From positions 1 through 36,054 of the forward strand of contig CANKBS010000033.1 in NCBI GenBank assembly GCA_947480015.1: a stretch of 36,054 bases of DNA. The letters run 5' to 3'. Shown in pieces: positions 1-36,054 of the stretch. This DNA is from Sphingobacteriaceae bacterium (GTDB lineage: Bacteria > Bacteroidota > Bacteroidia > B-17B0 > Aurantibacillaceae). The position numbers were made by a program, and so were the translations under genes. The notes under the pieces are model-generated. The model saw only the letters and a list, made by a program, of their open reading frames with translations. It did no database searches and was not told the DNA's origin. The stretch's first letter is position 1, and each line of letters begins with the position of its first letter.

Positions 1-111
1 ATTACATATTCTTTTCTCTACTACCAAATATTTTTTAATTTATTTTTAAAAATATTTTTTCTCTCTCTCAACTACGCTCTGCACTCCAAACCTACTCAAA
101 AAACGGGAGGG

Positions 112-142
112 CAAAGATACTAAGTCTTTCCTTATTACCAAA
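112..142 (-). promoter_or_regulatory. Leftward Bacteroidota-type promoter for a gene outside the window
   Basis: Read on the minus strand there is TTTG (142-139), a 19-base spacer and TATCTTTG (119-112), a full match to the Bacteroidota sigma-factor consensus. The bases after the -7 box are GCCCTCCCG. The 18 bases 104-121 are identical to those at 26514-26531 in the rpsL promoter. The driven gene lies left of base 1 and cannot be seen. Confidence 0.72.
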
Positions 143-196
143 ATTATTTCTCAAATTGTTAATAATTACCATTCTTGTTAAAAAACAGTGAACTCC

Positions 197-226
197 CTGC
201 TTTTCTTGCATTAAATCGTAAATTTG
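197..226 (+). promoter_or_regulatory. Candidate ssb promoter
   Basis: TAAATTTG at 219-226 fits the TAnnTTTG -7 consensus. A CTG at 197-199 sits 19 bases upstream where TTG is expected, a partial -33 match. The predicted transcript would have a leader of about 65 bases before the ssb start. Confidence 0.45.
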
Positions 227-299
227 TTCTGAAGCCCATCATAGCCATGGCTTCAAGATTTAACCAACAACAATTAAAATAAATTAAGCTCATTTAACC

Positions 300-716
300 A
301 TGCATTCCGGCGTAAATAAAGTCATACTCATTGGCCACCTAGGTAAAGACCCCGAATTAAGATACCTCGAAGGTAATATTGCAAAAGTGCGCTTTAGCCT
401 CGCTACCACCGAATTTTATACCGATAAATCGGGCAACAAAGCCGAACATACCGAATGGCACAACATCGTCCTCTGGCGCAGCCTAGCCGAAAATGCCGAA
501 AAATTTCTTAAAAAAGGTCACCAAATTTACCTGGAAGGTAAACTCCAAACCAGTCAGTGGACCGCTAAGGACGGACATAAAAAAAATATCACCGAAATTG
601 TTGGCGATAATTTTGTGCTGCTCACCCGCAAAGAATCAAACGCCAGTGGTTCTGCCAAAAATCCTTTCGAAGCCAATACCGATGCAAACATCGACAGCAA
701 AGGCCTCCCTTATTAA
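300..716 (+). CDS. ssb: Single-stranded DNA-binding protein
   Basis: Binds single-stranded DNA during replication, recombination and repair as an OB-fold oligomer. The OB fold fills about residues 4-112: an N-terminal NKVILIGHLGKDPELRY block, then TEWHNIVLW and IYLEGKLQTSQW. Length is 138 residues, with a short Asn/Asp-rich tail; the end, SKGLPY, departs from the classical acidic DDDIPF-type tip, although Bacteroidota SSBs often end in LPF/LPY-like forms. The start is an ATG with no good Shine-Dalgarno sequence, as is usual in the phylum. gldD follows 75 bases downstream on the same strand, so the two are probably co-transcribed. In flavobacteria ssb commonly precedes the gld genes. Confidence 0.95.
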   Translation: MHSGVNKVILIGHLGKDPELRYLEGNIAKVRFSLATTEFYTDKSGNKAEHTEWHNIVLWRSLAENAEKFLKKGHQIYLEGKLQTSQWTAKDGHKKNITEIVGDNFVLLTRKESNASGSAKNPFEANTDANIDSKGLPY

Positions 717-791
717 CAACTCCGTTTTAAAATTACAAAACACCTCTATATAAAAATCCGGCGCCTTCATTACATTTACAAAAAAAATTGC

Positions 792-1391
792 ATGACTACT
801 CTTAAATTAAACGCCATTGCACTTTGCCTATTCATGGCAGCTTTCCTCCTCTCCTCCTGCGATCAGGAAGATGACGTTTTTTCACCAAAACCCAGAGGTT
901 ATTTTCGCATCGATTTTCCTGAAAAAAAATACAGACTCTACGACAGCCTCTGCCCCTACTCCTTCGAAATACCGAGCTATGCACGACTTGTAAAAGATAA
1001 TCACAAAGGCGCCGAAGACTGTTGGTGGAACCTCGAATTTCCGAAATTTAATGCTACCATTTACCTGAGCTATAAAGCGGTAAATAATAATATTACTAAG
1101 TACCTCGACGACTCGCACGATTTCGCTAACCGCCACCAGATAAAGGCTACAGGACTTGATGAAGTTGCAATCATAAGGGATAAAGCAAAAGTATACGGAC
1201 TCCTTTTCGAAATTTCAGGCAATACCGCTTCTTCACTTCAGTTTTATTTAACCGATAGTACCAAACATTTTTTAAGGGGGTCGCTTTATTTTAATTCGGT
1301 TCCAAACAGCGATTCGCTAAAGGCAGTGGTTGATTTTTTGAAATCAGATATGCTCCACCTCATTCAAACAACCAGCTGGAAAGACCGCTAA
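792..1391 (+). CDS. gldD: Gliding motility lipoprotein GldD
   Basis: GldD is an outer-envelope lipoprotein needed for gliding motility in flavobacteria and found next to T9SS/gliding genes. The 199-residue product begins with a lipoprotein signal peptide: hydrophobic residues 6-20 and lipobox LSSC, with Cys23 the acylated residue. It then has the family's PKPRGYFRIDFPEKKY opening (about residues 33-48), followed by the CPYSFEIPSYA segment. The gene follows ssb as in flavobacterial genomes, but gldE, often found between them, is absent here. A TACATTTA at 771-778 could be a weak -7 element. The neighbour downstream is convergent, 28 bases away. Confidence 0.9.
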   Translation: MTTLKLNAIALCLFMAAFLLSSCDQEDDVFSPKPRGYFRIDFPEKKYRLYDSLCPYSFEIPSYARLVKDNHKGAEDCWWNLEFPKFNATIYLSYKAVNNNITKYLDDSHDFANRHQIKATGLDEVAIIRDKAKVYGLLFEISGNTASSLQFYLTDSTKHFLRGSLYFNSVPNSDSLKAVVDFLKSDMLHLIQTTSWKDR

Positions 1392-1419
1392 AAAAGGCCT
1401 GGAACCCTTATCAAAAAAA

Positions 1420-1845
1420 CTAATTTAAAATCCGAAGGGTATTTCCATCATAGGTAGTGCCGTACAAACGTAAAGAGGAGGTGGCCGGACCTTTGGTCAC
1501 AGTGCCATCAAACATGCGCCAACGTGAATCACTAATGCTATCTTTTAAGGTAAAATTATCACTCATCACTTTTACCTTGGCACTGGCGTTATCCGGTAAG
1601 TATGAAGAGGTGCGCTCAATAGCCACGAACTCCTCATTAGATTTACGATACAACACTATGCCGTTAATACCACCGTTAATATACATCCAGCCACCAATGG
1701 CCTGAACCTTAAAATTTAAAGGATCATTTGGATACAGGGTAATGGTTACCGGTATGGATGGCACCGGGTTTGCAGCCGCCGTCTGTGCTTTTTTCTTACA
1801 TGAAAAACTGAGCAACAATAAACCTATTAATAAAGTACGAACCAT
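1420..1845 (-). CDS. Lipoprotein with Rieske-like fold pattern lacking cluster ligands
   Basis: Predicted 141-residue lipoprotein. Signal residues 1-15 are followed by Cys16 in a SFSC lipobox and a KKK stretch. The mature part (about 33-141) has the layout of Bacteroidota Rieske-fold lipoproteins: a GGINGIVLYRKSNEEFVAIERT strand pair split across 58-79, a central insert, then FDGTVTKGPA (112-121) and a C-terminal YDGNTLRI strand. In true Rieske proteins the ERT segment continues into a Cys-x-His and the region before FDG carries the second Cys/His pair. Here those places read SSY (80-82) and SISDSRW (103-109), and the mature protein has no Cys beyond the lipid anchor and no His, so no 2Fe-2S cluster can form. 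The family call comes from recognising the pattern; the function is unknown. The start is ATG, and the gene is divergent from the S41 peptidase. Confidence 0.6.
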   Translation of the reverse strand: MVRTLLIGLLLLSFSCKKKAQTAAANPVPSIPVTITLYPNDPLNFKVQAIGGWMYINGGINGIVLYRKSNEEFVAIERTSSYLPDNASAKVKVMSDNFTLKDSISDSRWRMFDGTVTKGPATSSLRLYGTTYDGNTLRILN

Positions 1846-1990
1846 CTTTTAATTAAACGCGAAATGACAAAAAAAATTGTGTGGAGCCTAAAATAGTTTC
1901 GTTAATAATAACAAAATGTTTAAACGACATTTTTTATAAATTACTATTTAACTACCTTTAAACTTTCAAACAAATTTACAAAATAACACT

Positions 1991-3628
1991 GTGTCAGATA
2001 CTTCAGAAAACGATTTCAACCGGAATTCACCTAAAAAAATAAATCCCTTTCTTCCCTTATATTTTGCGCTGGTGCTTGCAGCAGGGGTTGGCATAGGCTA
2101 TTACCTTACTTTTAAAGCCGATTTTTCATCGCAAACTTCTTCGCTGCATAACAAAAGCGGAGGCTCCAAGATCAATAATTTACTGGAGTACATCGAAATG
2201 CAATACGTAGATACCGTTAACCGCACACAACTCGAAAACAAAACCATTTTATCGATGCTCAAAAGTCTCGATCCACACAGTGATTTTATTCCCGCGGCTG
2301 ATTTCGAAGCAGTAAACGAACCTCTGGAAGGAAATTTCGATGGCATTGGTGTTGAATTTAATCTTATTAACGATACCATAAGGGTGGTAACACCCATTAT
2401 TGGCGGCCCCTCAGAGAAACTCGGCATTAAGGCCGGTGATAAAATTATTCGTGTGAATGGAAAAAATGTTGCTGGAATAAAAATCACCAACAAACAAGTT
2501 TTTGAAAAACTCCGTGGCAAAAGCGGCAGTATGGTAACCGTTAGTATACTCAGAAACACGATTAAAAACGCCATTGATTTTAAAATTACCCGCGGGAAAA
2601 TTCCCATCTACAGCATTGATGTAGCCTACATGTTAATGCCAGGTATCGGCTTCATTAAGATCTCTCGTTTTGCCAGCACTACTTACGATGAATACATCAA
2701 AGCCTTCAACGAACTCACCAAACAAGGGATGAAAAAACTGGTTATCGATTTGCGTGGCAATGGTGGTGGCTTTTTAAAAACGGCCGTTGAACTGGTCGAT
2801 GAATTTTTAATGGATGGTTTACAGATCGTTTATACCGAAGGACGCGCACATCCTAAAAAAGTATACAATGCTACTTCACGCGGTGGCTTTGAAAATAACG
2901 GATTGGTAGTACTTATTGATGAAGGCAGCGCCAGTGCCAGTGAAATTGTGGCTGGTGCTTTGCAAGATAACGACCGCGCCACCATTATTGGCAGACGTAG
3001 TTTTGGGAAAGGTTTGGTACAAGACCAGATCGATCTTCCCGATGGCTCTGCCGTGCGTTTAACCATTGCCAGGTATTATACACCAACCGGACGATGTATA
3101 CAAAAACCTTACGATAAAAGTTTGGATGCGTATTATAATGAAGAATACGAACGCTACGAACACGGCGAATTCTACAATGCCGACAGCATGAAAGTTGATA
3201 AATCAAAAAAATTCATAACCCCCGGAGGCAAAGTGGTATATGGTGGTGGTGGCATAGTGCCCGATATTTTTGTGTCACTCGATACACTTAAATTTTCGCA
3301 TCTCGTAAATAAATTATCGTATACCGGCGCACTCAATACTTTTGTTTTTGAATTCACCGATCAGCACCGCTCAGAACTTTTAGCGACTTACAAAACTGCT
3401 GCCGATTTTATTTTAAAATACAAAGTGGGACAAGCAGAAGTAAGCGCATTAAAAAAATATCTGGCTCAGAATAAAATGGCCGATGTTACCATAAGCGAAC
3501 AGGAAGCGGGTTTCAGCATGCTTGTAAAAGCCATGATAGGTCGTAATTTATTTGATAAAGATGCTTACTACCCTATTCTCTATCAAAACGACAGTGCTGT
3601 TTTAAAAGCCATTGCTGTACTGAAATAA
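1991..3628 (+). CDS. S41 family C-terminal processing peptidase
   Basis: Serine protease of the Prc/CtpA type that degrades or trims periplasmic proteins from their C-termini. The 545-residue product has an N-terminal membrane anchor (about 20-40), a PDZ domain (about 110-190, with the GDKIIRVNGKNV core) and the S41 core. The catalytic Ser is probably Ser315 in GSASASE and the Lys is Lys340 in RSFGKG; the 25-residue spacing equals that of E. coli Prc. The RGNGGG oxyanion loop is at 255-260. A poorly recognised C-terminal region (about 430-545) follows. The start is GTG: the next in-frame Met comes after the anchor, so the GTG is needed. A TACCTTTA at 1953-1960 could be a weak -7 box. Confidence 0.92.
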   Translation: MSDTSENDFNRNSPKKINPFLPLYFALVLAAGVGIGYYLTFKADFSSQTSSLHNKSGGSKINNLLEYIEMQYVDTVNRTQLENKTILSMLKSLDPHSDFIPAADFEAVNEPLEGNFDGIGVEFNLINDTIRVVTPIIGGPSEKLGIKAGDKIIRVNGKNVAGIKITNKQVFEKLRGKSGSMVTVSILRNTIKNAIDFKITRGKIPIYSIDVAYMLMPGIGFIKISRFASTTYDEYIKAFNELTKQGMKKLVIDLRGNGGGFLKTAVELVDEFLMDGLQIVYTEGRAHPKKVYNATSRGGFENNGLVVLIDEGSASASEIVAGALQDNDRATIIGRRSFGKGLVQDQIDLPDGSAVRLTIARYYTPTGRCIQKPYDKSLDAYYNEEYERYEHGEFYNADSMKVDKSKKFITPGGKVVYGGGGIVPDIFVSLDTLKFSHLVNKLSYTGALNTFVFEFTDQHRSELLATYKTAADFILKYKVGQAEVSALKKYLAQNKMADVTISEQEAGFSMLVKAMIGRNLFDKDAYYPILYQNDSAVLKAIAVLK

Positions 3629-3700
3629 TTTCTTACACGTTTAAACCATATAGGGGCACATAAGTAGGAAATTAAGTTGAACCGCTTTGAACTACTTGCA

Positions 3701-3752
3701 TGTCACCCTGAGCCCTTCGCGCTGAGCTATTCGATGTGTTGTCGAAGGGTGA
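3701..3752. repeat. REP-like inverted repeat
   Basis: TCACCC (3703-3708) pairs with GGGTGA (3747-3752); alternatively CCCTTCG (3713-3719) pairs with CGAAGGG (3743-3749). The core words CTGAGC and GTCGAAG recur in degenerate form at 6280-6295, 20591-20614 and 31396-31410. Probably a dispersed palindromic element. Confidence 0.55.
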
Positions 3753-3873
3753 GCCACAAAGACATATAAGGACGCATGAGAAGGAAATTAAGTGAACAGA
3801 TTTAAAAGTATTTTTTGAACACAATAAACAGGTCCAAACACTGTGTTTTCATATTCTCTCAATGACCAACTAA

Positions 3874-3918
3874 CATTGTGTCCTTTGTGCCTTTTCTTTG
3901 TGTACTTAGTGGTTAAAG
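3874..3918. repeat. TTTGTG-rich degenerate repeat
   Basis: Near-repeats of the word (C)TTTGTG, first as ATTGTG, recur at spacings of about 8-14 bases and end in a TTAGTGGTTAAAG phrase. It is non-coding and AT-rich. Similar CTTTGTG phrases are familiar from Bacteroidota intergenic DNA; the function is unknown. Confidence 0.4.
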
Positions 3919-3953
3919 AAGGAAATACTAATCGAAGCCTGTAAAAGGAATCG

Positions 3954-6900
3954 CTATCGCGTCAGAGTCACTTGCCCTGTTAAAACTTTTTGTTCTCCAG
4001 AATTACTCGACACTTCTATCTTCCAAACATACACATCTTGCTTTGCTTCCTCACCTTTGTATGTGCCATCCCATCCAGTTTCTGTACTGTTCGTTTCAAA
4101 AAGTTTTGCGCCCCAACGATCGAAAACAGAGAGTGTATAAAATTTTGTACCTCTTAAAATTGGCAGGAAAATATCGTTGAGTTCATCACCATTTGGTGTG
4201 AAAGCATTCGGCACATAAATATTAAAATCAGATTCTACTTTAATTGTTTTTACAATGGTATCTGTACAGCCGTATTTGTTTTGCACGATAAGGGCCACTG
4301 GGTAAAGACCCGCATCCTGAAAGAAGTACGAGGTATTTTCATTACTTGATTTAAATCCATTATTCGCAATAAAGAACCAGTTCCATTTATTTTGAAAATC
4401 TCCTGTAGAATTGTTAGTGAAAATCACGGTCTCTAAACTTTCCACTGGTTTTTCTGGTAAGAATTTAAAATCTGCTTTTGGAACAGGGTAAGCGTTGACA
4501 ATAAATGTAACTATGTTTACACAATTTGTATTGGTGTCCTGTAAATGTCCTGTGATAAGGTATTCGCCGGGCACCGTAAATAAATGAGAAAATTTATTTC
4601 CTCTATAAGAACTGTTTTCTATTGTCCAATTTGTTAATGGGCTAGTATGTGAATCAAAAACAAATTCAGAAGTAAATGGCACACAATTATATTTACTGCT
4701 CGGAATTAAATTACCATAAGGCAGATCGTCTACAATTAAATCTGCCGAGGTTTTATTTTTACACTTATTTCCGTTAATCACTTTTAAAATATAAGTGCCG
4801 CCGTAAGTTAGGCTGCTGGCAACAAAACTCACCGTCTGCCCTGCATACAATAAACTATTCGGACCAGTCCAATTATAGCTATCGCCTCCTTTACCTATTA
4901 AAGTGATCACTTCGTTTAAACACAATCTTGGTCTTGGTAAAATAATCTCCGGCTTCGGAAGCGGTATGATGGAAACCGTTACCATAGCAATTTGGGTGCA
5001 GGAATTTAAACTAGTCATGACCTGATAGGTCTGTTGGCTAACAGGGCCGGCGCTCACGACTGCTCCGGTTGTGGTGTTTAGCGCTAAGTTCGGTGACCAA
5101 TAAAAAGAAGAACCATTACCCAATGCTGTTAAATTTATTTTATCACCCAGACAAATACTTGGATTGATTGGTGTGATACTTACTGTTGGTAAAGGGTTGA
5201 CTGTGATGGTACTCGTTTGCGTTCCTGAGTTACAACCTAAACTTCCTCCTATGACCGAATACACAGAAGTCACCGTAGGACTGGCAATAGTGCTTGGTCC
5301 TGTATAAGTTGATAAACCCGGAGTACCCGGACCCCAAGTATAAGAACTTGCTCCGGAGCTTGTATACGTAAATGATTTACCTGCGCATATAACTGGCGTT
5401 GGAGAAGTGACTGTTAAACTCGGATTAGGAATCACATTAAAAGTTACCATCTTCACTGCGGTACAAAACCCGTTTGATCCAGTGAGTGTGGCTGTTGCCA
5501 GCCCAGCAGTATAAGGTGGCAAGGTACTTAAGGGACTTGATGGACCGTTTGGATTATTCGTAAAAATATGTTGAGGCGTTGCTAAGGTATAGGTCGCGGC
5601 ACCTCCGGCTGTTAAGGTTATACTATTAGGCGAACCGTTGAAAGCCTGAGCACACAATGTGCCATTACCACTTAAATTACTTGTTAAACTTGGTGGAGGA
5701 ATTACAGAAACATTTACAACCGCCGTATTAGAACAATTTTGCGGACTCAATACTTTTAAAGAATAATTTCCCGAAGCAAGAACTGAAGGATTATTTATAA
5801 AAGGATTTTGAAGTGTTGAAGAAAAGTTTTGGGCACCATTCCATAAATATGTTGCCCCTGCAACCGAAGATGCATTTAAATTTAAAGTCTGAGAAGTACA
5901 AACCGTGGCACCTGCTATACTTAAACTAGGTGTAGGATTAACGGTTAAGGTTTGACTGGTACTGGCCGTACAGCCGTTTACCGAGGTGACCGTTAAATTA
6001 TAAACACCTGAATACAATGGTGTAGCACCGGTAATAACCGGACTCTGTAAGTTAGAAACAAAACTTTGTGGACCATCAAAATTAAAAAGCACACCGCCAC
6101 TCGCATTCAATTGTAAATTTTGTCCGTTACAGCGTGGTGAGTTGCTTGTAAAAATAGGCGTTGGGGTTGGATACAAAATGATTGTTGGATAAGCCACCAA
6201 AGTACAACCCAAGGCAGAACCAATGACGGTATATTGTGTATTTACCAGGGGCGAAGCCGTAAAACTTGCTCCCGTGAGGCTGAGCGTAGTCGAAGCCCAG
6301 GTGTAAGAACTTGCTCCCAAAGCGGTCATAGTGCCAACCGTTAGTGGACAAATAGAAGCGTTTGAAACAGTTAAAACAGGATTTGGAATAAAATCTACTG
6401 CTATGGTATTGCTCGTTAAACAATTATTGGCATCTGTACTGTTAAGTGTGTAAACATAGGTGCCCGCTATAAACTCCGTGACGGTGTTTGTATTTATGGG
6501 CTGACCGTTTGTCCAGGTATAGGTGTAACTTGCCGTTCCTCCACTATTGGTGCCTGTAAGCGAAATGCCGGTGCCTGCACATGTTGTGGGGGTGTTAGCT
6601 GAGAGCGATAAATTTAATGCAGGTGGCTGTGTAATAAAAAAACTCTGATTAATCTGACAACCCGTGAGAGCATCTGTCACATTCACGCTCCAAATACCGG
6701 CGCTCAAACCAGTTGTAAAAGCTGTTGTGTATGTACTAATGCCATTTGTCCATGAATAACTTTGGTTGCCGGAGCCACCGTTAAGATTAATAATGCTCGC
6801 AGATCCCGTGTAAATACCATTGCACTTGAGACTGTCGCTATTAAATAAACTACCTGTAAGCGGCACTATTGGCACAAATGTTATTGTGGTGCTGTAACTA

Positions 6901-8549
6901 ATAGTATTGGGAATTGAAGAAACCAGTAATGTATAAACTCCCGGACTTAAGCCAATAGCAACGGAGCCAGTTTGCGCCGTTGGTTGCCAAGTGTAACTGT
7001 ATGGCCCTCCATTATTAATGGCTGTTACGGTGGCTGAACCGAGAGTGGCGCACGTGATCGAAGTGCTGCTAACTGATATACACGGTTGATTAAAGATAAT
7101 GACCTGCTTTAAAGTATCTGGCGGACGACACTGATAATAAAAAATAAGCTGTGTTGTGTATGTGCCAAGATTTGCAAAAAGGTGGGTTGGCATTGCCAAG
7201 GTAGAGGAGTTATTGGGACCGGATGCTAAATCTCCAAAATTCCACAAAATATTTGTTATTGAAAAGCCCGTCGTAGAACTACTATTAATATAATTTGCAG
7301 GAGCCGCAAAAAAAGTATTATGGCAAATTGGCGAGTTATTAACTGTATACGTAAAGGGTGGAACTAAAACAGGGGGGGATGAAATAAAATTCGGTAAGCC
7401 CATTAAAGAGCTGGTTAGTCCTAGACTTTGACCTATGTCAATATAACTGCAACCCGGCCCCGCAATATTTGGGTTATTAATCACACTAAGAAAATTACTA
7501 AATTCTCTTGCAATATAAATCTTTCCATTTGGTGCAAGCTGCATAGATCCGCATTTAGGATTGATTGTATGGGTTACAACGATATACAGTGAAGCAACAA
7601 TTGCAGTGTTTGAACCCGCAGATAAATCCCACTGCATGATACGACCTGTAAGTGGAACAACGGCATTGTACACCCTTGATCCGTATAACTTGGATCCGTC
7701 AGGAGAAAATTCCAGACCGTATCCATACACAATAGTTAGGCCGCTGTATGGCATTAAAGCCAGTGAATTTGATATAACTCCCGAAGTATTATCAAAATCA
7801 TATAATTCAAAGTTGTTTCCATTAGAAATATTACTTCCCTGGAAATAGTTAGTGAATGCAAGTTTTTTTCCATTTGGTGAAATTTTCATACAACCTGTAA
7901 AAGCGCCAAAAGAGTTAACGATGTTACTTCCAGGTGACACAACTGCAGTTGTATTAATTCCTGCTGAAGTCAACAAATAGGCTTTGAAATTCATACTTAT
8001 ACTAGCGGTTGGCGTAGAATATTCCCTCATAATAATCCAATAATCTAAGCCGTTACAATGTTTCGTGCCGGTTATTTTTTCAAAACAGAATGAACCATTT
8101 ATACTTACATTTTTAGTTGTTACCGAACCTTGGCCACTAGCAAGGCTCATATCAACGACCGTATAACGAAATCCTGCTCCTCCAAGAGCACCATCAACCG
8201 TAAATACATAATACAGGTTAGAATTTCCCGGTTGCTTTACGATTAAGCTACCCTGAGCTGGGGTGCCGCCGCCAAATAAACCTGTACCGTTAGCCATTAC
8301 TGTATTAACTTGAGTCCAGATTGTAATGCCATCCGTATAAAATAAAAGATTCCCTGCTGAATTGGCAATCGTGGAGCAACCTTCTTGCACATTCATGGCG
8401 CTACTAACCAAAATAGTTGGTGGGCTAGTCATGAAATCGAGCCCGGCATTAATACCGAAACACCATTTTTTATTTTCGTTTTGGGCATAGGAATAAGAGC
8501 TTAAGATCATTAAGTAAAAAAAGAATAAATATTTAATTGTTTTGTTCAA
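3954..8549 (-). CDS. Large secreted T9SS cargo with PKD/Ig-like repeats and gliding-motility C-terminal domain
   Basis: A 1531-residue surface protein. Residues 1-22 form a Sec signal peptide, cut before QNENKKW. Residues of about 24-400 form a propeller-like region (repeated LLFYTDG, SPNGKKLAF, SPDGSKLYG and APNGKIYIAR strands). A PKD-type unit follows (NFGD...GTYTTQL). The middle has at least seven degenerate Ig/PKD-like repeats of about 75-85 residues, each with one early Cys (SICPLT, RCNGQ, TVCTSQ, TLCAQA, VICAGK, SICLGD, RLCLNE). Two further PKD-like units lead to the last 92 residues (VPNAFTPNGDELND, FDRWGAKLFET, GWDGTYKG, KQDVYVWKI), the T9SS type B / gliding-motility-associated C-terminal domain. 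The protein is therefore exported and anchored at or released from the surface. The start is TTG: the signal peptide needs it and the next Met (14) falls inside the hydrophobic core. The N-terminal half is paralogous to the gene at 32548-34437. The ligand or partner is unknown. Confidence 0.85.
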   Translation of the reverse strand: MNKTIKYLFFFYLMILSSYSYAQNENKKWCFGINAGLDFMTSPPTILVSSAMNVQEGCSTIANSAGNLLFYTDGITIWTQVNTVMANGTGLFGGGTPAQGSLIVKQPGNSNLYYVFTVDGALGGAGFRYTVVDMSLASGQGSVTTKNVSINGSFCFEKITGTKHCNGLDYWIIMREYSTPTASISMNFKAYLLTSAGINTTAVVSPGSNIVNSFGAFTGCMKISPNGKKLAFTNYFQGSNISNGNNFELYDFDNTSGVISNSLALMPYSGLTIVYGYGLEFSPDGSKLYGSRVYNAVVPLTGRIMQWDLSAGSNTAIVASLYIVVTHTINPKCGSMQLAPNGKIYIAREFSNFLSVINNPNIAGPGCSYIDIGQSLGLTSSLMGLPNFISSPPVLVPPFTYTVNNSPICHNTFFAAPANYINSSSTTGFSITNILWNFGDLASGPNNSSTLAMPTHLFANLGTYTTQLIFYYQCRPPDTLKQVIIFNQPCISVSSTSITCATLGSATVTAINNGGPYSYTWQPTAQTGSVAIGLSPGVYTLLVSSIPNTISYSTTITFVPIVPLTGSLFNSDSLKCNGIYTGSASIINLNGGSGNQSYSWTNGISTYTTAFTTGLSAGIWSVNVTDALTGCQINQSFFITQPPALNLSLSANTPTTCAGTGISLTGTNSGGTASYTYTWTNGQPINTNTVTEFIAGTYVYTLNSTDANNCLTSNTIAVDFIPNPVLTVSNASICPLTVGTMTALGASSYTWASTTLSLTGASFTASPLVNTQYTVIGSALGCTLVAYPTIILYPTPTPIFTSNSPRCNGQNLQLNASGGVLFNFDGPQSFVSNLQSPVITGATPLYSGVYNLTVTSVNGCTASTSQTLTVNPTPSLSIAGATVCTSQTLNLNASSVAGATYLWNGAQNFSSTLQNPFINNPSVLASGNYSLKVLSPQNCSNTAVVNVSVIPPPSLTSNLSGNGTLCAQAFNGSPNSITLTAGGAATYTLATPQHIFTNNPNGPSSPLSTLPPYTAGLATATLTGSNGFCTAVKMVTFNVIPNPSLTVTSPTPVICAGKSFTYTSSGASSYTWGPGTPGLSTYTGPSTIASPTVTSVYSVIGGSLGCNSGTQTSTITVNPLPTVSITPINPSICLGDKINLTALGNGSSFYWSPNLALNTTTGAVVSAGPVSQQTYQVMTSLNSCTQIAMVTVSIIPLPKPEIILPRPRLCLNEVITLIGKGGDSYNWTGPNSLLYAGQTVSFVASSLTYGGTYILKVINGNKCKNKTSADLIVDDLPYGNLIPSSKYNCVPFTSEFVFDSHTSPLTNWTIENSSYRGNKFSHLFTVPGEYLITGHLQDTNTNCVNIVTFIVNAYPVPKADFKFLPEKPVESLETVIFTNNSTGDFQNKWNWFFIANNGFKSSNENTSYFFQDAGLYPVALIVQNKYGCTDTIVKTIKVESDFNIYVPNAFTPNGDELNDIFLPILRGTKFYTLSVFDRWGAKLFETNSTETGWDGTYKGEEAKQDVYVWKIEVSSNSGEQKVLTGQVTLTR
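6280..6295. repeat. REP-like core inside coding sequence
   Basis: CTGAGCGTAGTCGAAG matches the core of the palindromic element at 3701-3752. It is read through in frame as part of an Ig-like repeat (residues WASTTLSLTG around it), so it does not interrupt the gene. Confidence 0.4.
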
Positions 8550-8586
8550 ATTACTTCATACTATAAAAACAAAGGGCCCTAACCAT

Positions 8587-8617
8587 CTAAGGTAGTAAAA
8601 TACACCAGCATTTGCAA
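8587..8617 (-). promoter_or_regulatory. Promoter of the large secreted-protein gene
   Basis: On the minus strand: TTG (8617-8615), a 20-base spacer, and TACCTTAG (8594-8587), one mismatch from TAnnTTTG. This leaves a leader of about 30 bases before the TTG start at 8549 and lies downstream of the rplQ terminator, so the gene has its own transcript. Confidence 0.5.
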
Positions 8618-8715
8618 TCAAGGGTCAGGCTTTGCATTTTAACAAATCCGTCAATTTGTATCCAATTAAAACGCTTTAGATAATGAACAAATCAAAGAAT
8701 TCGTGACCAAAAACA

Positions 8716-8747
8716 AAAAACCCGTCTCGGTATCGAGACGGGTTTTT
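8716..8747 (-). terminator. Rho-independent terminator of the ribosomal cluster
   Basis: Perfect 14-bp inverted repeat (8716-8729 with 8734-8747), loop GTAT, GC core CCCGTCTCG, flanked by an A5 and a T5 run. It is symmetrical, so it could act in both directions. It is the first strong terminator after rplQ. Confidence 0.88.
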
Positions 8748-8785
8748 AAATATTGTTATTTTATCACATTTAAAGCGAACTTAAG

Positions 8786-8815
8786 TCCTGAAGCGAACTC
8801 TGTTCTGCTTCAGGA
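8786..8815 (-). other. Hairpin directly after the rplQ stop
   Basis: A 9-bp stem (8786-8794 with 8807-8815, core CCTGAAGC) and a 12-base loop begin at the base next to the rplQ stop codon. No U-run follows it, so it looks like a 3'-end stabilising or processing hairpin, with the true terminator about 40 bases further on. Confidence 0.5.
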
Positions 8816-9313
8816 TTACTCTCCTTTAGCTTCTTCTACCGAAGACGTATCAGCCGATTTACCTGTATCAGGAGCAGCTTTTTTAGTACCGCGGCTTCTA
8901 CGAGTAGTTTTAGCTTTTGCAGCAGTTTCGCCACCTTTTTTGTTTGAATAGATCTCGTTAAAATCTACTAACTCGATCATTGCCATTTCAGCAGCGTCAC
9001 CTTGACGGTTACCGGTTTTAATAATGCGGGTATAACCACCATTACGTTCTGCAACTTTAACTGCAACATCTTTAAACAAAGTGCTTACAGCGTCTTTATT
9101 TTTTAAATAAGAGAATGCAGTTCTGCGGCTGTGAGTAGTATCTTCTTTACTTTTTGTAATAAGCGGCTCAACGTAAGTACGTAAAGCTTTAGCTTTTGCA
9201 AGGGTAGTAAAAATACGCTTGTTCTCGATCAAAGCAATTGCTAAGTTCATTAACAAGGCGTGGCGGTGAGCGGTTTTTCTACCTAAATTATTTATTTTAT
9301 CTCCGTGTCTCAT
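8816..9313 (-). CDS. rplQ: 50S ribosomal protein L17
   Basis: Large-subunit protein near the exit-tunnel side. The L17 core is residues 1-120 ([17 protein letters not shown] start, then the [12 protein letters not shown] helix). After it comes a tail of about 40 residues rich in Ala, Lys, Gly, Thr and acidic residues, ending VEEAKGE, which gives 165 residues against about 127 in E. coli; such tails are usual in Bacteroidota. It is the last gene of the ribosomal run. Its leader (9314-9391) contains an unusual 7-bp-period array. Confidence 0.97.
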
Positions 9314-9322
9314 TTTTATTAT

Positions 9323-9385
9323 GATTCAAGATTCAAGAAACAAGATTCAAGATTTGACTCTTGGCTCTTGGCTCTTGGCTCTTAG
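9323..9385. repeat. Nine-unit heptanucleotide array in the rplQ leader
   Basis: Nine contiguous 7-bp units: GATTCAA, GATTCAA, GAAACAA, GATTCAA, GATTTGA, CTCTTGG three times, CTCTTAG. On the transcribed (minus) strand the first half supplies CAAGA words and the second half TCTTG words at the same period. The RNA could therefore fold into one hairpin of four 5-bp helices separated by 2-base internal loops. Confidence 0.85.
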
Positions 9386-9391
9386 TTATTA

Positions 9392-10384
9392 TTAATCTTT
9401 ATCTAATTTATATTTTGCAACATTCATTCCAAACTGTAAGGTCTTAGCTTGTACTAAGTCTTCTAATTCGGTTAATGATTTTTTACCGAAATTTCTGAAT
9501 TTCAATAAATCGTTCTTGTTGAAAGAAACCAGTTCTCCTAAAGTTTCCACGTCAGCTGCTTTTAAGCAATTTAAAGCACGAACAGATAAGTCCATGTCAA
9601 CTAACTTGGTTTTTAATAATTGACGCATGTGAAGGCTTGTTTCGTCAAATTCTTCTTCATTACGTTTTTCTTCTGCATCCAAAGTAATTTTTTCGTCAGA
9701 GAATAACATGAAGTGGAAGATAAGGATCTTAGCAGCTTCTTTTAAGGCATCTTTAGGGTGAATAGAACCATCGGTAATAATATCTAAAATCAAACGTTCG
9801 TAATCGGTTTTTTGCTCAACACGATAGTTTTCAATAGTATATTTTACGTTTTTAATTGGTGTGTAAATCGAATCAATAAAAATAGTTCCGATAGGTGCGC
9901 TGTTGCTTTTGTTTTCTTCAGCAGGCACATAACCACGGCCACGTTCAACGGTTAATTCCATTTTCAAACGTACCGAAGGATCGCAATTAAAAATTACCAG
10001 ATCAGGATTTAAGATTTGAAAACCGTTCACATATTTTCCAATATCACCGGCTGTAAATTTATCAGCACCGGCAAAATGAACCGTAATTTTTTCGTTATCG
10101 TGATTATCTAATTGTTTTTTAAAACGAACTTGTTTTAAATTCAATACTATTTCCGTTACATCTTCAACAACACCTTTAATAGTAGAGAACTCATGGTCAA
10201 CTCCTTCTACTCTTAAACTCGTAATAGCATAACCTTCCAGTGAAGATAATAAAATACGACGTAAAGAATTCCCGATAGTGATACCAAAACCCGGCTCAAG
10301 TGGTCTAAACTCAAATTGGCCTGTAGTTTCGGTTGAGTTAATCATAATAACCTTGTCAGGTTTTACGAAATTTAAAATTGCCAT
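9392..10384 (-). CDS. rpoA: DNA-directed RNA polymerase subunit alpha
   Basis: Alpha subunit: the N-terminal domain dimerises and nucleates polymerase assembly, and the C-terminal domain contacts promoter DNA and activators. The 330 residues match the usual length. The NTD (about 1-235) includes [22 protein letters not shown] (split across 26-48). The CTD (about 255-325) has the helix-hairpin-helix segment [14 protein letters not shown]. Its position between rpsD and rplQ is the classical alpha-operon position. The start is ATG, MAILNF. Confidence 0.98.
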
Positions 10385-10420
10385 ATCTTTAGCTTATATT
10401 AAGTTTATTAAATTATTTTA

Positions 10421-11026
10421 TTATTTAGAGTACAACTCTACGATCAGTTGTTCCTTAATGTTTTCAGGAATTTGTGAACGCTCAGGACGGGAAATGAATT
10501 TTCCGCTTAAAGTTGATCTGTCAAAATCCAACCAAGCATGTTTGTTAACAGCACCTGAAACTGAATTAGTGATAATTTCCATTGATTTTGATTTTTCACG
10601 AACACCAACAACATCACCCGGTTTAAGAGTATATGAAGCAATGTTTACAGTACTGCCATTAACAGTAATGTGCGCGTGAGAAACTAATTGACGGGCTCCA
10701 CGACGTGTAGGTGCAATACCCAAACGGTAAACCACGTTATCTAAACGGCTTTCGATTAATTGTAACAACACCTCACCGGTAATACCGTGTGAACGGGCTG
10801 CTTTATCGAAAGTTCTTGCAAACTGTTTTTCTAAAATACCGTAGGTATATTTAGCTTTTTGCTTTTCCATTAACTGGATAGCATATTCAGATTGTTTGGC
10901 ACGTTTTTTTGTGTTACCGTGCTGCCCCGGAGGGTAATTCTTTTTTTCTAATGCCTTATCAGGACCAAAAATTGGTTCTCTGAATTTACGGGCAATCTTT
11001 GATGTAGGACCTGTGTACCTTGCCAT
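10421..11026 (-). CDS. rpsD: 30S ribosomal protein S4
   Basis: Primary 16S-binding protein and a translational repressor of its own operon in several bacteria. It has 201 residues: [21 protein letters not shown] start, then an S4 RNA-binding domain around [22 protein letters not shown] (split within 92-115) and [12 protein letters not shown]. There is no Cys cluster in the N-terminal region, so it is the zinc-free form. It is preceded by a 135-base leader that can form competing hairpins, which fits autogenous control. Confidence 0.98.
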
Positions 11027-11161
11027 TTTAAATAATTGTTTTTTATGTGGTTGAACTGATCAACGGACCTAATTCAACCGGGTTATTATTTAAGTTATAA
11101 ACCCTATAGATCTATAACTCCAAATCCCTCCGAAATCGGAAGGACCGGCTTTTTTATTTTG
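11027..11161 (-). promoter_or_regulatory. Structured rpsD leader (possible S4 autoregulatory site)
   Basis: This is the longest gap in the ribosomal cluster. GGTTGAA (11049-11055) pairs with TTCAACC (11073-11079), but GTTGA (11050-11054) can instead pair with TCAAC (11060-11064), so the two folds exclude each other. A TATAGATCTATA palindrome (11105-11116) and a TCCGAAATCGGA hairpin (about 11128-11139) lie nearer rpsK. The regulatory role is inferred from the position and from known S4 autoregulation. Confidence 0.4.
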
Positions 11162-11572
11162 TTAAACTCTACGACGTTTTGGAGGACGACAACCGTTGTG
11201 AGGAATTGGAGTAATATCCATAATTTCACTTACTTCGATACCTGAAGAGGCAATCGTTCTGATAGCACTCTCACGTCCGCCGCCCGGACCTTTAACGTAT
11301 ACTTTTACTTTGCGTAAACCTGCTTCAAAAGCAACTTTACTGCAATCTTGTGCTGCCATTTGAGCAGCATAAGGTGTGTTCTTTTTAGAACCTCTGAATC
11401 CCATTTTACCGGCACTGCTCCAGGAAATAACCTGACCACCCATGTTGGTTAATGAAATAATAATGTTATTAAATGTCGCGCTAATGTGAGCTTCGCCGAT
11501 CGCTTCTACTTTTACAGTACGCTTACGTTGCGTTGCTTTTGCATTATTAGCTGCTGATGCTTGTTTTGCCAT
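11162..11572 (-). CDS. rpsK: 30S ribosomal protein S11
   Basis: Platform protein of the small subunit near the mRNA exit and Shine-Dalgarno helix. It has 136 residues: an N-terminal extension of about 22 residues rich in Ala/Lys, then the conserved core [27 protein letters not shown] and the C-terminal [16 protein letters not shown]. Gene order rpsM-rpsK-rpsD is standard. Confidence 0.98.
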
Positions 11573-11651
11573 TTTATTTTTCTCTTTTAGTATTTTAATG
11601 AACCTGGCCTACTCTGTTTTATAAGAAAGCGGGCTTAGCTCTGCTTAATTA

Positions 11652-12029
11652 TTATTTAGTAGCCATTTTCTTGTTGGCAATAGTCTTACGTTTACCTTTA
11701 CGGGTACGCGCGTTGGTTTTTGAACGTTGACCGCGAACCGGTAAACTGTTACGGTGACGTATACCACGGTAGCTGTTGATATCGGTTAAACGTTTAATGT
11801 TCAATTGTGTTTCAGAACGCAAAGCACCTTCAATTTTGAAGTTGTTATTGATCAGATTACGAATCGCGTTTTGCTCATCGTCGGTCCATTCACTTACTTT
11901 TTTGTCCTCGTGGATTCCAGCTTCTGCAAGAATTTTTGCAGCTCTACTGCTTCCAATACCGTAAATATAGGTTAAACCTATTACGCCTCTTTTGTTTTTC
12001 GGTAAATCAATACCAGCTATACGTGCCAT
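11652..12029 (-). CDS. rpsM: 30S ribosomal protein S13
   Basis: Head protein of the 30S that contacts the P-site tRNA and forms bridges with L5. It has 125 residues: [15 protein letters not shown] start, the helix-two-turns-helix segment with [12 protein letters not shown], and the basic tail [19 protein letters not shown] (split) ending in a Lys/Arg-rich stretch that reaches tRNA. It starts the classical alpha operon. A TATCTTTG -7-like box lies just upstream. Confidence 0.98.
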
Positions 12030-12061
12030 TTATATTAAATAAAATTATTAAAAAACGATTG

Positions 12062-12069
12062 CAAAGATA
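12062..12069 (-). promoter_or_regulatory. Possible -7 box before rpsM
   Basis: TATCTTTG on the minus strand (12069-12062) sits in the 45-base gap between rpmJ and rpsM. No TTG is found 18-21 bases upstream (inside rpmJ), so it is only a half-match. If real it would separate the alpha operon from the spc operon. Confidence 0.3.
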
Positions 12070-12074
12070 AAATA

Positions 12075-12191
12075 TTACTTCTGTCTTTGTTTAAATTTTG
12101 GATTCTTTTTGTTTATTACGAACAATTTTCCCTTACGACGTACAATCTTGCAATCTACGCTTCTCTTTTTGATGGATGCTCTTACTTTCAT
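12075..12191 (-). CDS. rpmJ: 50S ribosomal protein L36 (zinc-free type)
   Basis: A 38-residue protein, [20 protein letters not shown] then [19 protein letters not shown]36 normally binds zinc through C11, C14, C27 and H33. Here position 11 is Ser, 14 is Cys, and the later ligands are replaced (Phe at 33), so this is the ligand-minus form common in Bacteroidota. It lies between infA and rpsM, its usual position. The start ATG is at 12191-12189 and the stop TAA at 12077-12075. Confidence 0.95.
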
Positions 12192-12232
12192 GTTTTCTAT
12201 TTATAATACCTTTTAAATTCTAATTTATTTGC

Positions 12233-12451
12233 CTACTTGTATCTAAACGTAATGCGCGCTTTTGACAAATCGTAAGGGCTCATTTCTAATTTTACTTTAT
12301 CACCGGGTAAGATTTTAATGTAGTGCATTCTCATTTTACCCGATATATGTGCTGTTACAATGTGTCCGTTCTCCAACTCTACTCTGAACATGGCGTTACT
12401 TAGCGCTTCCACTATCGTACCGTCAATTTCAATATTCGATTGTTTAGCCAT
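12233..12451 (-). CDS. infA: Translation initiation factor IF-1
   Basis: OB-fold factor of 72 residues that occupies the 30S A site during initiation. [40 protein letters not shown] and [23 protein letters not shown] are textbook IF-1. It follows secY by only 8 bases; map and adk, which lie between them in many other bacteria, are absent. Confidence 0.98.
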
Positions 12452-12459
12452 ATATTAAA

Positions 12460-13794
12460 TTATCCTTGTTGAACCATCATAGCATTAGCACCTCTTCCTT
12501 TAATCCTGCCCGATTTCATCAAGCCATCATAGTGACGATTCAATAAGTACGTTTCAATTTGTTGTAAGGTGTCTAACACAACACCCACTAAAATCAGAAG
12601 GGAAGTTCCTCCGTAAAAATCAGCGAATGAACTGTTAATACCTAACTTCTGTGCAAATGCCGGCATAATGGCCACACCTGCCAGGAAAATAGATCCCGGT
12701 AACGTAATACGGCTCATTACCTGATCAATAAACTCAGCTGTTTTTTTACCAGGTTTAACACCCGGAATAAAACCACCGTTACGTTTCATATCATCGGCCA
12801 ATTGGTTAGGATTAACCATAATAGCGGTGTAGAAATAAGTAAACAGGATGATTAACACAGCGAAAATGGTATTGTACCAGAAACCATAACGCTCAGAGAA
12901 TATACCACCAGAAGTACCTGAAAAGCCGGATACCGCAGCAGGAATAAACATAATAGCCTGAGCAAAGATGATTGGCATTACACCCGCCGCATTCACTTTT
13001 AAAGGAATGTACTGACGAACACCACCGTATTGTTTATTACCTACAATTTTTTTGGCAAACTGTACCGGTATTCGGCGTGTGCCCTGCACCAGTAAAATAG
13101 ATCCAACAATTACAAGTAATAAGATCACAATCTCAATTAGGAAGATAATTAAACCACCGTTACCGGCTGTTCTTGATTTAACCTCTGATAAGAAAGCAAA
13201 AGGTAAACGAGAGATAATACCGATCATAATGATCAATGAAATACCATTACCTAAACCTTTATCGGTAATTCTTTCTCCTAACCACATAACAAACATGGTA
13301 CCGGTTACTAAAATAAAGATGGATTGAATCCACCAGAAACCTGATACATCAGGAAAAGCACCCGGAGCAGTTGATTTGATGGAAGCGATGTAACCCGGAG
13401 CCTGAACTGCAGTAACTGCAATGGTTAAGAAACGGGTGTACTGATTGATCTTCTTTCTTCCACTCTCTCCTTCACGTTGCATTTTCTGAAAATACGGTAC
13501 AGCCATTCCCATCAACTGAATGATGATAGAAGCAGTAATGTATGGCATGATACCCAAGCCGAAGATAGATGCACGTAAAAATGCACCACCTGCAAACATA
13601 TTGATCAAACCAACGATGCCGCCAGATTGGCTATTATTGCTGTTAGCTGCGGCTAATGCCTCAACGTTAACGCCGGGCAGTACCACGTAGGACCCAAGAC
13701 GATATATCAGGACGAGACCTAAGGTCACCAAAATACGTTGCCTTAGTTCTTCAATGGTCCAGATATTCCGAAGGGTATCAAAAAAACGCTTCAT
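12460..13794 (-). CDS. secY: Preprotein translocase subunit SecY
   Basis: Channel subunit of the SecYEG translocon in the inner membrane, needed to export the T9SS cargo and lipoproteins also encoded here. It has 444 residues with ten predicted membrane helices, the first at about 20-40. LGIMPYITASIIIQL, the plug and pore region after it, and the cytosolic loop VNPNQLADDMKRNGGFIPGVKPG are SecY hallmarks. The gene is 3 bases after rplO, so the two are translationally close. Confidence 0.98.
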   Translation of the reverse strand: MKRFFDTLRNIWTIEELRQRILVTLGLVLIYRLGSYVVLPGVNVEALAAANSNNSQSGGIVGLINMFAGGAFLRASIFGLGIMPYITASIIIQLMGMAVPYFQKMQREGESGRKKINQYTRFLTIAVTAVQAPGYIASIKSTAPGAFPDVSGFWWIQSIFILVTGTMFVMWLGERITDKGLGNGISLIIMIGIISRLPFAFLSEVKSRTAGNGGLIIFLIEIVILLLVIVGSILLVQGTRRIPVQFAKKIVGNKQYGGVRQYIPLKVNAAGVMPIIFAQAIMFIPAAVSGFSGTSGGIFSERYGFWYNTIFAVLIILFTYFYTAIMVNPNQLADDMKRNGGFIPGVKPGKKTAEFIDQVMSRITLPGSIFLAGVAIMPAFAQKLGINSSFADFYGGTSLLILVGVVLDTLQQIETYLLNRHYDGLMKSGRIKGRGANAMMVQQG

Positions 13795-13797
13795 ATA

Positions 13798-14247
13798 TTA
13801 TTTTATCTCAGTTATGGTTCCGCCTTTTTCCTCAACAGCTTTCTTGGCTGTAGCAGTAAAAGCATGTATTGTGATAGTTACTTTTGATTTTAATTCACCA
13901 CGACCCATTAATTTAACCAGGTCATTTTTATGAGCTAAACCGTTATTTACCAAGAAGTCAAAATTGATTTCAGTTGCGTTAGTCTTGTCGATAACAGCTT
14001 GTAAAGAATCTAAATTGATACCACGGTGTTCGATACGGTTAATATTTTTGAAACCGAATTTCGGTAAACGACGTTGTAAAGGCATTTGACCACCTTCAAA
14101 ACCACGTTTAGCAGAGTGACCGGAACGCGATTGGGCACCTTTATGTCCACGAGTAGCAGTACCACCACCACCAGAACCTTGTCCACGACCACGACGGTAG
14201 TTTGTTCTTACAGAACCATTTGCTGGTTTTAATTCATTTAATTTCAT
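13798..14247 (-). CDS. rplO: 50S ribosomal protein L15
   Basis: Late-assembly protein of the large subunit. It has 149 residues: MKLNELKPANGSVRTNYRRG start, a Gly/Arg-rich extended N-terminus (RGRGQGSGGGGTATRGHKG) and the globular C-terminal half from about residue 70. It lies between rpmD and secY, its usual place in spc operons. Confidence 0.98.
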   Translation of the reverse strand: MKLNELKPANGSVRTNYRRGRGQGSGGGGTATRGHKGAQSRSGHSAKRGFEGGQMPLQRRLPKFGFKNINRIEHRGINLDSLQAVIDKTNATEINFDFLVNNGLAHKNDLVKLMGRGELKSKVTITIHAFTATAKKAVEEKGGTITEIK

Positions 14248-14259
14248 CTAATCAGTATA

Positions 14260-14439
14260 TTAAATATTTTCAACTTTTAAAACATGTTTCACTTTATTAA
14301 TCATGCCATCTATGGCAGGATTCGTATCCTTCTCAACAGAACTGTGAGTTTTACCAAGACCTAAAGCAATTAAAGTTGCTTTTTGGGCCGGACTACGTTT
14401 AGCGGTGCTTTTTACTAATGTTAATTTTACTTTTCCCAT
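14260..14439 (-). CDS. rpmD: 50S ribosomal protein L30
   Basis: A small 59-residue protein (MGKVKLTLVKSTAKRSPAQK start, ATLIALGLGKTH, then EKDTNPAIDGMINKVKHVLK). The pattern VKST..R...Q..TL.ALGL.K is that of L30. It fills the gap between rpsE and rplO, where L30 belongs. The start ATG is at 14439-14437 and the stop at 14262-14260. Confidence 0.96.
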   Translation of the reverse strand: MGKVKLTLVKSTAKRSPAQKATLIALGLGKTHSSVEKDTNPAIDGMINKVKHVLKVENI

Positions 14440-14450
14440 GGTGTAATTTT

Positions 14451-14969
14451 TTAACCGTTAAACACATTCGTTAATTTAATACCACGTTGTTGTGCAATGG
14501 TAATAGGATCGCGCATTTTCATTAAAGCATCTAAGGTAGCTTTAACCACGTTGTGTGGGTTACTTGAACCTTTTGATTTTGCTAAAACGTCGATAACGCC
14601 TACACTCTCTAACACAGCACGCATCGCACCACCGGCAATTACACCGGTACCATGAGCTGCAGGTTTTAAGAACACACGGGCTCCGCCAAATTTACCTTCT
14701 TGTGCATGTGGCACAGTACCATTAAGTATTGGCACTTTTACAAGACTTTTTTTGGCATCCTCAATTCCTTTTGTGATTGCGTCAGTTACCTCGTTTGCTT
14801 TACCCAAACCCTGGCCAATAACACCTTTTTCATTTCCAACCACAACAATGGCTGAAAAGCTAAAGTGACGTCCACCTTTGGTAACCTTAGTTACACGTTG
14901 AATGGCAACTAGTTTATCTTTTAATTCTATATCGCTCGATTTAACGCGCTTTACTACTTCTTTTGACAT
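14451..14969 (-). CDS. rpsE: 30S ribosomal protein S5
   Basis: Small-subunit protein involved in decoding accuracy and mRNA entry. It has 172 residues: a double-stranded-RNA-binding-like N-domain ([22 protein letters not shown], split) and a C-domain with [23 protein letters not shown] (split) and [16 protein letters not shown]. Gene order rplR-rpsE-rpmD is conserved. Confidence 0.98.
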
Positions 14970-14981
14970 CTTAATTAGTTT

Positions 14982-15338
14982 TTAGAATTTTAAACCTCCT
15001 TCGCGGGCACCTTCTGCCAACGATTTTACACGTCCGTGATACAAAAATCCGTTACGATCAAATACACAAGCAGTAATGCCACTTGCTACAGCCTTTTCAG
15101 CAATTAACTTGCCTACTAATTTTGCTTTTTCAATCTTGTTAACTTTTGATGAGGAAATTGATTTGTCAACAGAACCTACTGCCAACAATGTTTTTCCACC
15201 TTTATCATCCACTAGTTGCGCGTATATTTCAGAATTACTACGGTATACACTCAAACGTGGGGCTTGCGTAGTACCATTAATGGTTTTACGGAGCTTTAAT
15301 TTTATTTTGGTTCTTCTATCTTGCTTGCTTACAGCCAT
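14982..15338 (-). CDS. rplR: 50S ribosomal protein L18
   Basis: 5S rRNA-binding protein of the central protuberance. It has 118 residues: a basic N-terminus RRTKIKLKLRKTI, RLSVYRSNSEIYAQLVDD, and the conserved end DRNGFLYHGRVKSLAEGARE with GLKF. It lies between rplF and rpsE. Confidence 0.98.
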   Translation of the reverse strand: MAVSKQDRRTKIKLKLRKTINGTTQAPRLSVYRSNSEIYAQLVDDKGGKTLLAVGSVDKSISSSKVNKIEKAKLVGKLIAEKAVASGITACVFDRNGFLYHGRVKSLAEGAREGGLKF

Positions 15339-15376
15339 CTTTTCTATTTTTTAAAGATGATTAATACTTTATTGAA

Positions 15377-15931
15377 TTATTTTTTAGAAGCCGATTTACC
15401 AGCTTTTCTTCTTAATTGTTCACCGGTGAACTTAATACCTTTTCCTTTGTATGGTTCAGGTTTACGTAAGCTACGAATTTTGGCGGCAACCATTCCAATC
15501 AACTGTTTGTCGGCGCTCTCCATAATTACTTTTGGATTTTGACCTTTTTCAGTTAAAGTGGTAATTTTAATTTCTTTCGGAATTTCGAAATTGATGTTAT
15601 GTGAATAACCTAGAGATAATTCCAACATTTGACCTTTGTTAGAAGCACGGTAACCCACACCGACTAACTCTTGTTCTGTTTTATATCCTTCGCTAACACC
15701 TTTAACCATGTTCGCAATTAACGAACGGTATAAACCGTGTAAAGCTTTGTGGCGTTTTTGATCTGTTGGGCGGGTCACTACAACGTTTCCTTCTTCAACA
15801 GCAACGGTAATATCTGTATCTACTTTCTGAGTTAATTCTCCTTTTGTTCCCTTAACGGTTACTAAACCGTTGTTAACCTTTACCTCTACTCCTGTTGGTA
15901 ATGCTATCGGGGCTTTTCCTATACGTGACAT
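15377..15931 (-). CDS. rplF: 50S ribosomal protein L6
   Basis: Protein near the GTPase-factor binding site. It has 184 residues and two duplicated L6 folds: MSRIGKAPIALPTGVEV start and the C-terminal signature PEPYKGKGIKFTGEQLRRKAGK (split). The factor-binding region faces EF-G, encoded upstream in the same cluster. Confidence 0.98.
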   Translation of the reverse strand: MSRIGKAPIALPTGVEVKVNNGLVTVKGTKGELTQKVDTDITVAVEEGNVVVTRPTDQKRHKALHGLYRSLIANMVKGVSEGYKTEQELVGVGYRASNKGQMLELSLGYSHNINFEIPKEIKITTLTEKGQNPKVIMESADKQLIGMVAAKIRSLRKPEPYKGKGIKFTGEQLRRKAGKSASKK

Positions 15932-15951
15932 GTTAATTTTCCTCCTTTAAA

Positions 15952-16350
15952 TTATGAAATATAACATAAAACTTCACCACCAATATTTAATTTCTTAGCT
16001 TCTTTATCGGTTATAACACCTTTTGAAGTTGAAACGATGGCAATTCCTAATCCATTTAATACACGTGGCATTTTAGCAGCACCTGAATACTTACGTAAAC
16101 CCGGTGAAGACACACGGTCCAATGTACGAATGGCCGGAAGTTTTGTTACAGGATGGTATTTTAAGGCGATCTTGATAGAGCCTTGTTTGTTGTCGGTTTC
16201 TTCGAACTTATAGTTCAAAATGTAACCTTTTTCGAAAAGAATCTTAGTGATTTCTTTTTTGAGATTCGAAGCCGGAACTTCTACTACACGGTGGTTTGCT
16301 TTAATCGCGTTTCTAACACGAGTTAAGTAATCGGATACTGTATCTGTCAT
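15952..16350 (-). CDS. rpsH: 30S ribosomal protein S8
   Basis: Central-domain 16S-binding protein that represses spc-operon translation in E. coli. It has 132 residues: MTDTVSDYLTRVRNAIKANH start, GYILNYKFEE, and the C-terminal RNA-binding signature with GLGIAIVSTSKGVITDKEA and GGEVLCYIS. The 118-base gap upstream contains a promoter candidate, so transcription from rpsH onward may be boosted. Confidence 0.98.
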   Translation of the reverse strand: MTDTVSDYLTRVRNAIKANHRVVEVPASNLKKEITKILFEKGYILNYKFEETDNKQGSIKIALKYHPVTKLPAIRTLDRVSSPGLRKYSGAAKMPRVLNGLGIAIVSTSKGVITDKEAKKLNIGGEVLCYIS

Positions 16351-16426
16351 TTTTTTTAAGTTTATATGTTATTCCCCCTGGGCGGAATAATTATATGAAA
16401 CAATTATTTATTTTTTTTTGAGGGGG

Positions 16427-16457
16427 CAAATATACACATATTTTCCCGTACCTCCAA
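16427..16457 (-). promoter_or_regulatory. Candidate internal promoter before rpsH
   Basis: On the minus strand: TTG (16457-16455), a 20-base spacer, TATATTTG (16434-16427), then CCCCCT. The -7 box and the C-run after it resemble the rpsL and rpsA promoters. It lies in a 118-base gap inside an otherwise tightly packed part of the cluster. Confidence 0.55.
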
Positions 16458-16468
16458 GTTTTATTTTC

Positions 16469-16738
16469 TTACCAGCTTGATTTAGTTAAGCCCGGTATCA
16501 ATCCGAAAAGAACCATCTCACGGAATGTAACACGACTTAAACCAAAATCACGCATGTAACCACGAGGGCGACCGGTCATGCTGCAACGGTTACGCATACG
16601 TACTTTTGAGGAGTTACGTGGTAACTTTTGCAAACCAACTGAATCACCTGCTTTTTTAAGTTCTTCGCGTTTTGCTGCGTATTTTTCAACTAATCTTTTA
16701 CGTTTGACCTCACGGGCCTTCATCGATTCTTTTGCCAT
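16469..16738 (-). CDS. rpsN: 30S ribosomal protein S14 (zinc-free type)
   Basis: Head protein of the small subunit. It has 89 residues: [20 protein letters not shown] start and the C-terminal signature [19 protein letters not shown], then [17 protein letters not shown]. The length and the lack of a paired CxxC set make it the long, zinc-independent class. It lies after rplE, as in most spc operons. Confidence 0.98.
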
Positions 16739-16741
16739 TTT

Positions 16742-17308
16742 CTATGCTTGTTTCTTTTTGAATGGAATACCAAATTCAGTTAATAACGCGTGTGCTTCTT
16801 TATCAGTTGGTGCAGATGTTACAAACGTAATATCCATACCCTGAATTTTGCTCACTTTGTCAATGTCAATTTCCGGGAAAATGATTTGCTCGGTTACACC
16901 TAAGGTGTAGTTACCGCGGCCATCAAATCCTTTATCGTTAACACCTTTAAAATCACGGATACGAGGTAATGCTGAAGCGATCAAACGATCTAAAAATTCA
17001 TACATTTTATCACCACGTAATGTAACACGTACACCAATGGCAACACCTTTACGTAATTTAAAATTTGAAATATCTTTGGTAGAATAAGTCGGAACGGCTT
17101 TTTGACCGGTTATGGTGGTCATTTCTTTTACAGCTGATTCGATCATTTTCTTGTCAGATACTGCATCACCAATACCTTGGTTGATACAAATCTTTTTCAA
17201 TTTAGGCACCTGCATTGAAGAGGTATACTGAAATTGTTTTTGCAATGCCGGAATTACTTCCTCACTGTATTTACCTTTTAATCGAGGTTGATAGGTTTTT
17301 GTTGCCAT
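16742..17308 (-). CDS. rplE: 50S ribosomal protein L5
   Basis: 5S rRNA-binding protein that bridges to S13. It has 188 residues: [58 protein letters not shown] and a [20 protein letters not shown] ending. It is separated from rplX by 2 bases and from rpsN by 3, so translation is probably coupled. Confidence 0.98.
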
Positions 17309-17310
17309 TA

Positions 17311-17628
17311 TTATTTAACTGCCTCCTTAGTTTTTGAAGAGATACGCTCTAATTTCTGAGTTTTCTCATTTATTTTACGACCAATACGAATGGTTTTGCC
17401 ACCTTCTAAATACATTAGGTTAGAAATGTGGATCGACCCTTCTTTCTTTGTAATCCCACCATTGGTGTTCTTAGCATTCGGCTTTTCGCTTTTGCTGATC
17501 ATGTTTACGCCTTCAACGATGGCACGCATTTTTTTTGCGTCAATGGTAATGATCTTACCTTGCTGACCTCTGGCTTCGCCTGAGATCACTTTTACCGTAT
17601 CGCCTTTTTTTAATTTTATCTTAGACAT
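17311..17628 (-). CDS. rplX: 50S ribosomal protein L24
   Basis: Assembly initiator of the large subunit. It has 105 residues, with a KOW motif at the N-terminus ([20 protein letters not shown], residues 4-23) and the [20 protein letters not shown] block. Order rplN-rplX-rplE is standard. Confidence 0.98.
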
Positions 17629-17648
17629 GTTTTTTTAACCTCTAAATA

Positions 17649-18017
17649 TTATAGCACTTCTGGTGCTAATGAAATAATTTTCATAAATTGTTTATCACGC
17701 AACTCACGCGCAACTGGTCCGAAAATACGGGTACCGCGAATTTCGTCAGTAGTATTTAATAACACTGCTGCGTTATCGTCGAAACGAATGTATGAACCAT
17801 CAGCACGGCTGATCTCTTTTCTTGTTCTAACAATTACTGCTTTGTGTACCGTACCTTTTTTTACGTTTCCGCTTGGCATGGCATGTTTTACTGTAACTAC
17901 AACCTTATCGCCTATTGAAGCGTAACGTTTTTTGGTTCCACCCAATACACGGATAACCAACACCTCTTTAGCGCCACTGTTATCTGCTACTGTTAATCTG
18001 GATTCGTTTTGTATCAT
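17649..18017 (-). CDS. rplN: 50S ribosomal protein L14
   Basis: Interface protein of the large subunit. It has 122 residues, typical length: [20 protein letters not shown] start, [18 protein letters not shown] and [20 protein letters not shown]. It binds near the sarcin-ricin loop and contacts S12-side bridges. Confidence 0.98.
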
Positions 18018-18048
18018 CTTAAAATATTCTTATTACGATTAACACTAA

Positions 18049-18306
18049 TTATTTAACTTTTTCAATTACTTCAACCAAACGCCAGTTTTTAGTTTTACTT
18101 AAAGGGCGGGTTTCTGCAATTTTAACGGTATCTCCAATACTGCACTCGTTTTTCTCATCATGAGCTACGAATGTGCTGGTTTTGTTAAGGAACTTACCGT
18201 ATTTAGGGTGTTTTACTTTACGCATAACGGCAACCACGATGCTTTTATCCATCTTGTTGCTTTTTACGACACCTACTTTTTCTTTTCTTAAATTTCTGTC
18301 TTCCAT
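18049..18306 (-). CDS. rpsQ: 30S ribosomal protein S17
   Basis: OB-fold primary 16S-binding protein of 85 residues. [40 protein letters not shown] and the [20 protein letters not shown] block are diagnostic. It lies 15 bases downstream of rpmC. Confidence 0.98.
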
Positions 18307-18321
18307 GATTTAAAGCAATTA

Positions 18322-18519
18322 TTATTTGGATGCCTTTTTACGATTATTCACCTCAGTTAACATTGATGCAATGTTTCTGCGGTTAATACGAATTTTAGCC
18401 GGATTTTCTACAGGAGAAATGGTGTGATTTAACGTTAACTTGTTTAAATCTGCTTTTTCAACTGCTATCTTCTCAGTTAATTCCTGATCTGATAAACCTT
18501 TTATTTCCTTTGTTGTCAT
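18322..18519 (-). CDS. rpmC: 50S ribosomal protein L29
   Basis: A 65-residue two-helix protein near the tunnel exit, part of the docking area for exported nascent chains. KEIKGLSDQELTEKIAVEKA and the ENPAKIRINRRNIASMLTE end are typical. The 102-base gap before it holds two hairpins. Confidence 0.97.
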   Translation of the reverse strand: MTTKEIKGLSDQELTEKIAVEKADLNKLTLNHTISPVENPAKIRINRRNIASMLTEVNNRKKASK

Positions 18520-18541
18520 TTTTATTTTTTAATTTAATTAG

Positions 18542-18598
18542 GGTGTACTTTACACCTTTTTTTACTTTTTTTAATTAAAGTAACGGTTTAATTAAAAA
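18542..18598. other. Two hairpins in the rplP-rpmC gap
   Basis: GGTGTA/TACACC (18542-18547 with 18551-18556, 3-base loop), and a 12-bp purely AT stem (18568-18579 with 18587-18598, 7-base loop). On the transcribed strand neither is followed by a U-run, so they are more likely processing, pausing or regulatory elements than terminators. Confidence 0.45.
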
Positions 18599-18621
18599 TG
18601 ATTTATTTACTTAATCGTTAA

Positions 18622-19056
18622 TTATTTAGCAGCTTCAACTTCCACGTAATCTCTACGTACTATAAATTTGGTAACGATTGGTAATTTTTGTGCAGCTAAA
18701 CGCAATGCTTCTTTTGCTACCGCTAAAGGAACTCCTTCAGCTTCAAACAAAATGCGACCACGCTTAACAGGAGCCATCCAATATTCAGGAGCACCTTTAC
18801 CTTTACCCATACGAACCTCGGCAGGTTTAGAGGTAACCGGACGATCCGGAAAAATACGAATCCAAACCTGACCTTCACGTTTCATGAAACGGGTAATGGC
18901 AATACGGGCAGCCTCAATTTGACGGCCTGTCATACGACACTCGTCCATGGCTTTAATCCCAAATGATCCAAAGGCTAACTCATGACCACGTTTTGCGTCG
19001 CCCTTGATCTTCATTTTATGTGATTTTCTATATTTTGATCTTTTTGGTTGTAACAT
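18622..19056 (-). CDS. rplP: 50S ribosomal protein L16
   Basis: Large-subunit protein between the A-site tRNA elbow and the 23S core. It has 144 residues: [20 protein letters not shown] start, the [20 protein letters not shown] helix, and [20 protein letters not shown]. All of the conserved L16 core is present. It lies between rpsC and rpmC. Confidence 0.98.
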
Positions 19057-19109
19057 GACTTAAATTTTATCTTGTTTTAATAATTGAAGTATTTATTCTT
19101 TACTTCTAT

Positions 19110-19874
19110 TTATTTGTCTTCCCTTTTGGTGTTTCTTTTCTTACCTGCAAACTTTGGACGTTCGCCACGGTCATCTCTTCGATCACCACCGGCACCAGGA
19201 CCACCTTTATCGTTTTTCATTAATCCTGCATTTGGAGAAAGGTCACGTTTACCGAACACTTCGCCACGACAGATCCAAACTTTAACACCAATACGGCCAT
19301 AAGACGTATGTGCTTCTGCGATTGCATAATCAATATCCGCACGTAAGGTATGCAAAGGAGTTCTTCCTTCTTTGTAACCTTCGGTACGAGCCATCTCAGC
19401 ACCGCCCAAACGACCGGATACTTTAATTTTGATACCTTCAGCTCCCATACGCATGGTACTTGCCATACTCATTTTAGCAGCACGACGGAAGGAAATACGA
19501 CCCTCAATTTGACGGGCAATACTATCAGCAACCAAACGAGCATCTAATTCAGGACGTTTAATTTCAAAAATATTTATTTGAATTTCTTTAGTAGTTAATT
19601 TCTTTAATTCTTCTTTCAGTTTATCAACTTCTTTACCACCTTTACCGATAATAATACCCGGACGAGCCGTATTAATCGTAACGGTAACTAATTTCAGCGT
19701 TCTTTCGATAACAATTTTAGAAATGCTACCTTTAGGTAAACGAGCTTTTAAATAAGATCTGATCTTGTCGTCTTCAACTAATTTATCTGCATAGTCTTTT
19801 CCACCAAACCAGTTAGAGTCCCATCCTTTGATGATCCCTAATCTTATACCAATTGGATTTACTTTTTGTCCCAT
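19110..19874 (-). CDS. rpsC: 30S ribosomal protein S3
   Basis: Small-subunit protein at the mRNA entry, with helicase activity together with S4/S5. It has 254 residues: [20 protein letters not shown] start, a KH domain with the IGKGG loop (76-80), and the C-terminal domain with [21 protein letters not shown] tail of about 35 residues follows, rich in Gly, Asp, Arg and Lys (from about 219), longer than in E. coli and frequent in Bacteroidota. Confidence 0.98.
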
Positions 19875-19877
19875 TTC

Positions 19878-20276
19878 TTATTTAATGTTTTTTGTGTCTA
19901 AAATTAATGTTACGTGATTGGTGCGTTTTCTGATACGGTAACCGCGACCCTGGGGTGCAGTACGTAAACGTTTTACCATTAAAGCGCTGTCAACCATTAC
20001 TTCTTTTACAAACAGTGTACCTTCTTCGGCACGTGTTTGGCTTTTTTTCTCGTAATTGTCGATGGCAGATTTTAATAATTTTTCCAATCTACCTGAAGCT
20101 TCACGTGTATTGAATTTTAAAACGTTTAAAGCAGTATAGGCATCCATACCTCTCACTAGGTCAGCAACCTGACGCATTTTACGTGGCGAAGTAGGACAGT
20201 TATTTAATTTAGCAAAATAAGAAGTTTTGTTCTCCTCTTTGCGCTTTTCAGCTACTAATCTTTTTCTTTTTCCCAT
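19878..20276 (-). CDS. rplV: 50S ribosomal protein L22
   Basis: Tunnel-lining protein. It has 132 residues: a basic N-terminal extension of about 24 residues, then the L22 core ([20 protein letters not shown]) and the beta-hairpin that enters the exit tunnel (around [20 protein letters not shown]). The hairpin is full length. It lies between rpsS and rpsC. Confidence 0.97.
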
Positions 20277-20286
20277 GGCTCAGTTC

Positions 20287-20556
20287 TTATTTCTTGTTAT
20301 GGCCAGCGTGACCTTTAAATACGCGAGTTGGTGAAAATTCTCCTAATTTATGACCAACCATATTCTCAGTTACATAAACCGGAATGAATTTTGCACCGTT
20401 GTGTACAGCAAATGTATGCCCTACAAACTCTGGTGGAATTGTTGAACGACGGGCCCAAGTCTTAATTGCAGACTTCTTTCCGCTTGCGTTCATCTTTTCA
20501 ACCTTGCCTTCAAGGTTGTAATCGATAAAGGGACCTTTTTTTAGTGATCTTGCCAT
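20287..20556 (-). CDS. rpsS: 30S ribosomal protein S19
   Basis: Head protein that contacts S13 and the A-site finger. It has 89 residues: [20 protein letters not shown] start, [20 protein letters not shown] and [20 protein letters not shown]. It is preceded by an 82-base gap that contains a REP-like hairpin. Confidence 0.98.
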
Positions 20557-20577
20557 TGTTTTGTTTTTGGTTTTGAA

Positions 20578-20614
20578 CCCCCCACTTCACTTCGCCTTCG
20601 CTCAGTGAGCGGGG
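20578..20614. repeat. REP-like hairpin in the rplB-rpsS gap
   Basis: A hairpin CGCTC-AGT-GAGCG (20599-20611) with outer CCCC (20580-20583) and GGGG (20611-20614), of which the GGGG partly overlaps the inner stem. TTCGCCTTCGCTCAG (20591-20605) resembles the TTCGACTTCGTTCAG at 31396-31410. It is GC-rich compared with the surrounding gaps and looks like an inserted dispersed element. Confidence 0.5.
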
Positions 20615-20638
20615 TAGCCATTAAACGTTTATATTAAA

Positions 20639-21466
20639 TTATTTTTTTCTTCTTTCGATAATGTGTTTGTTAGAAGCTTTTGCTTTGTAACGGGTTTTGT
20701 ATCCTTTTGCAGGAATACCATTACGTGAACGTGGATGTCCACCGGAAGCACGGCCTTCGCCCCCACCCATAGGGTGATCAACCGGATTCATCACAACTGG
20801 TCTGGTACGCGGACGTACACCTAACCAACGTTTACGGCCTGCTTTACCATGAACTTCCTGATTGTGATCAGGATTTGAAACGGCACCAACAGTAGCTTTA
20901 CACGTAATTAAGATCATACGAACCTCACTTGAAGGCATACGCAAAATTGCATACTTACCATCACGAGCAGTTAATTGAGCATACGAACCGGCACTGCGTG
21001 ATAATACAGCACCCTGACCCGGACGTAATTCAATGTTATGAATGATTGTACCTAAAGGAATTTCAGACAAGAATAAGGTGTTACCGATTTCCGGAGCTGC
21101 CCCTTTACCTGACATAATCTTTTGGTCAACTTTAATACCTTGCGGAGCAATGATATAACGTTTTTCACCGTCTTTGTAATAAATTAAAGCGATGTATGCA
21201 GAACGGTTCGGATCGTATTCAACTGATTTTACAGTTCCTTCAATTCCGTCTTTTTCACGCTTAAAATCAATGGCACGAATTACCTTTTTGTGACCGCCAC
21301 CAATATAGCGCATGGTCATTTTTCCTGAATTATTACGTCCACCTGATGAGTAATTGGTTTTTACAATTAAGCTCTTTTCAGGAGTAGAAGCCGTAATTTC
21401 AGAGAAATCAGGCGTAAGTTTATATCTTAAACTTGGCGTTAGTGGTCTATATTTTTTTAATCCCAT
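20639..21466 (-). CDS. rplB: 50S ribosomal protein L2
   Basis: Core large-subunit protein required for subunit association and peptidyl transfer. It has 275 residues. The C-terminal signature [19 protein letters not shown] contains the conserved His that lies near the catalytic centre (His at about 230 in NPVDHP). It also has [19 protein letters not shown] and [16 protein letters not shown]. Usual order rplW-rplB-rpsS. Confidence 0.98.
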
Positions 21467-21485
21467 TTTAAATTCTTTTTACTTA

Positions 21486-21776
21486 TTATATACTTGCGTA
21501 AAAATCAATTACTTCACCTTGTTTTAATGTTACAATGGCTTTTTTGTTGCGGTTAACGCGTCCAACAGCTACACCACGAGTGGTGTTACGGGTTTTTACT
21601 TTACCCACGTATTGTTGTGTGTTAACGTTATCAACTTTTACACCGTACATTTTTTCAATGGCCGCTTTTATCTCTAATTTGTTAGCCCTTCTATCCACAA
21701 CAAAACCGTAGCGATTTAATTTCTCGGCTTGTGCAGTCATTTTTTCGGTAATGATTGGCTTAATTAAAATTTCCAT
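21486..21776 (-). CDS. rplW: 50S ribosomal protein L23
   Basis: Tunnel-exit protein that docks trigger factor and SRP. It has 96 residues: MEILIKPIITEKMTAQAEKL start, YGFVVDRRANKLEIKAAIEK, MYGVKVDNVNT, and the KKAIVTLKQGEVIDFY end. It begins one base before the rplD stop region, so translation is probably coupled. Confidence 0.98.
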   Translation of the reverse strand: MEILIKPIITEKMTAQAEKLNRYGFVVDRRANKLEIKAAIEKMYGVKVDNVNTQQYVGKVKTRNTTRGVAVGRVNRNKKAIVTLKQGEVIDFYASI

Positions 21777-21777
21777 C

Positions 21778-22407
21778 TTACTTATTTAAAATTGTTTCAA
21801 TTACCTTAACCGAACTTTCCGCTAAAATTAAATTCTCTGCGTTTAAAATATCGTATGTATTTAAATCAGAAGCCTTTACAACTTTAGCACCTTGAATATT
21901 ACGGGACGACAAATATACGTTTTTATTCGTGTCACCCAACACTAACAAGGTCTTTTTGTCAGACAGGTTTAAATTTTTCATTAAATCAACGTAATTCTTA
22001 GTTTTTGGTCCTTCAAAATTGAAGTCTTCTAAAACAGTAATTGCGTTATCTTTTGCTTTGTATGACAAAGCCGAAACACGGGCTAAGGCTTTTACCTTTT
22101 TATTTAATTTGAATCCGTATTCGTGCGGTCTAGGACCAAAAGCACGACCACCACCAATAAATAAAGGGGATTTCATTGAACCGGCACGAGCTCCACCAGT
22201 ACCTTTTTGACGCTTTAATTTTTTTGTGGTACGTGAGATTTCTGCACGTTCTTTTGATTTGTGAGTACCTTGACGTTGGTTAGCTAAAAACTGCTTAACA
22301 TCGAGGTAAATACAATGATCATTTGGCTCTGCTGCGAAGATAGAATCAGATAGATCTACCTTTTTAGCTGTTTTTTTACCACTTATATTTAATATTTCTA
22401 CTTGCAT
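21778..22407 (-). CDS. rplD: 50S ribosomal protein L4
   Basis: Tunnel protein, and the S10-operon repressor in E. coli. It has 209 residues. The long tunnel loop is present ([20 protein letters not shown], then [19 protein letters not shown]). The C-terminal domain has [20 protein letters not shown] and ends [10 protein letters not shown]. It lies 2 bases from rplC. Confidence 0.98.
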
Positions 22408-22409
22408 GA

Positions 22410-23033
22410 TTATTTCTCAATTAAAACGTAAGACCCTTTGGCACCCGGTACAGATCCTTTAATCAGGATCAAGTTCTTTTCTGGCATGATTTTAAGAACC
22501 ACCATGTTTTGAACTTTTTTACGGTTACCACCCATTCTACCTGCCATGCGCATACCTGGCATTACACGTGACGGATCAGAAGATGCACCCAATGAACCAG
22601 GAGCTCTTTCACGATCATGTTGTCCGTGAGATTTGTTGGCATGACCTACCCCGGCAAATCCGTGACGTTTTACAACACCCTGGAAACCTTTACCTTTGCT
22701 GGTTCCTACCACATCTACGAAATCACCTTCTGCAAAAAGATCTACAGTTAGTACATCACCTAAATTTTTACTTTCCTCGAAATGACGAAATTCAACAACT
22801 TTACGTTTAGGGGTCGTTTTTGCTAATTCAAAATGACCTTTCATTGCACTTGATGTGTTTTTTTCTTTTTTCTCATCAAATGACAATTGTACTGCTGTGT
22901 AACCGTCTTTTTCATTGGTTTTTACTTGCGTAACAACGCAAGGACCCGCCTCAATAACTGTGCATGGTAAATATTTACCATTGGCATCGAAGAAGCTAGT
23001 CATTCCTACTTTTTTACCAATTAATCCTGACAT
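22410..23033 (-). CDS. rplC: 50S ribosomal protein L3
   Basis: Early assembly protein close to the peptidyl-transferase centre. It has 207 residues: [20 protein letters not shown] start, [17 protein letters not shown] and [20 protein letters not shown] with [11 protein letters not shown]. The extended loop that reaches the active site is complete. It is preceded by an 86-base gap with a hairpin. Confidence 0.98.
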
Positions 23034-23078
23034 TTTTGTTTGTTATTTATTGTTTATTTTATTTAATTCTTTATTCTC

Positions 23079-23126
23079 GGTTTGCAGTGCCAATCCGGTA
23101 ACACCGGGCCTGCCTCCAACTAAACC
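23079..23126 (-). promoter_or_regulatory. Structured element between rpsJ and rplC
   Basis: Nested complementary segments: GGTTT (23079-23083) with AAACC (23122-23126), GCAG (23084-23087) with CTGC (23110-23113), and CCGGT-AAC-ACCGG (23095-23107). It begins at the rpsJ stop codon and is GC-rich against an AT-rich gap. It could be an intercistronic regulator of rplC/rplD translation; the role is inferred. Confidence 0.4.
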
Positions 23127-23425
23127 TTAATTTCTACTTCAACACCACTTGGTAACTCCAATTTCATTAAAGCGTCAACTGTTTTAGAAGATGAGCTGTA
23201 AATGTCTAAAAGACGTTTGTAAGCGCATAACTGAAACTGATCGCGTGCTTTTTTGTTAACGTGTGGTGATTTTAAAACGGTAAAAATACGTTTGTTGGTA
23301 GGTAATGGAATTGGACCATTTACTACTGCTCCTGTAGCTTTTACAGTTTTTACGATCTTCTCAGCTGACTTGTCAACGAGATTAAAATCGTAAGATTTTA
23401 GTTTTATTCTTATTCTCTGGCTCAT
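23120..23425 (-). CDS. rpsJ: 30S ribosomal protein S10
   Basis: Head protein of the 30S, also NusE in transcription antitermination. It has 101 residues: [20 protein letters not shown] start, [20 protein letters not shown] and [14 protein letters not shown]. It directly follows fusA with a 20-base gap; tuf, present here in many bacteria, is missing, which is normal for Bacteroidota. Confidence 0.98.
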
Positions 23426-23445
23426 ATTAAAAGAACGTATATTGG

Positions 23446-25560
23446 TTAGTTTACTTTTTCTGCTTTTCCTTTTGCTTTTGAAATTACATCGGCAGCTACG
23501 TTATTCGGTGCTTCGTTGTAATGACTGAATTCCATGGTAGAAGTTGCACGACCTGAAGTTAAGGTACGTAACTGTGTTACATAGCCAAACATTTCAGAAA
23601 GTGGTACTTTGGCTTTAATTACCTGAGCATTTCCTTTAGAGTCCATGCCTTCAATTTGACCACGACGACGGTTTAAGTCACCTACTACATCACCCATGTT
23701 TTGCTCCGGTGTTAAAACCTCCACTTTCATGATTGGCTCTAATAGTACAGGCTTACATTTTGGTAATGCTTCACGGTATGCGCTACGGGCACAGATCTCA
23801 AAAGATAAGGCATCTGAGTCAACCGCGTGGTACGAACCGTCTTTTAAAATAACTTTCATACCAACCAGAGGGTATCCGGCTAATACACCATTATTTAAAG
23901 AAGCTTTAAATCCTTTTTCTACAGCCGGAATAAATTCACGTGGAATATTACCACCGGTGATTTCATTCACAAATTGTAAATTGGTTTTTGATGTATCAAA
24001 ATCAGCATCCATTGGACCAACAGTAAATTTAATGTCGGCAAACTTACCGCGGCCACCTGATTGTTTTTTGTAAACCTCACGGTGTTCAACAGAAGTTGTG
24101 ATGGATTCTTTATAAGCAACCTGAGGCGCACCTTGGTTAACTTCTACTTTAAATTCGCGTTTTAAACGATCAACAATGATCTCTAAGTGAAGTTCTCCCA
24201 TACCAGAGATAATGGTTTGACCAGAATCTTCATCCGTTTTAACACGGAAAGTAGGATCTTCTTCAGCTAATTTATTTAAGCCCACCCCTAAACGGTCTAA
24301 GTCACCTTGCGTTTTAGGCTCAATAGCGATACCGATTACAGGCTCAGGGAAATTCATAGCTTCTAATACAATCGGATGTTTTTCATCACATAATGTATCA
24401 CCGGTACGGATATCTTTAAATCCAACAACAGCTCCAATATCACCGGCTTCTAAAAACTCAACCGGGTTTTGTTTGTTTGCATGCATTTGGAAGATACGTG
24501 AAATACGTTCTTTATTTCCTGAACGGGTATTTAATACATAAGAACCTGCATCTAAACGACCGGCATAAGCACGAATAAAGCACAAACGACCTACAAAAGG
24601 ATCTGTTGCAATTTTAAAGGCTAAAGCGGTAAACGGATCTTTAACATCCGGTCTGCGGGTAACTTCTTGTTCATTATCAGGATTAACACCTTTAGTTTCA
24701 GGCTTATCCAATGGACTCGGCATCAATTCCATTACTAAATCCAACATGGTTTGAACACCTTTGTTTTTGAAAGATGAGCCACAAACCATAGGAACAATTT
24801 TATTGGCAACGCAAGCTTTACGCAAAGCGTCTAATACTTCTCTTTCGGTGATGGTTTCAGGCGCATCGAAGAATTTTTGCATGATATTATCATCAAATTC
24901 AGATACGGCCTCTAACATTTTCTCTCTCCACTCTGCAACTTCTTCCTTCATGTCTTCAGGAATCGGAACGATTTTGTATGTCATCCCTTTATCATCTTCA
25001 TTCCACACCATTCCGCGGTTGTTGATCAAGTCAACTACACCCACAAAGGTTTCTTCAGCACCAATTGGTAATTGCAAAGGAACTGCATTACCACCTAAAA
25101 TTTCGCGGGTTTGTTTTACTACATTTAAGAAATCGGCACCCTGACGATCCATTTTATTTACGAATCCCAAACGGGTAACGTTGTAGTTATCGGCTAAGCG
25201 CCAGTTGGTTTCAGATTGTGGTTCAACACCATCAACAGCTGAAAACAAAAACACTAAACCATCAAGTACACGTAATGAACGATTTACTTCAACAGTAAAA
25301 TCAACGTGACCCGGGGTATCAATGATATTAATTTTGTACTGATTATCTCTGTATTTCCAAAAACAAGTGGTCGCAGCAGAAGTAATGGTAATTCCACGCT
25401 CTTGTTCCTGTGCCATCCAGTCCATGGTTGCAGCGCCATCATGCACCTCCCCAATTTTGTGATTCACACCGGTGTAATAAAGAATACGCTCGGTGGTGGT
25501 AGTTTTACCAGCATCAATGTGAGCAGCGATCCCAATATTTCTTGTATAATGTAAGTCCAT
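23446..25560 (-). CDS. fusA: Elongation factor G
   Basis: Ribosomal translocase, a cytosolic GTPase. It has 704 residues, the normal EF-G length. G1 is AHIDAGKT (13-20), switch region RGITIT (55-60), G3 DTPGHVD (81-87) and G4 NKMD (135-138). Domain II has [20 protein letters not shown], domain [22 protein letters not shown] and RGKFADIKF, and domain [21 protein letters not shown]. It lies between rpsG and rpsJ in a fused str/S10 cluster. Confidence 0.98.
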
Positions 25561-25567
25561 TTATGTA

Positions 25568-26035
25568 TTAAAATCTAAAGTGTGAGAATGCTTTGTTGGC
25601 TTCCGCCATTTTGTGAATGTCTTCCTTTTTCTTGAATGAAGCACCTTCTTCTTTAGAAGCGGCAACGATTTCACCGGCCAATTTATGGGCCATTGATTTT
25701 TCGTTACGTTTACGGGAATAAGATATTAACCATTTCATAGCCATAGATATTTTACGGTCTGGGCGTATTTCAGAAGGGATTTGGAAAGTAGAACCACCTA
25801 CACGACGTGAACGCACCTCAACCTGAGGGGTTACATTAGCAAGGGCTTTTTTGAACACTTCCAGTCCATCTTCAGAAGTACGTTTTGCAACGATCTCGAT
25901 GGCATCATGAAAAATAGTGGAGGCGGTATTTTTTTTACCGTCGTACATTAAATTATTTAAAAAACGTGTTACCAATGTATCATTGTAAATTGGATCAGGT
26001 AACAACACGCGTTTTTTTGCTCTGGCTTTTCTCAT
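25568..26035 (-). CDS. rpsG: 30S ribosomal protein S7
   Basis: Nucleates 30S head assembly and touches the E-site tRNA. It has 155 residues: [20 protein letters not shown] start, [20 protein letters not shown] (split) and the C-terminal [20 protein letters not shown] with [15 protein letters not shown]. It lies 7 bases upstream of fusA. Confidence 0.98.
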
Positions 26036-26054
26036 TGTTTAAACTCTTTAAATA

Positions 26055-26459
26055 TTATTTTTTCTTAGCCGGTGCTGCAACAGCTCCTGCTTTTGGACGT
26101 TTCGTCCCGTATTTTGATCTTTGTTGTTTACGACCTTCAACACCAGCGGTATCGAGGCTTCCACGCACAATGTGATAACGCACACCCGGTAAGTCTTTTA
26201 CACGACCACCACGCACCAAAACGATGGAGTGCTCTTGCAAGTTATGACCTTCACCCGGAATATAGGCGATAATCTCTTGTTTGTTAGTTAAACGAACCTT
26301 AGCAACTTTACGCATGGCAGAGTTAGGTTTCTTGGGTGTAGTTGTGTACACTTTGGTACATACACCACGGCGTTGTGGACATGAATCCAAAGCGGCCGAT
26401 TTACTTTTGTTGGTCGGTTTAGTGCGACCTTTTCTTACTAATTGCGATATTGTAGGCAT
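26055..26459 (-). CDS. rpsL: 30S ribosomal protein S12
   Basis: Decoding-centre protein. It has 134 residues: [14 protein letters not shown] start, [17 protein letters not shown] with the Lys pair at 43-44 and [11 protein letters not shown] with Lys88, the positions where streptomycin-resistance changes arise; both look wild type. Asp89 is the site methylthiolated in other bacteria. It is the first gene of the cluster, about 60 bases after a strong promoter. Confidence 0.98.
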
Positions 26460-26521
26460 TTTAAATCCTTGTATTACTTGATTTTATTGGTATTTCAGCT
26501 ATATTCCCTTTTTCGGGAGGG

Positions 26522-26552
26522 CAAAGATACTTAAATTATTTCAACATGCAAC
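26522..26552 (-). promoter_or_regulatory. Main promoter of the ribosomal cluster
   Basis: On the minus strand: GTTG (26552-26549), a 19-base spacer and TATCTTTG (26529-26522), followed by CCCTCCCG. The match to the Bacteroidota consensus is excellent and the distance to the rpsL ATG is about 60 bases. The 18 bases 26514-26531 are identical to 104-121 at the left edge. Confidence 0.8.
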
Positions 26553-26812
26553 CATTAAAGCTAATTTTTTCGTGATTTTCAGCGATTTTTTGCTAAGTAA
26601 ATGTTATCAATCGGGGTTTTGGCTTAGAAGGTCTCTTTTTTTTTAGTCTGGCTAAACCGCCAGTGCTTGCTGTGAAGCCCATGAATACAGACAAGTTATG
26701 GAATTTGATCGGCACTATTAGAATCCCTCCACTTCTAAAAAGTTATTAAAAAAACCTAAGATATTTATTAACAATTTTATTATTTTTCTCAAAAAACAGC
26801 CTTTTTTTGCGT
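26553..26812. other. Gap between ribosomal promoter and lipoprotein terminator
   Basis: No credible ORF. The only visible structure is a short CTGGC/GCCAG inverted repeat (26648-26652 with 26659-26663) after a T-run, and AT-rich DNA. It may hold upstream activating sequence for the rpsL promoter. Confidence 0.5.
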
Positions 26813-26854
26813 AAAAAAAGGGCAATATCTTCATGTATGAAAATATTGCCCTTT
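26813..26854 (-). terminator. Terminator of the small lipoprotein locus
   Basis: A 12-bp stem AAAGGGCAATAT / ATATTGCCCTTT (26817-26828 with 26843-26854). The inner TTCAT/ATGAA extends the hairpin. On the minus strand a run of seven U follows (bases 26819-26813). It ends transcription of the genes at 26932-27863. Confidence 0.82.
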
Positions 26855-26931
26855 AATTTCGTCTAAATCGGGTCCTAGCGCCCGTTTTAATTAGCTTTTG
26901 ATGAGATCGGTAGCGTTACTAGTTTTGATTG

Positions 26932-27045
26932 CTAAACTTCTAGATTTTTACTGTAATTGAGTTTATTTTGAATGGTTTTTAATGAAGGTTCTGTTTGTTC
27001 CAACAAATTATGCGTTGGCTCTTTTTCGGTTTTTCCACAAAGCAT
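26932..27045 (-). pseudogene. Truncated second copy of the small ORF at 27678-27863
   Basis: A 37-residue reading frame, MLCGKTEKEPTHNLLEQTEP then SLKTIQNKLNYSKNLEV. From KTEKEP onward it matches the 61-residue ORF at 27678-27863 in about 30 of 34 positions, then stops where the other copy continues for 12 more residues. The DNA identity over 90 bp is about 92% with no indels. It could be a truncated remnant or a functional short paralog. It is the last ORF before the terminator at 26813. Confidence 0.55.
26945..27034. repeat. 90-bp direct repeat, copy 1
   Basis: Collinear with 27733-27822 at an offset of 788 bp, with about 7 mismatches and no gaps. Most substitutions cluster in one 11-base patch. 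It encodes the conserved part of the duplicated small ORF. Confidence 0.9.
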
Positions 27046-27052
27046 TAATAGA

Positions 27053-27334
27053 TTATTGTAAACTGCAATTGTTATCCCGTGTATAGGTGTAATACGTACT
27101 TTCACCCTCGGATTTAGTATGAATGCAGGCTCTGTTGGCCGTCTTTAAAGACGCATCAGCCAAAGTCACGCTATAGTCATTCACACTGCCAGCCGGGGCT
27201 GTCATGCCAGCAGGTGGTGTCGGACTGGTTTTCATCTTGTAAACCGTCACCGTTTTACAAGAACACACGCGGTCCTTATTGCATGAGGCAAATGCCAGTC
27301 CTAAAACGGCAATCATTACTACTAATTTTTTCAT
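27053..27334 (-). CDS. Small cysteine-patterned lipoprotein (copy A)
   Basis: A 93-residue product: signal residues 1-17 and lipobox FASC with Cys18. The mature start is CNKDRVCSC, followed by a Pro-rich loop (SPTPPAGMTAPAG) and two later Cys (in RACIHT and NNCSLQ). The four non-anchor Cys (24, 26, and two near the end) match those of its neighbour at 27355-27567, which suggests two disulfides in the periplasm or at the surface. No known family recognised. It is 20 bases downstream of the neighbour, so they share a transcript and probably arose by tandem duplication. Confidence 0.75.
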   Translation of the reverse strand: MKKLVVMIAVLGLAFASCNKDRVCSCKTVTVYKMKTSPTPPAGMTAPAGSVNDYSVTLADASLKTANRACIHTKSEGESTYYTYTRDNNCSLQ

Positions 27335-27354
27335 TTCTTAATACGTTTTTAAGA

Positions 27355-27567
27355 TTAGTCTAACTTGCAGGTAATTGTTTCTGTTCCACCTTTACCATCA
27401 TCATATTTCATTGAAACACAATTGGCTTTTGCTTGGCCGTTGGTAACCCCTACTAGGGTGGTTATGTCGGGCTTTCCGTTGGAACCAGTGCAGGTACACA
27501 CTCTGTCTTTGGCGCACGATGTGGCGCAAAGGGAAGCAATTGCGGCAATAAATAACATTTTTTTCAT
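27355..27567 (-). CDS. Small cysteine-patterned lipoprotein (copy B)
   Basis: A 70-residue product: MKKMLFIAAIASLCATSC, with lipobox Cys18, then AKDRVCTC and two later Cys (in KANCVSM and TITCKLD). The pattern C-x-K-D-R-V-C-x-C ... C ... C is shared with copy A. The longer in-frame start at 27681 is rejected for two reasons: its first 38 residues would bury the signal peptide, and a TATCTTTG -7 box (27599-27592) falls inside that extension. The start at 27567 follows this box by about 25 bases. Function unknown. Confidence 0.78.
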   Translation of the reverse strand: MKKMLFIAAIASLCATSCAKDRVCTCTGSNGKPDITTLVGVTNGQAKANCVSMKYDDGKGGTETITCKLD

Positions 27568-27591
27568 AGATTGTAGGTTTTGAGGTTTTTT

Positions 27592-27599
27592 CAAAGATA
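27592..27599 (-). promoter_or_regulatory. -7 box before the lipoprotein pair
   Basis: TATCTTTG on the minus strand is a perfect -7 element about 25 bases before the start at 27567. The upstream -33 match is poor (CTG at 27620-27618, 18-base spacer). Confidence 0.45.
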
Positions 27600-27677
27600 A
27601 AACTTCTTTTTTAATTACAGCGCATTCTTCAAATGAAGTTAGCTGATTTCTAATAAAACACATGCCGACTAATTCGT

Positions 27678-27863
27678 TCAACTCTTAATGAACTCAATGT
27701 CATTAATTAGTGTAGAACGTTTGATTTCGAGGTTTTTACTGTAATTCAGAATAGTCTGAATGGTTTTTAATGAAGGTTCTGCATGTTCCAACAAATTATG
27801 CGTTGGCTCTTTTTCGGTTTTTTTTGCAGTAAGATCAAGATCGGGAGTAAATGTTTGTGTCAT
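27678..27863 (-). CDS. Small protein of unknown function, duplicated nearby
   Basis: A 61-residue polar product without signal peptide or membrane segment. The middle (KTEKEPTHNLLEHAEPSLKT) is highly conserved in the truncated copy at 26932-27045. The C-terminal part (about 30-61) is predicted helical and Lys/Ile-rich. No family recognised. It is the first gene of the small locus that continues into the lipoprotein pair. The start is ATG at 27863. Conservation of the protein sequence in the second copy supports that it is, or recently was, translated. Confidence 0.55.
   Translation of the reverse strand: MTQTFTPDLDLTAKKTEKEPTHNLLEHAEPSLKTIQTILNYSKNLEIKRSTLINDIEFIKS
27733..27822. repeat. 90-bp direct repeat, copy 2
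   Basis: Partner of 26945-27034. It lies inside the 61-residue ORF at 27678-27863. The two copies flank the lipoprotein pair. Confidence 0.9.
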
Positions 27864-28024
27864 AGGCTAATCATTATATCGTTTAAAGTTATAAATATAA
27901 CGTATCATGAGCCTGGATATTGTATTCAAGTTAAAAAAAACAGAAAACGGTTACAATTCCCTAAGTATCGCCTAACGCACTGATTGTCATTTTAATGAGA
28001 ATTTATTCACAAGTCTCTAAAACC

Positions 28025-28058
28025 AAAAACCCGCCTTCCTTTCGGAAAGCGGGTTTTG
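28025..28058. terminator. First terminator after rpsA
   Basis: Stem of about 15 bp with one mismatch (28025-28039 with 28044-28058), core AAACCCGC/GCGGGTTT, loop TTTC. The A and T runs on both sides make it bidirectional. It ends rpsA transcription (-), and may block read-through in the + direction. Confidence 0.8.
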
Positions 28059-28067
28059 GCTCTCAAA

Positions 28068-28095
28068 AACTAAAAACCCGGCGAGGTTTTTAGTT
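28068..28095. terminator. Second terminator after rpsA
   Basis: An 11-bp perfect stem AACTAAAAACC / GGTTTTTAGTT (28068-28078 with 28085-28095), 6-base loop. It is met first by polymerase leaving rpsA. A third small hairpin AACGAC/GTCGTT (28103-28116) lies still closer to the stop codon. Confidence 0.7.
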
Positions 28096-28141
28096 ACCCT
28101 ATAACGACACGTCGTTTGGGGATTATCGTTAACGGTGAATG

Positions 28142-29935
28142 TTACTTCTTACCGTCTAATTTATCTTTCAAATCAGATAAAGCAGAAATATCACCTAAAG
28201 TGGTTTTTTCCTGGTTATCTTTCACTTTTTTAACTGCTTTTTTACTGTCTTCAAAATCGGCCTTTTTAGTTGCTTTATCGGCACGTTTGGCTTCTTCTTT
28301 CACTTCTTCGTGTAAACGAGCGTGTGAAACAACAATACGCTTAGCATCTTTACTGAATTCAATTACTTTAAAATCCAATACTTCTTCAGCTTTTGCAGAG
28401 GTACCATCAACTTTGTTTAAGTGACGGGCAGGACAGAATCCTTCAACACCATAAGGTAAGCCAATTAAAGCACCTTTATCATTCACTGAGGTAACCGTAC
28501 CTTTGTGAATAGAATCGATGGTGAAAATGGTTTCGAATACATCCCAAGGGTTTTCTTCGATTTGTTTGTGGCCTAAGCTTAAACGACGGTTTTCGCCATC
28601 AATTTCTAATACCACTACTTCCATTTTCTCGCCTACTTTGCAGAATTCACTTGGATGTTTGATTTTTTTGCTCCATGACAAATCAGAAATATGAACTAAA
28701 CCATCCACGCCTTCTTCCAATTCAACAAACACACCAAAATTGGTGAAATTGCGAACGGTACCGGCATGTTTCGAACCTTTAGAATATTTCTCCATAATCA
28801 TGTTCCAAGGATCAGGAGTTAATTGTTTCATACCTAAACTCATTTTACGCTCTTCGCGGTCTAAGGTCAGGATGATACCTTCCACTTCATCTCCAATTTT
28901 CACAAACTCTTGTGCACTGCGTAAATGCTGACTCCAGCTCATTTCACTAACGTGAACTAAACCTTCAACACCCGGAGCGATTTCGATAAATGCGCCGTAA
29001 TCATTAATTACAACTACTTTACCTTTGATTTTATCTCCAATTTTCACTTCAGCACTCAAAGCTTCCCAAGGGTGCGGTGTTAATTGTTTTAAACCTAAAG
29101 CAATACGTTTTTTATCATCATCAAATTCAAGAATTACAACTTGAATTTTCTCATCTAATTTAACGATCTCTTCAGGGTGGTTAATACGACCCCAAGATAA
29201 ATCGGTGATGTGAATTAAACCGTCAACACCACCTAAATCGATGAACACGCCATAAGAAGTAATGTTTTTTACAGTACCTTCTAATACTTGTCCTTTTTCT
29301 AATTTAGAAATGATATCACGTTTTTGGCTTTCTAATTCAGCTTCAATTAAAGCTTTGTGAGAAACCACAACGTTTTTGAATTCGTTGTTGATTTTTACAA
29401 CTTTAAATTCCATTGTTTTACCAACGTACACATCGTAATCACGAATTGGTTTTACATCAATTTGTGAACCCGGTAAGAAAGCTTCAATACCAAATACATC
29501 AACGATTAAACCACCTTTCGTACGGCATTTAACAAAGCCCTTAATGATTTCATCATTTGCAAGGGCTTCGTTAACACGATCCCAGCTTTTTCCGGCACGT
29601 GCTTTTTTATGAGAGAGAACTAACTGACCTTGCAAATCTTCTGCCTGATCAATAAACACTTCGATCTTATCACCAACTTTTAAATCAGGATTGTAACGAA
29701 ACTCTGAAAGAGCCACCACACCATCTGATTTATAACCAATGTTAACAACCACTTCGCGGTTATTTTTAGCAACCACGACACCTTCAATAATCTGAAGATC
29801 AGCAATGGTACTTAATTTTTGAGAGTACAACTCATCCAACTTCTCTTTTTCTTCTGCTGAATAATTGTCTTGTTTTTTACCGATCGAATTCCAATCGAAA
29901 TCCGGATTTCCTGTTACCAGGGCTTTTTCTGCCAT
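28142..29935 (-). CDS. rpsA: 30S ribosomal protein S1
   Basis: mRNA-binding ribosomal protein with six S1 (OB-fold) repeats spread over about residues 40-540 of 597. The later four carry the classical ends, for example YGVFIDLGGVDGLIHITDLS, FGVFVELEEGVDGLVHISDL and the LSLGHKQIEENPWD linker. A Lys-rich, charged tail of about 50 residues follows. An in-frame TTG at 29956 would add seven residues, but the ATG at 29935 (MAEKALVTGNPDFDW) is the natural start. It is transcribed alone, with its own promoter (30026-30055) and tandem terminators. In Bacteroidota, which make little use of Shine-Dalgarno pairing, S1 is important for initiation. Confidence 0.96.
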   Translation of the reverse strand: MAEKALVTGNPDFDWNSIGKKQDNYSAEEKEKLDELYSQKLSTIADLQIIEGVVVAKNNREVVVNIGYKSDGVVALSEFRYNPDLKVGDKIEVFIDQAEDLQGQLVLSHKKARAGKSWDRVNEALANDEIIKGFVKCRTKGGLIVDVFGIEAFLPGSQIDVKPIRDYDVYVGKTMEFKVVKINNEFKNVVVSHKALIEAELESQKRDIISKLEKGQVLEGTVKNITSYGVFIDLGGVDGLIHITDLSWGRINHPEEIVKLDEKIQVVILEFDDDKKRIALGLKQLTPHPWEALSAEVKIGDKIKGKVVVINDYGAFIEIAPGVEGLVHVSEMSWSQHLRSAQEFVKIGDEVEGIILTLDREERKMSLGMKQLTPDPWNMIMEKYSKGSKHAGTVRNFTNFGVFVELEEGVDGLVHISDLSWSKKIKHPSEFCKVGEKMEVVVLEIDGENRRLSLGHKQIEENPWDVFETIFTIDSIHKGTVTSVNDKGALIGLPYGVEGFCPARHLNKVDGTSAKAEEVLDFKVIEFSKDAKRIVVSHARLHEEVKEEAKRADKATKKADFEDSKKAVKKVKDNQEKTTLGDISALSDLKDKLDGKK

Positions 29936-30284
29936 TCTATTTTTTAATTGTATCAAACCTCAGAGGCCGGTTTGAGTGATTAAACATTAATTTATTTTGT
30001 TTTAAGCCTCAGTTAAAACGGGGTACAAATATAGACAGAATAAAGGAAAGTACAGGAATGACTGTGATATTTTAAAGACTTGATAAATAAGGGGTTAAAA
30101 ATTTTAACAGAAAAGGTGAAATTTAGTTGATATGTGCCATTTTGATTGATTTTAGACTCTTGAACGGAAATATGACTAGTTAAGGTTTGGTATTTACGGA
30201 AATAATTTTGAAGCATTCTAAAAAGCTTTTAGAAATCTACAAATCGTAGCAAGACCCAGCAAAATAAAAATTTACCTTTAGAAA
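29936..30284. other. Divergent gap between rpsA and ruvB
   Basis: It holds the rpsA promoter on one side and a possible ruvB -7 box (TACCTTTA, 30273-30280, only 4 bases before the ATG) on the other. A perfect short palindrome, TCTAAAA-AGC-TTTTAGA, lies at 30217-30233. No credible ORF. Confidence 0.55.
30026..30055 (-). promoter_or_regulatory. rpsA promoter
   Basis: On the minus strand TATATTTG (30033-30026), with a weak -33 (CTG at 30055-30053, 19-base spacer), then TACCCCG. The C-run after the -7 box parallels the rpsL and rpsH promoters. Confidence 0.5.
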
Positions 30285-31310
30285 ATGAATGAGAACATTG
30301 ATGCCAACGAAGAAAATTTAAGTGCTACCGATAAGGAAATTGAGCGTGCTTTAAGGCCTATTGCCTTTGATGATTTTAGCGGACAGGAAAGTGTGGTAGA
30401 TAACCTGCGGGTGTTTGTGGCAGCGGCTAAACAAAGGAATGAAGCTTTGGATCATGTTTTGTTACACGGGCCTCCGGGTTTGGGTAAAACGACTTTGGCG
30501 CATATTATCACCAATGACCTGGGTGTGAATTTAAGGGTGACCTCAGGGCCTGTATTGGATAAACCGGGCGATCTGGCAGGTTTGTTAACCAATTTGGAAC
30601 CTTATGATGTTTTATTCATAGATGAGATTCATCGCCTGAGCCCCGTTGTGGAAGAGTATTTGTACTCGGCCATGGAGGATTATAAAATTGATATTATGAT
30701 TGACAGCGGGCCAAATGCCCGTACGGTACAGATTAAATTAAATCCATTTACCTTGGTTGGTGCTACCACCCGCAGCGGCTTGTTAACCTCGCCCCTACGC
30801 GCGCGTTTTGGTATTACCAGTCGTTTAAATTATTACGACAGCAAGGTATTAACCGGTATCGTGCAACGCAGTTCCGAAATATTAAATGTAGAAATTAAAG
30901 ATGAGGCCGCTTATGAAATTGCGCGCCGAAGTCGCGGTACACCGCGTATTGCGAATGCCTTGTTGCGACGGGTACGTGATTTTGCTCAGATAAAGGGGAA
31001 TGGTTTGATTGACATTGAAATGGCCACTTATTCGCTTAAAGCATTGAATGTAGATAAGAACGGTTTGGATGAAATGGATCTTCGGATTTTGGCCTGCATC
31101 ATAGATAAGTTTAAAGGTGGTCCGGTTGGAATTAGTACGATTAGTTCGGCAGTTGGCGAAGAAGCGGGAACCATTGAAGAAGTATATGAACCCTTTTTGG
31201 TTCAGGAAGGTTATTTGATGCGGACGCCACGAGGCAGAGAGGCCACTGAGTTAGCCTATAAACATCTTGGAAAAAGCATGTGGAAAAAACCGGGTGGATT
31301 GTTTGATTAG
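30285..31310 (+). CDS. ruvB: Holliday junction branch migration DNA helicase RuvB
   Basis: AAA+ motor of the RuvABC resolvasome. It has 341 residues, normal length. Walker A is GPPGLGKTT (62-70), Walker B DEIH (113-116), sensor 1 GATTRSGLL, arginine-finger region LRARFG, and sensor 2 [10 protein letters not shown]. The C-terminal winged helix is at about 260-335 ([27 protein letters not shown]). The start is ATG; a TACCTTTA -7-like box ends 4 bases before it, so the transcript may be nearly leaderless, or the true promoter may be further up. No ruvA or ruvC is nearby. Confidence 0.97.
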
Positions 31311-31354
31311 TGCTTCCCATCGACTTCTTCAAACCTTTTACATACATGCTCGCT

Positions 31355-31376
31355 CAAAAGAGTCTTAACTCTTTTG
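31355..31376 (+). terminator. Weak hairpin after ruvB
   Basis: A 9-bp stem CAAAAGAGT / ACTCTTTTG (31355-31363 with 31368-31376), loop CTTA. No T-run follows, so termination strength is doubtful. Confidence 0.4.
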
Positions 31377-31395
31377 CCGTGCTCAGCAACCGTGT

Positions 31396-31410
31396 TTCGA
31401 CTTCGTTCAG
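31396..31410. repeat. REP-like core after ruvB
   Basis: TTCGACTTCGTTCAG matches the arms of the dispersed element at 20591-20605 and 6280-6295 (reverse complement). It is a single arm without a clear partner, so probably a degenerate copy. Confidence 0.35.
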
Positions 31411-31491
31411 AGAGTGCTCAAGTTGCAGGATTCCATTCATAGTGTTTTAATATTAAACGGAACCTGCACTACAATTTGCTTCATTAACAGG

Positions 31492-31523
31492 TTGGTGAAT
31501 TCTCTTAAAAAAGGGTACTTTTA
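31492..31523 (+). promoter_or_regulatory. Candidate promoter of the methyltransferase gene
   Basis: TTG (31492-31494), a 21-base spacer and TACTTTTA (31516-31523), one mismatch from the -7 consensus, 17 bases before the ATG. Confidence 0.35.
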
Positions 31524-31540
31524 TACTTTCAAAAACAATT

Positions 31541-32305
31541 ATGTTTCATTTTTTATTACGAACTATTCCTCGCCCTATTTTAATTCAATTTAGTTTATTA
31601 TTCAGTAAGGTTGCGCCATACCTGTATTACGGCACGCGCTATGAGGACCCTATAACCGGAAAAACTTACAGCAAATTTTTACCGTATGGTTACAGTGGGC
31701 GGGCAAAACGTAAAAACGTATTGTGTCCGGGAAGCCTGTCACTAGAGCGTCACCGCTTATTATGGTTATTTTTAAAAGAGAAAACTAATTTTTTTACCAA
31801 GCCTCATAACATGTTACACATTGCCCCTGAGCAGTGTTTTTATAAATTATTTAAAGCCCAGAAGAATTTAACTTATACCACGGGCGACTATAACAGTCCT
31901 ATTGCCGACATTCATTTTGATTTGCATCATGCCCCATTTGAGAATGCTAGTTTTGATGTTGTTTTTTGTAATCATGTGTTAGAGCATGTGGAAGATGCTG
32001 ATCAGTGTATGCGTGAATTACACCGTATTATGAAACCCGGTGGCTGGGGTATTTTTCAGGTGCCATTGGATACGACGCGAGAAAAAACATACGAAGACAA
32101 AAGCATCACTAGTCCTGAGCAGCGTGAGATTCATTACTGGCAAAAAGATCATGTGCGTTTATTTGGTTTAGATTATAAGGATAAACTGGCGGATGCAGGA
32201 TTTAAAGTTAGGGTGGATGATTTTGTAAACACCTTAAAGCCTGAACTTGTTGACCGATACCGTTTACCGGCCGGAGAAATGATTTACTTTTGTGAAAAAA
32301 TATAG
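31541..32305 (+). CDS. Class I SAM-dependent methyltransferase
   Basis: A 254-residue predicted methyltransferase. The Rossmann-like core is at about 90-180: MLHIAPEQ (a divergent motif I), the acidic strand IADIHFDLHHAPFENASFDV (122-140), FCNHVLEHVEDADQCMREL and the post-core RIMKPGGWGIFQVPL. This is the type-11 layout. Upstream, NVLCPGSLSLERHRLLWLFL (60-79) resembles the CPxCxSLERHRL lead of a Bacteroidota methyltransferase family, but only one of the Cys remains (62), so any zinc site is lost. The substrate is unknown. It is an isolated gene, convergent with the T9SS cargo gene. Confidence 0.82.
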   Translation: MFHFLLRTIPRPILIQFSLLFSKVAPYLYYGTRYEDPITGKTYSKFLPYGYSGRAKRKNVLCPGSLSLERHRLLWLFLKEKTNFFTKPHNMLHIAPEQCFYKLFKAQKNLTYTTGDYNSPIADIHFDLHHAPFENASFDVVFCNHVLEHVEDADQCMRELHRIMKPGGWGIFQVPLDTTREKTYEDKSITSPEQREIHYWQKDHVRLFGLDYKDKLADAGFKVRVDDFVNTLKPELVDRYRLPAGEMIYFCEKI

Positions 32306-32547
32306 GTGAATGAAGATGGATGCAAAAGCATGGAAGATGCTTAAATACTGCGGAAATTGAGCTAAATGTTCTTTCTCTGCACTATTTGAACGACACATCA
32401 GTTCCATCCAGGAAGTCAAAATTTAAGTTAAGCCTCGGTAAAAACATAGAACTAACAAAACCAATAAAATATCCTAGGTGGTTACAACCAAAGATGACCG
32501 TATTAAACTGAAAAAACCATATCCTTCAATTTACACTTAACATAACG

Positions 32548-34437
32548 CTAGTCAATTTTAATTACCCTTATGGCGCTTGAATGATTTTCAAATTCAGGCC
32601 TCATAAAATAAATACCATTATCAAGATACCTTATATCTAGTGTATTCTCACCCTCAACCAGCGCTATTTTTTGCTTAATGTTTCCCAGAACATTATAAAT
32701 AACTACCGAAATCGGTTTAGTACTTTTTACCGTCAAAAAACCTACCACGGGATTAGGGTATATCACTAACTGGTCTGCTATGAAGCCTGGAGGCACCATG
32801 CCTGTGCATTTCGAGACACTTAAAGAGGCAATAGTGCTTGCTGAACAACCATTAACTGTATTTGTTCCTACCACTGTATAGGAAGTGGAAATCGTCGGTG
32901 AAACACTTACGGTTACTTTGTTGGTGCCATTACTCCAGCTATACAGATTTGCTCCTGCAGCCGTTATGGTAACTGTTTGCCCGGCGCAAATGGAAAAAGT
33001 TCCTGTAACATTTATTGTCGGAGAAACTGTGGTAATATTTACCGTTTGTTTTATAGTGTCAGTTCCGCAACTGTAATTTAACAACAGCATTGCAGTATAT
33101 GTACCAATGGATGAATAATAATGCACTGGATTGGAAACGCTTGAGCTATTGGTTGACCCGGAGAGAGGATCACCAAAAATCCAATTTATGCCAACAACAG
33201 AATATCCTGTAGCGGAACAAGTGTTAACAACCGTGTTAATCGCTACCGAAGGTGGTGTAAACGAAACGGTCTGACAACTTATGGAATAAGTATAAGGAGC
33301 AGGTTGAGTAACATAAATAAAACCCGGAAGTCCCAACTTATTTGCATTTGGAGCAATAGATTGTCCTACATCAACATAATTGCAACCCATAGCTAACGTA
33401 TTTGGGCTATTAATTACACCGAGGTCTTGTTGGTTGATTCGTGCAATGTATATTTTACCGTTTGTTGCCAACTGCATAGCATATAGGTCAGCGATTGTTG
33501 TAGTACCAACTGTAAGTTGCGAAGCAATTATGGCTGTATTTGAGCCGGCACAAAGGTTCCATTGTGTAATAACCCCATTAAAGAAGAAACTCGAAGATCC
33601 ATATACTTTGGTTCCGTCAATCGAAAACTCGCAGCCATAAGCATAGTATTGACTATTGGAAAGCAGAACAGAATTTGATATTACACCCGTTAACCGATCA
33701 AAATCGTATAATTCAAAACCCATTTCCTGTATTGCTGTGATAATTTTTTTGCCATTCGGTGATGCTTTCATACAGCCAATATTATTTCCGCCGCTGTATA
33801 TTGTTCCGGCTGCAGAAATAACCGGCACTGGATTTATACCGGCAGAAGTAATGAGATAACATCGAAAATTATTTGACATATCATCGTGAGTAATCACCCA
33901 TATATCCACCCCATTACAATGCTTTACTGCTGTCATTTTTTCAGCGCTGGGCGTAAACAAAAGCGTGTTTTTTGAGGTTACAGAACCCATACCGGCTGCG
34001 AGGCTCATATCAACTATCGAATATCGTAAACCAAGTGGCCCACCAAAAGCATCAAGTGTAAAAATATAATAAATTGGAGCGCTGCCTGGTTGTTTCACCA
34101 CATTTGCCGATTGACTAGTGGAGGTATTTCCAAACAAACCGGTTCCGTTAGACATTACCAAATGAGCCTGATTCCAAACTGTTACCCCATCTGTATAAAA
34201 TAATAAATTCCCGAAAGAATCGGCAATGCTTGCGCACCCTTCTGCCGTATTCATAGCTCCATTGGTAATAATCGTGGGAGGGTTAGTCATAAAGGCAAGC
34301 CCCGCTCCTTGACCAAAATACCATTTTTTATTTTCGTTTTGCGAAAACAGTAATAGGCCATTCATAAAAAATGATACAAGGATGAATAATCGAAACGGTT
34401 TCGTTTTTGATTTAATTAAGCAATTGGTTTTTAACAT
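32548..34437 (-). CDS. Secreted T9SS cargo, paralog of the 1531-residue protein, type A sorting domain
   Basis: A 629-residue secreted protein. The signal peptide is about 1-32, cut before QNENKKWYFG. Residues 33-420 match the N-terminal region of the 3954-8549 protein block by block: NENKKW, PPTI, NLLFYTDG, VMSNGTGLFG, VKQPG, VDMSLA, KHCNG, LITSAGIN, CMKASPNGKK, YDFD, GVISNS, NGKIYIAR. A PKD-like unit follows (INWIFGDPLSGS, then IGTYTAMLLL) and one Ig-like repeat (ICAGQTVTITAAG). The last 80 or so residues (LVIYPNPVVGFLTVKS, VVIYNVLGNIKQ, LDNGIYFMR) are a T9SS type A sorting domain, not the type B domain of its paralog. Function unknown; surface-exposed or released. Confidence 0.85.
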   Translation of the reverse strand: MLKTNCLIKSKTKPFRLFILVSFFMNGLLLFSQNENKKWYFGQGAGLAFMTNPPTIITNGAMNTAEGCASIADSFGNLLFYTDGVTVWNQAHLVMSNGTGLFGNTSTSQSANVVKQPGSAPIYYIFTLDAFGGPLGLRYSIVDMSLAAGMGSVTSKNTLLFTPSAEKMTAVKHCNGVDIWVITHDDMSNNFRCYLITSAGINPVPVISAAGTIYSGGNNIGCMKASPNGKKIITAIQEMGFELYDFDRLTGVISNSVLLSNSQYYAYGCEFSIDGTKVYGSSSFFFNGVITQWNLCAGSNTAIIASQLTVGTTTIADLYAMQLATNGKIYIARINQQDLGVINSPNTLAMGCNYVDVGQSIAPNANKLGLPGFIYVTQPAPYTYSISCQTVSFTPPSVAINTVVNTCSATGYSVVGINWIFGDPLSGSTNSSSVSNPVHYYSSIGTYTAMLLLNYSCGTDTIKQTVNITTVSPTINVTGTFSICAGQTVTITAAGANLYSWSNGTNKVTVSVSPTISTSYTVVGTNTVNGCSASTIASLSVSKCTGMVPPGFIADQLVIYPNPVVGFLTVKSTKPISVVIYNVLGNIKQKIALVEGENTLDIRYLDNGIYFMRPEFENHSSAIRVIKID

Positions 34438-34827
34438 TTTCAGGCACTAGTATAAAGACGCACAAATTTAAAAATAATATTTTGGAAAAAAGTAAAGGCT
34501 TCTGCATTGGTCAAAACTCGAATGAAGCGCATGATTTATTTTAGTAATGGGCTTTCCAGTTTATTTATCTTGCCTTTTTTAAAGGTAAAATTTGGCTTCC
34601 GTTTAGCATAAACTGATCATTAATCTCATACAAAATATGTTTTTTCAAAGTGAATTTGGATTTTTCCTGTTTTACTAAAACCGGCAAAATCGCCCTGTTT
34701 ATAGGTATTTATTCGCTTTAGTTAACGCAGTGAATCCCAAGAAACTATTCAGTCATAACTCTAGGGTTTGATGCGTTGGTTTACGCGTGTGCCTGTAGCG
34801 GCAAGGCCTGGCGCCCAAATAAAAATA
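34438..34827. other. Gap upstream of the 629-residue T9SS gene
   Basis: No credible ORF. It has a -7-like box at 34463-34470, AT-rich DNA, and a distinctly GC-rich patch at about 34761-34816 next to the acyltransferase stop, which contains several short hairpins (TGCC/GGCA, GCG/CGC, GGC/GCC). Confidence 0.5.
34463..34470 (-). promoter_or_regulatory. -7 box of the 629-residue T9SS gene
   Basis: TAAATTTG on the minus strand fits the -7 consensus and lies 26 bases before the ATG at 34437. No TTG is found at the expected -33 position. Confidence 0.35.
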
Positions 34828-35685
34828 TTACTTATTCTCATTAATAAATTGTTCGAAGGTTTGTCCCTTTAAAAAGCCTGGCGAATAAATAAACTTATAC
34901 ACCATGTCAGCCCAACCTTTATGACTCTTTGATGAATCGAATAACTCGTAACTAAACGGTGTACTAAAATGAATACGAATGGTTTTTTTATTCGCCATAA
35001 ACATTTCGTCGGGTAAAAAAAACATTTCAATATTTGCTTTTATGCCTAAACGTTTACGCCAATGCGCGAAATTATAAAAAAACTGAGAGTTTGAACCTTC
35101 AATGAATGTAGGCACTACCATGCGTTTGTGATCAATGGCTTGCGTAACAAAACTTTTTTTCCAGCTTAAATCCCTTACTAAACCTTTTTGTTTACGTGAC
35201 ACCAAGCCCGCAGGAAAAATAAGCACTGCCCCACCCTGTCTGAAAACATCTTCCATGGTTCGGAGTGATTTGGCGGAAGCAGCTCCAAGTTTATTAACTG
35301 CCACAAAAACATCGCCATAATTAGTTATGTTTTTTAAAATATCATTTACGAAAAAATGCACGTCGGATCGAATTTCTCCAACCGCTTTGATGAGTGCCAT
35401 TCCATCTAATCCACCCAGGGGGTGGTTAGCGGCTATGGTAACATTGCCGGTTACTGGTATGTTTTGAGGATTAACAGTTTCAACTTTTGCTTCAATAACA
35501 TCTAGGGCTTTACGATTAAAATCAAGGCCTTGGTCGTTTTTCAATTTAACCATGGCATCATTAATATCCTGCTCGTGAAGCTTTCTTTTTAACCAATTGA
35601 TCGCAAAGCCAGGTAACCATTTATAAAGTTTATAGGCTTTCTCCTTCAGGATCTTATCAATATCAATAAACTTTTTATTCTCCAT
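34828..35685 (-). CDS. PlsC-like acyltransferase (GlsA/OlsF acyltransferase-domain type)
   Basis: A 285-residue acyltransferase that probably transfers a fatty acyl chain to a lipid acceptor at the inner membrane. NHPLGGLDG (87-95) is the Bacteroidota version of the catalytic His/Asp block, with five residues between His and Asp instead of four. FPAGLVSR (157-164) is the acyl-acceptor block and VPTFIEG (191-197) the fourth block. No clear membrane helix. The form resembles the O-acyltransferases of glycine/ornithine-type aminolipid synthesis in Bacteroidota (GlsA, or the acyltransferase half of OlsF); a phospholipid role cannot be excluded. A TATCTTTA -7-like box lies at 35696-35703. Confidence 0.75.
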   Translation of the reverse strand: MENKKFIDIDKILKEKAYKLYKWLPGFAINWLKRKLHEQDINDAMVKLKNDQGLDFNRKALDVIEAKVETVNPQNIPVTGNVTIAANHPLGGLDGMALIKAVGEIRSDVHFFVNDILKNITNYGDVFVAVNKLGAASAKSLRTMEDVFRQGGAVLIFPAGLVSRKQKGLVRDLSWKKSFVTQAIDHKRMVVPTFIEGSNSQFFYNFAHWRKRLGIKANIEMFFLPDEMFMANKKTIRIHFSTPFSYELFDSSKSHKGWADMVYKFIYSPGFLKGQTFEQFINENK

Positions 35686-35768
35686 ATTCGGGGGCTAAAG
35701 ATAACAGAATTGCTTAACTATTTATAATGAGAATGGAGATAGTTTAATCAAAACATAAAAGACCCAGT

Positions 35769-36054
35769 TTAACGTGTCAAACTCACATGCCCCGTCATTT
35801 CTTTCTCTTGCCCGTTATTGGCTGAGACCTTGATCTTCCACACATACACATCCTGTTTACAGTTCACGGTGTTAAAGGTGCCATCCCAACCGTTGTTAAT
35901 CTCCACACTTTCAAACAACTCGGCGCCCCAGCGATCAAAAATTGATAAATGATAAAATTTCACCCCTCGTAATACCGGCATAAATACTTCATTCATGCCA
36001 TCACCATTGGGGGTAAAGGCATTGGGTACATAAATATTAAAATCAGCTTCTACC
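35769..36054 (-). CDS. C-terminus of a third T9SS cargo, cut by the window edge
   Basis: The partial frame runs from the right window edge (first full codon at 36053-36051) to TAA at 35769. The 94 visible residues form the gliding-motility / T9SS type B domain: NIYVPNAFTPNGDGMNE, FMPVLRGVKFYHLSIFDRWG, AELFES, GWDGTF, CKQDVYVWKI and HVSLTR. It closely matches the end of the 1531-residue protein. The internal Met at 35996 is not the start. The acyltransferase gene follows 83 bases downstream. Confidence 0.88.
   Translation of the reverse strand, partial: VEADFNIYVPNAFTPNGDGMNEVFMPVLRGVKFYHLSIFDRWGAELFESVEINNGWDGTFNTVNCKQDVYVWKIKVSANNGQEKEMTGHVSLTR

Follow-up and report, generated by a model that had tools for sequence, protein, structure and literature searches.

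A 61-residue protein family that shares a promoter element with T9SS genes of Bacteroidota, and its candidate role as a minimal anti-sigma factor

In Porphyromonas gingivalis, the ECF sigma factor SigP (PGN_0274) drives genes for components of the type IX secretion system (T9SS), and PorX and PorY belong to the same circuit (PMC4800418, PMC8265659, PMC7712824). The portions of these papers on which we draw also describe an interaction of PorX with SigP (PMC4800418), present sigP as auto-regulated, and list possible anti-sigma genes downstream of four other ECF sigma factors, with none given for SigP (PMC7712824). In Flavobacterium psychrophilum, a study of transcript starts describes SM6, an ECF-type motif that has CGT in its -10 box and precedes PorU, GldN and further genes; the annotated sigma/anti-sigma pair THC0290_1774/1773 is suggested for it, and the shares of the seven ECF sigma factors are left open (PMC9723704). 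The anti-sigma factor NepR is itself transcribed from sigma-dependent promoters in a circuit with a response regulator, and canonical EcfG promoters carry CGTT at -10 (PMC8103513). In the class I anti-sigma domain (ASDI), helix 4, the last, is described as binding the sigma-2 domain and likely blocking contact with the polymerase, and CnrY as a two-helix class II anti-sigma factor (PMC7406223). How PorX and an ECF sigma factor turn on type IX secretion is an open question, as is what restrains that sigma factor; for the latter role, the 61-residue family reported here is a specific, widespread and very small candidate. Among the papers listed in our literature searches, no title describes such a small sigma partner, although one may still have been published.

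The window, the whole stretch of 36,054 nucleotides that was analyzed, lies on contig C33 of a genome of 3.77 Mb in 66 contigs that its relatives place in the Bacteroidota (G000; G-, L- and C-numbers denote genomes, fetched loci and contigs). The region around the locus holds ribosomal protein genes. Between two of them, which by their sequences we take to be rpsA and rpsL, the minus strand carries a 61-codon ORF, genes for two lipoproteins and a partial, broken ORF copy, and the group ends in a single strong hairpin followed by a T run (Table 1). The initial annotation had pointed out this array of a 61-residue ORF, two lipoproteins and a partial ORF copy under one terminator, and all of these features were confirmed. 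No Rfam family reached the gathering score between 26400 and 28200, and a scan for the sigma-70 consensus, which is uninformative in this phylum, returned 1 site compared to a shuffled mean of 5.4. Elsewhere in the window, at 3954-8549 and 32548-34437 (-), two large, mutually related secreted proteins are encoded, the C-terminal ends of which we take to resemble T9SS sorting domains.

Table 1. Features of the window between and including the two flanking ribosomal protein genes.
Feature	Position	Strand	Remarks
rpsA	28142-29956	-	flanking gene, named from its sequence
Two-box promoter-like element ACAATA-N15-CGTTAT	27897-27923	-	perfect, 33 nt before ATG of the 61-aa ORF
Conserved 61-aa ORF for a small protein, a candidate minimal anti-sigma factor	27678-27863	-	
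Lipoprotein A, 70 aa, CAKDRVCTC, tandemly duplicated family, probably bystander	27355-27567	-	
Lipoprotein B, 93 aa, CNKDRVCSC, follows A in the A-B doublet, probably bystander	27053-27334	-	
Broken partial copy of the 61-aa ORF	26891-27034	-	no start, no promoter, in-frame stop, frame change
Intrinsic-terminator-like hairpin, then T run	26817-26854	-	-24.6 kcal/mol, z -9.7
rpsL	26055-26459	-	flanking gene, named from its sequence

The ORF family was found in 68 of the 87 genomes of the window's family (E <= 0.1). In an alignment of 24 of its sequences (A1), T6, P30, L39 and L45 were invariant, M1, S31, I38, N40, S42, K43, S50 and the last residue, S61, were nearly so, and the conserved core spanned approximately residues 29-48 (AEPSxxTIxxILNYSKNLEV). 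The median dN/dS was 0.37 over 189 pairs with dS between 0.2 and 2, with every pair below 1; summed over pairs, the ratio was 0.20 for residues 29-48, 0.71 for the first 28 residues and 0.47 for the last 13 (one ORF cut by a contig end, L029, was omitted from these and the motif counts). By its substitution pattern, the 61-aa ORF is therefore a coding gene under selection. The initial annotation had raised selection on the ORF as one possibility, which these ratios bear out; it had also held that, failing a recurrent pairing with lipoproteins, the ORF would be non-coding repeat DNA, a rule that breaks down here, as the pairing is absent from relatives and the ORF still behaves as coding.

The protein matched no Pfam or NCBIfam family above cut-off, two Pfam matches at E 0.1 being judged to be chance. 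PHROGs returned nothing at E <= 0.1 for the 61-aa ORF or lipoprotein A, and a phage origin was rejected since the lone match, a spanin-like one to residues 2-47 of lipoprotein B (E 0.071), was likewise judged to be chance. By eye, the 61-residue protein has neither a signal peptide nor a transmembrane stretch, and its AlphaFold model is poor (pLDDT 62), with one predicted helix (32-41) and two short strands. The word GCCT (27864-27867) directly abuts the ATG of the ORF, as it does in the 28 full-length relatives listed (L016-L044), with GCCG in its place in L035-L037, and the word recurs in some homologues of family f22. It does not stand at Shine-Dalgarno distance and is perhaps a site of translational control.

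We propose that the two boxes upstream of the ORF, ACAATA and CGTTAT, are the -35 and -10 boxes of an ECF-sigma promoter. The element was present 22-59 nt before the ATG in all 29 family members, window included, when at most 2 mismatches were allowed, and in 28 of them when at most 1 was, whereas the controls gave a mean of 0.52 for 50 shuffles, 0 for the reversed pattern and 0/11 for rpsL. A gap of 15 scored highest, and hits at gaps of 12, 17 and 18 were attributed to the repeated AATA. Because the element was derived from these same ORFs, the figure of 29/29 is not an independent test, and the tests on other loci are those that count. Outside the window's family, the element preceded 25 of 27 homologues (shuffled 0.50, reversed 0).

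In the window's own genome, 34 sites matched with at most 1 mismatch compared to 27 for the reversed pattern; the total thus says little, and the signal lies in position. Among the 30 of these sites that had loci and were examined, five lay 9-36 nt upstream of PorU, PorX, PorW/SprE, PorV2 and PorZ. These names come from NCBIfam, where PorU and PorZ, being partial sequences, stayed under the cut-off for whole proteins (E 2.5e-72 and 5.5e-60); this genome's complete PorU passed it. Across the genus, a longer pattern gave 45 sites versus 14 for the control, and 16 of the 30 sites with loci were the ORF itself, while the others included PorQ (assigned by NCBIfam in L105 and L132 and by eye in L120) and PorG (by NCBIfam in L107, by eye in L125). 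Of the 87 family genomes, 83 have PorX and 83 have PorU; in new loci the element occurred with at most 2 mismatches before PorU in 22 of 30 (shuffled 0.72, reversed 4) and before PorX in 10 of 30 (shuffled 0.60, reversed 3), many PorX sites with 3 mismatches retaining ACAATA and CGT. Since the element is common to the ORF and to PorU, PorX, PorW, PorV2 and PorZ, the ORF belongs to the T9SS regulon as this element defines it. The two boxes can in this way help to identify members of the regulon where expression data are lacking. Two further own-genome sites, L078 (G000:C39:26020-26046) and L084 (G000:C3:38214-38240), with 0 and 1 mismatch, respectively, stand directly before proteins without a family match above cut-off, which are candidate new members of the T9SS regulon.

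A search of 296 genomes of the phylum with the A1 profile gave matches in 30, own genome included, and 27 of the 29 matching genomes outside it were examined (L159 and L161 were left out). In 26 of these 27, the homologue lay directly downstream of one conserved ECF sigma gene, at a gap of 34-88 nt or, in L158, overlapping it; the lone exception, L152, stands behind a gene that by eye is subtilase-like. The sigma factor itself was detected in 142 of the 296 phylum genomes (E <= 1e-50) and in 72 of the 87 family genomes (E <= 1e-45). Its counterpart in the own genome (G000:C15:8514-9101; 54% identity, E 1.7e-56, the next ECF factor at 5.5e-17) has sigma-70 regions 2 and 4, and no SigP-specific model was among its best 25 NCBIfam matches. 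Approached from the sigma side, 25 of the 30 best-scoring phylum loci had the small ORF no more than 500 nt away, and 19 of the 25 genomes are also among the 26 above. A further 60 phylum sigma loci, classified by eye, comprised 14 with a short homologue, 15 with a long partner that was aligned, 12 with another long frame and 19 with none, so the pairing is not universal; an automatic pattern had found 9 of the 60, one of which, L324, was a long protein and probably a chance hit.

In the window's family, no small ORF lay within 500 nt of the sigma gene in any of 30 loci (L261 being without downstream sequence), and in G005, G011, G015 and G016 the two genes are on one contig approximately 19-30 kb apart. 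As judged from these loci, the small gene of this family is separate from the sigma gene and has kept its promoter. While the downstream check covered all 30 loci, the upstream check parsed 19 of them, and no element was present upstream of the sigma gene in these, the best candidates having 3-5 mismatches. Among the 72 family genomes with a sigma match, 14 lacked the ORF, namely every one of the 7 in which the sigma match was weak (in two of these the gene is cut by a contig end) and 7 in which it was good. The association between a weak sigma and absence of the ORF had p 5.9e-5, or 4.6e-4 when the cut genes were excluded, values that are too small because related genomes were counted as independent.

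Several other arrangements of the sigma gene were seen. In seven genomes of the genus (G005, G011, G012, G015, G016, G034 and G035), the sigma and PorX genes share a contig at a distance of approximately 12-14 kb. In G251, G255, G303 and G354, the T9SS-type sigma gene occurs as a tandem pair, approximately 1.1-1.2 kb from start to start, with no small partner behind the copy examined. In L307 (G389, family f36), a perfect element stands behind the sigma gene at bases 104-130 with no core-pattern small ORF of at least 30 aa, and this element is maybe a remnant.

The partners encoded downstream of this same sigma factor form a series of sizes: 181 to at least 227 aa (A5), 75-83 aa (A4), 64-65 aa (A6, of which one row, L152, is not sigma-adjacent) and 44-49 aa (A3). 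Some A5 frames were cut by the fetched stretch; of the 14 short homologues in the further sigma loci, 13 went into A4 or A6 and L282 was left out, and the 12 other long frames were not aligned. By eye, the long forms consist of a domain of approximately 75 residues followed by a hydrophobic stretch. Profile comparisons joined the 61-aa family to the sigma-adjacent small ORFs, with A1 matching A3 at E 5.6e-11, A4 at 1.9e-10 and A6 at 6.4e-10, compared to 0.34 and 0.66 for unrelated controls, and further joined A6 to A4 (E 5e-9) and A4 to A5 (E 2.2e-9 over 65 columns); a third unrelated control gave 0.99. The direct match of A1 to A5 was not significant (E 0.046), so the link to the long forms runs through the intermediates. 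The segment common to the short forms, PSxxTIxxILNYSK, sits at the end of the 75-residue domain, and we infer by analogy that it equals helix 4, the last, of the class I anti-sigma domain. Eight relatives, five long and three short, were compared with Pfam and matched no anti-sigma family, and the 61-aa form (P0001) matched no anti-sigma model in Pfam or NCBIfam above cut-off, so that it is not assigned to ASDI. Among sequences of solved structures, none matched the 61-aa or long forms at E <= 1, and six matches to the 75-83-aa form (best E 0.032) were judged to be chance. The series suggests that the partner shrank by steps from anti-sigma-like proteins of approximately 200 aa to a one-helix form, a putative reduction that can be followed across the phylum.

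The two lipoproteins (P0002 and P0003) share a lipobox-like cysteine followed by x-K-D-R-V-C-x-C, with cysteines at 18, 24, 26, 50 and 67 in A and at 18, 24, 26, 70 and 90 in B. Neither had a Pfam match at E <= 1, and the NCBIfam PG1828 lipoprotein model matched them only over approximately their first 21 residues, below cut-off. The family occurs in 55 of 100 relatives (E <= 0.01), often in several tandem copies; its members in L046-L074 are small lipoproteins with 4-5 conserved cysteines, often in arrays of two to four, and two of them that were searched had no Pfam match. A and B, distinguished by a simple Cys-His pattern, each had best counterparts of their own (L048, L046 and L047 for A; L047, L052 and L057 for B), and A-B doublets in the same order were present in L046, L047, L048, L050, L052, L055 and L057. 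Five of these seven genomes have an ORF match, on another contig in four and approximately 20 kb away in G031, and two have none. Ten relatives carry the ORF and rpsL at a single locus, and none of the ten has a lipoprotein of this kind in the gap, which measures 251-472 nt versus 1218 nt in the window. Because the doublet exists apart from the ORF in relatives, it must, by this comparison, have come into the present locus, next to or into a second ORF copy, and lipoproteins A and B are probably bystanders to the ORF.

These results contradict the local duplication of an ORF-plus-lipoprotein unit that the initial annotation had suggested, and the recurrent pairing that it proposed to look for was not seen in relatives. 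Its description of an undescribed small system held in so far as the ORF family is described in no library searched, although the ORF belongs with the T9SS sigma regulon and not with the lipoproteins; nothing pointed to the redox-related function that it had considered. No other element within 2 mismatches was present near the lipoproteins of the window, and 2 of 64 family members checked had one: L071 with 1 mismatch and L076 (G000:C15:55468-55494), a C-x-K-[DE]-x-x-C-x-C lipoprotein with a perfect ACAATA-N15-CGTTAT 15 nt before its start. Regulon membership of the lipoproteins was therefore not adopted, and these two cases are left as possible chance.

Aligned without gaps, the second ORF copy (26938-27034) and the intact ORF (27726-27822) agree at 88 of 97 bases, and all nine differences fall after the first 39 bases, which are identical. 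The match had E 1.2e-32 in the 3.77-Mb genome and the next best E 0.02, so the copy is neither a chance match nor a dispersed repeat, the latter being rejected with one other, broken, copy in the genome. It is without the promoter, the start and approximately the first 14 codons, meets a TAG after KNLEV, and has a tail (...DLIKS, stop) readable only in a different frame. Its missing promoter and start, in-frame TAG and frame change mark it as a pseudogene. A 57-aa GTG frame over the copy, which overlaps the end of lipoprotein B, was judged to be no gene.

Promoter sharing, the link with the sigma factor and the chain of intermediates to anti-sigma-like proteins are established at the level of the genome comparisons. 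From these we infer an anti-sigma activity, and our main and simplest reading, to which we give a probability of roughly 0.6, is that the product of the 61-aa ORF is a relic anti-sigma factor of one helix, by which a candidate SigP-type T9SS sigma factor is held under negative feedback. The protein would be a minimal, soluble relic acting on the ECF sigma factor encoded at G000:C15:8514-9101. When free, this sigma factor would transcribe the T9SS genes and the small gene from ACAATA-N15-CGTTAT promoters. The small protein would then bind it, probably at the sigma-2 domain and mainly via the predicted helix PSxxTIxxILNYSKNL, which would take the position of the final anti-sigma-domain helix, and the bound sigma factor would be kept off RNA polymerase, closing the negative feedback loop until it is released by a signal that possibly acts through PorX. 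A broader version, in which a widespread anti-sigma factor of the SigP-type sigma shrank from approximately 200 to 44-66 residues, left the sigma gene in one family and is displaced by PorX in a manner like that of PhyR-NepR-EcfG but independently reached, is tentative and on balance doubtful; if it is true, the long form would be a membrane protein and PorX would control the T9SS by a partner switch. To our knowledge, PorX is not known as a PhyR-type sigma mimic.

The same regulon membership and sigma linkage could also be expected if the protein aided the sigma factor as a positive or accessory partner, such as a co-activator, a stabilizer or an adaptor for PorX, and the loss of most of the anti-sigma-like domain from the short forms could mean that inhibition was lost with it. 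However, the gene fills the slot that anti-sigma-like genes occupy elsewhere and is joined to them by intermediates, and expression of an anti-sigma gene from its sigma factor's own promoter type is known for nepR-ecfG (PMC8103513); we consider a positive partner unlikely. The por genes use the same element and the small gene is separate from the sigma gene in the window's family, as would suit an effector or assembly factor of the T9SS that merely shares the promoter, with sigma adjacency as a by-product. Such a role is distinctly improbable given the 26 of 27 homologues that adjoin the sigma gene in other families and the protein's lack, by eye, of an export or membrane signal.

Two other accounts of the locus fare much worse. 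A single functional unit of ORF and lipoproteins, duplicated where it stands, might be supposed from their adjacency in this one genome, on the same strand and under one terminator, and from the perfect element before the L076 lipoprotein, yet the two are not adjacent in relatives and the element is near-absent from the lipoprotein family, the window's pair included, which makes a common unit very hard to credit. Non-coding repeat DNA, or a regulatory RNA, is just as implausible a nature for the ORF: its small size and the GCCT/GCCG word directly before the ATG in the listed family members would fit, and an SM6-promoted transcript of F. psychrophilum, Rfp11, is called a putative regulatory RNA (PMC9723704), but the reading frame is kept with dN/dS below 1 in every pair, no Rfam match reached the gathering score, and the only other copy in the genome is broken.

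The relic anti-sigma factor proposed here has counterparts, each in part, among known systems. As in the SigP/PorX/PorY circuit, an ECF-type element precedes T9SS genes, here PorU, PorX, PorW, PorV2 and PorZ, although it differs from the published SigP motif (PMC4800418), and, unlike sigP, which is described as auto-regulated (PMC7712824), the sigma gene was not under the element in 19 family loci. The element resembles SM6, compared by its description, in that both stand before T9SS genes and look like ECF-type promoters with CGT in the -10 box; where that study suggests one annotated pair, we propose one sigma factor together with a family of small partners. As with the class II anti-sigma factor NepR, a small soluble protein, and its EcfG/PhyR circuit, a sigma-type promoter stands on the small gene and a response regulator is proposed in the circuit, but the 61-aa protein has one conserved helix. 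In other families, though not in the window's, the small gene neighbors an ECF sigma gene, as those of ASDI proteins and CnrY do, and the segment that is retained closes the anti-sigma-like domain, the place at which helix 4 of ASDI binds sigma-2; unlike the four-helix ASDI, the 61-aa form is without the earlier helices, its low-confidence model predicting one.
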